This document shows, one piece after another, positions 1 to 64,000 of a DNA stretch of 64,000 bases; the first letter of the stretch is position 1, and every line of letters starts with the position of its first letter. The notes under the pieces were generated by a model that ran no database searches, was not told where the DNA came from, and was given only the letters and a program-made list of their open reading frames with translations. Source of the stretch: Pirellulaceae bacterium (GTDB lineage Bacteria; Planctomycetota; Planctomycetia; Pirellulales; Pirellulaceae); contig JAGFJK010000275.1 of NCBI GenBank assembly GCA_024102795.1, positions 1-64,000 on the forward strand, in the 5' to 3' direction. A program made the position numbers and the translations under genes.

Positions 1-624
1 GTGTTTCTGGCCGTACGCTCCTGGCCTGCTGGCACGCCGGCAGCCCGTTCGCGGCCGGCAGCGGAGCCTGACAACGGGGCGACCGCGGACAGCTCCAGCG
101 GTCCGGCACCGGGTGCCTCGTCGCCACCGGCAGCCGGGTCGCCTACGGTTCCGCCCACGCCCGACGGTCCCGTGCTGGTGGTTCAGGAAGCCAATGGGGA
201 TCTCAACCTGACTCCCGCCACGGCCGTGTTGCATGGCGAGTCGTTGCGAGTGGAGTCCGGAGCGGAGGGTGAAGAAATTCGAGGCTGGACGCCGGAGAAC
301 CGGGCCGAGTGGCACTTTCGCCTCGTCCGTCCGGGGGCGTTTCGGCTGGAAATGCGCTACCTGCTGGAGCCGGGCGGCGAGGGGGGGCAAGTCGAATTGT
401 CGATCGACGACCGGCCGGTGAAGGTCCGCACGCTGAGCTTTTCCAGCGTGGCCGGGGCCACCGGTTCCGAGGCCGCGGAGGTGAGCGACCAGTTTTACGT
501 GGCCATTCCGCGGAGCGGCCCGCATCGACTGAGCGTACGGGCCGTTTCGCCGCCGGGCGAGCAACCGATGGCGCTGCGGGAAATCCGCCTACTTGCCCCG
601 TCCACGGCGACCGCCGACCCGTAA
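1..624 (+). CDS. C-terminal fragment of a secreted/envelope protein with a beta-sandwich-like tail
   Basis: The reading frame is open at the window edge, so the true start lies upstream and the first GTG need not be the start. Visible are about 60 residues rich in Ala, Pro, Gly and Ser (linker-like), followed by about 140 residues (from VLVVQEANGD) with alternating hydrophobic strands. These resemble the ligand-binding beta-sandwich domains at the ends of planctomycete secreted proteins and fucosidases. No catalytic motif can be seen. The stop is TAA at 622-624, and a TATAAT box for the next gene follows within 30 bp. Function is not recognised; the carbohydrate-binding-like reading is inference. 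Confidence 0.6.
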   Translation: MFLAVRSWPAGTPAARSRPAAEPDNGATADSSSGPAPGASSPPAAGSPTVPPTPDGPVLVVQEANGDLNLTPATAVLHGESLRVESGAEGEEIRGWTPENRAEWHFRLVRPGAFRLEMRYLLEPGGEGGQVELSIDDRPVKVRTLSFSSVAGATGSEAAEVSDQFYVAIPRSGPHRLSVRAVSPPGEQPMALREIRLLAPSTATADP

Positions 625-652
625 CGAGGCGGCTCAGCTGGATACAGTCGGA

Positions 653-658
653 TATAAT
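653..658 (+). promoter_or_regulatory. -10-like box upstream of the DUF1549/DUF1553 gene
   Basis: A perfect TATAAT lies about 50 bp before the chosen GTG start in the short intergenic gap. No convincing -35 box is present at 16-18 bp spacing, so this is a partial promoter call. Confidence 0.35.
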
Positions 659-709
659 TGACGGTAGCGTCGCGTTTGTTCGCTCCCCCCATACGGTTTG
701 CCGAGTCCC

Positions 710-3607
710 GTGCCGATTGACCGAAAGTCCGCTGTCAAGCTGCCGCGCGGCATCCGGCTGGTCGTCGTCGTGCTGGCCTGGCTGTTCAGCCTGGCGGCCG
801 GTCAGGCCGCTGCGCCGGTGGAGGTTTCGCCGGCCGCCGGTCAAACCGGGCATTGGGCGTACGAGCCCATCGCTCGGCCGACGCCGCCACCGGTTTCGCA
901 AGCGGATTGGCCGCGCAACCCGCTGGACCGGTTCATTCTGTCCGAGCTGGAAGCTCAGGGGCTGGGCCCGTCGCCCGAAGCCGACAAGCGGCGTCTGATC
1001 CGCCGCGCGACCTTGGCGCTGACTGGCTTGCCACCCACGCCTACCGAGGTCGAGGCGTTCCTGGCGGATGCATCCCCGCGGGCTTATGAACGAGTCGTGG
1101 ATCGGCTGCTGGCTTCGCCCAGGTACGGCGAGCAGATGGCCCGCAACTGGCTGGACCTGGCCCGTTACGCCGACACGCACGGCTACCACATCGACAGCCA
1201 CCGCGACATGTGGCGGTGGCGCGACTGGGTCGTGGAGTCGTACAATCGCAATCAGCCGTTCGACCAGTTCACGGTCGAGCAACTGGCAGGCGACCTGCTG
1301 CCGAACGTCACGCCCCAGCAGCGGCTGGCCACGGGGTTCAACCGCAACAACATGCTGAACTTCGAGAACGGCGCGCTGGCCGAGGAGTACCTGGTCGAGT
1401 ACGTGGCGGACCGCGTGGTCACAACCAGCACGGTGTGGATGGCCCAGACCCTGCAATGTGCACGATGCCACGATCACAAGTACGATCCGTTCACGCAGCG
1501 GGACTTCTTTCAGTTATTCGCCTATTTCAACAACGTGCCGGAGCAGGGTCTGGACGGCCGGACAGGGAACGCCGCGCCGCTGTTGAAGACGCCCACGCCC
1601 CAGCAGCAGTGGCGACATGACGACCTGCAACGGCAACTGGCCGCGTGCCAGGAAGCCTGGCGGCAACGATCCGCCGAGGCGGTCGCGGCGCGCCGCGCGT
1701 GGGAGCAAGCGCTGGGTGAGGGGCGCGGTGATTCCAGCCTGCCGCCGCCCGGCGCGCTGGCCAGTTTTGCGCTGGACGACGCTCCACCGCCACCGGCCGC
1801 GATCGAAGGCCCGGCACTCTGGCTGCCGGGCAAGTACGGCAACGGCTTGTTGCTGGGCGGACAGACGCGGCTGGAGGTGCCTGGGCTGGGAGCCTTCGAG
1901 CGTTCGGACGCCTTCACCATCGGCCTGTGGGTTTATCCCACGACGGGCGATCGCATGACGCTGGTCGCCAGACAGGAGAACTCCGAGCGGCGGCGCGGAT
2001 ACGCCCTGCTCCTGGACGGCGACCGACTGGAACTGGAACTGGTGCACGAGGCGGGCAAGAATCTGCTGCAAGTTCGCGCGGACCGCCCGCTGCGGCGGCG
2101 GCAGTGGCAGCACGTGCTGGTGACCAGCGACGGGTCGGGCAAGGCGGCCGGCTGCCGGGTGTACGTTGACGGAGTGGTCCAGGAACTGGAGTCGCTGCAC
2201 GACGCGCTTGACGGGTCGATCGCCAGCGACGAGCCGCTGCGGTTCGGCGGCGCGGTCGGCGGTAGTGGCTTTCGAGGACTGCTGGATGAAGTCAAAGTTT
2301 ACGCTCGAACGCTGACGCCCACCGACGCGGCGGTGCTGGCGGGCAGCGACCCGATCGGCGAACTGGCCGCGGTGCCGGAAGCCGAGCGGACCGCCGAGCA
2401 GCAAGCGACGTTGCACGAATACTATCTGCGGCACCACGACGCGGAAGGCCGGCGGTTGGGCGAGCAGATCGCGTCGCTGCGGGACCAGCTTGCCGCTCTG
2501 GACCGCTCCATGCCGACCACCATGGTGATGGTCGAGGCGGACCCGCCGCGGGCGACGCACATCCTGCAAGATGGCGACTACCGCAGTCCGGGCGAGCGGG
2601 TGTTGCCGGGCACGCCGGCCAGCTTGCGGGCGTTGCCGGCCGGCGCACCGCCGAACCGTCTGGCGCTGGCTCGCTGGCTGGTCGATCCCCGACATCCCCT
2701 GACCGCTCGCGTGGCGGTGAACCGCGAGTGGCAGCACTTCTTTGGCGAGGGGTTGGTGCGAACCAGCGAGGACTTTGGCACTCGCGGCGAGCGGCCTTCG
2801 CATCCGGCACTGCTCGACTGGCTGGCCGGCGAGTTTATCCGCGGCGGCTGGGACCGCAAGCAGCTCCATCGCCTGATCGTCACCTCGGCGACCTACCGGC
2901 AGTCGAGTCGCACGACGGCCGAGTCGTGGGAACGCGATCCGCAGAACCGGCTGCTGGCGCGCGGCCCGCGCACTCGGTTGCCCGCCGAGGTGCTTCGCGA
3001 TTCGGCGCTGCTGACGGCCGGTCTGCTGGTCGAACAGCTCGGCGGTCCGGGCGTTTATCCTTACCAGCCCAAGGGACTTTGGAAGGAAGTTTCGTACAAT
3101 CCGCAGGAGTTCACGGCCCAGGTCTACACGCCCAGCGTGGGCGCCGATCTGTATCGCCGCAGCCTGTACACGTTCTGGAAACGGGCCGTGCCCCCGCCGC
3201 CGATGGTGATCTTCGACGCGCCGGACCGCGAAACCTGCACGACTCGCCGGCCGCGAACCAACACGCCCCTGCAGGCGCTGGTGCTGATGAACGAAGCGGG
3301 ATTTGTCGAAGCCGCCCGGCTGCTGGCCGAGCGGATCCTGGCGGAAGCGCCCCACGGGACTCCGCGGCGGATCGAATATGCGTTTGAGTTGCTGCTGGCC
3401 CGCGGTCCCTCGGCGGCAGAACAAGCGATTGTCGAGCGGACGCTGCGGGAGCAACGGGCCGAATACCAGCAGGACGTGGCCAGCGCTCGGCAGTTGCTGG
3501 CCGTCGGTCAGTGGCCGGCCGATTCCAAGCTGGATCCGGTGGAGCTGGCCAGTTGGACGATCGTTGCCAGTATGCTGCTGAACCTGGATGAGGGGCTGCA
3601 CGACTGA
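710..3607 (+). CDS. DUF1549 (PSCyt2) - LamG-like - DUF1553 (PSD1) secreted protein
   Basis: This is one of the large planctomycete-specific secreted proteins of unknown biochemical role, usually encoded next to a DUF1501 gene. From GTG 710 it has 965 residues. A signal peptide (about residues 10-35, VVVVLAWLFSLAAG) leads into DUF1549 (about 45-270), which contains a CARCH motif near residues 250-254 followed by DHKYDPF. Next come a charged helical stretch, a concanavalin-like LamG domain (about 340-545), a second helical stretch, and DUF1553 (about 640-890, with HPLTARVAVNREWQHFFG and the Arg-Pro-rich TTRRPRTNTPLQAL segment). It lacks the N-terminal PSCyt1 cytochrome domain present in the paralogue at 50262. 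TTG 698 is an alternative start. It is the first gene of a run with the DUF1501 gene downstream. Roles in polysaccharide or redox metabolism are often assumed but not shown. Confidence 0.9.
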   Translation: MPIDRKSAVKLPRGIRLVVVVLAWLFSLAAGQAAAPVEVSPAAGQTGHWAYEPIARPTPPPVSQADWPRNPLDRFILSELEAQGLGPSPEADKRRLIRRATLALTGLPPTPTEVEAFLADASPRAYERVVDRLLASPRYGEQMARNWLDLARYADTHGYHIDSHRDMWRWRDWVVESYNRNQPFDQFTVEQLAGDLLPNVTPQQRLATGFNRNNMLNFENGALAEEYLVEYVADRVVTTSTVWMAQTLQCARCHDHKYDPFTQRDFFQLFAYFNNVPEQGLDGRTGNAAPLLKTPTPQQQWRHDDLQRQLAACQEAWRQRSAEAVAARRAWEQALGEGRGDSSLPPPGALASFALDDAPPPPAAIEGPALWLPGKYGNGLLLGGQTRLEVPGLGAFERSDAFTIGLWVYPTTGDRMTLVARQENSERRRGYALLLDGDRLELELVHEAGKNLLQVRADRPLRRRQWQHVLVTSDGSGKAAGCRVYVDGVVQELESLHDALDGSIASDEPLRFGGAVGGSGFRGLLDEVKVYARTLTPTDAAVLAGSDPIGELAAVPEAERTAEQQATLHEYYLRHHDAEGRRLGEQIASLRDQLAALDRSMPTTMVMVEADPPRATHILQDGDYRSPGERVLPGTPASLRALPAGAPPNRLALARWLVDPRHPLTARVAVNREWQHFFGEGLVRTSEDFGTRGERPSHPALLDWLAGEFIRGGWDRKQLHRLIVTSATYRQSSRTTAESWERDPQNRLLARGPRTRLPAEVLRDSALLTAGLLVEQLGGPGVYPYQPKGLWKEVSYNPQEFTAQVYTPSVGADLYRRSLYTFWKRAVPPPPMVIFDAPDRETCTTRRPRTNTPLQALVLMNEAGFVEAARLLAERILAEAPHGTPRRIEYAFELLLARGPSAAEQAIVERTLREQRAEYQQDVASARQLLAVGQWPADSKLDPVELASWTIVASMLLNLDEGLHD

Positions 3608-3643
3608 GTGTTTTGGAACCTGTTTCAAGAGGCCAGGCGGAGG

Positions 3644-3805
3644 GTAACCACGAAATACACGAAACACACGAAAAAAAGCAAAGAGAGGTCGGTGACTGAA
3701 CGCAGCCAGTCGGCATTCCATACGCCAGTGTTTGTCCGCCGCACTCGTCCTCTTGCTTCTTTTTTCTCTGCCTTCTTTCGTGTGTTTCGTGTGTTTCGTG
3801 GTTAC
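3644..3805. repeat. MITE-like element with 30-bp terminal inverted repeats (family E)
   Basis: The sequences at 3644-3673 and 3776-3805 are reverse complements at 29 of 30 positions. Both are built from iterations of CACGAAA/CACACGAAA. The inside also tends to pair (purine-rich left, pyrimidine-rich right), so the whole 162 bp could form a long hairpin. It contains no credible gene and occupies the gap between the DUF1553 and DUF1501 genes. No target-site duplication is evident. Confidence 0.75.
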
Positions 3806-3842
3806 AAGCTGTCCGGTGAGAGGCCGGGTTGGAGGTTGAGCT

Positions 3843-5303
3843 GTGCTTGGATTTCTCGATAGAGGCCGGCCGGCGGTTTCACGGCGGCATTTCCTGGCGC
3901 GCGGGACTAACGGTCTGGGCCTGGTCGCGCTGGCATCGCTGCTCAACCCGCGACTGCTGGGCGGCGAGCGGGCGGAGAACCGGGGTTCGCGCGGACTGGC
4001 GGGCCTGCCGCATCACGCGCCGCGAGCCAGGCGAGTGATCTTCCTGTTCCAGTCGGGCGGGCCGTCGCAGGTGGATCTGTTCGATCCCAAGCCGGAAGTT
4101 CGGAAGCGGCATGGCGAGGAGTTGCCGGAGTCGGTGCGGATGGGGCAGCGGCTGACGTCGATGACATCCGACCAGAAATCCAAGCCGCTTACCGCTTCGC
4201 CGTTTCGTTTTCGGCGGCACGGCGCGAGCGGCGCCGAGCTGAGTGAGTTGTTGCCATACACGGCCCAAGTGGCGGACGACCTGTGCCTGGTGCGCACCGT
4301 GCACACCGAGGCGATCAACCACGATCCGGGGATCACGTTCTTCCAGACCGGCAGCCAGCAACCGGGGCGTCCCAGCATGGGGGCCTGGGTCAGCTATGGC
4401 CTGGGCAGCGAAGTGGAGGACCTGCCGGCGTTTGTCGTGTTCCTGTCGGGCGGCGTGCCGGGCGACCAGCCGTTGTTTGGCCGACTTTGGGGGCCGGGCT
4501 TTCTGCCGTCGCAGCACCAGGCGGTGAAGTTCCGCGGCCAGGGTGATCCGGTGTTGTACCTGTCAAACCCGCCGGGCGTGAGCGAATCGACGCGCCGCCG
4601 GATGCTCGACGGCCTGGCCGCCTTGAACCGGTTGCAGCACGACGAGTGGGGCGATCCGGAAACGCTGGCCCGGATCCAGCAGTACGAACTGGCGTTTCGC
4701 ATGCAGCGGACGCTGCCTCGCGTGATGGACTTGTCGGACGAGCCGGCCGAGACGTTTGAGTTGTACGGCGAGGACGCGAAACAACCCGGCACCTATGCGG
4801 CCAACTGCCTGCTGGCCCGGCGCCTGGCCGAACGGGGCGTGCGGTTCATTCAGTTGTATCATCGCGACTGGGATCATCATACGAACCTGCCCAGCCGGAT
4901 TCGCGGCAAGTGCCAGCAGACCGACCAGGCCTCGGCCGCGCTGGTCCACGACCTGAAGCGTCGCGGTTTGCTGCAGGACACGCTGGTGGTGTGGGCCGGC
5001 GAGTTCGGGCGCACCGTGTACTGCCAGGGCGACCTGGAGCGGGACAACTACGGGCGCGACCATCATCCGCGGTGCTTCACGGTCTGGCTGGCCGGCGGCG
5101 GCGTGCGAGCGGGCCAGACCGTCGGCCGGACGGACGATTTCTCGTACAACATCGTCGAGGATCCGGTGCACGTGCACGACCTGCAGGCCACGCTGCTGCA
5201 TTGCCTGGGGATCGACCACGAGCGGCTGACGTACCGCTTTCAGGGACGCGACTTCCGCTTGACCGACATCGCCGGCAAGGTGGTCGAGAAGCTCTTGTTG
5301 TAG
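3843..5303 (+). CDS. DUF1501 family protein with Tat-like leader
   Basis: DUF1501 proteins are exported alkaline-phosphatase/sulfatase-superfamily-like proteins that accompany DUF1549/DUF1553 genes in planctomycetes; their substrate is unknown. The 486-residue product starts at GTG 3843 and has a twin-arginine-like leader (SRRHFLARGTNGLGLVALAS). The conserved family segments are FLFQSGGPSQVDLFDPKP near residue 70, the NHDPG region, the DWDHHTNL metal-ligand-like cluster and VVWAGEFGRT, followed by a GRDHH motif. It ends about 90 bp before the metallophosphoesterase gene. Pairing with the upstream gene supports a joint extracytoplasmic role (inference). Confidence 0.9.
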   Translation: MLGFLDRGRPAVSRRHFLARGTNGLGLVALASLLNPRLLGGERAENRGSRGLAGLPHHAPRARRVIFLFQSGGPSQVDLFDPKPEVRKRHGEELPESVRMGQRLTSMTSDQKSKPLTASPFRFRRHGASGAELSELLPYTAQVADDLCLVRTVHTEAINHDPGITFFQTGSQQPGRPSMGAWVSYGLGSEVEDLPAFVVFLSGGVPGDQPLFGRLWGPGFLPSQHQAVKFRGQGDPVLYLSNPPGVSESTRRRMLDGLAALNRLQHDEWGDPETLARIQQYELAFRMQRTLPRVMDLSDEPAETFELYGEDAKQPGTYAANCLLARRLAERGVRFIQLYHRDWDHHTNLPSRIRGKCQQTDQASAALVHDLKRRGLLQDTLVVWAGEFGRTVYCQGDLERDNYGRDHHPRCFTVWLAGGGVRAGQTVGRTDDFSYNIVEDPVHVHDLQATLLHCLGIDHERLTYRFQGRDFRLTDIAGKVVEKLLL

Positions 5304-5391
5304 GCTGGTTCGACCGTCACAATGGGTCGGGTATTGCCGGCCAGCGACCGTCCGGATTGCCGGGAAAGCCGATTCCTGCGAGAGATACGAG

Positions 5392-6378
5392 GTGAAAATC
5401 CCGATGCGATTGATCTCCACACGACAGAGCCTGGCCGTGGTGCTCCTGGCCTGCGCGGTCGGCGCCTGGCCGGCGGCAGGCCACGCGGACGATGGGGTCC
5501 AGGATGCCGAGCGTTCGTTCACGGTCGTGCTGCTGCCCGACACGCAGTATTACTCCGAGAAGTACCCCGCGACCTATGTCGCTCAGACGATGTGGATCCG
5601 CCAGCGGCTGAAGGACGACAACATCAAGTTCGTCGTTCACCTGGGCGACATCGTGCAGACGCCGACGGTCGAGGCGGAGTGGGAGAACGCGCACCGAGCG
5701 ATGCAGTTGCTGGACGGCGTCGTCCCGTACAGCATGGTTCCGGGGAACCACGACATGGTGGTCAAGCGGCGGGACACGACGCTGTACAACAAGTTCTTTT
5801 CGCCCGCCCGCTACGAGGGTCGCCCCTGGTACGGCGGGCATCTGGGCGAGACGAACGACAACAACTATTGCCGCTTCGAGGCTGGCGGAATGAAATTCCT
5901 GGTGATCAGCCTGGAGTTCGCCCCGCGCGACGAGGCGCTGGAGTGGGCCGCCACGGTCGCTCGCCAGCACCCGGAACACCGGGTGATCGTGGCGACGCAT
6001 TGCTATATGCGCCCGCAGGGCCGCGATACGTCGTGCAGCACGTCGTACCAGGTCACCGGCAACAGCGGCCAGGGGATCTGGGACAAACTGATCCGCAAGC
6101 AGCCGAACATCTTCCTGGTGGTCAGCGGCCACGTGCTGGGAGTCGGTCTGCAGACCAGCGTGAACGACGCCGGAGGCAACGTGATCGAGATGCTGACCGA
6201 CTACCAGGGTTTGCCCAACGGAGGCGACGGCTGGCTTCGCACACTGCGGTTCGTGCCGGACGAGAACAAGATTTACGTCCGGACCTATTCGCCGCTGCTG
6301 GACAAGGAGAACAAGGAGCCGGCGGAATCGTTTTCCCTGGACTACAACATGCGCCAGCCGCTGCGCAAGGCTGGATGA
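5392..6378 (+). CDS. Secreted calcineurin-like metallophosphoesterase
   Basis: A 328-residue exported phosphoesterase. The signal peptide occupies about residues 1-32 (from GTG 5392; ATG 5404 is an alternative start). Metallophosphoesterase motifs follow in order: LLPDTQ (Asp50, with Gln where many relatives have His, as is usual for this subgroup), LGDIV (Asp86), GNHD (118-121), VATHC and SGH. This is a complete dinuclear-metal set for hydrolysing phosphomono- or diesters. The substrate cannot be deduced. It lies 13 bp before the PLP enzyme gene and could be cotranscribed with it. Confidence 0.85.
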   Translation: MKIPMRLISTRQSLAVVLLACAVGAWPAAGHADDGVQDAERSFTVVLLPDTQYYSEKYPATYVAQTMWIRQRLKDDNIKFVVHLGDIVQTPTVEAEWENAHRAMQLLDGVVPYSMVPGNHDMVVKRRDTTLYNKFFSPARYEGRPWYGGHLGETNDNNYCRFEAGGMKFLVISLEFAPRDEALEWAATVARQHPEHRVIVATHCYMRPQGRDTSCSTSYQVTGNSGQGIWDKLIRKQPNIFLVVSGHVLGVGLQTSVNDAGGNVIEMLTDYQGLPNGGDGWLRTLRFVPDENKIYVRTYSPLLDKENKEPAESFSLDYNMRQPLRKAG

Positions 6379-6391
6379 TCGGAACCAAAGC

Positions 6392-7402
6392 ATGACTGTT
6401 CGCGTGGCGACGATAGATGATGTGCGGCAGGCCGAGCAAGTGATCCGGCGGCATGTTTCGCCGGCGCCGCTGGTTCGTTCGTACGCGTTGGAGAAGGAGC
6501 TGGGTCTGCCCGAGCGGCGCCGGGTCTGGTTGAAGGATTACGGCTGGACGCCGGTCGGATCGTTCAAGCTGCTGGGCGCCTTGAACTGGATGGCCCACCA
6601 CGAGCAGCGGATCGGCAATGCGCCGGTGGCGGCGCATTCTTCGGGCAATTTCGCGTCGGGCATCTCGTTCGCCGGCATGCGGTACGGCAAGCGAGTGCTG
6701 GTGGTGATGCCGGAGACGGCGCCGCGAGTGAAGTTCGAGCTGACCAGGTCGTTTGGCGCGGAGGTCCGAACTTACGATATCACGCGGGACCACGAAACGG
6801 GCCAGCGCGACCGGCTCACTCGGCAGTTGGCCGAAGAGGAAGGCGCCGTGCAAGCCTCACCCTACGACGATCCGCATGTGATCGCGGGCAACGGCGTGGG
6901 GGGCCTGGAAATCGTCCAAGCGCTGCGAGGGGAGCGTCGCGGTGTGTCGCACTTCTTCTGCCAGGTCAGCGGCGGCGGGCTGATGGCCGGCCACGCCCTG
7001 GCGATCGCCGACGGGTTTCCCGCCGCGGTGATCGTGGGAGTGGAACCGGAGGGAGCGGATGATTTCCGCCAGTCGCTGCAAGCCGGCCGGCGCGTGCGGC
7101 TCGACAAACCGACCAGCATCTGCGACGGCCTGCTGTCTTACGACGTGGGCGAGCACAACTGGCCGATCCTGCAACGGCACGTATCGCAGGCGCTGGCCGT
7201 ATCCGACCAGTCCACTCGGCAAGCCATGCGGTGGCTGTACGAGCAACATGGTTTGCGGACCGAACCGTCCGGAGCGATCGCCGTGGCCGCGGCACTCGAA
7301 CGCCGCCTGCCCCTGGACGGCGACGGCGACGTGGTGCTGGTCGTGAGCGGCCGGAACGTCGACGACGACGCCTTCCGGCAATGGGTCAGCAGCCAAGCGT
7401 AG
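6392..7402 (+). CDS. PLP-dependent serine/threonine dehydratase-like enzyme
   Basis: A fold-type II PLP enzyme of 336 residues related to threonine/serine dehydratases and racemases. The Schiff-base lysine is Lys59 in GSFKLLGA. The substrate-carboxylate loop is SSGN (83-86), and the glycine-rich phosphate loop is SGGGLMAG (193-200). Family members with this single-domain length lack the ACT regulatory domain of biosynthetic IlvA. The SSGNF loop differs from the common S(A/S)GNHAQG form, so substrate specificity may differ. The final codons and TAG stop lie inside the first unit of the downstream 80-bp tandem array, so the array appears to have grown from the gene end. Confidence 0.85.
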   Translation: MTVRVATIDDVRQAEQVIRRHVSPAPLVRSYALEKELGLPERRRVWLKDYGWTPVGSFKLLGALNWMAHHEQRIGNAPVAAHSSGNFASGISFAGMRYGKRVLVVMPETAPRVKFELTRSFGAEVRTYDITRDHETGQRDRLTRQLAEEEGAVQASPYDDPHVIAGNGVGGLEIVQALRGERRGVSHFFCQVSGGGLMAGHALAIADGFPAAVIVGVEPEGADDFRQSLQAGRRVRLDKPTSICDGLLSYDVGEHNWPILQRHVSQALAVSDQSTRQAMRWLYEQHGLRTEPSGAIAVAAALERRLPLDGDGDVVLVVSGRNVDDDAFRQWVSSQA

Positions 7403-7718
7403 CATGGGCTTCCAGCCCTTGTTGCTTTCCAATCCGGTCGCAGACAGCTCAAGCCGGGCAGTGGATCAGCAGCCACGCGTAGCATGGGCTTCCAGCCCGT
7501 GTTGCTTTCCAATCCGGTCGCAGACAGCTCGAACCGGGCAGTGGATCAGCAGCCACGCGTAGCATGGGCTTCCAGCCCGTGTTGCTTCCCAAGCCGGTCA
7601 CAGGCAACTCAAGCCGGGCAGTGGATCAGCAGCCACGCGTAGCATGGGCTTCCAGCCCGTGTTGATTCCCAAGCCGGTCGCAGACAACTCAACCCGGGCG
7701 TTGATCGCGAGCGAAATA
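7399..7718. repeat. 80-bp tandem array built on a GGGCTTCCAGCCC palindrome (family C)
   Basis: Four units start at about 7399, 7479, 7559 and 7639, an exact 80-bp period with few differences. Each unit carries GTAGCATGGGCTTCC followed by AGCCCGTGTTG. It ends with a segment matching the last codons of the preceding gene (cf. 7381-7402 with 7461-7482). The whole 428-bp gap (7403-7830) holds only this array, the inverted copy at 7747 and a promoter-like box; no gene is seen. Confidence 0.9.
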
Positions 7719-7746
7719 GATGGCGGGCGCGGAGAAGAAGAAGAAG

Positions 7747-7771
7747 AACACGGGCTGGAAGCCCATGCTAC
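7747..7771. repeat. Inverted copy of the family C palindrome
   Basis: This is the reverse complement of the core of the 80-bp units (reading CGGGCTGGAAGCCCATGCTAC), placed between the array and the RlmI-like gene. Together with the array it could form long-range hairpins. Confidence 0.85.
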
Positions 7772-7818
7772 TCGCTGCGGGGTCTGGGCGTTGGTTTCGA
7801 AGCGGGGCGCCGACCGTG

Positions 7819-7824
7819 TATAAT
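7819..7824 (+). promoter_or_regulatory. -10 box, possibly giving a leaderless transcript
   Basis: A perfect TATAAT ends 6 bp before ATG 7831, so transcription would begin at or next to the start codon and the mRNA would be leaderless. No ribosome-binding site precedes this ATG, which fits. The -35 region (around 7795-7801) is weak. Confidence 0.5.
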
Positions 7825-7830
7825 CCCCGC

Positions 7831-9189
7831 ATGAATGAACGACCTTCCTCGCATCGCCGCCCTGGTCCGCCCCGAGCCTCGCGGCAGCCGTCCCAGTCGG
7901 TCCGCGACGAGGGGCCGGCGCGCCCCATGTTGCGGGCTCCGGCCACCGATCGTCCGCTGAGTCCCGCAGCCAACCAGTCGTTGCCCGCGGTGTACGTGTC
8001 GGTCTTGACCTACAACCCGGCCTTGTATCGCAAGCGGTTGACGAAGGTGGACCCGTCGGCCCGAGCTGGCGACCTGGTGGCCGTGTATCACGACGACGGG
8101 CAACTGCTGGGCTATGGGCTGTACAATCCGCACAGCGAAATGGCCGTGCGGATGGTGCGTCACGGGGAGGAACTGCCCGACGAATCGTTCTGGCAGGAGC
8201 GGTTGGAACAGGCCGTGCGGCTGCGGCGCGAGATGCTGAAGCTGGATGAACAGACATCGGCGTATCGCGTGATCCATGCCGAGGCGGACGGATTTCCGGG
8301 ACTGGTGGTGGACAAGCTGGGGGATACGCTGAGTGCCGAAGTATTCAGTTTGGGGATGTTTCAGCGGGCCTCCGAGATTCTGTCTCGGCTGGCCCCCCTG
8401 TGCGGCACGAACCACTGGCTGATCCAGCCCGGTCCGCAGGTGCTGGCTCAGGAGGGCTTCTCGTGCGAACCGATCCACTCGGACGGTTTGCCGCGGCAAG
8501 TGACCATCACCGAGTTTGGGACGCGGTTCCGCGTGCAGTTCCAGGGCGGGCACAAGACGGGATTCTTCTGCGACCAGCGGGAGAATCGCCGCCGGCTGGC
8601 CACGTTCTGCCAGGGACGCTCGGTGCTCGACCTGTGCTGCTACACGGGCGGCTTCGCGGTGCAGGCGAAACGGTTGGGCGAGGCGGCCGAGGTGACGGCG
8701 GTCGACCTGGACGAGCAGCCGCTGGATCTGGCTCGGCAGAACGCCAACCTGAACCAGGTGCGGGTCAAGTTCGTGCAGTCCGACGCGTTCGGCTTCATGC
8801 GGGACATGTTGCACAACGGCCGCCAGTTTGACGTCGTGGTGCTGGACCCGCCCAAGCTGATCCGCACTCGGGCCGAACTGGAGGAAGGCACGCGGAAGCA
8901 CTTCGATCTGAATCGCCTGGCGATGCAACTGGTCCGTTCCGGCGGCTTGCTGCTCAGTTGCACTTGCGCCGGCCTGTTGTCGGAGCTGGAATTCGTCAAG
9001 CTGCTTTGTTCGGCCGCGCGGCAGGCTGGCCCGCAGATCACGCGGCCCGATGGCACTCGCCGCGGTACGCCCCGCCAATTGCAGATTCTGGCCAAGACCG
9101 GCGCCGCCGCCGACCATCCGATCGCGGGCAACTGCCCGGAAACCGAGTATCTGAACGCGGTCTGGATGCGGTTGACAGACAGCTTGTAG
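7831..9189 (+). CDS. RlmI-like class I SAM-dependent rRNA methyltransferase
   Basis: The predicted protein is a 23S rRNA cytosine-C5 methyltransferase of the RlmI/YccW type (452 residues). After a basic, probably disordered N-terminus (about 45 residues), a PUA-like RNA-binding domain occupies about residues 50-130. The central EEHI-like domain follows (HAEADGFPGLVVDKLG). The Rossmann methyltransferase domain has GHKTGFFCDQRENR, motif I VLDLCCYTGGFAVQA, the acidic loop VDLDE, motif IV VVLDPPKL and the C-terminal SCTCAG cysteine segment. Start ATG 7831 is chosen because it follows the TATAAT box; extending further upstream would translate the repeat region. ATG 7927 is an alternative. Confidence 0.85.
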   Translation: MNERPSSHRRPGPPRASRQPSQSVRDEGPARPMLRAPATDRPLSPAANQSLPAVYVSVLTYNPALYRKRLTKVDPSARAGDLVAVYHDDGQLLGYGLYNPHSEMAVRMVRHGEELPDESFWQERLEQAVRLRREMLKLDEQTSAYRVIHAEADGFPGLVVDKLGDTLSAEVFSLGMFQRASEILSRLAPLCGTNHWLIQPGPQVLAQEGFSCEPIHSDGLPRQVTITEFGTRFRVQFQGGHKTGFFCDQRENRRRLATFCQGRSVLDLCCYTGGFAVQAKRLGEAAEVTAVDLDEQPLDLARQNANLNQVRVKFVQSDAFGFMRDMLHNGRQFDVVVLDPPKLIRTRAELEEGTRKHFDLNRLAMQLVRSGGLLLSCTCAGLLSELEFVKLLCSAARQAGPQITRPDGTRRGTPRQLQILAKTGAAADHPIAGNCPETEYLNAVWMRLTDSL

Positions 9190-9212
9190 CACGAAGCATA
9201 AGTTAGTGAGCT
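9186..9212. repeat. Degenerate family D repeat after the RlmI-like gene
   Basis: GTAGCACGAAGCATAAG directly at the TAG stop is a diverged copy of the TAGCACGAAGCG repeat found intact at 9768 and 9817. Confidence 0.7.
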
Positions 9213-9256
9213 GGTTCGCCACTTTTCACACGATAGGCAATCGGGTTCGTTCGGGG

Positions 9257-9262
9257 TAGAAT
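9257..9262 (+). promoter_or_regulatory. -10-like box for the toxin-antitoxin-like pair
   Basis: TAGAAT lies about 25 bp before ATG 9287, and GGAG precedes the ATG. The -35 is not clear, so this is a tentative promoter. Confidence 0.3.
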
Positions 9263-9286
9263 GCGGTCAGAACTGTGGAGATAACC

Positions 9287-9505
9287 ATGACGCGAGTATC
9301 AGTCGCTGACGACGTTGCAGCTCAAATACGTAACGGTGAAGGTCCGATCGAGTTAGTTGACGCGAGTGGGCAAACAATCGGCATTGTCCGAAGACCGCCG
9401 TCAGAAGCTGAGGTCGAGCGAGCCAAGAGCCGAGCTAGCCAAGGTGGAAATCGCCTCACGTGGGCCCAAGTGGTCGCGAAGGTACAGGACGAAGTGGGCC
9501 GGTGA
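9287..9505 (+). CDS. Small antitoxin-like protein
   Basis: A 72-residue acidic/charged protein beginning MTRVSVADDV, with GGAG about 8 bp upstream (GTG 9275 is less likely). The N-terminal half (IELVDASGQTIGIVRRP) resembles the DNA-binding/beta portion of small planctomycete antitoxins. The C-terminal half is helical (LTWAQVVAKVQDEVGR), as expected for a toxin-wrapping tail. Its stop overlaps the next start (GTGA), a typical translational coupling in type II toxin-antitoxin pairs. Family assignment is by organisation and general resemblance, not a diagnostic motif. Confidence 0.6.
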   Translation: MTRVSVADDVAAQIRNGEGPIELVDASGQTIGIVRRPPSEAEVERAKSRASQGGNRLTWAQVVAKVQDEVGR

Positions 9506-9753
9506 ATTACAATGTTCTGTTTTCCTTGGAGGCGGCCGCAGAATTGATTCGGATCGCGGGTGCGATCGGGTCCGCTGTCTCCGTGTTGCAAGCGGCGGAC
9601 AGAATCCGCCACAAGTTAGAAATTGACCCGGCCGACGAGGGTAAGTTGCTGTCAGAAGGACTGTACTTCATCGATGAAGATCCGTTGCGCGCGTTCTTCC
9701 TGATCGATGTGGAGTCAATGGTCGTCGAGGTTACTGACTTTCGAATTCTTTAG
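9502..9753 (+). CDS. Small ParE/RelE-like toxin candidate
   Basis: An 83-residue protein starting at GTG 9502, overlapping the upstream gene by 4 bp. The pattern is VNYNVLFSLEAAAEL, a helix ADRIRHKLEIDP, GKLLSEGLYFIDEDPLRAFFLID and a closing strand VVEVTDFRIL. This matches the layout of short RelE/ParE-fold toxins common in planctomycetes (N-terminal strand, two helices, then strands carrying 'F...PLRA.F.ID'). It has no catalytic Tyr/Arg set that can be assigned with certainty. Inferred partner: the antitoxin-like protein just upstream. Confidence 0.6.
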   Translation: MNYNVLFSLEAAAELIRIAGAIGSAVSVLQAADRIRHKLEIDPADEGKLLSEGLYFIDEDPLRAFFLIDVESMVVEVTDFRIL

Positions 9754-9767
9754 TCGGCCGGCGCCTT

Positions 9768-9847
9768 GTAGCACGAAGCGTAAGCGAGTGAACGCTACCA
9801 ATCCGGCCAACGCCTTGTAGCACGAAGCGTTAGCGAGTGAGTGCTAC
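9768..9847. repeat. Two family D repeats (TAGCACGAAGCG type)
   Basis: Copies lie at 9768-9798 and 9817-9847, 49 bp apart, both preceded by CGCCTT. Each starts GTAGCAC and ends GCTAC; in the second copy the ends are perfect 7-bp inverted arms (GTAGCAC/GTGCTAC). They immediately follow the toxin-like gene. Confidence 0.85.
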
Positions 9848-9906
9848 GATAACCGTTCGCGACGATTCGTCACTCAAATACGCGACAAGGACTCAATCGA
9901 TCACTT

Positions 9907-10231
9907 CTGGCTCCCTCCCCGCTTCGGGGAGGGCTGGGAAGGGGCTCTCTTGTGTACTGCGAAGCTTAACCCGCAACTGCCACATTCACTTACCTACCAC
10001 TTGGACACATGCCTACGGACACGGATGTGGCCACAATTTGAGGACGGATCGTTCAAGAGTCCTCGCATTTCGACTTCGGGCGCTGGCTTTACGCCGCAGG
10101 CGTTAAACAACCCAGCCCAGGGTCGCCCGCTTCGGGCGCACCCTGGGAACACTATCGGGTGCCAGCGGCGTCAAAACAGGATGCACAAGAGCCCCTCCCC
10201 AACCCTCCCCGGAAGCCGGGGAGGGGGCCAG
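9907..10231. repeat. 325-bp element bounded by about 48-bp inverted repeats (family H)
   Basis: The sequence at 9907-9954 (CTGGCTCCCTCCCCGC...) is the near-complete reverse complement of 10184-10231 (...GGGGAGGGGGCCAG). Each end itself holds a hairpin of CCCTCCCC and GGGGAGGG. The interior carries two further palindromes, ACGCCGCAGGCGT at 10091-10103 and a 14-bp-arm hairpin at 10116-10147. There is no credible gene inside: a 136-residue frame there is just translated repeat. It makes up much of the 772-bp gene-free stretch 9754-10525. Confidence 0.75.
10116..10147. repeat. CCCAGGGT...ACCCTGGG hairpin repeat (family G)
   Basis: The arms CCCAGGGT and ACCCTGGG, extended by CGCCC/GGGCG with one bulge, surround a CGCTTC loop. 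It is nested inside the 9907-10231 element and is a dispersed intergenic palindrome rather than a terminator (no T tract). Confidence 0.7.
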
Positions 10232-10412
10232 AGGGATATCAAGGGGGAGCGTTCGCCGAAACGGAGGCCGTCCAAGTTTCTGTCGGTTATGACGCCAAAT
10301 TGTCTCGGCAAAACAACTCAAAAGCCGCATGATATGCTTGAGGGAGGGAGCCGGAAGTGACTTGTGAGGGGACCGCCGAAGCCGAGTTCATGAAAGGCGC
10401 AACTTCGAAGAC

Positions 10413-10500
10413 TGACGCGTCGGGTTACATGTTCCGGCTTCCCTCGCTGACGCGTCGGGCTACATCTTCCGGTTCCCTCGCTTACGGGTCGGCCTACTTG
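10413..10500. repeat. 35-bp tandem repeat with GACGCGTC core (family F)
   Basis: Two and a half units start at 10413, 10448 and about 10482. On the minus strand each reads TAGCCCGACGCGTCAGCGAG then GGAA. This aligns with the TAGCACGAAGCG family D repeats, with matched changes. It lies just downstream of the RluA-type gene stop. Confidence 0.8.
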
Positions 10501-10525
10501 GATATCGCCAACTCGCGCCGTCCGC

Positions 10526-11542
10526 CTATGACGCTCGCAAGCGTTCCACCAGTTTCCGCAGGTCGGCCGGCAGGGGCTGGACAAACTGCATGGACTGGCG
10601 AGTGACCGGATGTACGAACGCCAGTTGCGTGGCGTGCAGCGCTTGCCTGGTCGCGCCCGACGTATCGGCAATCGGCGGCTGACCGAGCGGGCCGCGATAC
10701 AGTTTGTCTCCGCAGACCGGATGCCCCAGTTCGGCCAGTTGAATCCGGATCTGGTGCGTCCGGCCCGTTTCCAACCGGCACTCGACCAGGCTGTGGGTTC
10801 CCAGCGACTCCAGGGGCCGGATGTGTGTGATCGCTTGCTGCCCCGTGGTCCCCGACTGCCCGGTGGTCCCCGACTGCCCGCCGGCCGCGCTGCCGCGCAG
10901 ACCGTCGCCCCGGTCGCGCACCAGGCGGGAAACGATCGTTTGAGCGGCCGGATGGCCGGCGACCAGGGCCAGGTAGACGCGCTGGGCCGAGCGGCTGCGA
11001 AATTGTTCCCGCAAGTCCTGCTCGGCCCGCTCGCTGCGGGCCAGAACCATCAGACCGCTGGTGTCGCGATCCAGCCGGTGGACCGAGCGCACGGGCGGAA
11101 TGTTCGACGGGCTGGAACGCGTCGAACTGGAACGGTTCGGGCGAGCGGAATCGCGGAGCAGTTGCCAGACGACTTCGTCCAGCGTCGGCTGCCGCTGCTT
11201 GCGGCGCGGCGAGATGCCTTTTTCCTGGCGGTGCCGCACGGCCAGGATGCCGGCCGGTTTCTGGGCCACGACCAGGTGCCGGTCGACGTGCAGCAGGACC
11301 ACGTCGGCTCGGCCGGGCAGGGGGCGCAGCGAATGCGTGTGGACTTCAACCCGCTCTCCCGCACTCACGCGCCGCTGGCCGTCCAGACACAGGTTGCCAT
11401 GGATCAGCACGCGCCGAGCGGCCAGCAAACGGCGGACTTGCCCCCAGGAGTGACCGGGCAGCCAGTGGCGCAGAGCCCATTCCAGGGTATGGCCGTGTTC
11501 TTCGGGGCCAACTTGAAACGCTTGAGCGGAAGAGCTGTTCAT
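10526..11542 (-). CDS. RluA family pseudouridine synthase
   Basis: The predicted enzyme isomerises uridine to pseudouridine in rRNA/tRNA (338 residues). An N-terminal S4-like RNA-binding domain (about 15-70, SWGQVRRLLAARRVLIHG) precedes the catalytic domain. That domain has the RluA signature HRLDRDTSGLMVLA, whose second Asp is the catalytic nucleophile. It continues with RVYLALVAG, TGRTHQIRIQLAELGHP and the GDKLY motif. A short low-complexity insert (GQSGTTGQSGTTGQQ) encoded by tandem repeats at about 10843-10885 sits in the catalytic domain; it is unusual but probably a surface loop. Which RluA subfamily (C, D or other) cannot be told. Confidence 0.9.
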   Translation of the reverse strand: MNSSSAQAFQVGPEEHGHTLEWALRHWLPGHSWGQVRRLLAARRVLIHGNLCLDGQRRVSAGERVEVHTHSLRPLPGRADVVLLHVDRHLVVAQKPAGILAVRHRQEKGISPRRKQRQPTLDEVVWQLLRDSARPNRSSSTRSSPSNIPPVRSVHRLDRDTSGLMVLARSERAEQDLREQFRSRSAQRVYLALVAGHPAAQTIVSRLVRDRGDGLRGSAAGGQSGTTGQSGTTGQQAITHIRPLESLGTHSLVECRLETGRTHQIRIQLAELGHPVCGDKLYRGPLGQPPIADTSGATRQALHATQLAFVHPVTRQSMQFVQPLPADLRKLVERLRAS

Positions 11543-11582
11543 ACCTGGCCGGAGGAGGATCGTGGGCTGGCTGGCGGTCGCC

Positions 11583-11612
11583 TTACCAGCCGGGGCGGAT
11601 GCGCGCTATAAT
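11583..11612 (+). promoter_or_regulatory. Sigma70-type promoter for the YgiQ gene
   Basis: TTACCA (-35, 4/6) and TATAAT (-10, 6/6, 11607-11612) are separated by 18 bp, 40 bp upstream of ATG 11651, in the divergent gap with the RluA-type gene. Confidence 0.55.
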
Positions 11613-11650
11613 CGAGCAGTGTGGCGTGTTTTTCTCCGCGAAGGAATCCC

Positions 11651-13768
11651 ATGACGACATTTCCGCTGCCCGTGCTGAACGGACCAATGCCTGGCGGCCA
11701 GGCGCTGGCTCAATTGTCGCGGCCGGCGGACCAGCGAGCCGTGCGCCCGCTGCCGATGAGCCTGGAGGAAGCGCGGCAGCGGGGTTGGGACGAGTTGGAC
11801 GTGGTGTTCGTGACGGGGGACGCGTACATCGACCACCCCAGCTTTGCGATGGCCATCCTGGGGCGAGTGCTGGAGGCGGCCGGATATCGCGTGGGCATCC
11901 TCAGCCAGCCCGATTGGCATTCGTGCGATGCCTGGCGCCGCTTCGGCCGGCCGCGGCTGTTCTTCGGGATCAGCGCCGGCAACATGGATTCGATGATCAA
12001 TCACTACACGGCCAATCGCAAGGTGCGCAACGACGATGCGTACTCGCCCGGAGGCCGGATCGGGCTGCGTCCGGATCGAGCGACGCTGGCCTACTGCCAG
12101 CGGGCGCGCGAGGCGTACAAGGGAGTGCCGGTGATTGCCGGCGGCGTCGAGGCGTCACTGCGGCGGCTGGCACATTACGATTACTGGAGCGACAAGGTCC
12201 GCCGCTCGATCCTGCTGGACTGCAAGGCCGACCTGGTCGTGTTCGGGATGGGCGAGGAGACGATCGTCGAGATCGCTCGGCGGCTGGAGGCGGGCCAGTC
12301 GGTCAAGGAGCTCCGCGATTTGCGGGGCGTGGCCTATGCCCTGGGTGCCTCCGAGACGCCGCCGGCCGATGCCCTGGTGCTGCCCAGCTTCGAGCAGGTC
12401 CGCGACGACAAGCGGGCGTTCGCCGAGGCGACGAAGGTGATTCACAACGAGACGAATCCCCACAACGCCCGGCGGCTGGTGCAGTGGCACGACCGGCAGG
12501 CGGTGGTCTGCAATCCGCCGTGCCTGCCGATTTCCGAGGCAGCGATGGATGCCATCTACGGGCTGCCGTACACGCGGCGCCCGCATCCGGTGTACCGCGA
12601 GCCGATCCCGGCCTTCGGGATGATCAAGGATTCGGTCACCATCATGCGCGGCTGCTTCGGCGGCTGCACGTTCTGTTCGATCACCACCCACCAGGGACGC
12701 ATTATCCAGTCGCGCAGCCAGCAATCGGTGCTGAACGAACTGCGGGAGCTGGGCCAGTCGCCCGAATTCAAGGGCGTGGTCAGCGACATCGGCGGACCGA
12801 CGGCCAACATGTACCAGATGCAGTGCACTCGGCCCGAAGTCGAGGCCATCTGCCGGCGGCAATCGTGCGTGCACCCCACGATCTGCAAGCTGCTGGGAAC
12901 CGATCATGGTCCCCTGATCCAGTTGATGCGACAGGCCCGCGACGTGCCGGGGATCCGCAAGGTACTGGTGGCCAGCGGCATCCGCATGGATCTCGCTCGC
13001 CGCAGCCCCGAATACATCCGCGAGCTGGCCCGGCATCACGTGGGGGGCCATTTGAAGGTCGCTCCCGAGCATGTCGATCCGCACGTGCTGGACTTGATGC
13101 GCAAGCCGTCGGAAGACGACTTTGAAGTGTTCGCCGAGGCGTTTACGGCCGAGTCGAAGCGGGCCGGCAAGAAGCAGTACATCATCCCCTACTTCATCGC
13201 CAGCCACCCCGGCAGCGATCTGGACGCGATGATCGAACTGGCGCTGTTCCTGAAGCGCCAGGGCTACGAGCCGGACCAGGTGCAGGACTTCATTCCGGCC
13301 CCCTTCGACGTGGCGACCGCCATGTACTACACGGGGATTCACCCGTTCACGAAGAAACCGGTCCATATCGCTCGCCACCTCCGCGACCGCAGACTGCAAC
13401 GGGCGCTGATGCAGTTTTTCAAGCCGGAAAATTATTTTGAGGTCCGCGAGGCGTTGCTCAAGGCGGGTCGCGGCGATCTGATTGGCGATGGTTGCGACGC
13501 GCTGATTCCCGCGCAGCCGCCGCGCGAGGCAATCGTTCGCCGCCGCCGGGACGCCAACCGGCGGTTCCGCGGCGATTTTGTGCATCAGATGCCCGGCGCG
13601 AGCCAGACTGGCGAACATCCGGCGCCCGAAGGCCAGCCGTCGCCCGAAGGCCAGGGGGGCGCGCCGGCCAACGCCCGTTCGAAGAAGAACCGCAAGCAGT
13701 CACGGCACGCGCCGGGGCCCGGCTATCGGCCCGGCCGCAAGCAGGGCCAGCGCCGCAAACGAACGTGA
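11651..13768 (+). CDS. YgiQ family radical SAM protein
   Basis: A 705-residue radical SAM enzyme of unknown reaction, long for the family's core because of a basic C-terminal tail. The N-terminal domain has the YgiQ hallmarks ([51 protein letters not shown]). The radical SAM cluster motif is C-x3-C-x2-C in [17 protein letters not shown]. It is followed by [13 protein letters not shown] and [18 protein letters not shown]. The C-terminal DUF3362-like part gives way to an Arg/Lys-rich tail that is probably disordered. ATG 11651 is chosen for its AAGGA ribosome site and position after the TATAAT box; GTG 11621 is less likely. Confidence 0.93.
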
Positions 13769-13807
13769 TGATCTGGTTTCGCGGCGGTTGAATTCCTGGC
13801 TATCGGC

Positions 13808-14182
13808 CTATGGCGGCTCCGGGGCTTTGTGCATCATCGAGCGGAGCGCCTCGTTCACGGATTCATCGGTTGGAAACGCCGCGCGAACTTCCGGCGCCAG
13901 CAAGGCCAGATTCGTACCCCGTCGGTACTGCTCTAGGTACTTTCCTCGAACGCCTCCGCGGAGTTCATCCCGGTGGTACTCCGGACGGATTTCGCCGTCT
14001 TCGAAGATCTCCTCAATCAGTTGACCGAACAGCCTCGCGATGCGAAAGGCAAGCGACAGGCTCGGTTCGTATTTGCCTGTTTCGATCGCGTTTACGGTCT
14101 GCCGCGAAACGTTCAGCCGCTGAGCCAATTCGGCCTGCGTCCACTGACATTCGGCGCGCAACACGCGGAGCTGGCTCTTCAT
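13808..14182 (-). CDS. XRE-type HTH regulator fused to an antitoxin-like tail
   Basis: A 124-residue protein starting at the ATG that overlaps the upstream membrane-gene stop (ATGA). Residues 1-65 are a canonical XRE helix-turn-helix ([20 protein letters not shown], then [17 protein letters not shown] and LIEEIFE) of the type usually found beside small membrane proteins. Residues 70-120 ([20 protein letters not shown], then [20 protein letters not shown]) match the pattern of small antitoxin-like proteins widespread in cyanobacteria and planctomycetes. I infer a fusion of the two. No toxin gene is adjacent. Likely autoregulated through the inverted repeat at 14636-14674. Confidence 0.85.
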
Positions 14183-14580
14183 TGGTAGCGTTGCCAGGCA
14201 ATGGCCAGACCAATGAAGTAGAACAGCGGCAAGAACGCCCAAACGTGGCGGTAGCTCCAGTCCTCGCTCGGGAGTTCCATCACCAGTTGCAGCAGGCCGA
14301 GCGTCCATAGCAACAGGATGGCCAACGGAAAGGCAATCGCCAACGCTTCGAGGTGGACGCGCCGGTGGAGTTCATCCAGGTGGCGGAGGTTGGTAACCAA
14401 CAGCCAAAGAAATACGGCCGTCGGCACAATGGGTACCAATGCCACCGCGATCTGCAGCCACGGTTCTAGCGGCACCTCCCGCAAGATGTAGCGGGCCGCC
14501 AGATACGAGAGGATCCACAAGGCAGCCACCAGCCCGCACAGATAATAGGATCCGTGCACGACGCGTTGGACGGTGTTCAT
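14179..14580 (-). CDS. Four-TM small membrane protein, partner of the XRE regulator
   Basis: A 133-residue integral membrane protein from ATG 14580 (GTG 14583 adjoins). Hydrophobic segments lie at about 10-30, 43-62, 80-100 and 112-130, with a charged cytoplasmic loop [16 protein letters not shown] between helices 2 and 3. It is the first gene of a two-gene operon; its TGA overlaps the regulator's ATG by 4 bp. Such membrane-protein/HTH pairs are common, but the role of the membrane partner is not known. Confidence 0.8.
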
Positions 14581-14633
14581 CACTTGGCCCTTGGATGCGA
14601 GAAAACCCCTGTGAGAAAACCGACGCGAAGGGC

Positions 14634-14662
14634 AGTGTAAAGCATACTTGCCTTTGTGTCAA
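14634..14662 (-). promoter_or_regulatory. Sigma70-type promoter of the membrane-protein/XRE operon
   Basis: On the minus strand, TTGACA (14662-14657) and TACACT (14639-14634) are separated by exactly 17 bp: a consensus -35 and a 4/6 -10, placed about 55 bp before the ATG. It is the clearest promoter in the window. Confidence 0.75.
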
Positions 14663-14674
14663 TCGCACTTTACA
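14636..14674. promoter_or_regulatory. Putative operator flanking the XRE operon promoter
   Basis: The inverted arms TGTAAAG (14636-14642) and CTTTACA (14668-14674) sit on the -10 and just upstream of the -35 of the operon promoter. The placement suits an autoregulatory XRE binding site; binding is inferred. Confidence 0.5.
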
Positions 14675-14702
14675 GCCAATTAGGTCTTTGCCGGCCGGTA
14701 GT

Positions 14703-15755
14703 TTAAACCGCCAAGCGTGCCGCCAGCCGCACCGCCTCGAACAGGCTGTGGGGGCTGGCCAGCCCTTGCCAGGCGATGTCGAACGCCGTGCCGTGATCGA
14801 CGCTGGTCCGCGGCCAGGGCAGGCCCAGCGTGATGTTGATGGCCGAGTCGAAGGCCAGAGCCTTGACGGGAATCAGGCCCTGGTCGTGGTACATGCAGAC
14901 GTAGGCGTCGGTCGTTTGGCGCAGCGAAGGAATAAAGGCCGTGTCGGGGGACGCCGGGCCGGAAATCTGGATCCCGGCAGCTCGAGCCCGTTCGACCGCT
15001 GGCCCGATGACGCGCTGCTCTTCGCGGCGCCCGAACAATCCGTTCTCGCCGGCGTGCGGGTTCAGCCCACAGGCGATCAGCCGTGGCCGGCGACCGCGGA
15101 TGCGGGCCATGGCCTGGTCGGTCAGCTCGATCACGTCCAGGATCCGTTCGACGCTCAGCAGGTCGGGCACTTCGTCGTAGCCCACGTGGACCGTGACCAG
15201 GCTGCACGTGATCAGTTCGGAGGTCAGCATCATGCAGGACCGCGGCGCGTGCAGCCGCTCGGCAAAGATCTCGGTGTGACCGGGATAATGGTGGCCCGCG
15301 GCGTAGAGGGCTTCCTTGTGCAGCGGTGCGGTGGCAACCGCGGCCACCTGGCCGGCCAGTCCGGCGTCGATGGCGGCCATCACACAACGGTAGGCGGCGT
15401 CTCCGCAAGCTGCCTCGACTCGACCCGGCACGACCTCTTCCGCGCGGAGACGACGCAGGTCCAGCACCGCGGGCTCGCGCACTTGAGACCACTCGGCGGA
15501 CCAGCGCTCGGCGGAAATCACCGGCGCGTGCCAGGGCAGGCCAAGTTGGCGGGCGACGCGGTGCAGCAGTTCGGCGTCGCCGAAGACGATCGGCACACAT
15601 TGCTGGCCGATCCGAGGTTCCGCCAGCAGGCGCAGGCACAGTTCCGGTCCCACTCCCGCCGGATCGCCCATCGTCACGGCCACTCGCGGAAGGCCGGAGG
15701 CATTCAGGTTCGCCTCGGGTGGGTCTGCCGGCGATTGCTCTGCACCTGGCGACAA
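14703..15755 (-). CDS. pdxA: 4-hydroxythreonine-4-phosphate dehydrogenase PdxA
   Basis: PdxA oxidises 4-phosphohydroxy-L-threonine with NAD(P) in de novo pyridoxal-phosphate synthesis. The 350-residue protein has VAVTMGDPAGVGPELCLRL near the start, the metal-binding His region (APLHKEALYAAGHHYPGHTE), GLNPHAGENGLFG and the final MYHDQGLIPVKALAFDSAIN/HGTAFDIAWQG motifs. The start is TTG 15755, preceded by GGAG at about 9 bp; an in-frame ATG exists only inside the conserved VTMGDPAG segment, so TTG is preferred. No other pdx gene is nearby, so it appears to be a stand-alone gene. Confidence 0.95.
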   Translation of the reverse strand: MSPGAEQSPADPPEANLNASGLPRVAVTMGDPAGVGPELCLRLLAEPRIGQQCVPIVFGDAELLHRVARQLGLPWHAPVISAERWSAEWSQVREPAVLDLRRLRAEEVVPGRVEAACGDAAYRCVMAAIDAGLAGQVAAVATAPLHKEALYAAGHHYPGHTEIFAERLHAPRSCMMLTSELITCSLVTVHVGYDEVPDLLSVERILDVIELTDQAMARIRGRRPRLIACGLNPHAGENGLFGRREEQRVIGPAVERARAAGIQISGPASPDTAFIPSLRQTTDAYVCMYHDQGLIPVKALAFDSAINITLGLPWPRTSVDHGTAFDIAWQGLASPHSLFEAVRLAARLAV

Positions 15756-15886
15756 GTTGGAATCTCCGTGGTTGTTTCCGGTGGCGGCCAGCCATCCATT
15801 TCAGTCGATTCATCGTTCAGGATAACGCCTGACTGCCGCCCGCAATACGGGGATTCTTCTCGAAGGCGGCGGGCCATGATTGCCAT

Positions 15887-15927
15887 GCGACGTGATTTCG
15901 TTAGGCTGAGCCACGGAATCACGTCGC
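15887..15927. promoter_or_regulatory. 11-bp perfect inverted repeat upstream of the PglX-like gene
   Basis: GCGACGTGATT (15887-15897) and AATCACGTCGC (15917-15927) are exact reverse complements 19 bp apart, ending 24 bp before GTG 15952 and 63 bp before ATG 15991. It could be an operator for a dimeric regulator or an mRNA hairpin; there is no T run to make it a terminator. Confidence 0.55.
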
Positions 15928-15951
15928 TCGACCGCGGCCGTTCGGTCCCTG

Positions 15952-18900
15952 GTGCGAGTTGCACGCTTCGAAGACCGCCGCGGCACCTGTATGGACTGGG
16001 AAACTCGCAAAACGCTCCGCGCGATCACGCTGGAGATGCGGGAAGTGCTGGAGGGTTCTCGTGATTCCAGCGGCGCCAGGCGGCCGGGCGATTTGGCACG
16101 GCGGCTGGCCGCGGGAACGGGCCGGGACACCGCAACGGCCGAATGCGTGCGGGAGGCGGCACTGGCCTGGGCCATCCGCCTGCTGGCACTGCGATGCCTG
16201 GAGTCGCGAGGTTTGATCGATGGCGGTGACTGGCCTTCGGCCTGTCGGAAGAGCGACTCGAACGACTTGAACGACTGGGACAGTCGTTCCACCAACGAGA
16301 ACAACTGCGACAGTCGTTCCACCAGCGAGCGGCTACTGGTCAAGCTGGCCCACGCGCTGCCTTGGCTGTTCGATGCGGCGCTGCCCGGCCTGGAGGCGAG
16401 ACCGTCGGACGAGGCGCTGGAGCGTTGTGCGAAGCTGCTTTGGGGGCAGCAAGCGGTCCGAGGGTTTCCCGTGGCGACGGACGCCGTGTTCCAAGCGCCC
16501 GGCGCGCTGGGCTGGGCTTACCAGTACTGGAACATCGCCGACAAGGAGCGGGTGTTCGCCCAGGTCCGCGAAGTGGCGGGGGCGAAAATCCGCGGGGCCG
16601 ACATCATCCCGGCCACGCAGTTGTATACCGAAGACTACATGGTCCAGTACCTCGTGCAGAACTCGCTGGGGGCCGCCTGGGTCGAACGCCATCCGGAATC
16701 GAAGTTGCCTGCGCAATGGGCCTGCTTCGTCCGGGAAACGCATCCGCCGGATCGGTCACGCGCCGCGGGTTGCCAGCTCGGAGACACCGGCGACAACCCA
16801 AGCGGTCCGCCGGACGCATCCAGCCTGACGGTATTCGATCCGGCTTGCGGCAGCGGGCACTTGTTGCTGGAAGCGTTCGATCTGCTGTACTCGATGCATG
16901 TCGAGGCGGGCGCTGCGCGCTCACCGGACGAGATCTGTCGTCAGATTCTGGAGCGGCAGTTGTTCGGCGTCGACATCGACCCTTGGGCCGTGCGGATCGG
17001 GCAAGCCGTGCTGTGGATGCGGGCCAGGGAGCGGGCACCGGGATTCGTGGGCCGGCCGACGGGACTGATCGCGGCCGTGGCGAACCACTTTCAGGGCCCG
17101 CGCTGGGAAACGTTTCTGAAGCGGCAAGCGATCGGCACGCAGCTCGCCGGGGTGCTCCGGCGGTTCGGCGAGCGGCGAGCTGATGCCGAGGAGATCGGCA
17201 GCCTGGCGCGCCCGGCGGACGACCTGCGAGCGATCCTCGGCCAGGAATCGCAGGCCAGTGCTGACTTCCCTGCGACGGCGGCCGCCGAGCGCCAGTTCCA
17301 GCTAGCCCAAGCGGCCCTCGATCAGTTCACTCGCCAGTGCCGCCAGCGCGGCGAGTTGCGGGATGGCGCGCTGGCGGCTGGCGACGCCGAAGGCGACGGT
17401 TTTCGGCTGCTCGATCTGCTGGATCGGCGTTACGACGTCGTCGTAGCCAACCCGCCGTACATGGGCAGCCGCAACATGGGGCCGGCACTAAAGCGTTACG
17501 TGGAGCGGCATTATCCGGCGGGAAAGCGCGATCTGTTCGCGGCGTTTCTGCTGCGCTGCGCCGAGTGGGCCGGCGACGGCGGGCGCGTGGCGATGATCAC
17601 TCAGCAATCATGGATGTTCCTGCGGTCGTTCGCCGAGCTGCGGGGCGCGGCCGCGAGCTCGCGCGCCGCCGAATCAGGTTCACCGGCCGGGTTGCTTCAC
17701 CGCCGCACGTTCCACTCGCTGGTTCACCTGGGCCCTGCCTCGTTTGAACAGATTGGCGGCGAGATAGTCAACACGGCGATGTTCACCTTCACCGCGCGCG
17801 CTCCGTCGGCCGACCAGCGGTTCACCTGCTTCCGCCTGGTGGCGCGGGAGAACCCGGCGGAGAAGGCGCGAGCGCTGCGGGCGGCGGCGGCTGGCGAGCT
17901 GCCGGAACTGGTGTTTCGACCGCGGCAGCGCGATCTGGCCACTCTGCCCGGCGCGCCGCTGGTCTACTGGGCTTCGCCACGGATCCTGCGGTTGTTGCAT
18001 GCTCCGGCCACGGTGGCCGACGTCGGCGGCGTGAAACAGGGATTGGCCACCGGCTGGAACGAGCGCTTCGTGCGCTTTCGCTGGGAATGTGCCGATGCCC
18101 GCCGCTGGTTCAGGTACGCCAAGGGAGGCGGCTACCGGAAGTGGTGCGGTCTGGAGCTCTTTCGCGTGGACTGGCAGTACGCGGGGCGGCGCGTCCGATC
18201 GCTGACGGATGCCTCGGGCAAGCCGCGGAGTGCCGTCCGCAACGACTCGACCTACCTCACGGCCGGCATCACCTACACGCTGATGGCCGGCGGCGCATTG
18301 GGACTGCGGCTGCTGGACGATTCGCTGTACGACGTCGCCAGCATGTCGGTCTTTCCCGCGCACGCGGCCTGGGACCGGATGGCCTTGATGGCCCTGTTAA
18401 ACAGTACCGCGGCCAGCTATTTCGCTCGACTGCTGACCCAGGAGCTCAAGTTCAACACCAGCTACGTCACGCGACTGCCGTTGCCGCCGGAATCGTTCGC
18501 CGCCGCCTTGCGAAACTGCGCCGAGCGGTGCGTGGAACTCAAGAGTCAACTGGTCCGCGCCGATTTGCTGGAAGAGTCGTTCGACCCGGCATCGCTGCGA
18601 TTGGTCGCCGATCCCGGCGCCCTGGCGATCCCCTGGGATGCCACGACGGTCGCGCTGCACACCTGGGAAGCTGCCGCCCAGCGACTGGCGTGCGAAGCGT
18701 TTGGTCTGGAGGCATCGGACCTGAACGCGATGCTGGACGAGACGGGACAACCTGCCGGCTGGTTCCCGCTGCTGGCGGGTTACGACCAGCCGCCTGCAGG
18801 TGTTCCGCGGGAAAGCACGCCCGAATCGTGGAGCGACGGATTGCCGGATCACCCGCGGCAAACGATGTCGGCCGGCCAGTTGGCGACACTCAAGCGGCGA

Positions 18901-20598
18901 CTGCGCCTGGCGTACGAGGCGGGGCCCGACGCTCGGCCCGATCCGCAGCGCGGCGAACAGGCCGCGAGCTGCCCGTTGGACCAGGGCGAGGTTGACGTCG
19001 GCGTTGTGCCTGCGGGAGTCGCCGTGCCGATTCCGCCTGAAACGTTTCTGGAAGCGCTTTGCCAAAGGGTCCGCCTGCACCCGATCTCGGTGCATCGGCT
19101 GGTGGTGGAGGGAGTGGCGAACGAAGGCTGGAGTGGTACACACGAACAGCGGCGACGGCTGCACGACCGGATCTCGGTCGCCGTCTTGGAACTACTCGGT
19201 TACCGCTGGCCAAGGTTCGCCGAGCCGAATTTGCCAGTTTCGGCGTCGCCCGCCGGAATCTTTTTGTTGACGGCGACGGACGGCGAAGCTGGCTTGTGCG
19301 AACTTGTGGCGAGGCGTCTGCGAGGCGATGGCGGACATGCGGCCTGTCAGGAGAACGATTGGGACAATCGTTCCACCAAGGAGGAGAACGACTGGGACAG
19401 TCGTGCCGCCAAGGAAGAGAACGATTGGGACAATCGTTCCACCAAGGAAGAGTTGCTGGGCATGCCGTTGGATGCCTGGCTCGGCAGCCGCTTCTTTCGG
19501 CATCATGCGCGGCAGTTCCGCAAGCGGCCGATCGCCTGGCAGATTCAGTCGGCGGCGGCAACCGTCGCGCGTCGCCCGGCGCTGGCTTGCGTGCTGCTGT
19601 ATCATCGCCTGGATGCAACGACGTTGCCGACGATCCGGCGGCGGTATCTTCGGCCGCTGCTGCGCCGAATGGAGGCCGCACGATCCGATGCGACGGGCGA
19701 CAGATTGGCACCGAACGTTGCCTCGCGCCAGACTCGGCCGGTCCGCGCCTCCGTGCAGCTCGCCAGCCTGCGGAAGCTGGACGCTGCGCTCGCAACCGTG
19801 ATCGCGTCGGGCTTCGGTCCGCCGCCGCTTGTCCCCTTGTTACGACAACACGCGATCGACGAGGCCATGCTGGCGCTGAAGTCCCGTTGGCTAAGCCGGC
19901 TGAGCACACTGATCGAGGAAACCGCGTGGCACGACTGGCTCGTGGCCGCTCAACGCGACGCCTTGCCGGACAGCTTACTGGCCGGGATCCGAGACGCCGT
20001 ACTGCACCTGGAACGGTTGGGCGCCGCGGTTGGTCCCGCTCCGCCGCGCCAGGAGCAACTGCTGGTCGATCCCACGTCGCGCGAACTGGCCCGGCTGATC
20101 GGCGAACACGCCGAGGCGATGACGCGGGACGCGCTGCGGCTGGCTTGCCAGGCGTGGAGTGCGACCTGGGAGCGGGAGGCGCGGGCGGCCTCGGCGGTTT
20201 CGGACGCCGTGAAGCTCGCGGACTGGAAACCGGCAGTTCAGCGTCTCCGCCAATGGATCGAGAGCTGGCAAAGCGACGAGCCGCGTGGCTGGACCGCGTG
20301 GCTCGGCGGCGGACCGTTGTTCGACCAGGTGGCCAGCGCCGACGGGCGCCGGTTGCCGCCGAGCACGATTGCCGAGTTCATCGCGCAGGAATCCTGCTAC
20401 GAGCCGGACCTGAATGACGGGGTGCGAGTGAACCTGGCACCGTTGCAAAGGGCCGGCGTCTTGGCGGCCAAGGTACTGGACCATGACGACGTGGATCGGG
20501 CCTTGGCGGATCGCGCCTTGTGGCGGGCGGCTGAACGCCGCCTGGTCCGCGAAGGCAAGTTGCCGGCCTGCGGCTGGTGGCCACAAGAGGCTGGGTGA
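15952..20598 (+). CDS. PglX-like adenine-specific DNA methyltransferase, orphan, with in-frame palindromic repeats
   Basis: A 1548-residue N6-adenine DNA methyltransferase of the BREX PglX/Eco57I-type family. The N-terminal helical part reaches GWAYQYWN and the YTEDYMVQYLVQNSLG segment typical of PglX. SAM motif I is FDPACGSGH (295-303), and GVDIDPWAV follows. The catalytic motif is NPPY (500-503). SDLFAAF-like and MITQQSWMFL segments come next, then a target-recognition half. The C-terminal blocks HPISVHRLVVEG, RPIAWQIQS and DDGVRVNLAPLQRAG are also PglX-like. Two repeat clusters (about residues 107-126 and 1134-1166) read as N-D-W-D-[SN]-R-S-T. No pglZ, brxC, brxL or DISARM gene is present within the window. 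No nuclease motif was recognised. The start may instead be ATG 15991; neither has a good ribosome site. Confidence 0.85.
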   Translation: MRVARFEDRRGTCMDWETRKTLRAITLEMREVLEGSRDSSGARRPGDLARRLAAGTGRDTATAECVREAALAWAIRLLALRCLESRGLIDGGDWPSACRKSDSNDLNDWDSRSTNENNCDSRSTSERLLVKLAHALPWLFDAALPGLEARPSDEALERCAKLLWGQQAVRGFPVATDAVFQAPGALGWAYQYWNIADKERVFAQVREVAGAKIRGADIIPATQLYTEDYMVQYLVQNSLGAAWVERHPESKLPAQWACFVRETHPPDRSRAAGCQLGDTGDNPSGPPDASSLTVFDPACGSGHLLLEAFDLLYSMHVEAGAARSPDEICRQILERQLFGVDIDPWAVRIGQAVLWMRARERAPGFVGRPTGLIAAVANHFQGPRWETFLKRQAIGTQLAGVLRRFGERRADAEEIGSLARPADDLRAILGQESQASADFPATAAAERQFQLAQAALDQFTRQCRQRGELRDGALAAGDAEGDGFRLLDLLDRRYDVVVANPPYMGSRNMGPALKRYVERHYPAGKRDLFAAFLLRCAEWAGDGGRVAMITQQSWMFLRSFAELRGAAASSRAAESGSPAGLLHRRTFHSLVHLGPASFEQIGGEIVNTAMFTFTARAPSADQRFTCFRLVARENPAEKARALRAAAAGELPELVFRPRQRDLATLPGAPLVYWASPRILRLLHAPATVADVGGVKQGLATGWNERFVRFRWECADARRWFRYAKGGGYRKWCGLELFRVDWQYAGRRVRSLTDASGKPRSAVRNDSTYLTAGITYTLMAGGALGLRLLDDSLYDVASMSVFPAHAAWDRMALMALLNSTAASYFARLLTQELKFNTSYVTRLPLPPESFAAALRNCAERCVELKSQLVRADLLEESFDPASLRLVADPGALAIPWDATTVALHTWEAAAQRLACEAFGLEASDLNAMLDETGQPAGWFPLLAGYDQPPAGVPRESTPESWSDGLPDHPRQTMSAGQLATLKRRLRLAYEAGPDARPDPQRGEQAASCPLDQGEVDVGVVPAGVAVPIPPETFLEALCQRVRLHPISVHRLVVEGVANEGWSGTHEQRRRLHDRISVAVLELLGYRWPRFAEPNLPVSASPAGIFLLTATDGEAGLCELVARRLRGDGGHAACQENDWDNRSTKEENDWDSRAAKEENDWDNRSTKEELLGMPLDAWLGSRFFRHHARQFRKRPIAWQIQSAAATVARRPALACVLLYHRLDATTLPTIRRRYLRPLLRRMEAARSDATGDRLAPNVASRQTRPVRASVQLASLRKLDAALATVIASGFGPPPLVPLLRQHAIDEAMLALKSRWLSRLSTLIEETAWHDWLVAAQRDALPDSLLAGIRDAVLHLERLGAAVGPAPPRQEQLLVDPTSRELARLIGEHAEAMTRDALRLACQAWSATWEREARAASAVSDAVKLADWKPAVQRLRQWIESWQSDEPRGWTAWLGGGPLFDQVASADGRRLPPSTIAEFIAQESCYEPDLNDGVRVNLAPLQRAGVLAAKVLDHDDVDRALADRALWRAAERRLVREGKLPACGWWPQEAG
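16269..16329. repeat. Intragenic palindromic repeat cluster 1 (family B)
   Basis: Two 30-bp units inside the PglX-like gene: GAACGACTGGGACAGTCGTT then CCACCAACGAG, and a diverged AACAACTGCGACAGTCG copy. The arms AACGACTG and CAGTCGTT flank a GGA spacer. They are translated in the same frame as cluster 2. Confidence 0.85.
19351..19449. repeat. Intragenic palindromic repeat cluster 2 (family B)
   Basis: Three 33-bp units (19351, 19384, 19417) each encode E-N-D-W-D-[NS]-R-[SA]-[TA]-K-E. Units 1 and 3 have arms AACGATTG/CAATCGTT; unit 2 has AACGACTG/CAGTCGTG. The T-to-C change on the left is matched by A-to-G on the right, so the palindrome is kept while one residue changes from Asn to Ser. Confidence 0.9.
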
Positions 20599-20672
20599 AC
20601 GTGCCCAGCCGCCAGCGGGCTTTCCAAGTGATCGGTTTCGCGTCTGGCGTGTTCGACCACCGGCAGGAACGG

Positions 20673-20678
20673 TATGAT
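20673..20678 (+). promoter_or_regulatory. -10-like box upstream of the DUF6402-like gene
   Basis: TATGAT lies about 87 bp before ATG 20765 in the 166-bp gap after the methyltransferase gene. The -35 is weak, so this is tentative. Confidence 0.3.
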
Positions 20679-20764
20679 GGGTCGATCAGGGCGCGGGCGG
20701 GTTTCCAGTCCCGCGTCCCGGCTGGCAGGGCAACGTCGACGGGCCGCATTCCAGGAGTTCCGCC

Positions 20765-21796
20765 ATGGCCGAGTCGGGCAACGGTCCGTTGGGCAGTGAA
20801 ACCAATCCAGGCGTCGTGGATTCCGGCACGCTGGCGGTCGCTCAGCACACGGCTTCCGTGCCGATCGGTTCCTGCGATCCGCAAAAAATCAGCTACTTCG
20901 ACGTGGCCAAACTGCTGCCCGTCCTGGACGCCCAGGGTTGGACCGTCGGCAAGGCGTTCATGCAGTTCTGGATCGATGGCAACGCCTGCACCGCGCTGAA
21001 CGATCCCAAGCTGAAGAAGGCCACGATCTCGGCGAACGCCACCCACAAGTGCGTGCGAAGCTATCCGATCTCGTGGGATTGGCTGCTGGGGTTCAAGGAA
21101 GCCAAGGACGCCTACAACACGTTTGTCCAGGACAAGCTGTTCAACGAGGCGGCGATCAAGCAACTGATCAAGACCTACGGCAACCGCTCCGGCAACTTTG
21201 GGGAGTGGCTGACCGAACGCCTGAAGCCGGCCGAGATCCGCGAGCTGTTCGCCGAGCACCAGATTCAGAAGCACCAGGTCGAGGTGGAACGGGACATTGC
21301 GAAGCTGACCGATTTGACTGCGGCGCTGGCGGACTTCGGTTTCTTCGCCATGTACCGCGGTACCAACCTGCCCTACACGGTGTTCAAGGAGCAAATGCCG
21401 CGTTTGCGTTCCATCCTCGCCTCCTCCGGCTTGCTGCCCGGCAACGTGGCGATCAAGACGAACGACGAGGTGGCTCAGTGGCTGGCCGAACGCTACATCG
21501 CGGTGATGATCATCAGCGACGTGGGCGTGTTCGCGGCGGACATCTACGAGTTCAACGGTTTCCAGTACCTGGGAAATTGGGACTTGGAAAACAAGACCGT
21601 CTGGGGCGGCAAGGCCTGGGCCATTGATGCCTGGCTGATGGACGACGTGCGTTACGGCCTGCGGCGGCAGATTATCAACGTCGAGAACGCCACGTTCCGG
21701 CGTTACCGCGAGGCGACCTGCAAGGGCGGCGACTTCATGGCCCTGACTACGATCAAGATGCTGCCTCGCAGCCGGGCGATCCTGATCCCCAAATAA
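20765..21796 (+). CDS. DUF6402-like protein of unknown function
   Basis: A 343-residue soluble protein without signal peptide. The order of segments resembles DUF6402 proteins: an N-terminal ISYFDVAKLLPVLDAQGWTV block, then SYPISWDWLLGFKEAKDAYN, then LTDLTAALADFGFFAMYRGT. The closing half has VMIISDVGVFAADIYEFNG, YLGNWDLENKTVWGG and KGGDFMALTTIKML. I recall DUF6402 mainly from proteobacteria, often near type VI secretion or polymorphic effector genes; none of those genes is visible here. The preceding PglX-like gene is in the same orientation 166 bp upstream, but no functional link is evident. Assignment is by remembered pattern and needs a profile search. Confidence 0.6.
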   Translation: MAESGNGPLGSETNPGVVDSGTLAVAQHTASVPIGSCDPQKISYFDVAKLLPVLDAQGWTVGKAFMQFWIDGNACTALNDPKLKKATISANATHKCVRSYPISWDWLLGFKEAKDAYNTFVQDKLFNEAAIKQLIKTYGNRSGNFGEWLTERLKPAEIRELFAEHQIQKHQVEVERDIAKLTDLTAALADFGFFAMYRGTNLPYTVFKEQMPRLRSILASSGLLPGNVAIKTNDEVAQWLAERYIAVMIISDVGVFAADIYEFNGFQYLGNWDLENKTVWGGKAWAIDAWLMDDVRYGLRRQIINVENATFRRYREATCKGGDFMALTTIKMLPRSRAILIPK

Positions 21797-21811
21797 CGGC
21801 CATCGTCGCCA

Positions 21812-21933
21812 TAGTCGCCTTTCGCTCCGCGAAAGTAGCGGATAGTCGCCTTTCGCTCCGCGAAAGTAGCGGATAATCGCCTTTCGCTCCGCGAGAGTCG
21901 CGGATAGTTGCCTTTCGCTCCGCGAAATTAGCA
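21812..21933. repeat. Array of four family A repeats (CTTTCGCTCCGCGAAAG)
   Basis: Four units at about 30-bp spacing (21812, 21842, 21872, 21903), each with a palindrome of CTTTCGC-TCC-GCGAAAG flanked by TAGTCGC and TAGCG. The last two units carry substitutions (GCGAGAG, GCGAAAT). They fill the convergent gap between the DUF6402-like and MATE genes. Confidence 0.92.
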
Positions 21934-21962
21934 CGAAAAAAAAGCAACTCCACAAGCACCCC

Positions 21963-23441
21963 TTACGGCTCCAGCGGCTCCAGGGCCGGCTCAGGTTCCA
22001 GCCGCAACAGATCGCCCCCGGCCTCCGCTTCCCGCGGGCCGGCTTCGTCCGCGTCGCCCAGCACCCGGATGTTCCGCCAGTGGCCGCTGCGGTAGCGCAG
22101 GTAGAACATGCTGCAACCGGCCAGGAACGTGCAGACCAGCGCGGCCCAGGCCGCTTGAGGCGACAGCCCCAGCACGTGCAGAACGACGTACACGATCGGC
22201 ACCAGCGCCCAATGCAGGGCCACCGAGATGCACATGGCCCACAGCGTGTCGCCCGCTCCCCGCAACGCTCCCACCAGCACGGCCACGACCGATTCGATCA
22301 AGACGTACATCGCCGCCAGGCGGATCATGAACACGGCCAGCGGCACGGCCTGGTCATAGACGGGCGAGGGTTCGCTGGGGGCGAACACCGAGACCAGCGC
22401 GTGCGGAAAGCAGGCGAACAGCACCAGGATCACGGCCGAGTACATCCAGCCGATCTTGAGACCCGACATGGCGGAGCGGTGGGCCGTGTCGGGACTACCC
22501 GCGCCCATGTACCGCCCGAACAGGCTGGTCACTCCCACCTGCAAGCCCACCAGCGGCAGAAACGAGACCATGTCCCAGTTGAACATGATGGTGGTCGCCG
22601 TGGCGGTCGCCAGGCCGTGGGTGTGAAACGTGAAGATCATCAGGCTGAAGGCCAGCACGTTCAGCGTCATTTCGACGCCCGCCGGATAGCCGAAGCGCAA
22701 CAGGCGCAGGAATGCCGGGCGGTCGAAGCGCAGCGAGTGCCGCACGGCGAACTCCTCGCGGATCTCCCGGCTCAGGTAGGCCACCACCAGAACCAGCAAT
22801 CCGGCCGTGCCGCCCAGGACCGTGCCGATCGCGGCACCCCGGATCCCCAGGGCGGGCAACCCCAGCTTGCCGTAGATCAGAAGGTAATTCATCACCACAT
22901 TGACCAGCATGGCGGACAGCGACGCCAGCAGCACGACGCGCGTGCGGCCGATCCCGGAGAAGAACGAACTGAAACAGTTCCGCAGCAGCCCGACGCCAGC
23001 CGCCGCCGCCACGATGTCGAAATAGGCGATCTGCGGCACGAGTTGTTCCGGGGGGATCTCGACCCAGCGGAAGATTTCGTGCACCAGCGGGCGGGCGAAA
23101 TAGATCAGCGGCCAGGCTAGCAAGGCGATCAGGATCGCCTGGGTCGCGGCCACCGAGCAGCGGTGAGGCCGGCCGGCTCCCAGGTTCTGAGCGACCAGGG
23201 CCGTGGTGTAGCCGGTCAGGCCAAAGAAAAACGTCATCAGCATGAAGCAGGTCAGGCCGCCGGCCAGCGCGGCGTTCATCTGTTCGGGAGCCAGCCGCGA
23301 CAGAAACAGGCGATCGGTGAAGGTCATGACCGTTTCGCAGGCGTGCGACGCCACCATCGGCAGCGCGATCACCAGCAATTCGCGGATCCCGCCCGCCCCC
23401 TCGCTCAGCGATGGCCCCTCCGTGTCTCGTTCGGCGTGCAT
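21963..23441 (-). CDS. MATE family multidrug/Na+ or H+ antiporter
   Basis: A cytoplasmic-membrane efflux transporter of 492 residues with about 12 hydrophobic helices in two homologous halves. Typical MATE features are ALPMVASHACETVMTFTDRLF in helix 1, FFFGLTGYTTALVAQNLGAG, and the second-half FNWDMVSFLPLVGLQVGVTS with GRYMGAG. ATG 23441 is chosen because AAGGAAA lies about 8 bp upstream; a longer reading to 23558 adds an unconserved Arg-rich stretch. The drug or metabolite exported cannot be predicted. It is convergent with the DUF6402-like gene and divergent from the M24 peptidase gene. Confidence 0.92.
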   Translation of the reverse strand: MHAERDTEGPSLSEGAGGIRELLVIALPMVASHACETVMTFTDRLFLSRLAPEQMNAALAGGLTCFMLMTFFFGLTGYTTALVAQNLGAGRPHRCSVAATQAILIALLAWPLIYFARPLVHEIFRWVEIPPEQLVPQIAYFDIVAAAAGVGLLRNCFSSFFSGIGRTRVVLLASLSAMLVNVVMNYLLIYGKLGLPALGIRGAAIGTVLGGTAGLLVLVVAYLSREIREEFAVRHSLRFDRPAFLRLLRFGYPAGVEMTLNVLAFSLMIFTFHTHGLATATATTIMFNWDMVSFLPLVGLQVGVTSLFGRYMGAGSPDTAHRSAMSGLKIGWMYSAVILVLFACFPHALVSVFAPSEPSPVYDQAVPLAVFMIRLAAMYVLIESVVAVLVGALRGAGDTLWAMCISVALHWALVPIVYVVLHVLGLSPQAAWAALVCTFLAGCSMFYLRYRSGHWRNIRVLGDADEAGPREAEAGGDLLRLEPEPALEPLEP

Positions 23442-23574
23442 GCGTCGATTTCCTTCTGCAATCCTTCCCCGGACACGGCAAACCGTCCGGGGGTTCGCCG
23501 GAATCGGCCGATCGCTCAATCCGCTCCCGTCATTGTCACCTGGAGTGCGATGGGCCACAATCGCCCGGCCTCCC

Positions 23575-23604
23575 TTGGTGCGGCGGGCTCGGGCTGGTTA
23601 AAAT
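23575..23604 (+). promoter_or_regulatory. Candidate promoter of the M24 peptidase gene
   Basis: TTGGTG and TAAAAT (5/6 of the -10 consensus) are separated by 18 bp, about 67 bp before ATG 23671. The -10 is inside a small GGCTG/CAGCC hairpin. Moderate support. Confidence 0.4.
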
Positions 23605-23670
23605 CAGCCGCTTCCCGGCCCCGCCACTCTTTCACTTATCTGAGATCCACTCTACGGAATTCACACTCCC

Positions 23671-24822
23671 ATGGCGAAAACCGACTCCCACGCTGTAGCC
23701 GACCGCCGCTACGCCGCACGCCGCCGCCAGGTACTGCGGGCCGCCCGCAAATCGCAGCCCGTGGACGCCCTGCTGATCAGCGACCCGATTGACATCCGCT
23801 ACCTGTGCGGAGTGAACGAGGGCAGCCAGTCGCTGCTGCTGAGCGACGACTGGGCGGTGATCATCACCAACAAGATGTTCCAGGATCGGCTGGCCGAGGA
23901 ATGCCATGGGGCGGAGATGATCGTCGTGGAACGGGGCGACGGCATCGCCGCTCCGCCCGACGACGTGGAACTGGGCCGGCAGTTCAAGCAGCGGCGACTC
24001 AAGAAAGTGGGCTTCGAGGACAACCTGGTTTCCCTGTCGCGCTATCGCAGCCTGGCGTCCTGCGTGGGCGAGAAGAAGCTGGTGCCCCTGCCTGGCCTGG
24101 TCGTGGGTGTGCGGGCGATCAAGGATGCCGAGGAGATCGCGCTGACGCGCAAGGCCGTCCAACTGGCGGAAGCGGCCTTCAAGCAGTTGACGGGCCGCGG
24201 CGCCGACTATTTCGTGGGCCGCACCGAACTGCAGTTGGCCGCGGAGCTCGAATACATCATGCGGATGGGCGGCGCCGATCGCCAGGCCTTTCCCACGAAC
24301 GGTATCATCGTGGCCGCCGGGCCCAACAGCGCCGCCTGCCACCACTTTCCCACCAGCCGCGAGGTCCGCCGCGGCGACGCCGTGCTGTTCGACTGGGGCG
24401 CCGAGCTGTCCGGATACCGCAGCGACATCACGCGGGTCGTGTTCGTGGGCCAGGTGCCGGAAATCTATCAACAGATCTATCCTGTCGTGGAGGACGCACT
24501 GAAACAAGCCACGGCGGCGGTCCGGCCGGGAGTCAAGAACCATAAGCTGGACAAGATCGCCCGCGGCATCCTGGAGGCGGCCGGACACGAACTGCGGCAC
24601 GGCCTGGGACACGGCATCGGCCTGCAGATTCACGAGCAGCCGCGGCTCACGGCCGGTCCCGCACGCCCCTTGAAACGCGAGATGATTATCACGATCGAAC
24701 CGGGGATCTACATTCACGGGCAGGGCGGAGTGCGGCTGGAGGACGACATCCTGGTGACGGCCGAGGGCCACGAGAATCTCTGCTCGCTGCCGACGGCAAT
24801 CGACCAGATGACCCTGCGATAA
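23671..24822 (+). CDS. M24 family Xaa-Pro aminopeptidase-like enzyme
   Basis: A cytosolic metallopeptidase of the creatinase/prolidase fold (383 residues). The N-terminal creatinase domain (about 1-145, with SDPIDIRYLCGVNEGSQSLL) precedes the pita-bread domain. The complete dimetal ligand set is visible: Asp241 (FDWGAE), Asp252 (SDITR), His314 (GLGHGIGL), Glu343 (TIEPGIY) and Glu357 (RLEDDI). It therefore should hydrolyse Xaa-Pro peptide bonds or a related substrate. ATG 23671 has no strong ribosome site, which agrees with the AT-rich upstream leader. Confidence 0.92.
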   Translation: MAKTDSHAVADRRYAARRRQVLRAARKSQPVDALLISDPIDIRYLCGVNEGSQSLLLSDDWAVIITNKMFQDRLAEECHGAEMIVVERGDGIAAPPDDVELGRQFKQRRLKKVGFEDNLVSLSRYRSLASCVGEKKLVPLPGLVVGVRAIKDAEEIALTRKAVQLAEAAFKQLTGRGADYFVGRTELQLAAELEYIMRMGGADRQAFPTNGIIVAAGPNSAACHHFPTSREVRRGDAVLFDWGAELSGYRSDITRVVFVGQVPEIYQQIYPVVEDALKQATAAVRPGVKNHKLDKIARGILEAAGHELRHGLGHGIGLQIHEQPRLTAGPARPLKREMIITIEPGIYIHGQGGVRLEDDILVTAEGHENLCSLPTAIDQMTLR

Positions 24823-24825
24823 CCC

Positions 24826-24950
24826 TAGTCGCCTTTCGCTCCGCGAAAGTAGCGCTGGCCCCACACTTCCACCTTTGATCGATAGTCGCCACGCTGCGTC
24901 CGCTACTTTCGCGGAGCGAAAGGCGACTCTGCTCCGCGAAAGTAGCGTGC
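24826..24950. repeat. Family A repeats, direct and inverted, after the M24 gene
   Basis: One copy at 24826-24854, an inverted copy at 24900-24927 and a half copy at about 24930-24948 fill the gap before the PQQ-like gene. Confidence 0.88.
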
Positions 24951-24996
24951 AGCCAGCACCATTTCCACCCGCCAGGCCTTGATCAGGAGCAACCCG

Positions 24997-26340
24997 ATGA
25001 GAACTGCGGACAGCGGCCCTTGGATGCAGTGTTTCCTGCTGTTCGCGGGCTTGTTGCTGACCGGCGGCACTGCCTGCGCGGAAGACTGGCCGCACTGGCG
25101 CGGACCGCGGCGTGACGGCACGGTTCGGGAGGATTCCGGTTACGATCGCCTGGCGGCGGCGGGCGCGGGGGCCAACTGGCCGGCCGAGAAACCGGCCTGG
25201 CAGCGCAACGTGGGACAAGGCTCGTCTTCGCCGCTGGTCGTTGACGGCCAACTGTTTGCCTTGGGCTGGCGCGAGCAGCGCGAAGTCGTGCAGTGCCTGG
25301 GCGCGGCGACGGGCGAGTTGCAATGGGACGTTTCGTACTCGGCGCCGCTTTATGGCCGCCACGCCACGGGGGACCAGGGACTTTATTCGGGTCCGTCATC
25401 GACGCCCGAATACGATCCGCGGACCGGCTATCTGCATACGCTGGGCAGCGACGGTACGCTGGCCTGCTGGGATACGCGGCGCCGCGGAGAAGCTGTCTGG
25501 CAGTTGAACCTTTACGATCAATTCGCCGCGCCGCAACGGCCCAAGGTGGGCCGCAGCGGCTTGAGGGATTATGGCTACACGTCGTCGCCGCTGGTACACG
25601 ACGAGTGGCTGCTGGTGGAGGTGGGCGCGCCGAGCGGAAACCTGATGGCGTTCGACAAGCGGACGGGTCGGGCGGTCTGGAGCAGCGAGTCGAAATCGCC
25701 GGCCGGTCACAATGGCGGCCCCGTGCCGCTGCGGGTGGAGGGAGTTCCCTGCGCTGCGGTCCACAACTTCGACGGCCTGCTGGTCGTGCGGCTGGACGGC
25801 GCGCGAGCGGGCCAGACCGTGGCCACGTACCCCTGGAACACGGAGTTCGCCAACAACATCGCCACGCTGGCCGTGGATGGCCAGCGCGTGATCATGACCT
25901 CGGCTTACAACCACTATAAAATTGCCTGCCTGGAAATCACGCTCGCCGGCGCCCGTCTGGTCTGGCAGCAGCCACTGGCCTCGAAGGTCTGTACGCCGGT
26001 CGTCCATCGGGGGCATCTGTACTGGGCCTGGCAGAAGGTAATCTGCCTGGACCTGGACACCGGCGAGCTGCGTTGGCAAGGAGGCCGCGTGGGCGACCAG
26101 GGATCGTGCGTGGTAACATCCGACGACCGCCTGATTGTCTGGACCAACCGCGGCGATCTGTTGTTGGCGGAAACGGCCGTCCGCTCGTCGCGTGAGTACC
26201 GCCAGTTGGCTGCCCGCACGAACCTGTTTCGACACGACGCCTGGCCGCATGTCGTGCTGTCGGGTCAGCGACTGTATTGTAAGGACCGCGAGGGCAACCT
26301 GGCCTGCTTCGACTTGCGAGCGCCAAACGCTTCGCCGTAG
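24997..26340 (+). CDS. Secreted PQQ-like beta-propeller protein
   Basis: A 447-residue exported protein: signal peptide (about 1-29, MQCFLLFAGLLLTGGTACA) followed by WPHWRGPRRDG, the usual opening of planctomycete PQQ-binding-like repeat proteins. It then has seven to eight propeller blades with recurring 'G.L.ALDA.TG...W' units (for example GAATGELQWD, DKRTGRAVWSSES, LDTGELRWQG). No PQQ-ligand set for a genuine alcohol dehydrogenase can be assigned. ATG 24997 is preceded by AGGAG. The gene is followed directly by a GC-rich hairpin. Confidence 0.85.
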   Translation: MRTADSGPWMQCFLLFAGLLLTGGTACAEDWPHWRGPRRDGTVREDSGYDRLAAAGAGANWPAEKPAWQRNVGQGSSSPLVVDGQLFALGWREQREVVQCLGAATGELQWDVSYSAPLYGRHATGDQGLYSGPSSTPEYDPRTGYLHTLGSDGTLACWDTRRRGEAVWQLNLYDQFAAPQRPKVGRSGLRDYGYTSSPLVHDEWLLVEVGAPSGNLMAFDKRTGRAVWSSESKSPAGHNGGPVPLRVEGVPCAAVHNFDGLLVVRLDGARAGQTVATYPWNTEFANNIATLAVDGQRVIMTSAYNHYKIACLEITLAGARLVWQQPLASKVCTPVVHRGHLYWAWQKVICLDLDTGELRWQGGRVGDQGSCVVTSDDRLIVWTNRGDLLLAETAVRSSREYRQLAARTNLFRHDAWPHVVLSGQRLYCKDREGNLACFDLRAPNASP

Positions 26341-26341
26341 C

Positions 26342-26368
26342 GCGCATCGCCGTAGCGCGGCGATGCGC
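26342..26368 (+). terminator. Strong GC hairpin directly after the PQQ-like gene
   Basis: The perfect 10-bp arms GCGCATCGCC and GGCGATGCGC enclose a 7-base loop, starting 1 bp after the stop codon. There is no T tract, so it may stabilise the mRNA 3' end or be another dispersed GTAGC-type palindrome rather than an intrinsic terminator. Confidence 0.5.
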
Positions 26369-26499
26369 CACACGGTGGCCGGCCCGGCGGCGGACGACGC
26401 CGGCGGGATGGCGGGCTGGACCAGCGGCAGGTGCGGAGAAACAGCGGCAGCGGTAAAGCGGCGGTAGAACATCGAGGCGACCATTGCGGGAGGTGTGCG

Positions 26500-28458
26500 A
26501 TGCGGGGTACCTGGCCAGCGTGCGGTCTGGCGAAGTGGAGTGCGTGGTTGGCGCGAGCCGCCGCGCTGGTGTGCCTGGCCGCGCTGGGCGGCGCGCAAGG
26601 GGTGGCGGCGGAAGTAACGGACGGGGTGGAGGACCAGGCCGCGGACGAAGCGCTGCGGCAGCGGTGCTTGCGGATTCTGCGCGAGGGGCTGCGAAGCGAG
26701 GAGTTCTGGCCCGCGATGCACGCGGCCGAAGCCTTGACGCTGGCTGGACTGGAAGGCGAAGTCCGCTCGGCGCTCGAACCGCGACTGGCCGGCGAGACGG
26801 ACGACCAGCGGCGGTGCGGGCTGGCGCGCGAGCTGGTGCGGGCTGGCGACAGATCCCATGTGGACCAGATGTTGAAGATCCTGGAGTCCGCGAATCCGCA
26901 TGGGCACGTGCACGCCGCGGAGAGCCTGTACAAGGTGTTTGAAATCGGCGACGGCCAGGCCTTGCGGGCCGCCATGCAGCAGACGGAAAACGTGCCGTTG
27001 CGGTTGATGGCCGCCGGCGCCTTGGGGCGTTCGGGCAGTCCGGCGGCGATGCGGCCGCTGCGCGAAGCTTTGCGCAGTGACCAGGCGGACACCATGCGGA
27101 TTTCCGCCTGGCTGCTGGGAATCATCGGCGACAAGTCGGACGTGATTGCGTTGCGGGCCAATGTGGAACGGGCCGAGGATCCGCTGGTCCGGGCGTACCA
27201 GCAGCACGCGCTAGCGGTCCTGGGCGACGCCCAGGGGCAGCAGGCCTTGCTGCGGAACCTGGAGTCGCCCGACGCGGCGATCCGCACCTACGCCGCGAAC
27301 TTCGCCGGCGACGCGCGGCTGACGGAGGCCCGCCAGCCGCTGATCCGCTTGTTGGACGACACCAACCTGGACGTCCGTTTGCGGGCCGCCCAGTCGCTGA
27401 TCATGCTCGCCCAGCCCGCTCCACCCGATCCGCGCGAAGACATCTCCCGGCTGGTGTACGAGGCCGACCAGCAACATCCGAGGTATACCGAGGGGAGCGT
27501 GATCGCGCTGCGCGACGGCAGCCTGTTATTTGCCATCACCCAGTTTACCGGCAGCGGCAGCGACTTCGCCCAGGCTCGGATCGTGGCCCGCGAGTCGCGA
27601 GATCAAGGGCGTTCGTGGGGTCCGCCGCGCGTGTTGCAGGAAAACACGGGCCAGATGAACGTGATGAGCGTTACGCTGCGGAGGCTGCGGCCGCCCGGCA
27701 CGATCGGCATGTTCTATCTGCGAAAGAACGCCTATGACGACCTGCAGTGCTACGTCCGCCTGTCGCATGACGAGTGCGCGACGTTTGGCGAGCCGATCCG
27801 GGTGACGGTCGAACCGGGCTACCACGTGGTGAACAACGATCGGGTGACCCAGTTGCGCGATGGCAGGCTGGTCGTCCCCGTCGCCGCGACGCCGGACGTG
27901 CGGCAGGTGAACCACTTTGTTTCGTTCTGTTACCTGTCCGACGACGGCGGCGCCACGTGGCGCAAGGGTCAAGGCCAGGTCGACCTGCCCAAGCGGGGCG
28001 CGATGGAGCCGGAAGTGATCGAGCTGGTCGATGGCCGGCTGATGATGATTATGCGGAACCAGTTGGGGACGATCTCGCGGAGCTACTCCCGCGACCGGGG
28101 CGATACCTGGAGCGAACCGGACGACCTGGGCCTGCCCGCTCCCGAAGCGCCGGCCACGTTGCGGCGAATCCCGGCCACGGGCGATCTGCTGCTGATCTGG
28201 AACGACACCTACACGCCCGGCGCGGGCCACGGCGGCCGCCGCACGCCGCTGACGGCCGCCATCTCCAGCGATGAAGGGCGGAGCTGGCGACGGGCCGGCA
28301 AACTGGAATCGGATCCGCAGCGAACCTATGCCTACACCAGCGTGACCTTTCATCATGGCCGGGCGGTGTTGAGCTACTGGGAAAGCCCGCCCAACTCGCC
28401 GCAGCTTTCCACCCGCTTTCGTTCGCTGCCGGTTTCCTGGTTCTACGAGGCGCCGTGA
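26500..28458 (+). CDS. Secreted HEAT-repeat and sialidase-like (BNR) protein
   Basis: A 652-residue exported protein from ATG 26500 (GGGAGG ribosome site). The signal peptide spans about 15-38. HEAT-like helical repeats cover about 50-305 (LMAAGALGRSGSPAAMRPLR, AIRTYAANFAGDARL). A six-bladed sialidase/BNR propeller covers about 320-650 with four Asp boxes: SRDQGRSW, SDDGGATW, SRDRGDTW and SSDEGRSW. Secreted sialidase-like proteins act on glycans or bind them; catalytic Arg/Tyr residues could not be assigned with confidence. The HEAT-BNR combination suggests a cell-surface complex role (inference). The molybdopterin gene follows after 49 bp. Confidence 0.85.
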   Translation: MRGTWPACGLAKWSAWLARAAALVCLAALGGAQGVAAEVTDGVEDQAADEALRQRCLRILREGLRSEEFWPAMHAAEALTLAGLEGEVRSALEPRLAGETDDQRRCGLARELVRAGDRSHVDQMLKILESANPHGHVHAAESLYKVFEIGDGQALRAAMQQTENVPLRLMAAGALGRSGSPAAMRPLREALRSDQADTMRISAWLLGIIGDKSDVIALRANVERAEDPLVRAYQQHALAVLGDAQGQQALLRNLESPDAAIRTYAANFAGDARLTEARQPLIRLLDDTNLDVRLRAAQSLIMLAQPAPPDPREDISRLVYEADQQHPRYTEGSVIALRDGSLLFAITQFTGSGSDFAQARIVARESRDQGRSWGPPRVLQENTGQMNVMSVTLRRLRPPGTIGMFYLRKNAYDDLQCYVRLSHDECATFGEPIRVTVEPGYHVVNNDRVTQLRDGRLVVPVAATPDVRQVNHFVSFCYLSDDGGATWRKGQGQVDLPKRGAMEPEVIELVDGRLMMIMRNQLGTISRSYSRDRGDTWSEPDDLGLPAPEAPATLRRIPATGDLLLIWNDTYTPGAGHGGRRTPLTAAISSDEGRSWRRAGKLESDPQRTYAYTSVTFHHGRAVLSYWESPPNSPQLSTRFRSLPVSWFYEAP

Positions 28459-28507
28459 GCACGACCGATTTCGCTACCATGCCCCAACAGGGAGGTGCTT
28501 CCAACCC

Positions 28508-30472
28508 ATGTCCACCAGCCAGCCCGTGCAACTGCGGACCGCCTGCAACCGTGACTGCCCGGATGCGTGCAGTCTGCTGGCCACGGTCCAGGACGGCCGC
28601 GTGGTCCGCTTGCAGGGCGACCCTCGGCATCCGGTCACTCAGGGCTTCCTGTGCCATCGCACCAGCCGCTTTCTGGAACGGCAATACTCGGACGAGCGGA
28701 TTACTGAACCGCTGTGGCGCGAAGGCGACAGCTTTCGCCCGATCTCCTGGGACCAGGCTCTCGGACAGATCGCCGCGAAGATGCTCCAGTTCCGCTCGGA
28801 GTCGGGACCGACTTCGATCCTGTACTATCGCAGCGGCGGCTCGCTGGGGCTGATGAAGCATGTGACGGATCATTTTTTCGAACGTTTCGGTCCCGTGACG
28901 CTGAAGTCGGGCGACATCTGCACGGGCGCGGGCGATGCGGCCCAGATGGCCGACTTTGGCGAGGAGGAAAGCCACGATCTGTTCGACGTCTGGAGCAGCC
29001 GTTCGATCGTGCTCTGGGGCAAGAACCTCTACGCCAGCAGCGTGCATCTGATCCCCGTAGTGAAGGAAGCGCGGCGCCGCGGAGCGCGGCTGATCCTGAT
29101 CGACCCGGTGTGGCACCGCACGGCCGAGCTGTGCGACCGCTATCTGCAGCCGCGGCCTGGCGGCGACGCGGCGCTGGCCTTGGGCGTGGCTCGCGTGCTG
29201 TTCGAGCGGCAACTCGTGGACCCGGAAGCGCCGCGATACTGCGACCACCTGGAAGCGTTCCGTGGGCTCGCCACCAGTCGTTCGCTGGACGAATGGGCAG
29301 CGGAGGCAGACGTCGCGGTCTGTGACCTGGAAGCGCTGGCCGAGTTGTACGCCGAGCGCCCGGTATCCACGTTGATCGGCTGGGGCCTGCAGCGGCGAAC
29401 TCGCGGCTCGGCCACGATTCGCGTGATCGATGCGCTGGCGGCGATCTCCGGCAACCTGGGGCTGCCTGGCGGCGGCGTATCGTATTACTTCAAGCGGCGG
29501 GGAGCGTTCGATCTGAGCTTCACGGCGGGGCTGGACGCCGCGCCGCGGGCGATCCCGGAACCGATGCTCGGACGCGGTATGTTGGCCGCCGCGGACCCGC
29601 CGATCCGCATGGTCTGGGTAACCGCGGGCAATCCCGTGGCCATGCTGCCCGAATCGCGGACGGTGGCCGAAGCACTGCGGACGCGGGAACTGACCGTGGT
29701 CGTGGATTCTTTTTTGACCGACACGGCCCGCTGCGCTCACCTGGTGCTGCCCACCACCACGCTGCTCGAAGACGACGACCTGCTGGGCGCTTACGGGCAC
29801 CACTGGCTGGCCGAGGTGCGGCCGGTCGCGGCACCGCCGCCAGGCGTGAAGACGGACTACGAAATCGCGCAACTGCTGGCCCAGCGCGTCGGGCTGGCGG
29901 AACACTTCTCGGCGCCGGCTGAGGAGTGGAAACGCCGGATGCTGAGGGGCGTGGCCGACCGCGGCGCGGCGCTGGAAGATCTGCGCTCCGGACCGGTGCG
30001 CAATCCGCAAGCGCCGCGCATCCTGTTCGCCGATCGCCAGTTCGCCACGCCGACGGGTCGAGTGAACCTGATCCACCAGTTGCCGGCGGAGGCGACGCCC
30101 GTGATGGTGCCTGAGCCTGGCCAGCCGCCGCGGATGCTGCTGATGCCCCTGTCCACCGAGAAGGCACAAGGTTCGCAATGGGTCTCCGGCGCGGATCAGG
30201 GCCTGCTGGAGGCCACCGTGCATCCGGATTCGGCACCGGGTTTTGGCGACGGGCAGGCGGCGGTTGTCGAATCGGAACTGGGCCGCCTGCGCGTGCGGTT
30301 GCGGTTCGACACGCGGCAGAGACGCGACGTGCTGCTGGTGCCCAAGGGGGGCTGGCTGCGGCAGGGCCGCTGCGCGAACGCCCTGATTCCCGCTCGCGTG
30401 ACCGATGCCGGCGGCTGTGCCGTGTACTACGATACGCCGGTCCGCCTGCTGCCGGATCAGGAAGCCGTCTGA
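28508..30472 (+). CDS. Molybdopterin-dependent oxidoreductase with N-terminal 4Fe-4S cluster
   Basis: A 654-residue DMSO-reductase-family oxidoreductase (formate dehydrogenase/acetylene hydratase-like branch) without Tat signal, so probably cytoplasmic. The Fe4S4 site is Cys13, Cys17, Cys21 and Cys49 (CNRDCPDAC...GFLC). The bis-MGD fold follows: SWDQALGQIA, YRSGGSLG, SGDICTGAGDAA, LILIDPVWHRTA, PGGDAALALG and GNLGLPGGG. The C-terminal MopB domain has TPTGRVNLIHQLP and APGFGDGQ-like segments. Redox partners are not encoded nearby. The substrate is unknown. GGGAGG lies 13 bp before ATG. Confidence 0.88.
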   Translation: MSTSQPVQLRTACNRDCPDACSLLATVQDGRVVRLQGDPRHPVTQGFLCHRTSRFLERQYSDERITEPLWREGDSFRPISWDQALGQIAAKMLQFRSESGPTSILYYRSGGSLGLMKHVTDHFFERFGPVTLKSGDICTGAGDAAQMADFGEEESHDLFDVWSSRSIVLWGKNLYASSVHLIPVVKEARRRGARLILIDPVWHRTAELCDRYLQPRPGGDAALALGVARVLFERQLVDPEAPRYCDHLEAFRGLATSRSLDEWAAEADVAVCDLEALAELYAERPVSTLIGWGLQRRTRGSATIRVIDALAAISGNLGLPGGGVSYYFKRRGAFDLSFTAGLDAAPRAIPEPMLGRGMLAAADPPIRMVWVTAGNPVAMLPESRTVAEALRTRELTVVVDSFLTDTARCAHLVLPTTTLLEDDDLLGAYGHHWLAEVRPVAAPPPGVKTDYEIAQLLAQRVGLAEHFSAPAEEWKRRMLRGVADRGAALEDLRSGPVRNPQAPRILFADRQFATPTGRVNLIHQLPAEATPVMVPEPGQPPRMLLMPLSTEKAQGSQWVSGADQGLLEATVHPDSAPGFGDGQAAVVESELGRLRVRLRFDTRQRRDVLLVPKGGWLRQGRCANALIPARVTDAGGCAVYYDTPVRLLPDQEAV

Positions 30473-30548
30473 TACCCGCGTCGGATACCTGCGTCTGATA
30501 CCCGGGCGCGCGAAACTACCCCACCGTTCTCTTGTCTGGGAGCAGCCA

Positions 30549-31886
30549 ATGCGCGGTGCGATCCGAGCGATGCGGTTGGACGACTATCCGCGGGTTCGCG
30601 AGCTGTGGGAGGCGGCCGCCGGCGTGGGGCTGGATGAGTCGGACGATCTGGCGGGAATCACGCTTTATCTGGAGCGCAACCCGCAACTGAGCCTGGTGGC
30701 CGAGGATGGCGGCCAGATCGTGGGGGCCGTGTTGTGCGGTCACGATGGGCGCCGCGGCTATCTGTCGCACCTGGCCGTGGCCGAAGGTTATCGGCGAGCG
30801 GGCCTGGGACGGCAACTGGTCGAACGCTGCTTGAACCAGCTTTTCCTGGCCGGGCTGCGCAAGTGCAACGTGCGGATCTTTGGCCACAATCACGGCGGGC
30901 TGGAATTCTGGCGAGCGATGGGCTGGAAGGAGCGCGACGACCTGCAGGTGCTGACCATCTATGCCGACCCGGCCGCCCGCCGCCAGGATCCGCGCGCGAA
31001 CTACTGGTCCGAACCAGCGGACACGGCGCGCCAGGCTTCCAGCGTGCCCTTGTACCAGGTAGACGCCTTCACCAGTCGGCCGTTCTCCGGCAACCCGGCC
31101 GCGGTCTGCCTGCTGGACCACCCGGCCGATGACGCCTGGATGCAGGCGGTCGCGGCGGAGATGAACCTGTCGGAAACGGCGTTCGTGCTGCGGTCCGCCA
31201 GCGGGTCATCGGGAGAACCGCATGGTCTGCGCTGGTTCACGCCGCGCGTGGAGGTTGACCTGTGCGGCCATGCGACCTTGGCGGCCGCGCACGTGCTGTG
31301 GCAACAGGGTTGGGCCGGCCGGGAAGACACGCTGCGGTTCCACAGTCGCAGCGGTGAGTTGCGGGCCGAGCGCCGGGGCGAGTGGATCGAGCTGGATTTT
31401 CCGGCGCTGAGCGTGCGGGAGGCTCCCGCACCGCCAGGTTTGCTGGCGGCGCTTGGCGTCGATCCGCTGTTTGTCGGCCGCTGCGGCCTCTCGCCAGACC
31501 AGGACCGGGGCGACTACCTGGTGCATGTCCAGTCGCCCGCCGAAGTCGCGCGGCTCGCGCCCGATTTCACTGCTTTGGCCCGGATTGCCATGCGCGGGGC
31601 GATCGTGACCAGCCAGTCGGACAGCGACGGCTGCGACTTTGTATCGCGATTCTTCGCCCCCGCCTGTGGAGTGAATGAGGACCCAGTGACCGGCTCGGCT
31701 CACTGCGGCCTGGGCCCGTACTGGCGGCAGCGTCTGGGCCGCGACGAACTGACCGGCCGGCAGTTGTCCGAGCGGGGTGGCGAGGTTCGGGTGCGCGTGG
31801 CGGGCGAGCGGGTTTTGCTTGGCGGCCAGGCGGTAACGGTGTTCTCTGGCCGGCTCTCTGGCACGCCGCGAACGTTCAGAACATGA
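30549..31886 (+). CDS. GNAT acetyltransferase fused to PhzF-like isomerase
   Basis: A 445-residue bifunctional-looking protein from ATG 30549. Residues 1-140 are a GNAT N-acetyltransferase (SHLAVAEGYRRAGLGRQLVE, acetyl-CoA loop; NHGGLEFWRAMGWKERDD). Residues 168-440 are a PhzF/diaminopimelate-epimerase fold (VDAFTSRPFSGNPAAVCLLD, catalytic Glu209 in NLSETAF, DLCGHATLAAAHVL, FAPACGVNEDPVTGSAHC). A linker (about 141-167) lies between them and no stop or frameshift is seen. Neither substrate is known; fusion suggests the two act on one metabolite. It follows the molybdopterin gene by 76 bp containing three GATACC direct repeats. Confidence 0.85.
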   Translation: MRGAIRAMRLDDYPRVRELWEAAAGVGLDESDDLAGITLYLERNPQLSLVAEDGGQIVGAVLCGHDGRRGYLSHLAVAEGYRRAGLGRQLVERCLNQLFLAGLRKCNVRIFGHNHGGLEFWRAMGWKERDDLQVLTIYADPAARRQDPRANYWSEPADTARQASSVPLYQVDAFTSRPFSGNPAAVCLLDHPADDAWMQAVAAEMNLSETAFVLRSASGSSGEPHGLRWFTPRVEVDLCGHATLAAAHVLWQQGWAGREDTLRFHSRSGELRAERRGEWIELDFPALSVREAPAPPGLLAALGVDPLFVGRCGLSPDQDRGDYLVHVQSPAEVARLAPDFTALARIAMRGAIVTSQSDSDGCDFVSRFFAPACGVNEDPVTGSAHCGLGPYWRQRLGRDELTGRQLSERGGEVRVRVAGERVLLGGQAVTVFSGRLSGTPRTFRT

Positions 31887-31911
31887 AACAGATGTTCGCC
31901 TGTCTGAACAT
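31874..31911. promoter_or_regulatory. Nested short inverted repeats at the end of the GNAT-PhzF gene
   Basis: GAACAT (31879) and ATGTTC (31892) form a 6-bp palindrome. GTTCAGA (31874) and TCTGAAC (31903) form a 7-bp one around it, and a third GAACAT is at 31906. It overlaps the stop codon and could be an operator for the downstream gene or a 3' hairpin. Confidence 0.3.
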
Positions 31912-31941
31912 GGCGTGTTTCAACCCTCATACACTTTCCCG

Positions 31942-32035
31942 CCGGACGTTTCAGCTTGCGAACTTACCGGCGCGTTCATAAAGCTTTACCAGCGTTCAGT
32001 TTTGCGGATTTTGCGTAAGATCCTGAAACGTCCGG
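31942..32035. promoter_or_regulatory. 13-bp perfect inverted repeat upstream of prepilin-like gene 1
   Basis: CCGGACGTTTCAG (31942-31954) and CTGAAACGTCCGG (32023-32035) are exact reverse complements separated by 68 bp. They lie in the 296-bp gap before the gene starting at 32183. The inner flanks also partly pair. It may be a looped operator pair, a large hairpin or a small invertible/mobile segment; no recombinase gene is nearby. Confidence 0.6.
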
Positions 32036-32182
32036 TTCAACAAGTGGTACGGATTATGCTGAGGGTAGGTTTCGAAAGCAAAACGTGTCCAGCGGATTGA
32101 ACGGGTGACCTTCCGCCGGGCAAACCAGGCGGCCGCCCGCGGGGTGGCCCAACCCTCGTACCAGGCGTCGAAGGAGAGTGTG

Positions 32183-32602
32183 GTGAAACGAATACTGGAG
32201 CGATTGTGGCGGGAAGACGAAGGCACGTTGTCGTTCGAATGGGTGACGTTGACCACGTTGCTGACGATCGGTGCCGTGGGCGGACTGGCCAGCGTGCGCG
32301 ATGCGGTGGTGGACGAAATGGCCGACATGACCGAAGCGATCGTGTCGCTGGACCAGTCGTATGTGGTGGAGCCGCCGTGCCTGGTCTCGGTGCACAGTTC
32401 CAACGGCTCGACCGCTCGGGTGCGCGAGTTTCGCTTGACCGGGCCGGGCGTCGGCGTGCAGGTCCGCCCGCCTCGGCTGCAGGGCAGTGGCAGCGGGGCG
32501 GCCGGCACACTGTTCCGCGACACGCGTCCCGAGGTGGATCGCCAGCCACTGGGAACCCCGACGAACCCGCCGGCGGCCGACCCGTTGCAGGGAGAACTGT
32601 AG
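32183..32602 (+). CDS. Prepilin-like small membrane protein, paralogue 1
   Basis: A 139-residue protein from GTG 32183 (AAGGAG 6 bp upstream). A short charged leader (VKRILERLWREDEG) ends in Gly, followed by TLSFEWVTLTTLLTIGAVGG. With cleavage after Gly, Glu is at +5 and an aromatic at +6, as in Flp/type IVb prepilins. A single hydrophobic helix follows, then a helix RDAVVDEMADMTEAIVSLDQ and a variable Pro/Gly-rich tail. It is about 60% identical to the protein at 33140 over the first 55 residues. No prepilin peptidase or Tad genes occur here. Annotated function is unknown; the pilin assignment is an inference from the motif. Confidence 0.75.
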   Translation: MKRILERLWREDEGTLSFEWVTLTTLLTIGAVGGLASVRDAVVDEMADMTEAIVSLDQSYVVEPPCLVSVHSSNGSTARVREFRLTGPGVGVQVRPPRLQGSGSGAAGTLFRDTRPEVDRQPLGTPTNPPAADPLQGEL

Positions 32603-32611
32603 TTCACCAAA

Positions 32612-32691
32612 CGTAGAATGGGCTTCCAGCCCGTTTCAGGAACGGGGACAGTCGTTCCACCAACGATCGCAACCGGCTTCCAGCCCGTGAC
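32612..32691. repeat. Repeat cluster: family C, family B, family C
   Basis: A GGGCTTCCAGCCC copy (32612-32637), a GGGACAGTCGTTCCACCAACG copy of the palindrome that also occurs inside the PglX-like gene (32638-32668), and a partial CGGCTTCCAGCCCGTGA (32670-32691) stand side by side. They begin the 537-bp gap 32603-33139, in which no gene is seen. Confidence 0.85.
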
Positions 32692-32777
32692 GGTCCTCAG
32701 AAATTACCATCCAGCCTGATCGATCGGGTGACTCCATTTTCTCGATTGGGTTGTGGAGGAGAAATCCTCCGCGTCGA

Positions 32778-32817
32778 AGAGCTTCGCCACTCAGCCAGGT
32801 GGCGAGGCTCTTTTTTT
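32778..32817 (+). terminator. Rho-independent terminator-like hairpin
   Basis: Arms AGAGCTTCGCCA and TGGCGAGGCTCT (one mismatch) around a CTCAGCCAGG loop are followed by seven T. It is about 175 bp after prepilin-like gene 1 and before gene 2, so it would separate their transcripts. Confidence 0.75.
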
Positions 32818-33139
32818 GTTTCTTGTCCAAACCGCGGAGCGCCTTGCCAAGGCGGCTGAACGGGCCGTGTTTCAAGGTTGCGACGAGTTTTCGGCCGGCG
32901 GCGTTCGGGGCGGATCGGCGGGAAGAATCGTAAGACGGAATGGCCAGACGAGTTACGTTCGTGTTCGGGTTGTAGCGGTTGTAATTTTTATGCGGCTGGT
33001 ACGGGTTGTGCGGATAGTGCCGCCCGGAAAGCCGGGATGCCTGAGTTTTGCTTTCGACGAGGGCCGGCTTGGTCGCTCCAGTGTGTGGGGCTGGCCGCAC
33101 AGTGTTTTCGATGCTTGGTACTTGTCTAAGGAGTCACCC

Positions 33140-33469
33140 GTGAAGAGTACCCTGAAGCGCATTTGGAAAGAGGACGACGGCGTGCTGTCGTTCGAATGGG
33201 TGTTGCTCGTCACCCTGTTGACGATCGGCATCGTGAGTGGTCTGGCTGGCGCTCGCGACGCGATCATTGACGAGTTGGGCGACGTGGCTCAAGCGATGTT
33301 GGCGTTGGATCAGTCGTATACGATCGACTTCCCGCTGGAAGTGATCGTGCACGCTCCCACGGCCAGCAGCGCCAGCGACTCGGAATTCATCGACGCCTGG
33401 TTCTATGTGGACTGCGATCGCACCGCGGCTCCGCAAGGCCAAGGCCCCGTGGACGACTTCGATTCCTAA
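33140..33469 (+). CDS. Prepilin-like small membrane protein, paralogue 2
   Basis: A 109-residue paralogue of the gene at 32183, from GTG 33140 with AAGGAG 6 bp upstream; a longer reading to 32753 would translate through the terminator and is rejected. Leader VKSTLKRIWKEDDG is followed by VLSFEWVLLVTLLTIGIVSG (Gly -1, Glu +5). Next comes LAGARDAIIDELGDVAQAML and a short acidic tail ending DDFDS. The core is conserved while the tails differ from paralogue 1, as expected of surface-exposed pilin-type subunits. It ends 111 bp before a strong terminator. Confidence 0.78.
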   Translation: MKSTLKRIWKEDDGVLSFEWVLLVTLLTIGIVSGLAGARDAIIDELGDVAQAMLALDQSYTIDFPLEVIVHAPTASSASDSEFIDAWFYVDCDRTAAPQGQGPVDDFDS

Positions 33470-33580
33470 TCGTCAGCTCCCGTGCTGACGGGGGCTGGAA
33501 CCCAGCCCCAAACGCGTGCACCACGTAAGCGTGACTCCGCCCGGTATGGACCTCCGTACCAGGCATCACGGAAAGCGCGG

Positions 33581-33617
33581 CTCCGCGGCAGGGCGCCCAC
33601 TCTGCCGCGGAGTTTTT
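33581..33617 (+). terminator. Rho-independent terminator after prepilin-like gene 2
   Basis: Perfect 11-bp arms CTCCGCGGCAG and CTGCCGCGGAG with a 10-base loop are followed by TTTTT. Strong intrinsic terminator on the plus strand. Confidence 0.85.
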
Positions 33618-33747
33618 ACAAATCATCTGGTCTTGGACTTGGGGCCGGTGCCCGGCGTCTCTTGATTCCGCACCCGTGTCTCGCTGCTGCCGAGGCACCG
33701 GTCCTTTTTCTCGCTGCCGTCCAGCCAGACTGCTCTTGCCAGCCGGG

Positions 33748-35397
33748 CTAGAGCACTTCCGCCACAAAGCACCGCTGGTCGCGATAGATGATCCGCACCG
33801 GCGGCGAGTCGGAGCGTTCGGCCAGTTGGACGACGCGAGCCAACTGGCGGTGCCGCTGGCGATCGACGACGACGAACTTCAGTCGATGTTGCTGGACCAG
33901 GTCGAGCCACTGCGGGTCGCCGGCCGCGAGCCGCTGGTAGTCGTTCCAGGTGTCGTCGCCGAGCAGATGGACGTGCGAGTAGACCAGCGGCTGGATCCGC
34001 CCCTCGGTCTTCCAGATCAGGTAATCGGCCCAATCCATCGGAGCGACCAGCCGTCCCTCGGCCTGCCGACGCACCAGTTCGTCGGCTACGTACCAGGGAG
34101 TTCCTTGCCCGGTCACGCGGGCTTCGCCGCGCGGCGCATTAAACAGCAACGCCCGGCTGGGCGGCGCCGCCAGCAGCGCGGCGAACACAATGGCCAGCGC
34201 CAGCAACGTGCGCATCGAGGCTTCGCGCGGCGAACTCGCTCGCCCCGCCGCCGGGCTTCCAACCCACCGCTGCCAGGCCGCATACGCGCACGGCGCCATG
34301 GCCCACGGCCAGACCAGCGCCCACCAGGTGAGCATCCGCATCGCGGACAGCGTCAACAGGCCGAACACGACCAGCACCAGAACGTCGGTCAACCGCGGCC
34401 GACGAGGGCTGGCCCAACACACGAGCGCAGTGACCGCCAGGCTGCCGAAGAACAGCCCGCCCGACATGCTCCACAACGTCAGCTCGCGCCATTCGGAGAT
34501 GGCCGACAGCGGCGCGTGCCGGCCGAACGAGGCGACTTCCAGCAGCAGCCAGGGTCCCAGCGGGTTGAGGCACGAGGCGGCAACGGCCAGCAGCAGGGCA
34601 AGCCACGCGGACTGGACCGACGCGTCCCGCAGCACGGACGGCAGAACCTCCCGAAGCGCGGGCAGCGGCGCCGCGCCGGCACCGGCCGGCTTCCGGCGAA
34701 CGAACCAGGCGGTTACGGTCCGGCCCGCGGCTTCCAGGCCCAGCAGCAGCAGGCCGACGGCAAACGACCCGTGCAGGTTCGCCCAGACGGCGAATACCGC
34801 GGCCAGCAGCCAGGGCCACCAGCGGTTCCGGTCGGCCGATCCCAAGGCAACCAGCACCAGGGGCACGCCAACCATCCCGCACAACTGGGGCCGAATCGTT
34901 CCCACCACGGGCGCGGCCAGCAAAATGGCCGCGACGCCCCCCGCCACTCCGCACAGCAGCGGCAGACCACGCCGCTGAATGGCCCACATCAACAATCCGG
35001 TGGACAACGTGGCCAGCATCGCATGCACCAGGACCAGGCCCTCGGCGCCCAGTCGCTGATAGACCAGGTATCCAGCGACTTGCGACAGCCAGGGGACGTT
35101 GGTGGCCGGTCCCGGCAGCGGCTCCGCGGCAAACGGATCCTGGTCGGGCAGCCCGCCATGAGTGACGATCCAGCGGCCGAAATTCAAATGACCCCAGAGG
35201 TCGGTATGATTCAAGCGATGGATGCTGATCAACACGAACACCAGGCTCAGCGCCACGACGGCCGCCAACAGGCTGTAGCTGGTCCGCGGAACGTAGGGGC
35301 TGGTCAGGTTGTCTCGAGTCAGGCAGACCGGCAGCGGCTTTCCGCCATCGGCGTCCGCAAGTTCGGGTGACTTGTCAACCAGCGTGTCTTGCGCCAT
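33748..35397 (-). CDS. Multi-TM membrane protein resembling GT-C glycosyltransferases
   Basis: A 549-residue integral membrane protein. After a soluble N-terminus (about 40 residues) there are about ten hydrophobic helices. Then a soluble C-terminal domain of about 100 residues follows (RVTGQGTPWYVADELVRRQA ... DRQRHRQLARVVQLAERSD). The first periplasmic loop has HTDLWGHLNFGRWIVTHGG and DQDPF, the acidic loop pattern (DLW.HL..GRWI...G..P..DPF) seen in GT-C membrane glycosyltransferases that use lipid-linked sugars. Specificity is unknown. It is last of a minus-strand run with the two genes upstream (49-bp gap). Confidence 0.7.
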   Translation of the reverse strand: MAQDTLVDKSPELADADGGKPLPVCLTRDNLTSPYVPRTSYSLLAAVVALSLVFVLISIHRLNHTDLWGHLNFGRWIVTHGGLPDQDPFAAEPLPGPATNVPWLSQVAGYLVYQRLGAEGLVLVHAMLATLSTGLLMWAIQRRGLPLLCGVAGGVAAILLAAPVVGTIRPQLCGMVGVPLVLVALGSADRNRWWPWLLAAVFAVWANLHGSFAVGLLLLGLEAAGRTVTAWFVRRKPAGAGAAPLPALREVLPSVLRDASVQSAWLALLLAVAASCLNPLGPWLLLEVASFGRHAPLSAISEWRELTLWSMSGGLFFGSLAVTALVCWASPRRPRLTDVLVLVVFGLLTLSAMRMLTWWALVWPWAMAPCAYAAWQRWVGSPAAGRASSPREASMRTLLALAIVFAALLAAPPSRALLFNAPRGEARVTGQGTPWYVADELVRRQAEGRLVAPMDWADYLIWKTEGRIQPLVYSHVHLLGDDTWNDYQRLAAGDPQWLDLVQQHRLKFVVVDRQRHRQLARVVQLAERSDSPPVRIIYRDQRCFVAEVL

Positions 35398-35446
35398 GGC
35401 TCAGGGGTCCAATTGCGTGACGGGGGATCGAATGAGAGGAGGACGA

Positions 35447-36637
35447 TCAGGGGGCCGGATGAGCGGCTTGCCAGGCCTCCAGCGGTTGTTTCCCGCGCCA
35501 GAAACTGAGCGCTCGCGCCCCGTGCGAAAAAGGACCGTACCGCTCGTTCAACTCGGCGCTGTCGACTTCGAGCAGCGTGCGAGCCAGCCACTGTCCGGCC
35601 CGCACCAGCGTTTCGCGCGGCGGCTGTACTTCGTCAGGCGCCAGGGCCAGCCATTCCAGATGGTGGCCGGTGACCAGCAGCCGGTCGCCCAGGTTGTGGT
35701 CGCGGTCTTGCTGAGCGGCCTGGCCTTCAGGCCAGCGGCGAGTCCAGAAGCCGGCGGGGGTTTGCGCCTGCACCAGCAGTCCGCTGACCCGTTGCATGTG
35801 GTCGAGCAGCTTCTGCCGCGTGGCCGGCCGCAGCACGCCGCCCGCCAGTTCGTCCGCCCGATACAGGACGACGACCGCTTCCATCCGGTGCAGCCCGTTG
35901 CAGGGTCCCAGTTCCAGGGGCGGTCCGAGCAGTTGATCGACCAGCGCATCGACTTCGATCACCTGCCCGTACTTGTTCCGCCAGGAAGTCAGCGGGAAGG
36001 CGTAGCGGGCGTAGCTGATGATCGTCCATTCAAACTCGTGGCGCTCCAGGTGGAAATCCTCGAGCGACTGGCGAAGCAGGTCGCCGACGACGCCCTGCCC
36101 GCCGCGGGTCACCAGAGGCGTGTCCAACGCCACCCCGGATTCGCCCAAGGTGGCCAGCAGGTCGTCTGGATGAAAGCTGCCCGACCTGGCGTATTGGGCC
36201 AGGTCGTCATAGCTGCGGGCCACGATCCCCCGCTCGGTCGGCAGGAACAAGGGGGGCGTTTGCGGACCGGCGAATTGCTGGAAGACGTCGTCGCGGAGAA
36301 AGTAGTCCAGCATCTGCTGGCCGGAGGGGATCGCCGGGTCCGGGAACCGCGCCTGGCCGCTCCACAGCCGCAGCGCGTGAATCCAGTTGTTCGTGTTGAC
36401 CGGGCCCTGCTCCGTGGGAGCCGTCAGCAGCCGCGGCTGCACGCGATCCAGGATCTCGGCCAGTTGCTGGTCGGTGACCATCCGCGGTTCATCGAATCGC
36501 GGTTCGATGTTCCACGGCTCGGACCGCGGCAGCTCCAGCGGCCGAGGCGTTTCGACCACAAACGCCAGGCGGCAGATCGTCAGTCCGGCCAGCAGAATCA
36601 ATCCCGGCAAGGTCCAGCGGCTGAGTCGGGCGAGCAT
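35447..36637 (-). CDS. Membrane-anchored conserved hypothetical, planctomycete type
   Basis: A 396-residue protein with an N-terminal signal anchor (LPGLILLAGLTICRLAFVV). The rest is soluble, rich in Leu-rich helices (RSYDDLAQYARSGSFHPDDL, GPCNGLHRMEAVVVLYRADE, LVTGHHLEWLALAPDE). The alternation of helices hints at an alpha/alpha toroid, but no catalytic motif is recognised. It lies between the sigma-54 activator (73-bp gap) and the GT-C-like gene (49-bp gap), so it probably belongs to the same transcription unit. No function is assigned. Confidence 0.75.
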   Translation of the reverse strand: MLARLSRWTLPGLILLAGLTICRLAFVVETPRPLELPRSEPWNIEPRFDEPRMVTDQQLAEILDRVQPRLLTAPTEQGPVNTNNWIHALRLWSGQARFPDPAIPSGQQMLDYFLRDDVFQQFAGPQTPPLFLPTERGIVARSYDDLAQYARSGSFHPDDLLATLGESGVALDTPLVTRGGQGVVGDLLRQSLEDFHLERHEFEWTIISYARYAFPLTSWRNKYGQVIEVDALVDQLLGPPLELGPCNGLHRMEAVVVLYRADELAGGVLRPATRQKLLDHMQRVSGLLVQAQTPAGFWTRRWPEGQAAQQDRDHNLGDRLLVTGHHLEWLALAPDEVQPPRETLVRAGQWLARTLLEVDSAELNERYGPFSHGARALSFWRGKQPLEAWQAAHPAP

Positions 36638-36710
36638 GAGGCAGTGGTTCTCCGGGCGAGGCGACGCGAGCGACAGGGAAGGCTCCAGCCGCCAGGACGT
36701 GGGGGACCGC

Positions 36711-38225
36711 TTACAGCAGCCCGTGCTTCTTCATTTTGTTGTACAGCGTTACGCGGCTGATCCCCAGCTCGGCCGCCGTCTGCTTGCGGCGATGATTGTT
36801 CCGCCGCAGGGCATCCTCGATGATCCGCCGTTCCAGCATGTCGACGCGGGCTTCCAGCGACGACGAAGGTCCGCTGGCATGCGACTCGCTGAACACCGGT
36901 TCGACGTTGTACTTGGTGCTGGTCGGCAAGGTGGCCGCGTGGCCGTTCATGCCACTTCCCGGCGGCCGGTGGCCGTAGCCGTGAGGCGGCCCCTGGTTCA
37001 TGAAGGCGCCCATCGAAGGCATCGTTCGCAAGGGACGGCCCTGCGTCGCGGAGCGAATCGAACTGGGCAGATCATTCAGGGCCAGGACGCCCCTCTGGCA
37101 ATATAGCACCGCGCGGCGGACGACGTTTTCCATCTCGCGGATATTCCCCGGCCACTGGTACTTGCGGAGCGCGTCGAGGAAGTCGGTTTCGATGGCCCGC
37201 AGGCGGATGCCGTGCGTGCGGCTGTGCTCCAAGGCGAACTTTCGCGCCAGGTATTCGATGTCCCAGGGCCGAGCCCGCAGCGGCGGCACGTGAAAACTCA
37301 GAATATTCAGACGATAGTACAGATCCGTGCGAAACGTTCCATTCCGCACCAGGTCTTCCAGATCGTAATTCGACGCCACGATCAGCCGAGCCTGGCTGTG
37401 CTGCGTGTCGTTGCTGCCCACCGGCTCGTACTCGCCCGTTTCGATCACCCGCAGCAACTTGGCCTGCTGGTCCGGCGGCAGCACGTCGATCTCGTCCAGC
37501 AACAGCGTGCCCCGGCCCGCCGCCGCGAACTTTCCCTCGCGGTCCTGGTCCGCGCCAGTGAACGCGCCCTTCACGTTGCCGAACAACTCGCTTTCGATCA
37601 GATCCGGCGGCAACGCGCCGCAGGCCACCGTGCAGAACCGCTCCTCGCAGCGATCGCTCAACTCGTGGATCAACCGGGCCAGAAACGTCTTGCCACAACC
37701 CGTCTCGCCAATCAGCAGGACCGTCACGTTGTGCCGCGCCGCCACCTTGATCTCGTCCATCATCTCGAACATGTCGGGAGTGAACGTGACCAGCGATCGC
37801 GTGCGGCCGTGCAGCTCCTTGTGCGGCATGCCCGTCCAGAACCCCTCCAGTTCCCGCTCCAGATCGGCCGGATGGGAAAGCAGCGTCTTGAGCTGCTGGT
37901 AGTCCAGGGGCAAGTCCAGGAAGTCGTCGATCGCCCGGCTGGCCAGGCTCTGCAGCCGGGGCGGACAATCGGACCCGACCAGCCCGTACAGCGCCGCCCC
38001 GCGATTCATCTCCCGCAGCTCCGCCAGAAAGCGGTTGGCCGAGTATCCGTTGAGCGTGTCGGGGCCCAAGTGAACCAGCACCGCCTCCGGCTCGACCGAT
38101 GTGATCCGCTTCCGCAGGGCGTCCAGCGAATCGCAGCCCACCACGCGATGCTCGCCATGCAGTTGCCGACCGATTTCGTCCAGCAGGGCTTCGTTACGAC
38201 TCAGTACCAGCAGGTCGTCACTCAT
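36711..38225 (-). CDS. Sigma-54-dependent activator with degenerate receiver domain
   Basis: An NtrC-type enhancer-binding protein of 504 residues from ATG 38225 (GTG 38234 adjoins). Residues 1-125 form a receiver-like domain whose phosphoacceptor Asp is replaced (EAVLVHLGPD instead of VLLD). The AAA+ domain has Walker A GETGCGKT (173-180), the sigma-54 loop GAFTGA (220-225) and Walker B LLLDEI (242-247), followed by WPGNIREMENVV. The Fis-type HTH is at 467-504 (HRRKQTAAELGISRVTLYNK). It should drive transcription from -24/-12 promoters, with control by something other than canonical phosphorylation. No -24/-12 site was seen in the window. Confidence 0.92.
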   Translation of the reverse strand: MSDDLLVLSRNEALLDEIGRQLHGEHRVVGCDSLDALRKRITSVEPEAVLVHLGPDTLNGYSANRFLAELREMNRGAALYGLVGSDCPPRLQSLASRAIDDFLDLPLDYQQLKTLLSHPADLERELEGFWTGMPHKELHGRTRSLVTFTPDMFEMMDEIKVAARHNVTVLLIGETGCGKTFLARLIHELSDRCEERFCTVACGALPPDLIESELFGNVKGAFTGADQDREGKFAAAGRGTLLLDEIDVLPPDQQAKLLRVIETGEYEPVGSNDTQHSQARLIVASNYDLEDLVRNGTFRTDLYYRLNILSFHVPPLRARPWDIEYLARKFALEHSRTHGIRLRAIETDFLDALRKYQWPGNIREMENVVRRAVLYCQRGVLALNDLPSSIRSATQGRPLRTMPSMGAFMNQGPPHGYGHRPPGSGMNGHAATLPTSTKYNVEPVFSESHASGPSSSLEARVDMLERRIIEDALRRNNHRRKQTAAELGISRVTLYNKMKKHGLL

Positions 38226-38299
38226 CCGGGTCACCGTTCAGTAAGTGAGAGTCTCGCTGCCACGGGAATGCTTCACCTTCCGCACCACACGGCAAGCAA

Positions 38300-38327
38300 A
38301 TTATCCACACACCCCATAGCACCTAAA
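38300..38327 (-). promoter_or_regulatory. Candidate promoter of the sigma-54 activator run
   Basis: On the minus strand GATAAT (38305-38300) is preceded at 16 bp by TTTAGG (38327-38322), about 75 bp before the ATG in an unusually AT-rich patch. The 376-bp gap 38226-38601 otherwise holds only a 12-bp palindrome. Confidence 0.35.
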
Positions 38328-38372
38328 CTAATCAGACTTCCTAAATTAACAAGCGTTCACGCTGGTTAGCCT

Positions 38373-38384
38373 GGGAAAATTCCC
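38373..38384. promoter_or_regulatory. GGGAAAATTCCC palindrome, copy 1
   Basis: A perfect 12-bp palindrome in the divergent gap between the sigma-54 activator and the small secreted protein. The same 12-mer recurs at 48320 upstream of the BBP7 gene. Confidence 0.35.
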
Positions 38385-38601
38385 TTGCTGTGGTGCCGGG
38401 TCGAGGTGTTGTGAAAGCTTGACAGTTGCGCCGACTGTAGCGGTTTTAGCGGTCAAGACGGTGAAACGGTTGGGACTTGATCGGCGGATTGATCGGGGCC
38501 GATTCAGTTAGCAGCGGCGCGAGGCGATCCGCTTTCGGGCGCGGGCGGCCGTCGAGCGACCTGACAACCGCGCGGTATCCGTTCTGGGAGGCAAGGGTTC
38601 G

Positions 38602-39144
38602 ATGCAGATCGTGTTATTCACATTGCTGGCGCTCACGGGCGCCGATGCCAGCCACGCCTCGGCCAACCACGCACACTCCGCGACCGTGTCGTCCGCTGGT
38701 GCCTGCGCGGCCGCCGATTGCCAGGGTTGCGGGACGGGGCTGTCGCACGCCGAACGCCGGGCGGTGAAGCGGGCCGAGCATGCGGCGGAGCACGAGCGGC
38801 AGCACATGATGCCGCAAACCTGTTATGCGCCGCGACACGGGTGCTACTACAGCGGCGATCGCCACATGCACCGTTATCCGGCTTTCCACGGGACGTTCTA
38901 TCGCCGGCCCTACAACTACCGCAACGTGTTCGATTACCCGTGGCACGCCGAGCTGCACGAGCCGACTTCGCTGTTTTCGTACGGAGTCGAGACGGCCGCG
39001 GCGGCCACTCCGGTAGTCGACGCGCAACGGATGGATCCGCCAGCGCCGCCGGTGGACGCCGGTTCGAAGCGCGGCACGCGGGTCTATGTCGGCGACGACC
39101 TTTCCACCACCAGCCGCACGCCGGTTTCCCGCCACAGCCGTTAA
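38602..39144 (+). CDS. Small secreted His/Tyr/Ala-rich hypothetical protein
   Basis: A 180-residue protein with GGGAGG upstream of ATG 38602 and a short signal peptide (QIVLFTLLALTGADASHASA). The mature part has a Cys pair region (GACAAADCQGCGTG), a charged helix (SHAERRAVKRAEHAAEHER) and a His/Tyr/Arg-rich middle (CYYSGDRHMHRYPAFHGTFY, RRPYNYRNVFDYPWHAELHE). It resembles small exported planctomycete proteins of unknown role; metal binding is possible from its composition but not demonstrable. The 352 bp that follow (39145-39496) contain only diverged repeats and no gene. Confidence 0.7.
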   Translation: MQIVLFTLLALTGADASHASANHAHSATVSSAGACAAADCQGCGTGLSHAERRAVKRAEHAAEHERQHMMPQTCYAPRHGCYYSGDRHMHRYPAFHGTFYRRPYNYRNVFDYPWHAELHEPTSLFSYGVETAAAATPVVDAQRMDPPAPPVDAGSKRGTRVYVGDDLSTTSRTPVSRHSR

Positions 39145-39496
39145 GTAAACCGGGGCGGGCGGTCAGCGGTCAGTGGAGTGCGGCGGTCGGGCAGTCGTTC
39201 CGCGGGGCGGCCCTGGAGTGCCGTTTGCGGCAAACCGCCGGCCGGCGCGGCAAGTCCTTGCTTGACAAGCCCGGCCAGCTTCGGACAATGCCCCTCTGGT
39301 CGTGCGGTTGGCCGCGCCGGTCATGCGGGTGGCGGCTCGCCAGCTTCCGGGCGTGGAGCGGATTGTGCGCGGGAATGGAAGGCAGGTCCGAGGCGGCAGC
39401 ATTTTCGGGGGGCGGCGACGTTAGGGAGCGACAGTCGGCGACCCAGGTCGTGGTTCGGAGGTCCCCCCCGCATTTTGCTTTTCCGGTCCGGTGCCG
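39145..39496. other. Gene-free stretch before folK with repeat remnants
   Basis: GGGCAGTCGTTCCGCGG (about 39189-39205) is a decayed copy of the family B palindrome, and CCGTTTGCGGCAAACCG (39221-39237) is a small hairpin with a 3-base loop. No promoter or gene can be supported. Confidence 0.4.
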
Positions 39497-40516
39497 ATGA
39501 CGCCTTGCCTGATCGCCTTGGGGTCGAACCAGGGAGACCGCTTGCGGATCTTGCGGCAAGCGGTGGCCGGCTTGCGCGGTCATCCGCAGGTCGAGCAGTT
39601 GTGCTGCAGCCGGCCTGTTTGTTCGCGGCCGATCGGCGGTCCGCCCGGGCAGGGCGAGTTTCTCAATGCGGCCGCCCGGTTCTTGACGTCACTGTCGCCG
39701 GGCGAATTGCATCAACTGCTGCGGCGGCTGGAATTGGACGCGGGCCGGCAGTCGTCGCAGCGCTGGGCTGCTCGCCCCCTGGATCTGGACCTGCTGTTGT
39801 ATGGTTCGCTGCGGCTGGACGAACCCGAATTGCAGGTGCCGCACCCGCGGATGGCCTTTCGCCGGTTCGTGCTGGAACCGGCCGCTGAAGTGGCCGCCGA
39901 CATGCTCCACCCCACGACCGGCTGGACGATTGGTCGCTTGCTCGACCACTTGAACCAGCCCTTTCCCTACACGGCCCTGGGCGGCGCTGGTTGCGGTCCT
40001 CGCGTCCAACTGGCCGGGCAGCTTGCGGCGGGGACGGGGTTGCGCTGGATTCACGCCGACGAGGACGACGATCAGTTGGCCGAGGCCTGCCGCCAGGTGG
40101 CTGGTCCGGCTGCGGGCGTGGCGTTAGAATTCCTCGCTCGGCGAGCGGACTTGCTGCGAAGCGCCGCTTGGGCCCACGATGGCCGGGCGGCGATCAGCGA
40201 TTTCAGCTTTGACCTGACCCTGGCGATTGGACGCCTCAACCTGCCGGCCGCGGCTCAGGCGGATTGGCAGCGGGTGTGGAGCGGCTTGCGGACTCAGGTT
40301 GTGCCCGCTCGGCTATTGGTCTGCTGGCATGGACCGGACGCTGGCCCGGTTGATGTGCCGCTGGAAGCGGAAATCCAGCAGGTGTTGCGCCAGTGGTCCG
40401 AGGGACCGGTGCTGATGTTGGGCCGAGCCGCCCACGAGGTCGCGGCCCAGGAGATCCAGGCGGCGATTCAGGCCATGGAGTCGCTCGTCGTGCCGCTGAC
40501 CGAAGGGCTGGTTTGA
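39497..40516 (+). CDS. folK: HPPK (FolK) fused to a degenerate deoxynucleoside-kinase-like domain
   Basis: Residues 1-155 are 6-hydroxymethyl-7,8-dihydropterin pyrophosphokinase of folate synthesis: ALGSNQGDR near the start, and the signature RPLDLDLLLYG (94-103) with its two metal-binding Asp, then PHPRMAFRRFVLEP. Residues 156-339 resemble a deoxynucleoside kinase (FPYTALGGAGCGPRVQLAGQ, later ISDFSFDLTLAIGRLNLP). The P-loop Lys and Ser/Thr are replaced (GGAGCGPR at 162-169), so this half probably cannot bind ATP normally. ATG 39497 is used; GTG 39491 is possible. panC starts 16 bp downstream, then lgt, suggesting an operon. Confidence 0.88.
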   Translation: MTPCLIALGSNQGDRLRILRQAVAGLRGHPQVEQLCCSRPVCSRPIGGPPGQGEFLNAAARFLTSLSPGELHQLLRRLELDAGRQSSQRWAARPLDLDLLLYGSLRLDEPELQVPHPRMAFRRFVLEPAAEVAADMLHPTTGWTIGRLLDHLNQPFPYTALGGAGCGPRVQLAGQLAAGTGLRWIHADEDDDQLAEACRQVAGPAAGVALEFLARRADLLRSAAWAHDGRAAISDFSFDLTLAIGRLNLPAAAQADWQRVWSGLRTQVVPARLLVCWHGPDAGPVDVPLEAEIQQVLRQWSEGPVLMLGRAAHEVAAQEIQAAIQAMESLVVPLTEGLV

Positions 40517-40532
40517 AGATCGCGGGAGCGAA

Positions 40533-41444
40533 ATGAACTCCGAAGTGTCCGGGCGTCCGCGGGTGATCGACAATGTGGCGGCGTTGCGGGCCTGGCTGGG
40601 CGCGTGCCGCGGCAGCGGGCGATCGCTGGGGCTGGTTCCCACCATGGGTGCGTTGCACGAGGGGCATCTGAGCCTGGTGCGGGCATCGCGGGCCCGCTGT
40701 GACGCCACGGCGGTCACGATCTTCGTCAACCCCACGCAGTTCGGCCCGCACGAGGACTTGACGCGGTATCCGCGAACGTTGGAGGCCGACCTGGATGCTC
40801 TGGCGGAAGTGCGGGCCGACGTGGTGTTCACGCCGCCGGTGGAGCTGATGTACCCCGCGGGTTTTTCGACGTACGTCGAGCCGCCCGAGGTGGCTCGGCC
40901 CTGGGAGGGCGTCTGCCGGCCGACTCACTTCCGCGGCGTGGCCACGGTCGTGCTCAAGCTGTTCCAACTGCTGCCGGCCGACGTCGCTTTTTTCGGCCAG
41001 AAGGATTTTCAGCAGTGCCTGGTGGTCCGGCGGATGGTTCGCGACCTGAACGTGCCGATCGAAATCCAGGTTTGCCCCATCGTCCGCGAACCGGACGGGC
41101 TGGCCATGAGTTCCCGGAATCGCTATCTTTCCCCGGCCGAACGGCAGCAGGCGCTGGCCTTGTCACGCGGTCTGCGCGTCGCCGGGGAATTGGTCGAGCG
41201 GGACCAGCGGGAAGCGGCCGAGATCCTGGCCCGGGTTCGCGGCGAGCTGCGGGCGGCGGGGATCGAGCGGATCGACTACGTGGCGCTGGCCAATCCCGAT
41301 ACGCTCGCCGAAGTCGAACGGGTGGCGCCGTCCGCCGTGCTGCTGCTGGCCGCTTACGTGGGCTCGACGCGGCTGATCGACAACTGTCTGCTGGGCGAAT
41401 GTCTGCTGGGCGACGGCAGTCCACTGGACGAACCACGGGAGTAA
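40533..41444 (+). CDS. panC: Pantothenate synthetase PanC
   Basis: PanC joins pantoate and beta-alanine with ATP, the last step of pantothenate (vitamin B5) synthesis, in the cytosol. The 303-residue protein has all diagnostic motifs: LVPTMGALHEGHLSLV (HxGH-type nucleotide site), TIFVNPTQFGPHEDL, FGQKDFQQCLVVRRMV, IVREPDGLAMSSRNRYLSP, and a C-terminal dimer/regulatory part. It sits between the folK fusion (16 bp) and lgt (3 bp), consistent with cotranscription. Confidence 0.96.
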   Translation: MNSEVSGRPRVIDNVAALRAWLGACRGSGRSLGLVPTMGALHEGHLSLVRASRARCDATAVTIFVNPTQFGPHEDLTRYPRTLEADLDALAEVRADVVFTPPVELMYPAGFSTYVEPPEVARPWEGVCRPTHFRGVATVVLKLFQLLPADVAFFGQKDFQQCLVVRRMVRDLNVPIEIQVCPIVREPDGLAMSSRNRYLSPAERQQALALSRGLRVAGELVERDQREAAEILARVRGELRAAGIERIDYVALANPDTLAEVERVAPSAVLLLAAYVGSTRLIDNCLLGECLLGDGSPLDEPRE

Positions 41445-41447
41445 CTC

Positions 41448-42803
41448 TTGCGGCAGGTCCTGTTTTACATACCGGCCGAGCTGGCTGGGCTGCCCGTGTT
41501 CGGCATGGGCTGGTTGCTGATCCTGTGGCTTGCCGGCTGGACGATTTACACCGTGGTGCTGGCCTGCCTGCGACGCGACTGGCAGCGCGAGCTGCTGGGG
41601 CACCTGCTGCTGATCGGGCTGGGAGCCGGTGTCTGCTTCCTGCTGAACTGGATGCTGGAGACGACGCCCGCGGGCGAGCCGCTGGGTCTGCCGATCCGGG
41701 GCTACGGCGTGATGCTGCTGCTGGCCACGGTGGCCGGGGTCGGTTTGTCGGTCTACGCGGCCAGCCGCGAGGGGATCGAGCCGGATGTGATCTTGTCGCT
41801 GGCCTTCTGGATGTTCCTGGCGGGCATCGCCGGCGCCAGGTTGTTCTTCGTCATCCAGTATTGGAAGACATTCCAGCGTGAGACGCCTCTGGCCGCGCTG
41901 CTGGAAATGCTCAAGTTCACCGAAGGCGGACTGGTGGTCTACGGATCGGTGATCGGAGGGTTGCTGGCGGCCGTGGTCTACCTGCGGCGGCAGAAGCTGC
42001 CCGTGCTGAAAGTGGGCGATCTGATTGCGCCCGGAATGTTGCTGGGGCTGGCGCTGGGCCGGCTCGGTTGTCTGCTGAACGGCTGCTGCTGGGGCGGCGC
42101 TTGCGAGAATCCCTACCTGGCCTTGCATTTTCCGCCAGCCAGTCCACCCTATCTCGATCAGCTCGATCAAGGACAACTGCTGGGGCTGAGCCTGGTGGCG
42201 CAGGCTGGTGAAGAGGACGAGGCGGGCGAGCCGCAGGACGCTGAGGACCGGCAGTCGCGCAGCGCTCGCGGTCCGTGGCTGGTGGCAGCCGTCGAGCCTG
42301 GCAGTCCGGCGGCTCGGCGGGGGCTGCAGCCCGGACAACTCGTGCTGCGGCTGAGCATCCGGCCGGCGGACGAATGGCGGGAAGCGATCCGTACGAACAA
42401 CACGACCGTCCCGCTGGTGTCTCTGGAAGCGGATGACACGCCGCGGGTTGAATGGAACTGGAGCGAGCTGCCGGGGAGCAGCGGGGGCGTTCATCCGACG
42501 CAGCTCTACAGCTCGCTGAATGCCGCCCTGCTGGCCTGGTTTCTGTGGTGCTACTATCCCTTTCGCCGCCGCGACGGCGAAGTGTTCGCGCTGATGCTGT
42601 CGTTGTATCCCATCGCCCGGATCCTGCTGGAGTGGATCCGTGTTGACGAACCCGGCCAGTGGGGTACGTCGCTGACGATCTCGCAGTGGGTCAGCCTGGG
42701 TCTGCTGGCCCTGGCCGCCGCGTTGTGGCTGATCCTGTTCCGCCGTCCGGTCCTGTCCGAGTCGCTTGGTTCGGGCGGGGGTCGTCCGGTAAACTCAACT
42801 TGA
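41448..42803 (+). CDS. lgt: Prolipoprotein diacylglyceryl transferase Lgt with PDZ-like insert
   Basis: Lgt transfers diacylglycerol from phosphatidylglycerol to the Cys of prolipoproteins. The 451-residue membrane protein starts at TTG 41448 (GGGAG inside the panC end). Core motifs are IRGYGVMLLLA, FTEGGLVVYGSVIGG, the Lgt signature GRLGCLLNGCCWGG (204-217), HPTQLY (349-354) and RILLEWIRVDE (391-401). Between the signature and HPTQLY lies an extra soluble segment (about 235-345). It contains an acidic linker and a PDZ-like unit (LVAAVEPGSPAARRGLQPGQ). The usual family length is about 260-300 residues. Confidence 0.92.
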   Translation: MRQVLFYIPAELAGLPVFGMGWLLILWLAGWTIYTVVLACLRRDWQRELLGHLLLIGLGAGVCFLLNWMLETTPAGEPLGLPIRGYGVMLLLATVAGVGLSVYAASREGIEPDVILSLAFWMFLAGIAGARLFFVIQYWKTFQRETPLAALLEMLKFTEGGLVVYGSVIGGLLAAVVYLRRQKLPVLKVGDLIAPGMLLGLALGRLGCLLNGCCWGGACENPYLALHFPPASPPYLDQLDQGQLLGLSLVAQAGEEDEAGEPQDAEDRQSRSARGPWLVAAVEPGSPAARRGLQPGQLVLRLSIRPADEWREAIRTNNTTVPLVSLEADDTPRVEWNWSELPGSSGGVHPTQLYSSLNAALLAWFLWCYYPFRRRDGEVFALMLSLYPIARILLEWIRVDEPGQWGTSLTISQWVSLGLLALAAALWLILFRRPVLSESLGSGGGRPVNST

Positions 42804-42815
42804 GGGGGAATATCC

Positions 42816-42844
42816 CGCTACTTTCGCGGAGCGAAAGGCGACTA
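42816..42844. repeat. Family A repeat between lgt and the sigma factor gene
   Basis: One copy in the inverted orientation (CGCTACTTTCGCGGAGCG, then AAAGGCGACTATG). Confidence 0.85.
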
Positions 42845-42891
42845 TGGCGCTGCTTTCGCGGAATGGTCCCCCTGGGGGGGCATGGAACTGG

Positions 42892-42920
42892 GGAACTTTT
42901 GAGGAATTCCTGGCGTCCTA
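42892..42920 (+). promoter_or_regulatory. Possible ECF-type promoter for the sigma factor gene
   Basis: GGAACTT (-35-like) and GTCCTA (-10-like) are 16 bp apart, similar to the GGAAC/GTC pattern of ECF sigma promoters. Position, about 16 bp before the start, gives a very short leader, so the call is weak. Confidence 0.3.
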
Positions 42921-42935
42921 CGTGCTGGAGCGGAT

Positions 42936-43505
42936 GTGAACGACGACGCACGGCAGATTGAGGCAGCCTGCGAGGGGGACGCGCGAGCGTTCGAACTGTT
43001 GGTGCGCAAGTACCAGGGCCGGCTGTTCAATACCATGTTGCACGTCACCGGCAGCCACGAGGAGGCCGAGGACGTGGTACAGGACGCCTTTATCCAGGCC
43101 TTTGTCAAGCTGGACACGTTCCGCCGCGAGAGCGCGTTTTACACCTGGCTGTACCGGATTGGCTTTAACGTGGCGATCAGCCGCAAGCGGCGGCATCGGT
43201 TTGAGGATTCGGTGGAGCGCAACCGCGAGTTGAAGGGCGAGGAGCCGGTCGATGACGGCGAGCCGCCGGGCGAACGGTTGTTGCGCGAGGAGCGGATTGG
43301 CCAGGTGCATGCGGCGCTGGAAGCGCTGGGAGAGGATCACCGGGCAATCCTGGTCTTGCGTGAAATGGAGGGTTGCGATTACGAGACGATAGCCGACATC
43401 CTGCAGTTGCCGGTGGGCACGGTTCGCAGCCGTCTGCACCGGGCGCGCCTGCAGTTGCGGGAGCAACTGGAGGACCTGTTGCAGGAACATCCGGCGGACG
43501 GCTGA
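42936..43505 (+). CDS. ECF-family RNA polymerase sigma factor
   Basis: A 189-residue group 4 sigma factor. Region 2 is ARAFELLVRKYQGRLFNTML ... AEDVVQDAFIQAFVKLDTFR ... TWLYRIGFNVAISRKRRHR. Region 4 is LREMEGCDYETIADILQLPV with GTVRSRLHRARLQLREQLE. The start is GTG 42936 with GGAG 6 bp upstream. The downstream gene encodes a membrane protein with an anti-sigma-like N-terminus, so activity is probably held in check at the membrane until a signal arrives (inference). Confidence 0.93.
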   Translation: MNDDARQIEAACEGDARAFELLVRKYQGRLFNTMLHVTGSHEEAEDVVQDAFIQAFVKLDTFRRESAFYTWLYRIGFNVAISRKRRHRFEDSVERNRELKGEEPVDDGEPPGERLLREERIGQVHAALEALGEDHRAILVLREMEGCDYETIADILQLPVGTVRSRLHRARLQLREQLEDLLQEHPADG

Positions 43506-43625
43506 CAGGCTGGTGGCACGTCACCATCAGAAGTCACGATACCAACAGACACCCAACCGGAAACAACCCCTCGCGACGCCCCGCCTGAAAACCACGTACA
43601 CCGGCTGCGTGCCGGCTTAGTTTCC

Positions 43626-45344
43626 ATGAACGAACGCATGTCGGATGAACTGTTGAGTGCCTGGCTGGACGACGAGTTGTCGCCGTCGGAGCGGGCGGAA
43701 GTCGAACGGATGCTGGAGCAGCATGCCGAGCTGCGGCAACTGTTGGACGAACTGCGCGCGTTGCGTGCTCGGCTGCAATCGCTGCCCGTGCGCGAACCGG
43801 ACGAGCGGTTGACGGCTCGGATCATGCAAGGCGCGGCCGCCGTGGCGCGGGATCGAGCGCAAGCCCGGCGGGAGTCCGCGGACGGCCGCGCCGTCGCGGG
43901 CTTTGTGGGTTCGAACGGTGCCTCGCCAGTGGAGGGAGTTGGGGACGGAACCGGTTCACTCGAAGGCCCGGCGCCGCTGGCCCTTTCCAGCCGCTTTCCC
44001 TGGCGGCGCGCGCTGGGGATCGGCGGAGCGTTGGCGGCGAGCTTGTTGTTGGTGCTGGTGCTCTGGAACCGCGGCGATCGCGAGTTGGCTCGCCACGATC
44101 GACACTTCGATGCGGCGCCGCAAAGTGGCAGCCAGAGTCTGGCCGAATCGGACCGACTACCGGCTGAAACGTTCCTGGAGCGCGAAGCCTGGCGCGAAGC
44201 GCTGCCGGATTCGCCCAAGGGCGGCGCGGGAGCGCCCTTGCCGGCGACGGCGGACCCGTACGCGCGGAATCGCTCGGCGGCCAGCGCCGACAGCCGCGCG
44301 CTGGACGAGAAGAAGAAGTTCGCGGCGAACGACGCGGCGGCCGTGGAATTGCAGGCCGCGCCGGGTCCACCGGCTCCGGTGGGGCCTGGCGAGTCGCGGG
44401 GGATGCGGCGCAGCCAGGCTGTCGAAGGCGCTCGGCAGATCGATGGAGCCAACCTGGCCTCTCGAATGCCGCCCGGCGCGGCGGGACGGCCCGCTTTCGA
44501 TGGTCCGCCGCGGCAGCGTCTGTCGGGCGAACGGGAGGAGCTGGCGGAGCTGGCGCAACCGGCCCCAACGCCGCCACGGATCGCGATGAGCAGGGGAACG
44601 TCGCGCGGCGCGGCCCCGGCTGCCGCGGGCGTGGCGCCGCTGGCCGAAAGTTTATCGGCGGCCGATCAGCTCTACTTCCAGCTCGATCGCCAGCAGCTCA
44701 ACGTTGTCTCGCTGCAAGTCGCGCCCGCGACGCTCGAAACCGCCAACCTGCACCGGGTGCTGCAGAACAATCGCATCCAGGTCAGCGGCGAGCGGGAGGA
44801 ATCGACCAAGCGGGCGGAGCAGTTCAATTACTATGCCCTGCCGGAGCTGGGTTCCAGCACGTCCACGCTGTACTATATCGAGGCGACGCCGGAGCAGGTG
44901 CGGGGATTGTTGCGCGAACTGGACCCGTCGGAGGTCGCGCCACTGGTGGCCGGCGCGAAGGCGGGCGCTCCCGATGTAAACAACGGTCCGGACGCGCTGC
45001 GGGCGGAGGCGGCTGCCTCGCCAGCGGCAGCTCCCAAGGCGTTGGAGGCAGCCGGTGCCACTCAAACGGCCAGCCCCCGTTTTTTAGAAGATGATGCGGC
45101 GCAGTCACCAGCTCAAGCGCCGGGCCGGGCCGTGCGGCTCAACGTCCAGGAACTGGCCAAGGCCGACAAGGAGGGACTTGAGGTGCGGCGCAAGGGTCAG
45201 GAACCGGAGAAGGAACTGGAGCGGGGCGAGAATCGGCGTTTGGCCGAGCCCGGCACGTATCGTTTGTTGATGATTCTCAAGTCCCCACCGCAGCCGGCCA
45301 GCGAGGTCCCGCGTGACGCCGCCGACAATCCGCCTCCGCGATAA
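43626..45344 (+). CDS. Membrane-spanning anti-sigma factor candidate
   Basis: A 572-residue single-pass protein downstream of the ECF sigma gene (120-bp gap). Residues 1-60 form the anti-sigma helical domain (LLSAWLDDELSPSERAEVER, then LEQHAELRQLLDELR) but lack the zinc-binding His/Cys set. One TM helix is at about 120-140 (RALGIGGALAASLLLVLVLW). The long extracytoplasmic part is low-complexity Ala/Pro/Arg-rich, then a folded stretch at about 340-440 (YFQLDRQQLNVVSLQVAPAT, YYIEATPEQVRGLLRELDPS) similar to domains of other planctomycete anti-sigma proteins. It overlaps the CDGSH gene start by 32 bp. Confidence 0.85.
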   Translation: MNERMSDELLSAWLDDELSPSERAEVERMLEQHAELRQLLDELRALRARLQSLPVREPDERLTARIMQGAAAVARDRAQARRESADGRAVAGFVGSNGASPVEGVGDGTGSLEGPAPLALSSRFPWRRALGIGGALAASLLLVLVLWNRGDRELARHDRHFDAAPQSGSQSLAESDRLPAETFLEREAWREALPDSPKGGAGAPLPATADPYARNRSAASADSRALDEKKKFAANDAAAVELQAAPGPPAPVGPGESRGMRRSQAVEGARQIDGANLASRMPPGAAGRPAFDGPPRQRLSGEREELAELAQPAPTPPRIAMSRGTSRGAAPAAAGVAPLAESLSAADQLYFQLDRQQLNVVSLQVAPATLETANLHRVLQNNRIQVSGEREESTKRAEQFNYYALPELGSSTSTLYYIEATPEQVRGLLRELDPSEVAPLVAGAKAGAPDVNNGPDALRAEAAASPAAAPKALEAAGATQTASPRFLEDDAAQSPAQAPGRAVRLNVQELAKADKEGLEVRRKGQEPEKELERGENRRLAEPGTYRLLMILKSPPQPASEVPRDAADNPPPR

Positions 45345-45531
45345 CGGCCCGCTGGTCATCCAGGGTCCCGTGACGATTGTGGATGCCGAGGGCAACGCCT
45401 TCGAGGTTCCCGGCGATAAGCCGCTGATTGCGCTCTGCCGTTGCGGCCAATCGGGTCGCAAACCATTCTGCGACGGCTCGCACCGGGATTGCGGATTCCG
45501 CGCCGAACAGCGCGCCCGCCGCGACCACTAG
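45313..45531 (+). CDS. CDGSH iron-sulfur domain protein
   Basis: A 72-residue protein with one complete CDGSH motif, CRCGQSGRKPFCDGSH, giving the 3-Cys/1-His ligands of a redox-active 2Fe-2S cluster. A beta-rich N-terminal part (GPLVIQGPVTIVDAEGNAFE) is typical of the bacterial 'glutamate synthase-associated' subtype. GTG 45313 overlaps the anti-sigma gene by 32 bp in another frame, so translation is probably coupled. The partner and role are unknown. Confidence 0.9.
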   Translation: MTPPTIRLRDNGPLVIQGPVTIVDAEGNAFEVPGDKPLIALCRCGQSGRKPFCDGSHRDCGFRAEQRARRDH

Positions 45532-45917
45532 TCGCCTTTCGCTCCGCATCGTCGCCTGTCGCTCCGCGAAAGTAGCGGGCCTTGCCAGACCGGCAAATTC
45601 CGCACCCGCGGTCAGGGACAACTCTTGCCTTAGATCGATTCCAATTTCGATCCGGCCAACCAGGGCGCCTTGGCCCGGCAACCATGGCTCAGCTTCCCGC
45701 TACTTTCGTGGAGCGAAAGGCGACTATGCCGACTACGCCGACGATCTCGTCAACAAGTTTTCCCCGCCGGAAATTGGCGGCCGAACGCGCTAAGTTGCTG
45801 CAATCCATGGCCCTGCGGCGACCAACGCAAATCGTCCTTTGCATCCGGACCGGGTGTGATACTCTGGGGAGCTTGCTTTCCGGAATTCTGAAACTTCGCG
45901 TAACAGGATGTGGACTG
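45532..45917. other. Gene-free stretch with family A repeats
   Basis: One and a half family A copies at 45531-45575 (CTTTCGCTCCG truncated, then CTGTCGCTCCGCGAAAG) and an inverted, slightly diverged copy at 45694-45726. The remaining 190 bp before ATG 45918 have no recognisable element beyond AGGA near the start codon. Confidence 0.8.
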
Positions 45918-46739
45918 ATGGATGAGTCGCGTACGCCGGCGGAAGCCGCGCCCAACCAGCCGCTCGAGGAGTTGCACTATCAGGGCGAGTCGGCTCCGTT
46001 TGTCGGCCGCTGGAATCGGCTGGTCAGCACGACCAACTGGGAGAAGGGCCGGATCATCTGCGAGTGGCGCGAGGACCTGCAGTCCGCCGAAGCTCCGGCG
46101 GCGGAGTATTCGGACGAGGCCTGGAGCCGCCGCGTGGGAGGTGTGACCGGGCAGCATGCGGGCCGGTTGCGGCGAGTTTACCAGCGGTTTGGCCAGGTGT
46201 ACCAGCAGTTCGCGGGACTGTACTGGAGCCACTTTCAAGCGGCGCTCGAATGGAACGACGCCGAGATGTGGCTGGAGGGTGCCGTCCAGAACGGCTGGTC
46301 CGTGTCGCAGATGCGGCGCCAGCGGTGGGACGTGCTGGGCGCCGACGAACAACTCAAGCCGCGCGACGAGGACATTCTGGTCGGAGAGTTGGACGAGGAC
46401 TTCGAACCGGCGCTGACCAAGGCGCCCGATGCGCCGATCGAGGCGGAGGACTTCGAGCAGTTCGTGACGCGGGAGACCGCCGAGGAGGAAGCGTCGGAAG
46501 CGGACGTGGAGGTGGAGGTGGAAGCGCCGGTCGCCCATCGCCTGGAAGAACAGGAGGCGGAAGACGTGGTCCGCCCGTTCGAGGATCTGGCGGAGTTGCC
46601 AGCGGACGTGGCCGAGGCGTTCGAGGCGTTCAAGCTGGCCATCCTGCGGCACAAGACGGACGGCTGGAAACAGATTTCGTGCCGCGACTTGCTGTCCGCG
46701 CTTGATTCGCTCAAGGAACTCGCTCAAGCCCCCGCATAG
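45918..46739 (+). CDS. Conserved hypothetical, acidic, planctomycete-restricted type
   Basis: A 273-residue cytosolic protein from ATG 45918. The N-terminal block (YQGESAPFVGRWNRLVSTTN, KGRIICEWREDL) and the middle block (QVYQQFAGLYWSHFQAALEW, NGWSVSQMRRQRWDVLG) look like a helical/winged-helix unit. They are followed by a long Glu-rich linker (about 165-225) and a C-terminal helical segment (VAEAFEAFKLAILRHKTDGW, ISCRDLLSALDSLKELAQ). The upstream frame is repeat sequence and is excluded. I recognise the pattern from planctomycete genomes, but no function is known. Confidence 0.75.
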   Translation: MDESRTPAEAAPNQPLEELHYQGESAPFVGRWNRLVSTTNWEKGRIICEWREDLQSAEAPAAEYSDEAWSRRVGGVTGQHAGRLRRVYQRFGQVYQQFAGLYWSHFQAALEWNDAEMWLEGAVQNGWSVSQMRRQRWDVLGADEQLKPRDEDILVGELDEDFEPALTKAPDAPIEAEDFEQFVTRETAEEEASEADVEVEVEAPVAHRLEEQEAEDVVRPFEDLAELPADVAEAFEAFKLAILRHKTDGWKQISCRDLLSALDSLKELAQAPA

Positions 46740-46740
46740 T

Positions 46741-46769
46741 CCGCTGCTTTCGCGGAGCGAAAGGCGACG
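46741..46769. repeat. Family A repeat
   Basis: An inverted copy (GCTTTCGCGGAGCGAAAGGC) directly after the stop at 46739 and before the BBP7 terminator. Confidence 0.85.
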
Positions 46770-46783
46770 ATGGCTGACGCAAT

Positions 46784-46822
46784 AAAAAAAGTCCTCGATC
46801 GACAAGTGCGTCGATCGAGGAC
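46784..46822 (-). terminator. Rho-independent terminator of the BBP7 gene
   Basis: Perfect 13-bp arms GTCCTCGATCGAC and GTCGATCGAGGAC with a 6-base loop are preceded on the plus strand by seven A, that is a T run on the minus strand. Its place 20 bp past the minus-strand stop fits the BBP7 gene. Confidence 0.9.
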
Positions 46823-46843
46823 TCAGGCTGCGGCGGCGGTGGC

Positions 46844-48112
46844 CTAGAAGCGGAACTCCAGGCCCGCGTATCCGCCGTGCAGGATCATGGCTCCGGCCGA
46901 GTCCACCGATCGCATGTCACCCAGGGCGTCCGGGTGCGTCACGATCTGGTCCGACGGCAGGGCCACACCGGTCACCGCCAGGGCCCGATAACCGAACGTG
47001 GCGCTCAGGTTGCGGGTCAACCAGAAGCTGGCACCCACGTTCAATTCGCCCAGGAAGGCGACGTCGTTCTTCGAAACATCCACGTCGACCGGGTTGCCGA
47101 ACTCCGAGCTGAAGATGTTGTTCACCAAGGCCGGGCCGGCCGCCCCGCCGATGAACTGCCGCTGGCGGATGTGGTTGCCGTAGATGCCCAGCTTGGTGCC
47201 CAGATTCAGGCTCAGCCGCTTCGACACCCAGTAGCGACTGCTGCCGCCCACTTGAAAGCCGATCAGGTTGTTTTCCGTATCGATCAGGTAGTTCAGCTCG
47301 CTCGGATCGCCGGCGAAATCCGCGTTGTACAGGTCGGACGTGAACAGCAGATCCTCGTCGAACTTGAAGAACCTCGCCCCTGCCAGCCAGCTCCAGTTCC
47401 AGCGCGAGCAGGCGTGGCTGTGGAAGCTGAGCAGGTTGACTTCCACGTTATGGATTTCGAAGTCGCGTTGCAGGCGATGCGCGGCGGCCCCATCGACCCA
47501 GAAGTTGGCGAACTCGCCGTTATATTGAATGCGGAACCAGTCCAAGGCGCCTTTCAAACCGCCGGGCACGTCGTCGCCATAGACGGTCGCCTCCTCGCCA
47601 CCGGGGAACAAGCCGAAGTAGGTGACTTCGACCCCGTTGCGGCCGCAGTTGAAGCGGTGCCCGATGGTCGCCTCGAAGCCGCCGTACCAGCTCCAATCGG
47701 CCGAACGCGTATCCAGGACGACCAGGGCATCGTCCAACCCGGTGCAGGTCAGCGAGACCCGGTTGCTGTCGTCGCGGGTCATGATCAGTCCGCCAATGTA
47801 GCCGTACCAGCCGCCGCCACCGCAGCCACCGCCCAGTTCGCAGCAGCTTTCGCAGCCGCTCCAGTCGGACTGCATCGCCTGCTCGTAGTCGTTTCCGGGA
47901 GGAACCGGGGCCACGTCGCCGGAATTGTCGACCATCACCGGGTCCTGGTTCCGGGCTCGGGCCAGATGGTTCTGTCCATGATAGGACGTGGGTGACACCT
48001 GGGCGGGCAGCAGAGAGGGCTGGTCTCCGAAGTAGCCGTCTCCCAGCGCGCTGGCACTCAGGCTCAGCAAACCCGCGATGCCGGCCAAAATCTTGACGTA
48101 GAACGAACTCAT
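46844..48112 (-). CDS. BBP7 family outer-membrane beta-barrel protein
   Basis: A 422-residue outer-membrane barrel of the planctomycete-expanded BBP7 family. The signal peptide is residues 1-24 (ILAGIAGLLSLSASALG), and the Cys/Gly-rich GCESCCELGGGCGGGGWYGY opening segment is typical. Then amphipathic strands alternate (WSWYGGFEATIGHRFNCGRN, FSHACSRWNWSWLAGARF, KRLSLNLGTKLGIYGNHIR, FGYRALAVTGVALP). It ends with the terminal strand AGLEFRF, as BAM substrates do. AAGGAG precedes ATG 48112. Transport substrate unknown; likely a structural or porin protein. Confidence 0.9.
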   Translation of the reverse strand: MSSFYVKILAGIAGLLSLSASALGDGYFGDQPSLLPAQVSPTSYHGQNHLARARNQDPVMVDNSGDVAPVPPGNDYEQAMQSDWSGCESCCELGGGCGGGGWYGYIGGLIMTRDDSNRVSLTCTGLDDALVVLDTRSADWSWYGGFEATIGHRFNCGRNGVEVTYFGLFPGGEEATVYGDDVPGGLKGALDWFRIQYNGEFANFWVDGAAAHRLQRDFEIHNVEVNLLSFHSHACSRWNWSWLAGARFFKFDEDLLFTSDLYNADFAGDPSELNYLIDTENNLIGFQVGGSSRYWVSKRLSLNLGTKLGIYGNHIRQRQFIGGAAGPALVNNIFSSEFGNPVDVDVSKNDVAFLGELNVGASFWLTRNLSATFGYRALAVTGVALPSDQIVTHPDALGDMRSVDSAGAMILHGGYAGLEFRF

Positions 48113-48577
48113 CGCTCAACTCCTTTTCTGAGCAGCTCCATCACGTTCACGGCCTGCGATCCATTTACGCGGGCCGAGGATGGGCAAACCAGGGAGCCAA
48201 TGGCGGGGCAATCCGTCCCCACGTTGCGATTCCGTTCCACGTCGCTCTGGCACTTGCGACGGCACTACAGGGAATCGTCCAGCGGAGCGGCGGGAGTTGC
48301 CCGTTTCGCGGTTTCCCGCGGGAAAATTCCCGCCGTGAAGCGTGGCAGTCCGAAAGTCGGGAGCAGGTTCCGCCAGCGGTCGGCTTTCCTCAGCCGACAG
48401 TCCTTGCGCCACGCGAGCCGCCGGCCGGCCCAGATGCTACGGCCCTTACAGGTTTCCGCGAAGGCAGCACATCGTCGCCTTTCGCTCCGCGAATGTAGCG
48501 CGCGCCGCCGCCAGACTTGCCACACACAACCATCCCGCACCTGGCGAAACCAGCGTGCAGCTATCCGCCCCTCCCAC
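48113..48577. other. 465-bp gap with palindromes between BBP7 and enolase-like genes
   Basis: Contains GGGAAAATTCCC (48320-48331), a hairpin GTCGGCTTTCCTCAGCCGAC (48379-48398) and a family A copy (48470-48501). No gene is seen. The first palindrome is identical to one upstream of the sigma-54 activator. Confidence 0.6.
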
Positions 48578-50005
48578 TCACGGTCCCAGCATCACGGGTT
48601 CGCGGCGAGCCCGATCGTACAGGTCGCGCCACCGCGGGCTGCCGTCGTCGGGAACCAGCGTCGTCGTGACGCCCCGCTCGAAGTACGGCATCTTGCCCGC
48701 GCGAGCCAGGTCGAGCATGAAGTTCACCTGGCCGTTGTTGGCGATGTACAGCTTGCGGCCATCGGGCCAGGAGGTTTCCATCAGCCGCTGGGGTTCCGGA
48801 CGCCGCGGCGGCTTGGGCACCTGGTACTTCCGCACGGCATCCCAATCGATTTCGTAACCCAGGCCGGCAGTTGTGGGGACGTCGGCCAGGCCACGTTTGA
48901 CTTCGATTGGCCGGGTGAGCAGCGTATGCTCGTACAACTGATGGCAGTTCACCGCGGGCCACGTGGCGTGGCTCAGCACGCCGCCGAATTGCAGCGACCA
49001 GGCGGCCGTGATCCCGGTGCCGACCAGTTGCAGCCAGAACGGTTTGTCGGCCATCGCCGCGACGTGCCCGGCCTGCATGATCTCGCTGGCGCCGTGGCCG
49101 ATCACGAAGCCGTCGCAGATCTCGTGCTTCAAGGCCTGCCACGGTTCGGGAATGCCGTAGTGCATGGCGACCAGTCCCCGCACGGCCTGGCAGATGGCCC
49201 GGTTCCCCTCGATATCCTCCTGCGGGATCGGCGACTCGTAGATCTCGATTTCCGGGTACGCGTCCAGTTCGCGCAGGATGGGCACGGCCCGCTCGGCGTC
49301 CAGCAACGTGTCGTTGAAGTCCATGTCGATCTTGAACTCTTCGGGCACCACCTTGGTTGCCACTTCCACTTGTTCCCAGAGGTCGAACCAGGGACGTCCC
49401 TTGGTCTTGTAAGCCAGGTAGCCTTGGCGAAGCGCTTCCTGGCATTCGCTCGCCATGTCCTGGGCGCTGGTATCGATGTTCCACCAAGACAGCGGCGTGC
49501 GTTCGTGGACCTGGTGGCCCAGCAGGTGATGGATCGGCACGTCGAGCGCGCGGGCCACGGCATCGAACAGAGCCATCTGCAGGCCGGCCCCCAGGGAGTC
49601 GTCCCACATGATGGCCGCCGCATTCTTGCCCATGGCCCGCTGCACGTCCTCGTCCTGCGAGGCACGCCAGGTGTAGTACAACAGCGTCTCGCCGTAGCCT
49701 CGCTGCCCGCCCGCCAGGTGCACCGTGAAGATTTCGGCGTAGCGCCAGTGCGGCAGCTCGCGATCCATGTTCCGTTGCGGCACGGCCCGGTAGGGAACGC
49801 AAACCGTGACGCGTTCGATGTCCGTAACGCGAAAATTTCCTGGCGGCGTTTGTGCCATGATCAGCTCTCTTGGCGGAAGGGTAACAGACAGACCGGCCGA
49901 AGCCAGGCCCAACAGGCCGGCCCGCAGACAATCGCGGCGGTGCAGCGCGGGGCCGCCCCACGCCATTCGCACCGTCTCGGTCAACTCTTGATGTTGTCGT
50001 CGCAT
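48578..50005 (-). CDS. Exported enolase-superfamily (mandelate racemase/muconate lactonizing) protein
   Basis: A 475-residue protein from ATG 50005 (GGAG upstream). A Tat-like leader (HRRDCLRAGLLGLASAGLSV) suggests export. The capping domain (VTDIERVTVCVPYRA) and barrel follow. The barrel has the catalytic Lys motif KTKGR after GYLAY, acidic metal ligands in KIDMDFNDT and EIYESPIP, and later GHGASEIMQAGHVAAMADKP. These define an enolase-superfamily acid-sugar dehydratase/racemase type enzyme. Which substrate is not evident. A longer reading to 50299 lacks conservation and overlaps the divergent gene's promoter. Confidence 0.88.
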   Translation of the reverse strand: MRRQHQELTETVRMAWGGPALHRRDCLRAGLLGLASAGLSVTLPPRELIMAQTPPGNFRVTDIERVTVCVPYRAVPQRNMDRELPHWRYAEIFTVHLAGGQRGYGETLLYYTWRASQDEDVQRAMGKNAAAIMWDDSLGAGLQMALFDAVARALDVPIHHLLGHQVHERTPLSWWNIDTSAQDMASECQEALRQGYLAYKTKGRPWFDLWEQVEVATKVVPEEFKIDMDFNDTLLDAERAVPILRELDAYPEIEIYESPIPQEDIEGNRAICQAVRGLVAMHYGIPEPWQALKHEICDGFVIGHGASEIMQAGHVAAMADKPFWLQLVGTGITAAWSLQFGGVLSHATWPAVNCHQLYEHTLLTRPIEVKRGLADVPTTAGLGYEIDWDAVRKYQVPKPPRRPEPQRLMETSWPDGRKLYIANNGQVNFMLDLARAGKMPYFERGVTTTLVPDDGSPRWRDLYDRARREPVMLGP

Positions 50006-50161
50006 CGTCAACTCCAGATGCTTGCTTCGGGCCGCCGGCCGCGGCGACCGCTCGGTCCCCAAGCGCGGACACTCAGGGCGCCGATGGATCGTCCCATCGC
50101 ACGCGGTCGGCACCGGCCAGCGAGCGATAGTGTAACTGGTCGCGGAGCGGCACGCACGTGT

Positions 50162-50190
50162 TTCACGCCCATCGGCGGTTGGCGTATAAT
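50162..50190 (+). promoter_or_regulatory. Sigma70-type promoter of the second DUF1549 cluster
   Basis: TTCACG (-35, 4/6) and TATAAT (50185-50190) are separated by 17 bp, 72 bp before ATG 50262, in the divergent intergenic region. Confidence 0.6.
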
Positions 50191-50261
50191 GCGACTTCCC
50201 ACCGAGACTATGGCTCGCTGTTCGCCGGCGAGCTCCCGCCAGCCTCTGGAGAATACCCGGC

Positions 50262-52973
50262 ATGCGCGTCCGGTTGATCTTGGAGCCAGCGCCCGACAAG
50301 CGTCCGCTGGCGCCCCTGAGTTGGTTGCGATGTGTGTGCCTGTGCCTGGCATCGATGGCGATGGCGGCAAGCTGCTTCGCCGCCGTTGCCTGCGCCGCGG
50401 ATGACGAGCAGCCCGCGCCGCTGAGCTACGAGCGGCACGTGCGCCCGATTCTCAAGACGCATTGTTTCCATTGCCATGGCGAAGGCGACGAGCTGGCCGG
50501 CGGTCTGGACCTGCGCTTGCGGCGGACGCTGGTCCAGGGTGGCGATTCCGGGGCGGCCGTGCTGCCCGGTAGCGCCGACCAGAGTCTGCTGCTCGAACGG
50601 ATGCAGGCCGGCGACATGCCACCGGAAGAGGTCCAGATACGGCCCTCGCCCGCGGAGTTGGCGACGATTCGCCGCTGGATCGAGCAGGGAGCGGTCACGC
50701 TCCGTCCGGAGCCGGAGCGGATCGAGGGCGGTTGGTACGTCACGGAGGAAGAACGGCAGTACTGGGCGTTTCAGCCCGTTTGCCGCCCGGTCGCTCCCGC
50801 AGTCCAGGCGCTGGACCGCGTGCGGACGCCGATCGATCAGTTCATCTTGTCGCGGCTCGAACAGCAAGGATTGTCGTTCAGCGCCGAGGCCGATCGTCCG
50901 ACGCTGATTCGCCGCGCGTCGCTGGACTTGCTCGGCTTGTTGCCGTCGCCGGAGGATGTCGAGCGGTTTGTGGCGGACGAGTCGGATGATGCTTACGACC
51001 GGTTGCTCGACCGGCTGCTGGCCTCGCCCCATTACGGCCAGCGCTGGGGCCGCCACTGGCTGGACGTCGCCGGCTATGCCGATTCCGAAGGCGCGACCGA
51101 TGAAGATCCGCCGCGGCCCGATGCCCACAAGTACCGCGATTACGTGATCCGGGCGTTTTATGGCGACAAGCCGTTCGACCAGTTCCTGATGGAGCAGTTG
51201 GCGGGCGACGAACTGGTGCCGCGGCCCTGGAACAATCTCCGGCCGGAGGACATCGAGAAGCTGGTGGCGACCGGTTTCCTGCGGATGGCGCCCGACGGCA
51301 CGGCGGCGGCTGGCGCCGATCCGGCGCTGGCCAGGAACCAGGTGCTGGCCGACACGCTGCAGATCGTCAGTTCGGCCGTGCTGGGCCTGACCGTGGGTTG
51401 TGCCCAGTGTCACAATCATCGCTACGATCCGATTTCCCAGGCCGATTACTTCCGGCTGCGGGCGATTCTGGAGCCGGCCCTGGACTGCCGTAACTGGAAG
51501 GCGCCGCCGGCTCGCCGCATCTCGTTGTACACCGACGCCGACCGCCAGCGAGCGGCCGAGATCGAACAGCAGGCCAAGGAGATCGATACCGAGCGGGCCA
51601 AGAAGCAACAGGAGTATATCGAGCGGACGTTCGAGAAGGAGCTGGCCAAGCTGCCGGAAGAGTTGCGGGAGCCGGTGCGGGCAGCTCGCAATGCGCCGCC
51701 CAAGGAGCGTACGGCCGAGCAGACCCAGTTGCTCAAGGAACATCCCAGCGTCAACGTCACGGCCGGCTCACTGTACCTGTACGACCGCCAGGCTGCCGAC
51801 GAACTGAAGCAGTACGCGGACCGGGCGGCCGAGGTCCGAGCGGGCAAGCCGGTTGAGGAGTTCGTCCGGGCGCTGACCGAGCCGGTTGGCCAGACGCCGC
51901 CCGACACGTTCATCTTCTACCGCGGCGATCACCAGCAGCCTCGACAGCGCGTCGCGCCGGCCGAGCTGGACGTGCTGCGCATCGATCCGCTCAGCGAACT
52001 GCCCGAGAACGACGACGAATTGCCCACCACTGGCCGGCGGCTGGCGTACGCCCGGTGGCTGACCAGCGGCCGGCATCCGCTGACGGCGCGGGTGCTGGTG
52101 AACCGCGTCTGGGGACATCACTTCGGGCGCGGGATCGTCGAGACGCCCGGTGATTTCGGCGTCCTGGGCGTTCCGCCCACGCATCCCGAACTGCTGGACT
52201 GGTTGGCCGACGAACTGGTGCGCGGCGGCTGGAGCCTGAAGCGTCTGCACCGCACGATCATGCTTTCGTCGGTCTATCGCCAGGCTTCGCGGCGCACGCC
52301 GGAGCTGGACGCGGTGGACACGGACAACCGGCTGTACGGGCGGATGCCGGTCCGCCGGTTGGAAGCCGAAGTCATCCGCGACTTGATGCTGCAGGTCGCC
52401 GGGCAGTTGCAGACCAGGCTGGGCGGTCCGCCGGTCCCCGTGATGGCGGACCGCGTGGGCCAGTTCGTCCTGGGCATCGAGAACCTGAATGCGGGCCGGC
52501 CGGGCGAGGTGATTCCGCTGGGCGCCGACGAGTTTCGCCGCAGCGTGTACGTGCAGGTTCGTCGCAGCCGGCCACTGAGTGAACTGGAGGCGTTTGACGC
52601 TCCCGCGATGGAGCCCAACTGTGCTCAGAGGACCACGTCCACCGTGGCTCCCCAGTCGCTGCTGCTGATGAATGGCGAGCGGGTGATCGAGCTGTCGGCC
52701 CAGTTCGCGCGGCGCGTGGCGGCCGAAGCGGGGTCCGAACCGGAAGCTCGCCTGCGCCGCGCCTGGCAACTGGCCTGCGGCACGCCGCCGGACGCGCAGG
52801 TCGTGGAGCGCGGCCTGCGGTTCCTGGCCGCTCAGACCGAGTACTTCCAGCAGTTGCCCGCCGCGGGAGATTCCCAGGAAGCGCAGGCTGGGACACTCGC
52901 TCCCGATCTGGAAGCCTTGGCCGCCTTTTGTCACGCGCTGCTGAGTTCGAATCAGTTCCTGTACGTCGATTAG
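50262..52973 (+). CDS. PSCyt1 - DUF1549 - DUF1553 secreted cytochrome-type protein
   Basis: A 903-residue exported protein. The signal peptide (about 20-46) is followed by PSCyt1, a c-type cytochrome domain with CxxCH (HCFHCHGEG, near residue 69) and axial-Met region AGDMPPEEV. DUF1549 follows (about 185-420) with CAQCHNHRYDP. A Lys/Glu-rich coiled-coil segment comes next (about 420-500, EIEQQAKEIDTERAKKQQEY). DUF1553 completes the protein (about 600-870, HPLTARVLVNRVWGHHFGRG, APQSLLLMNGE). Compared with the protein at 710 it keeps the cytochrome domain and lacks LamG. The DUF1501 gene follows after 56 bp, so the pair is conserved. Confidence 0.93.
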   Translation: MRVRLILEPAPDKRPLAPLSWLRCVCLCLASMAMAASCFAAVACAADDEQPAPLSYERHVRPILKTHCFHCHGEGDELAGGLDLRLRRTLVQGGDSGAAVLPGSADQSLLLERMQAGDMPPEEVQIRPSPAELATIRRWIEQGAVTLRPEPERIEGGWYVTEEERQYWAFQPVCRPVAPAVQALDRVRTPIDQFILSRLEQQGLSFSAEADRPTLIRRASLDLLGLLPSPEDVERFVADESDDAYDRLLDRLLASPHYGQRWGRHWLDVAGYADSEGATDEDPPRPDAHKYRDYVIRAFYGDKPFDQFLMEQLAGDELVPRPWNNLRPEDIEKLVATGFLRMAPDGTAAAGADPALARNQVLADTLQIVSSAVLGLTVGCAQCHNHRYDPISQADYFRLRAILEPALDCRNWKAPPARRISLYTDADRQRAAEIEQQAKEIDTERAKKQQEYIERTFEKELAKLPEELREPVRAARNAPPKERTAEQTQLLKEHPSVNVTAGSLYLYDRQAADELKQYADRAAEVRAGKPVEEFVRALTEPVGQTPPDTFIFYRGDHQQPRQRVAPAELDVLRIDPLSELPENDDELPTTGRRLAYARWLTSGRHPLTARVLVNRVWGHHFGRGIVETPGDFGVLGVPPTHPELLDWLADELVRGGWSLKRLHRTIMLSSVYRQASRRTPELDAVDTDNRLYGRMPVRRLEAEVIRDLMLQVAGQLQTRLGGPPVPVMADRVGQFVLGIENLNAGRPGEVIPLGADEFRRSVYVQVRRSRPLSELEAFDAPAMEPNCAQRTTSTVAPQSLLLMNGERVIELSAQFARRVAAEAGSEPEARLRRAWQLACGTPPDAQVVERGLRFLAAQTEYFQQLPAAGDSQEAQAGTLAPDLEALAAFCHALLSSNQFLYVD

Positions 52974-53029
52974 CCGTACGGCGACGGTCAGAAAGCAATT
53001 TACGTGCATGAGCGAGGGACCGTAGAACC

Positions 53030-54478
53030 ATGAATAGCGACATCCGCCGTGCCACACGCCGCCACTTTCTCGCCGCGCAGGCCCTGGGCATGGGTGGCCT
53101 GGCGATGAGCTGGCTATTGCGCGAGCAGTCGTTGCGGGCGGCGCCGACTCGACCCGAACTGCAGCCGCGCCGGTATGACCTGGAGGCCAAGACTCCGGTT
53201 CATCCGCCCCGCGCCACGGCCATGATCTCGCTCTGGATGCAAGGCGGCCCCAGCCATCTGGACTTGTTCGATCCCAAGCCGGAACTGGACAAGCTGGACG
53301 GGCAGAAGTTTCCCGGCGAGGTGAAGTACGACAACGCGGCACAGGCCAGCGCCAAGGTAATGGCCAGCCCCTGGAAGTTCCAGCCGCGGGGCGAGTGCGG
53401 CATGGAGCTGTCCGAACTGCTGCCGCATCTTGGACGAGTGGCCGACGAGATCTGTCTGATCCGTTCGATGCGCACGGGCGTGAACAACCATGGGCAGTCG
53501 ATCCGCGCCTTGAATTCGGGCCTCGTGATCCCCGGACAGCCGGCGCTGGGCAGTTGGCTGGTTTACGGCCTGGGTTCCGAGAGCCGCGACCTGCCCGCCT
53601 ACGTGGCGCTGATCGATCCCGGTCAGTTGCCCGTGCTGGGCGTCGAGAACTGGCAGAACGGCTACTTGCCCTCGCTGTACCAGGGGACCGTGGTTCGACC
53701 GCGAGAGCCGCGGATCATGAATCTCGCGCCGCCGGCCCGCTTTCAAGGACCCGCGCAGCGGGAGTACCTGGCGCTGCTGCAGGAGTTGAACCAGCGCCAT
53801 CTGGCGGAGCATCCGGGCGAGCTGGACCTGGAAGCTCGCATCTCCAGCTTCGACCTGGCGGCGCGGATGCAGACGGCGGCCGCCGAGGCGTTGGACCTGT
53901 CCGGCGAGACCGCGGAGACTCGTCAACTGTACGGCCTGGACATCCCCGCCACGGCCGACTACGGGACGCGCTGCCTGATCGCGCGGCGGCTGGTGGAGCG
54001 CGGCGTGCGGTTCGTGCAGGTGTTCACGCAGAACCAGTTCTGGGACCACCACGGCAACATCCGCTCGGCGCTGCCGGCCGCTTGCCAGAAGGTGGATCAG
54101 CCGTCGGCCGCCCTGGTGCTGGACCTCAAGCGCCGCGGACTGCTCGACAGCACGCTGGTCCACTGGGGCGGCGAAATGGGCCGCCTGCCGGTGATTCAAA
54201 ACGACGCCGGGCCGGCCAAAGTGGGCCGGGATCACAACACCTACGGCTTCAGCACGTGGCTGGCCGGTGGCGGCGTCCGAGCGGGTTATGTGCACGGAGC
54301 GACGGACGAATTCGGCCATGAGGCGGTACGGGACGTGGTGAACCACTACGACTACCACGCCACGCTGCTGCACCTGTTCGGCCTGGACCGCGAGGGGCTG
54401 GCCTACGAACAGAACGGCCGGCAACGCCGTCTGATCGAAGGGGAGCAGGGCGAGGTTGTGCGAGGGATTCTGGCCTGA
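53030..54478 (+). CDS. DUF1501 family protein with Tat leader
   Basis: A 482-residue paralogue of the protein at 3843. A twin-arginine-like leader (RRATRRHFLAAQALGMGGLA) precedes the conserved ATAMISLWMQGGPSHLDLFD. NNHGQS, FWDHHGNIRSALPAACQKVD, LVHWGGEMGRLPV and GRDHNTYGFSTWLAGGG follow, with metal-ligand-like Asp/His clusters as in the alkaline phosphatase/sulfatase superfamily. It is in tandem with the PSCyt1 protein and a TIM-barrel gene, matching a common planctomycete arrangement of unknown biochemical purpose. Confidence 0.92.
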   Translation: MNSDIRRATRRHFLAAQALGMGGLAMSWLLREQSLRAAPTRPELQPRRYDLEAKTPVHPPRATAMISLWMQGGPSHLDLFDPKPELDKLDGQKFPGEVKYDNAAQASAKVMASPWKFQPRGECGMELSELLPHLGRVADEICLIRSMRTGVNNHGQSIRALNSGLVIPGQPALGSWLVYGLGSESRDLPAYVALIDPGQLPVLGVENWQNGYLPSLYQGTVVRPREPRIMNLAPPARFQGPAQREYLALLQELNQRHLAEHPGELDLEARISSFDLAARMQTAAAEALDLSGETAETRQLYGLDIPATADYGTRCLIARRLVERGVRFVQVFTQNQFWDHHGNIRSALPAACQKVDQPSAALVLDLKRRGLLDSTLVHWGGEMGRLPVIQNDAGPAKVGRDHNTYGFSTWLAGGGVRAGYVHGATDEFGHEAVRDVVNHYDYHATLLHLFGLDREGLAYEQNGRQRRLIEGEQGEVVRGILA

Positions 54479-54535
54479 GACAATGGGGGACGTAGTTTCC
54501 CGCTCGCTAGACGACGAATTCTCCTGGATGTTCCC

Positions 54536-55483
54536 ATGAATCAGCCTCCTTCGGACATGACCACGCAACCCTTCAATCGACGCACCTTGCTCGCTGCGAC
54601 CGCCGGCGCCGCAGTGGCCGCCGCCGCCACCGGCCACGGCTACGGCGCCAGCGCGAAGGCCGACGACAAGCCGGCCGCTCAGCGCGTGGTCCAGAACGGC
54701 CGCATCCACCAGTCGATCGTCCAGTGGTGTTTCAATCCTTACTGGGATGTGGAACAAACGATCAAGATTGCCGCCCAGTTGGGTTGCGGCAGCGTCGAAC
54801 TGATCGCTCCCCAGTATTTTCCACTGCTCAAGCAACACGGTCTGGTGTGCGCGATCGCGTCGGTCGATATGAGTCCGGATCCGCCGTTCGCCAAGGGCTT
54901 CAACAACCCCAAGTATCGGGAGAAGGTCCTGCAAGCCACCCGCGCCTCGATCGATGCGGCCGCCGAGTTTGGCTGGAAGAACGTGATCAGCTTCACGGGC
55001 ATGCGCGAGGAGATCCCGGACGACGTGGGAGCGGACAACTGCGTCGAGGGCTTCAAGCAGATCGTGGGCTACGCCGAGAAGAAAGGCGTGACGCTGTGCC
55101 TGGAGATGCTCAACAGCCGCGACGACTCGCACCCCATGAAAGGGCATCCGGGCTACCAGGGCGACCACACGGAGTACTGCATCGACATCATCAAGCGCGT
55201 CGGCTCGCCGCACCTCAAGCTGCTGTTCGACGTCTACCACGTGCAGATCATGGACGGCGACGTGATCCGCCGCATCCGCCAGCACAAGGACTACATCGGA
55301 CACGTGCACACGGCCGGAAATCCCGGCCGCGGCGAACTGGACGACGCGCAGGAAATCAACTACAAGCCGATCATGGAAGCCCTGGTGGAAGTGGGATACA
55401 AGGGCTTCGTGGGCCAGGAGTTCATCCCCACGCGCGATCCGCTGGCTGGCCTGAAGCAGGCCGTCGCGCTGTGCGACGTGTAG
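54536..55483 (+). CDS. Exported hydroxypyruvate isomerase-like TIM-barrel protein
   Basis: A 315-residue protein of the xylose-isomerase-like TIM barrel family (Hyi-type). A Tat-like leader (NRRTLLAATAGAAVAAAAT) is followed by IHQSIVQWCFNPYWDVEQTI. The barrel continues with VISFTGM, LCLEMLNSR (metal-ligand Glu), HLKLLFDVYHVQIMDGD (metal-ligand Asp with His), IGHVHTAGNPGRGELDD and GFVGQEFIP. All divalent-metal ligands of the family appear present. Export plus clustering with DUF1501 genes suggests processing of a periplasmic sugar or acid (inference). Confidence 0.88.
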   Translation: MNQPPSDMTTQPFNRRTLLAATAGAAVAAAATGHGYGASAKADDKPAAQRVVQNGRIHQSIVQWCFNPYWDVEQTIKIAAQLGCGSVELIAPQYFPLLKQHGLVCAIASVDMSPDPPFAKGFNNPKYREKVLQATRASIDAAAEFGWKNVISFTGMREEIPDDVGADNCVEGFKQIVGYAEKKGVTLCLEMLNSRDDSHPMKGHPGYQGDHTEYCIDIIKRVGSPHLKLLFDVYHVQIMDGDVIRRIRQHKDYIGHVHTAGNPGRGELDDAQEINYKPIMEALVEVGYKGFVGQEFIPTRDPLAGLKQAVALCDV

Positions 55484-55490
55484 CGCACCG

Positions 55491-55705
55491 AGTCGCCTTT
55501 CGCTCGGCGAAAGTAGTGCCCGATAGTCGCCTTTCGCTCCGCGAAAGTAGCGCCCGTTAGTCGCCTTTCGCTCCGCGAAAGTAGCGCTGACGCTGGGATC
55601 AGTTGTCCCCAGGGAGGCCTCACCTGGCGCCCGCTACTTTCGCGGAGCGAAAGGCGACTCTGTGCGGAGCGAAAGGCGACTCTGTGCGGAGCGAAAGGCG
55701 GCTAT
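55491..55705. repeat. Family A repeat array including a composite unit
   Basis: Three direct copies (about 55491, 55524, 55559) are followed by a 50-bp spacer with GTTGTCCCCAGGGAGGC, then an inverted copy (55632-55660) and two half copies. The segment 55557-55660 has the same layout and spacer pattern as 58828-58929. Confidence 0.9.
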
Positions 55706-58700
55706 CGGCCGCCGGATTCCAGATAGGCCAGCAGGTCCATGATCTCGTCGCGGTCGAGCGTGTTCAGCAGGCCGGCGGGCATTGGCGACACGGGCGACTC
55801 GGAGTGCCGTTCGATGTCACCTTTCAAAATCGTCGTCACTTGCTGGGGGCGCAGCAGGTCGGTGATTAGCTGCAACGATGGCGAACGAAAATCGCCGCCG
55901 GACAGGACGCGACCGACGATCACTCGCCCGTCCACCGTTTCGATTCGCGAGCTGCGATAGTTTTCGGCCACCACCAGCGATGGCAGCACCAGCGATTGCA
56001 GCAGATCGCGGCGACTGAAGCGGCTGCCGACCGAGGTCAGGTCGGGTCCGTTCGCCTGCCCCTGATCGCCCAGGCGATGGCAGCGGCTGCAGAGCGCGAC
56101 GCGAAACAGCTCGCGGCCTCGCGCCAGGTTCCGCGGCCCACGGTCCTTCATCACCAGCTCGGCCAGGTCGTCCATGGTCCATTCCCGCACTAGCCCTCGT
56201 TGCGGAAGCGCCTCCAGCGGATCGTCGGCAGTCGCGGGCGAATCGATCCAGGGTGCAAGCTGGCCGCGCTCCTGATCGTTGAGCGTCGCCAGTGCTTCTT
56301 CGCGGATCGTGCGCACGAATCCAGGCATGCCCTCGCCGCCCAGATAACCCTCCGCCTCGCGCAGCGCCTGCCAGTACGACTGCCGCCGCGCCAGAGTCCA
56401 GCCGGCGCGCACGTGGCGCAGCACAAACAGGTAGTGCATCCGTTCAGACTGTTCGGTGGCGGCCTCGAGCAGTTGCACGGTCGCTGGCAGCGCTTCGGCC
56501 GGCCGCAAACGCGCCAGCAGCATCGCCAGTTGCCGGTTGACTTCCGGCGAGCGATCGGGATATCCCGCCAGCAGCCGGTCAGCCAGGCGCTCACGTACAT
56601 TCGTGAATGAATCAGATTCGGGCGAGTCTTCCGTGCCCAGGCACAAGGAACAAGCGTGCAGAGCCGCCTGCTTCTGTCTGGCGGTGAAGCGGTCCAGCGG
56701 CAATTCGAGCATTCGCTGGAGCACGGCGATCCGGATCTCCTGCTGGCCGCAGCGGGCCAGCGCCAGCAGGCTGGTCACCGCGGCCCAGGGTCGTTGTTCC
56801 GCCAGTGCCCGGTCCCTCCAGAGCGCCAGCGGCACGTGTTCCAGGGCGATCCTGGCGGCGTAACGCAGCGCAGGGTCGGCCTGCTCCAGTTGCTCCCAGA
56901 TCAGTTCCAGCTCGGCGGCGTCCGCGCGTGCCTCATCCGCTGGCGGCCGGTGCAGCTCTTCCAGGCGATGCCGCATCGCACGCGCGTCGCGAGCTTGTGC
57001 GCGGCGGCGCGCCTGCTGTTCGGTCGGCCGCTCGGCGGCGATTTGCGGCCCGCGATAGCGCACGCGATACACGGCCGACTGCGTTGCCCGGCCACCCGTG
57101 ACGAAGTACATCGCTCCGTCGGGCCCGAACGCCAGGTCGGTCACATTCAGCGGACGCCCGCGCAGGAACGTCTCGGAGTGTCCCACATAGCTGGCACCCC
57201 GCGGTTCCAATCGCACCGCCAGGATGCGGCCGTACGCCCAGTCCAGGATGAACAGCGACTGGCGATACGGCGGCGGGAAACGGCTGTGCGTGCCAAACTG
57301 CACCGCGGTCGGCGAGCCCTTGCCGATATCCAAAGTCGGCGGCGCGTTGTCGGGATGGTCTGGAAAGTACGGGGGCCACTGTCCCGTGACGCCTCGCCAG
57401 CCGAAGTCGGCGCCGCTGACCAGGTGGTTCACGCGCGTGGGGCGATACCAGGGCGAACCCATATCGAACTCGGCGTCCGCGTCGTACGTGAACATCTCGC
57501 CGTCGGGATGGAAGTCGATCCCGAACGGATTCCGCAGGCCAGCGGCGACGATCTCCGGCCGGCCCCCGTCGGCGTCCAGCCGCAGCACGAAACCCTCCCG
57601 CGTCTGGGCGCCCTGGCGGTGCTCGCGCAGCGGCGACGTGCGGTCGGCAATGCCGCGCGGCAGGTCCACCGAGTCGCCGAAGATGCAGTACAGCCTCTGG
57701 TCGGGGCCCAGCACCAGGTCGTTGCGACCGTGGCCCACGCCGCCCGTCGTGGCCAGAAGTTGCCGCACATCCTCGAAACGCCCGTCGTCGTCCTGGTCCC
57801 GCAACCGGTAGAGTGCCTTCGAATTGTTCGCGCTGGCGTACAAGCTGCCGTGAGCGAACAGCAGCCCGCGGCATTCCTCCAACGACCTGTCGATTGCCTC
57901 GATGCTCGCCGGCCGAGAGCCATCGTCAGCGGGCAACGTCAATCGCAGCAGTCCGCGGTCCTCGCGGGCCAGGACCAGCCGGCCTTGGGGATCGAAAGCC
58001 ATGCTGACCCAGGAGCCTTCGTCGGGTCCCGCGGACCGCAGCAGTTCAATTTCAAAACCCGGCTGCACCAGAAAGCTCGAAGGATCGGTGCCCGGCGTGC
58101 CGCTTGCGGCCCGCTTCCACTGCGTATAGTCGTCGAACGGGCTGATGGCCGCTCCCGGCGACAGACTGCCCCAGGGATCCGCCGCCACCGCGCCCAGCGA
58201 GCGGGCCGCAGACCAACTCCGGTCGGTCTCGCCGGCCATCAACCAATCGGCCGCGGCGTCGCGAGCGGTATGCCAATCAGCATTCGAAACGATGGCAGTT
58301 GATTGCCCATCGTCCGCTCGCAGCTCCAAGTGGACGAACAACGCCGCCGGTCCACACGGGTCCTGGCAGCGGATGGCCAGTACATTCGAGCCTTCGTTCA
58401 GCCGCTGCGTGACGTCCAGGTCGAGCCGTCCGTCGAACGGTTCAAGCTGAGCGACCAGCGTGCCGTTCAAGTACACGTCCGCGCGGCAGAAGTCGGCGGC
58501 GGCCAGCAGGCGAGCGGCGGCGGGTCGGGCCGCCAAGGGAAACGAACGACGAAAGTATACCGGCAGCCGCGGCTGGGAATCCTCCGCCGCCCAGATCCAC
58601 TCGGCCGGTGTGCGGGCCTCTTCAGCCGCCACGGATCCGGCCCCCAGCAACGTGGCCAGGCACACCAGGGCGCCGTGCAAGCACAGTGTGGCGATGCGAC

Positions 58701-58737
58701 CCGGCAAGACGCCGGAAAACAAACGTAACCGCGGCAT
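55702..58737 (-). CDS. PVC-type heme-binding CxxCH protein with beta-propeller and HEAT segments
   Basis: A 1011-residue exported protein from ATG 58737; an upstream extension to 58893 translates a family A repeat and is rejected. The signal peptide (about 8-38) leads to a beta-sandwich (PAEWIWAAEDSQPRLPVYFR, as in GH2-like domains). A membrane-bound-dehydrogenase-type propeller follows (FLVQPGFEIELLRSAGPDEG, DLVLGPDQRLYCIFGDSV, NPFGIDFHPDGEMFTYDADA). Helical HEAT-like repeats come next, then a C-terminal c-type cytochrome with CSRCH near residue 880. Such proteins are attributed to electron transfer at the cell envelope; the substrate is unknown. Confidence 0.9.
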   Translation of the reverse strand: MPRLRLFSGVLPGRIATLCLHGALVCLATLLGAGSVAAEEARTPAEWIWAAEDSQPRLPVYFRRSFPLAARPAAARLLAAADFCRADVYLNGTLVAQLEPFDGRLDLDVTQRLNEGSNVLAIRCQDPCGPAALFVHLELRADDGQSTAIVSNADWHTARDAAADWLMAGETDRSWSAARSLGAVAADPWGSLSPGAAISPFDDYTQWKRAASGTPGTDPSSFLVQPGFEIELLRSAGPDEGSWVSMAFDPQGRLVLAREDRGLLRLTLPADDGSRPASIEAIDRSLEECRGLLFAHGSLYASANNSKALYRLRDQDDDGRFEDVRQLLATTGGVGHGRNDLVLGPDQRLYCIFGDSVDLPRGIADRTSPLREHRQGAQTREGFVLRLDADGGRPEIVAAGLRNPFGIDFHPDGEMFTYDADAEFDMGSPWYRPTRVNHLVSGADFGWRGVTGQWPPYFPDHPDNAPPTLDIGKGSPTAVQFGTHSRFPPPYRQSLFILDWAYGRILAVRLEPRGASYVGHSETFLRGRPLNVTDLAFGPDGAMYFVTGGRATQSAVYRVRYRGPQIAAERPTEQQARRRAQARDARAMRHRLEELHRPPADEARADAAELELIWEQLEQADPALRYAARIALEHVPLALWRDRALAEQRPWAAVTSLLALARCGQQEIRIAVLQRMLELPLDRFTARQKQAALHACSLCLGTEDSPESDSFTNVRERLADRLLAGYPDRSPEVNRQLAMLLARLRPAEALPATVQLLEAATEQSERMHYLFVLRHVRAGWTLARRQSYWQALREAEGYLGGEGMPGFVRTIREEALATLNDQERGQLAPWIDSPATADDPLEALPQRGLVREWTMDDLAELVMKDRGPRNLARGRELFRVALCSRCHRLGDQGQANGPDLTSVGSRFSRRDLLQSLVLPSLVVAENYRSSRIETVDGRVIVGRVLSGGDFRSPSLQLITDLLRPQQVTTILKGDIERHSESPVSPMPAGLLNTLDRDEIMDLLAYLESGGR

Positions 58738-58827
58738 GCGTGTGCCCTTGGAAGCGGGTCTCAAGTGGCCGGGCCAAGAGACCGAGCGAACTCGAACAGT
58801 GAAAGCCTGTCCGCCGATTGTACCACA

Positions 58828-58969
58828 TAGTCGCCTTTCGCTCCGCGAAAGTAGCGCTGATGCCGGAGTCAGGTGTCCCCTTGGAGGCATCACGTATCGT
58901 CCGCTACTTTCGCGGAGCGAAAGGCGACTATGCGGCGTCCGCTACTTTCGCGGAGCGAAAGGCGACTAT
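58828..58969. repeat. Family A repeats, composite unit plus one more copy
   Basis: A direct copy (58828-58857), a spacer with GGTGTCCCCTTGGAGGC, an inverted copy (58901-58929) and a second inverted copy (58940-58969) fill the gap between the PVC cytochrome and the giant gene. Confidence 0.9.
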
Positions 58970-59003
58970 GTGGCGCCCAACCGAGGCACTGACGCTTCCC
59001 AAG

Positions 59004-62000
59004 CTACCGCTTGGGCGGCTGAGCTTCGCGGACCACCGCGCCATGCTCGTCGCTCAAGATCAGCAGTGAGAACTTCTGCACAAACTCCAGCTCGTTCGTG
59101 TTCAGCGAACTGTAGTCGAACCGGCCGCGCAAATCGGTGTAGCCGTCCCGGTAGAACTGCACGCTGCCGTCCTGCATCTGGGCGTAGGCCTTCACATAGA
59201 CCTTGGCCAGCGGCCGGCCGGGATTGCTGCTGGTCACCTGCAACTGGCCGTAGTTCTCGACCAGTTGCACGGCCATCGAATTCGAGTAGTACGCTCGATT
59301 CCGGATCAGGCCGCCCCCTTGGATCTCGACCAACACGTTTTTGTTGTGCAATTCCTCCGGCAACGGGAACGTCAACGATTCGCCCTCCGCGGGCAGCTTC
59401 ACTTCCTGGGTGGCGTTGGGCCGGATGAAGGAAAACTGTCCGGCGAACTGCTGGACGAACGGGTTGCGGCTGAAAAGCAGCTCGATGTCCATCAGGTAGT
59501 AGTTCACCCGCACCTGGTCCAGATTCTTGTAGCTGATCCGCACGGCCCCGGCTTCCACTTCGAAGTCAAACGCCGGCTGGCTGGCGGCCAACTGCGTCTG
59601 CCGCTGCGTGCGATCGTCGGGGTCGACCAGTTCGAGTCCCTTCCCCTGGATCTCGTCCAACTGCCCGCGCACATTGGCGAACGCGTTCCGCCAGCGGTCC
59701 ACCGGATGCTGCTCGTAGCGGGCCACGATCCCGGCGGCCACTTCGGGCTGCGCGTTGAAGAAATCCAGGTAGGCCGTGAAGTAATCGTACTGCATCCGCG
59801 TGGCGAGCTGATCCGGATTGACGCGGGCGAAGAAATGCATCGCCTCCTCGATCCGATCCTGCAGCAGCAGGTAGTAGGTCACCGACATCAGCTCCTCGTC
59901 ATCCAACGCTCGGCGGCAACTCAGGATCGCCAACAGCCGGTGATACTGTTCGAACAGCCGGTCGTTCAAGATCTGCCGCCGGCGGCCCAGTTGATGGGCC
60001 CGGGCGTTGACCAGCGGGCTGTATTCCATCTGTTCGTAGGCCTTGCGTTCCACCGGGTCGATGGTCAGCAGGGGGCTGTCGAGCCAACTGCCGCACTGCT
60101 GCACGAAGGCATCCTGGTGCCGCAGGTACTCCCGGATCTGGGGCACCGCGTTGTGCTTGATGCCGTACGACCAGAGCACGTCGCTGTAGACATGCTGCCG
60201 GGCCAGCAGTTCGGTCAAACTGGCGAAGTATTCCGCATCCTGCATGCGGAAGGCGATCATCGCCAGGTCGATCCGGTAGGGGTTGTTGACCTTCAGATAA
60301 TTGATCACGTCCTCGCCGGTCCCGTTCTGCGAGACGTACTCCCACGACTCGCGGTCGATCCGGCTCAGCTCCTCGACCACCTTCAGCACCACGGGCGCGG
60401 CATGAGCCAACAACTGCTCGTTCTTGGACACGTGCACCGGATAATGCGGGAACTCGCCGTCCTGCGGGAAGTAGAAATGGTATTCCAGCGTCTGCGTGTT
60501 GAACGGCTGCAGGTCGACGTGGACGCTGTTGGTGGCCCGACCGTTCAGCACGGGCAGGGCACCCACGGGGATTTGCAGCAGCAGATCCAGTTTCTGCCGC
60601 GCCGACGTGGGATTGGTCACCACAATCTGGCAGCCGTACACCGTGTGGACCAGGAATTCGTCCGTCACGTACTTGTCGACCCGTTCGTTGTTGACGAACC
60701 GATAGCGGTCGTTGTGCCGGAAGAAATTCTGGCTGACCAGAATCGGCGTCTGCTCGGCCACGTCGTCGGCCGGCTTGATCTCCTCGTGGAAGACGACCAG
60801 CGGGCTGCCGGCCGTGAGAGTCATTCGTTGCTTTTCAAACTCCGACTTATGCTCGCCGGCCTGGAACGGCAGGTCGAGCAGCGCCAGGGCGAACATCATC
60901 TCGGTGAAGTTGCGCGACGACTCCGCCAGGTTCACCGAGAAGAACGGCTGCCGCGGGTCGTGCTGGGCGTAGTCCAGCCAGAAGGCGTTCACCTGTACCA
61001 GGTCGGCGTTCTGCTGGTCGATGGGCAGTTTGTAGTAGTTGTTTTCGACCCACTCCTCGGTCTTGTCCAGCTTGCGATACAGTTGCTCGACGTTCGAGCG
61101 GCGTTCGGCGTCCTTCTTGAAGTAGGCCTTGTCGCGCGCGCCGTTGGCCATTTCCAGCTCCTTCTCTCCGGCCTGGCGGGCTCGAGCTCCAGCCATTCCC
61201 GGCTTGGGGGGCGCGGCGGCCAGGGCATCGGCCTCCCTGGTCATCGCCTGCAACCGCTCCGCGCTTTCCGCCTTGCCCTTGGCGTCTCGCTTGAGTTCCG
61301 CGAGCGGCCGGCCAGCTTCCATCGACAACTTGCGCTGTTCCAGCAAGGATTCGGCCAGCGCCGCGTTCCTGGCGTCCTGCAGGCCAAATTGATCCGACGT
61401 GTCCAGGGCTCGACCTTGCAGGGCCGTGTTGAACAGCAGGTTGAAGCGGTCCAGGTCCGGCGGGATCATGTCGAACAGGTGCCGCACCTGGCGCGACGTG
61501 TAATCGGTCTCGCCGGCGACGCGCTGAGCCAGCAGAATCCGTTCGACCGTGTTCAGTTGCTGATGGTTCCACGGCCGCAGGTACTCCTGCAAGTCCTCGC
61601 CCAGCAGGCAGCGATCCAGGAACGTCTTGTGCAGCTTGTTCGCCAGGTAGGGCGCCACCACCTGCTGGAAGAACTCCGGATCCCGCTTGTAGAGGAAGAA
61701 ATTCAGTTCGTGGCAGGCGTACTTCGAATACAGCGTCTGCTTTTCGGCCGCGTCCATCTGCGGCCAGTTGAGCAGGAAGCCGAATTCGGCCAGGTGTGCG
61801 TCGCCGCTGAGCGTCATATACAAGCCGTATACGCGGGCCAGTGAGTCGTAGACCTCGAACCGCGACGTGGTGATGTCGCGCAGCGTCAGCGGCTGACCGC
61901 CGCCCACCACGCTGATCTGCTTCTGCTGCGTGAAGTGCTGTTGCGGATCGAGACCGACCAGCAACCGCAGATCCTGGAACTCCGTGGCTTGTTCCGCCAC

Positions 62001-64000
62001 CGAAACGGTGCGATAGACGGTCGATCGCGGATCGACCGCCACCACATGCAGGTGCTGATGATCGCCCAGCGCGGCCTTGTCGACCGTGACGCGGCCGTTT
62101 TCATCGGGGATCAGATTCAGCAGCACGGCCGACGTCCCGGCCAGAAAGTCCAGATTCGAGAAGTTGCCGGCTTGCGCCGCGCCACCCCCGCCGCGGTCGG
62201 CGCCCGCGGCGGCCTCCGCCGGCGGCGACTGAGGCTGGGCGAAGTAGGCGTCGCCCTCGAGCGCTTCCTGCCGAGTGCTCTCGGTCTTGCGGATCGCCCA
62301 GGGGTTCAGCAGCAGGCCGGGCCGGGTGAGCATGTTGCCCGGAAAGCGGGTGGCGTATCGCCGATCGATGATGTAGCGGAATTCGTCGCCGATGTTGCGG
62401 CCTTCGACAAACAGCGACTCGAACCGCGGCGACCACTGCAACCGCGGCTCGGCGTCGCCGACGCGACTCAGCAGTTCGAACACCGAATACTCCGGCTGAA
62501 ACCGCGTGGCCAGCACGTGCACCCGGGCAAACTGGCCCGCGTTGCGCAGTTGCACCACGACCTGGTCTTCCTGGCTGCCGAGCGACACGATCTGCAACGG
62601 CGCGCCGCCGCGATCCTCCAACTGGCGATAGGCGCCCAGCACGTAGCCCTCGCGCCGCTCGCCCGCCGTCAGCCGGACGCGGATCCGCTGGCCGCCGCGC
62701 TTCAGCAACAGATCGTAGTCCCCCGGCGGCAAACCGCCCAGTTCCAGCAAACCATTCTGGATCGCCATCGCCTCGAACCGGTCAGCCACAAACGTGTTGC
62801 CGCGCAGCTCCAGCAGCGACAACTCGGCGCGTTCGGGCTGCGGCTGGTTGCGCATGAACGGCAACTGCACCGCTTCGCCGGCCACGCCGTGCAGCGTCTG
62901 CGGGTAAACACAGCGATCCTCGTTGCGCCCCAGCGGCCAGGCGTGCGAGACGCCTTCGGCCGTGGTCGCCGTGACCAGGGCCACGTCCGCCAGCGGGCCC
63001 AGCAGGATGCGTCCCGCCTGGTCCGACTGCAACGATACATTCACCGCCTCGGTGAAATCCCGGTGCTTGAAGCTGAAGTTCACCGGCCGGTCGCGGCGCA
63101 CCTCGCCCGTCTTGCCCAGCACCTCCACCACGTACTGGCCGTCAATCCAGGCCAGGTGCAGGTCGTCAATCTTGTCGGTCCGATCGATTTCGTTCAAGCT
63201 GAACGTCTCGGCCACGCCCAGGTCCTGCTGCTGTGCTTGGCTGAGGTTCTTTACCTTGGCCCGCAACTGGAACGTAATCTGGGCCAGCCGCGGCGGAACC
63301 TGGAATTCGTAGAACGAATCGCGGTTCTCGAACAGCTCGAACTTGTCCACTTCCTTCGTGGTGCTGACGCCGTCCAGATCCACCGACGTCAGCGTCAGCC
63401 TCACGTCTTCCAGCACCGACAATGTGATCGGAGTGCCGTTCAGCAGCAGGCTGGGACGAACCACAACCTGCGCCTTGGCTCGCTGCAACAGCGATTCCCG
63501 GTCGACGTAGATGCCGGCCCGCAGTTGGTACGATTCCGGTTCGTGTTGGAACCAGCCCAGCGACGAGAAGCCGCCGTGCGACAGGACCACCGGTTGCCGC
63601 CCCGGCTCGTTGCTGTACGGCACCAGGATCGTCCCGTCCTGGTCGGCCGTGTATTCGCGGCCCGCCAGCCACAGTCGCGCGTCCGGCAGCTTGCGGTTGG
63701 CGTCATCCAGGACCGTGAACTCCTGACCGGCCGTCGTGGTTCGCACCAGGTGCCGCAACTTGCCCTTGCGGATCACGGCCCGGCTGCTCTGGCCGTTGCC
63801 GATAAAGTCGATCACATACACGCCCGGCTTGTTCAAGGCCGGGAAATCGTAATGCCGCCGCACGCGGCGCAGCGGCGGGTCTTCCAGCGTCACGGTCTGC
63901 TCCTGGTTGGCGACCAGCCCGTCCAGGTTGATGTCCGTGTTGACCTCGCGCAGCTCCTGGCGGTAGTAGTTCTGAGCGTTCACCTCGTAGACCTTGATGA
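59004..64000 (-). CDS. Very large secreted protein, N-terminus beyond the window (macroglobulin-like domains)
   Basis: The frame is open to the window end (IKVYE precedes the first GTG), so at least 1664 residues are present and the start is missing. Upstream parts have several beta-sandwich-like units (TVTLEDPPLRRVRRHYDFPA, GVYVIDFIGNGQSSRAVIRK, LRLTLTSVDLDG-type strands) reminiscent of alpha-2-macroglobulin MG domains. A charged helical stretch (LAELKRDAKGKAESAERLQA, AGEKELEMANGARDKAYF) lies in the middle. Long helical regions follow (VKVNNPYRIDLAMIAFRMQD-type), and the end is beta-rich. No thioester motif (CGEQ) was found. A surface or periplasmic structural/protease-trap role is only a guess. 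Confidence 0.65.
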   Translation of the reverse strand, partial: IKVYEVNAQNYYRQELREVNTDINLDGLVANQEQTVTLEDPPLRRVRRHYDFPALNKPGVYVIDFIGNGQSSRAVIRKGKLRHLVRTTTAGQEFTVLDDANRKLPDARLWLAGREYTADQDGTILVPYSNEPGRQPVVLSHGGFSSLGWFQHEPESYQLRAGIYVDRESLLQRAKAQVVVRPSLLLNGTPITLSVLEDVRLTLTSVDLDGVSTTKEVDKFELFENRDSFYEFQVPPRLAQITFQLRAKVKNLSQAQQQDLGVAETFSLNEIDRTDKIDDLHLAWIDGQYVVEVLGKTGEVRRDRPVNFSFKHRDFTEAVNVSLQSDQAGRILLGPLADVALVTATTAEGVSHAWPLGRNEDRCVYPQTLHGVAGEAVQLPFMRNQPQPERAELSLLELRGNTFVADRFEAMAIQNGLLELGGLPPGDYDLLLKRGGQRIRVRLTAGERREGYVLGAYRQLEDRGGAPLQIVSLGSQEDQVVVQLRNAGQFARVHVLATRFQPEYSVFELLSRVGDAEPRLQWSPRFESLFVEGRNIGDEFRYIIDRRYATRFPGNMLTRPGLLLNPWAIRKTESTRQEALEGDAYFAQPQSPPAEAAAGADRGGGGAAQAGNFSNLDFLAGTSAVLLNLIPDENGRVTVDKAALGDHQHLHVVAVDPRSTVYRTVSVAEQATEFQDLRLLVGLDPQQHFTQQKQISVVGGGQPLTLRDITTSRFEVYDSLARVYGLYMTLSGDAHLAEFGFLLNWPQMDAAEKQTLYSKYACHELNFFLYKRDPEFFQQVVAPYLANKLHKTFLDRCLLGEDLQEYLRPWNHQQLNTVERILLAQRVAGETDYTSRQVRHLFDMIPPDLDRFNLLFNTALQGRALDTSDQFGLQDARNAALAESLLEQRKLSMEAGRPLAELKRDAKGKAESAERLQAMTREADALAAAPPKPGMAGARARQAGEKELEMANGARDKAYFKKDAERRSNVEQLYRKLDKTEEWVENNYYKLPIDQQNADLVQVNAFWLDYAQHDPRQPFFSVNLAESSRNFTEMMFALALLDLPFQAGEHKSEFEKQRMTLTAGSPLVVFHEEIKPADDVAEQTPILVSQNFFRHNDRYRFVNNERVDKYVTDEFLVHTVYGCQIVVTNPTSARQKLDLLLQIPVGALPVLNGRATNSVHVDLQPFNTQTLEYHFYFPQDGEFPHYPVHVSKNEQLLAHAAPVVLKVVEELSRIDRESWEYVSQNGTGEDVINYLKVNNPYRIDLAMIAFRMQDAEYFASLTELLARQHVYSDVLWSYGIKHNAVPQIREYLRHQDAFVQQCGSWLDSPLLTIDPVERKAYEQMEYSPLVNARAHQLGRRRQILNDRLFEQYHRLLAILSCRRALDDEELMSVTYYLLLQDRIEEAMHFFARVNPDQLATRMQYDYFTAYLDFFNAQPEVAAGIVARYEQHPVDRWRNAFANVRGQLDEIQGKGLELVDPDDRTQRQTQLAASQPAFDFEVEAGAVRISYKNLDQVRVNYYLMDIELLFSRNPFVQQFAGQFSFIRPNATQEVKLPAEGESLTFPLPEELHNKNVLVEIQGGGLIRNRAYYSNSMAVQLVENYGQLQVTSSNPGRPLAKVYVKAYAQMQDGSVQFYRDGYTDLRGRFDYSSLNTNELEFVQKFSLLILSDEHGAVVREAQPPKR

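Follow-up and report, generated by a model that had tools for sequence, protein, structure and literature searches.

A pair of probable Tad pilin genes with predicted sigma-54 control at a putative ancestral operon site in a Pirellulaceae bacterium

Introduction

Can two small prepilin-like genes that stand apart from any pilus machinery encode the subunits of a pilus? This question is raised by a gene pair, here named P1 and P2, in the window, a stretch of 64,000 nucleotides that forms the initial 64 kb of contig C29 in an assembly of 8.56 Mb and 519 contigs from a Pirellulaceae bacterium. The first-pass annotation had proposed that the pair represents an unnoticed, lineage-specific family of Flp-like surface subunits. 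We consider it likely that P1 and P2 serve as major-type pilin subunits in a Tad (tight adherence) pilus, that they lie at what seems to be an ancestral operon site, and that sigma-54 controls them. The basis for the pilus reading is homology, gene context, enrichment of promoters and half-sites, synteny and co-distribution.

Results

Two prepilin-like genes with separate terminator-like hairpins

The two genes and the hairpins that follow them are located as below.

32183..32602, + strand: P1, prepilin-like protein, probable Tad pilin of the E+5 clade; GTG start, 139 aa
32776..32813, + strand: terminator-like hairpin 3' of P1 with a T run; fold -27.9 kcal/mol, z -5.0
33140..33469, + strand: P2, prepilin-like protein, probable Tad pilin of the E+5 clade; GTG start, 109 aa
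33580..33613, + strand: terminator-like hairpin 3' of P2 with a T run; fold -29.7 kcal/mol, z -3.2

A purine-rich Shine-Dalgarno-like stretch was found ahead of the GTG codon in both genes. The leaders are MKRILERLWREDEG/TLSFEW in P1 and MKSTLKRIWKEDDG/VLSFEW in P2, where the slash marks the predicted cut, and both place Gly at -1 and Glu at +5. Both proteins share the layout G/xLSFEW, one hydrophobic helix (from sequence and helix prediction) and a polar tail, so that the prepilin-like motif originally reported for the pair was recovered in both open reading frames. The leaders had also been called basic, which is overstated, as their net charge by count is about neutral in P1 and about +1 in P2. 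BLASTP gave 54% identity across 83 residues, below the roughly 60% first reported for the cores; the divergence of the tails beyond this region was confirmed.

The structure of the pilin was modelled with AlphaFold2 using an alignment of 52 sequences. The model contained a single helix (2-57) with pLDDT above 90 in the middle, and the tail was predicted with low confidence. Flp pilins are expected to have little beyond the helix; P1 and P2 have 139 and 109 residues, including this low-confidence tail. The claim that each gene has its own terminator-like hairpin held; the pattern scan for terminators picked up the P1 hairpin and not the P2 hairpin, and folding supports both.

A pilin family outside the curated libraries

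P1 and P2 matched no Pfam family at E values up to 10, no NCBIfam model and no PDB sequence, and Foldseek with the pilin model returned no matches. Membership of Flp_Fap (PF04964) was rejected, as that model did not match. Assignment to TadE-like minor pilins (PF07811) was rejected by the same lack of a Pfam match and by a genome-wide TadE search that was blank on C29. Among the 13 family members of this genome, one gave a hint of PF04964 at E 0.15, and NCBIfam gave weak, scattered matches over 52 family members. In a profile comparison, the family aligned to Flp pilins, and both Gly(-1) and Glu(+5) fell on their Flp counterparts (probability 60, E 8.7e-5). Gly and Glu were invariant among the 52 aligned relatives (alignment A3), an invariance that is partly built in since the rows were picked by motif. 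Judged from these sequences, the family is sister-like to Flp/Fap and not within the PF04964 model.

The genome search suggested by the first-pass annotation did find further paralogues; the 13 members are distributed over six contigs (C29, two; C171, three; C354, four; C289, two; C413, one; C254, one). Of the 146 genomes of the order, 40 contained the family in a profile search, each with between 1 and 13 matches; PF04964, in contrast, scored above its cut-off in 105 of the 146. Across the phylum, the E+5-type profile matched at least 19 of 294 genomes, all 19 in the same class, and in another family of that class the count in a single genome reached 15 or more. Scoring was limited to 15 candidates in each genome; the true numbers may therefore be higher, and weak relatives may have been missed. 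This distribution and the lack of library matches agree with the proposal of an unnoticed, lineage-specific family. All relatives except one are planctomycete by record label. The exception, L047 (PBSN01000023.1), is titled Nitrospiraceae and carries a planctomycete-type pilin together with a PMT549 fragment and the 180-aa gene described below; it is probably a mis-binned contig.

A tree of 98 rows split, with support of 100/100, into the E+5 clade (58 rows) and a second clade of 40 rows in which Glu stands at +6. P1 clustered with the first pilin of the array at locus L041 and with L048 (95/94). No starred support accompanied the placement of P2, whose nearest rows were the lead pilin of C171 and the second pilin in the L041 array.

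The sister clade has an extra residue between Gly and Glu (G/FVVSTEL type) and thus departs from the Glu+5 rule. By motif, the Glu +6 type accounts for 42 of the 119 collected pilins, and it forms the one 40-row clade in the tree; examples are L017:2601-5110, L102, L110 and L116-L125. Tandem arrays of near-identical pilins were seen in another family of the class, at L153:8886-14621 (nine genes), L158 (nine) and L155:8195-12543 (seven). The pilins in these arrays have a constant core, a variable patch and a constant end, and look like a variant repertoire. Pilin-type N-termini also occur on frames of about 394-400 residues, as large-tailed members, at L117:6740, L123:12025(-) and L109:11122(-).

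Tad machinery is encoded elsewhere in the genome and beside relatives

Genome-wide searches with the pilus families PF01478 (prepilin peptidase), PF07811 (TadE) and PF00482 (T2SSF) gave no match on contig C29. The prepilin peptidase model PF01478 had six matches in five open frames of this genome, so that the lack of such a peptidase, named in advance as refuting the proposal, does not apply, and a Tad operon very probably lies at C171/C176. On C354, four pilin genes are followed by a prepilin peptidase gene. On C171, three pilin genes are followed by a prepilin peptidase gene, and P2 shares 87% identity with the lead pilin there. Exactly 26 bases at the left end of C171 recur at the right end of C176, inside the peptidase gene, and from there C176 encodes TadE, CpaB/RcpC, a TadG-like protein, CpaF, TadB and TadC. 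Pfam models matched across the two contigs were PF01478, PF07811, PF16976, PF00437 and, twice, PF00482, which covers the A24 peptidase, TadE, RcpC/CpaB, the CpaF ATPase, TadB and TadC; the TadG-like protein of C176 had no Pfam match. Because of the overlap within the peptidase gene and the gene content of C176, it is very probable that this genome has a Tad operon with members of this pilin family at its head. Among the genes called at C171/C176 by a simple script there was no secretin (RcpA/CpaC), and one secretin was found at C164. Classical Flp genes with a peptidase and CpaB are present at C328 and C164.

E+5 Tad operons at L057, L095 and L099 likewise have no secretin among the called genes and have a TadG-like gene without a Pfam match after CpaB.

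We then compared the loci of relatives. The 47 distinct loci are the 49 fetched minus duplicates (L043 = L093, L045 = L094), and were picked from the listed matches rather than at random. Gene maps were drawn with a simple purpose-written gene caller, and the Tad labels are BLAST labels, with a Pfam check for two operons, which confirmed that of L095. Family pilins adjoin at least two Tad machinery genes in 24 of the 47 loci; in the other 23, Tad machinery was not found within the stretch fetched. Encoding together with an A24 peptidase and Tad machinery is therefore true of the C171/C176 paralogues and of 24 of the 47 loci, and not of the site of the pair itself. The existence of an unannotated family of Flp-like Tad pilins confined to this lineage is well supported at the sequence level by its distribution, by the absence of Pfam, NCBIfam and PDB matches, and by the peptidase and Tad machinery adjoining the relatives.

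These data bear on two other explanations. P1 and P2 may be minor or tip pseudopilins, or prepilin-peptidase substrates retained in the membrane, rather than major filament subunits. Their separation from the machinery fits this explanation, as do tails that are variable and longer than those of Flp pilins, and the classical Flp genes at C328 and C164 could supply the main subunits. However, the relatives occupy the pilin place at the head of Tad operons, often as tandem sets, and C171 has no other pilin-type gene ahead of the peptidase, with TadE-type genes encoded separately; we regard a minor role as unlikely. The other explanation is that the pair encodes ordinary small membrane proteins with a coincidental Gly/Glu motif, as might be suggested by the lack of any curated family match. 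The 13 paralogues, the Tad operon context, the Flp alignment with both residues in register and the invariance of these residues in 52 relatives (in motif-selected rows) speak against chance, which we rejected. Given the operon context, coincidence is strongly disfavoured and the least probable of the explanations considered here.

A cassette beside the pair is shared with Tad operons

The genes that follow the pair on the contig are listed below.

33748..35397, - strand: PMT549, multi-pass membrane protein; homologues lie upstream of pilins in relatives' Tad operons
35447..36637, - strand: P396, membrane-anchored protein with a modelled alpha/alpha-toroid fold; co-distributed with the pilin family
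36711..38234, - strand: sigma-54-dependent activator (Sigma54_activat, HTH_8); intact gene
38602..39144, + strand: 180-aa protein in a conserved position beside the activator gene; homologues in L095, L105 and L047
39497..40516, + strand: HPPK (folK), flanking gene conserved at the operon site; L105 and L099 have homologues

Homologues of the activator, P396 and PMT549 lie ahead of the pilins in Tad operons, with all three in L095 and L099 and two in L094. The outer neighbours are conserved as well: homologues of the 180-aa gene adjoin the activator gene in L095 and L105, and HPPK homologues flank it in L105 and L099. The pair had been described as having no pilus assembly genes nearby. This is correct for the Tad core genes, none of which lies beside the pair, and incorrect in that three adjoining genes are Tad-operon associates. 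An orphan locus without pilus context was rejected by these flanking-gene homologues. We infer from the sequence comparison that the window is the ancestral Tad operon site, that the pilin pair has here been inverted with respect to the cassette, and that the machinery lies elsewhere.

Contig C254 of the same genome has homologues of the three cassette proteins (46%, 40% and 32% identity), adjoining TadE genes and a gene for a 60-aa Flp-like protein. This region (L018:4454-11751) encodes a sigma-54 activator, a TadG-like protein, TadE, the 60-aa Flp-like pilin, TadE, and homologues of PMT549 and P396, and its front module resembles that of the window.

P396 scored at least 350 bits in 32 of 40 pilin-positive genomes and in none of 106 pilin-negative genomes, with a cut-off placed, once the scores were known, in the gap from 366 to 236 bits. 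The eight pilin-positive genomes without a strong P396 all belong to family f17. The L041 and L048 genomes, which hold the nearest relatives of P1, carry P396 and PMT549 without pilins, and the L048 genome also carries the activator; because of this, the cassette and the pilins are separable. The L046 genome was represented by a short contig with few called genes.

A Foldseek search with P396 gave no match at E 0.001. In a VIA comparison, the P396 model resembled an alpha/alpha toroid, with GH105, terpene cyclases and transcobalamin at Z 15-17. This predicted fold is common to hydrolases, cyclases and binding proteins, and would indicate a fold and not a function. PMT549 and its relatives had no match in Pfam; by eye, PMT549 looks GT-C-like.

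Two further open reading frames of the window were read by eye. The frame at 30570-31886 (+) resembles a fusion of an acetyltransferase (GNAT) with a PhzF-like domain, and we take that at 41448-42803 (+) to be Lgt-like (prolipoprotein diacylglyceryl transferase) with what seems to be a PDZ-like insertion.

Predicted sigma-54 promoters and activator sites

The predicted control elements of the pair are as follows.

31904..31923, + strand: putative activator site of P1, CTGAAC-N2-G-N-CGTGTTTCAA; placed by half-site enrichment and spacing only
32045..32060, + strand: sigma-54-type promoter of P1, TGGTACGGATTATGCT
32856..32875, + strand: putative activator site of P2, with the same layout as that of P1; placed by half-site enrichment and spacing only
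32997..33012, + strand: sigma-54-type promoter of P2, TGGTACGGGTTGTGCG

RpoN is encoded in the genome, and the activator of the window has a sigma-54 interaction domain. A scan for sigma-70 promoters between 31880 and 33760 found none. In this genome, a GG-N10-GC site scoring at least 13 lies upstream of 10 of the 13 pilin genes, the other three being later genes of tandem sets. In shuffling tests, the promoters of P1 and P2 had p values of 0.000 and 0.043, respectively, and the values were modest for some genes. Among relatives, 24 of 56 lead pilins had the strict sigma-54 pattern upstream, compared with 3 of 50 followers and 6 of 441 other genes (leads versus others, Fisher p 3.6e-20); the remaining 32 lead pilins did not have it.

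The half-sites GTTTC/GAAAC were counted between -180 and -101. There were 30 observed against about 3.2 expected upstream of E+5 pilins (24 genes), and 6 against about 1.9 upstream of other pilins (15 genes), for a motif chosen after inspection and a control that was a simple letter shuffle. In P1, P2 and the lead gene of C171, GTTTC starts at -128 relative to the promoter; the C413 gene has it at -127. The composite pattern GTTTC-N(118-130)-GGYACR-N5-TGC had six matches in the genome, of which four are upstream of P1, P2 and these C171 and C413 genes, and a backwards control had five; the pattern was fitted to these genes, so that the positions of the matches are informative and not their number.

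The pair could instead be what is left of a displaced Tad operon, in decay and no longer expressed or used. The missing machinery and the reversal of the pilins with respect to the cassette are what such a remnant might show, and the signal for P1 is the weaker one, with dN 0.63 and dS 1.20 against its L041 relative. On the other hand, both frames are intact, P2 compared with its C171 paralogue gave dN 0.12 and dS 0.90, and the promoters, spaced half-sites and terminators are retained at both genes, as is an intact activator gene. Decay thus seems quite improbable, more so than a minor pilin role. The dS of 0.90 also rejects P2 as a recent gene-conversion copy of the C171 pilin.

Discussion

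We favor P1 and P2 as Tad pilin subunits, and the proposed mechanism covers activator binding, cleavage, assembly and surface exposure, together with roles for P396 and PMT549. The activator (36711-38234) would bind the GTTTC/GAAAC sites about 100-180 bases upstream of the -24/-12 promoters and drive sigma-54 RNA polymerase at P1 and P2 and at the related pilin genes of C171 and C413. Once inserted in the inner membrane, the prepilins would be cut after Gly14 by a CpaA-type A24 peptidase, either that of C171 or another of the five A24 frames. CpaF, TadB and TadC would then assemble the helices into a filament that presents the tails on its outside. P396 and PMT549 may form a conserved accessory module whose task could be to modify or glycosylate these tails.

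The family is like Flp/Fap (PF04964) in its Gly(-1)/Glu(+5) motif, its one hydrophobic helix and the position of its genes ahead of an A24 peptidase and Tad genes. Unlike Flp/Fap, it has W after Glu, the conserved motifs R-D-A...D-E-L and D/N-Q-S-Y/F, and a variable tail of 40-80 residues. The C171/C176 operon has the pilin clade in common with the window; it has the machinery and, in the stretch read, no activator/P396/PMT549 cassette, whereas the window has the cassette and no machinery.

Planctomycetes have large, expanded families of N_methyl and SBP_bac_10 proteins with prepilin-type leaders, according to one study (PMC8567305). These proteins differ in leader type and domain from P1 and P2, which match no Pfam model. 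In Pectobacterium, a two-component system adjacent to the flp/tad cluster raises its transcription, and the sigma-54 activator VasH left flp/tad expression unchanged in qPCR (PMC3767616). There, a regulator adjoins the Flp/Tad cluster as one adjoins the pilin pair in the window, where the regulator is itself a sigma-54 activator. Sigma-54 has been presented as a controller of the bacterial exterior (PMC3162934), and the control proposed for P1 and P2 would likewise act on a surface structure. Among open-licence PMC papers, judged by titles and the openings of abstracts, none on these planctomycete pilins was found. Tad pilins are known; judged by these papers and the protein libraries searched, the clade, its tails, the sigma-54 module and the P396/PMT549 pair are undescribed.

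Annotation based on the libraries searched here would leave the pilin of a planctomycete pilus system unnamed. The module described here gives that pilin a name and a predicted regulator, promoter and operator, and draws attention to a pair of accessory proteins that are so far uncharacterised. It is also a tractable example in which numerous pilins with different tails may supply a single Tad machine. More tentatively, and with somewhat less than even confidence, we suggest a dispersed repertoire formed by a distinct clade of Tad pilins in Planctomycetia, in which a dedicated sigma-54 activator, whose half-site stands at a set distance from the promoters, would co-induce pilins with different tails from separate loci for one Tad machine, and P396 and PMT549, as a new accessory pair, would modify the tails. 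If this is true, the filament would be either a fibre of mixed composition or a surface coat that can be switched.
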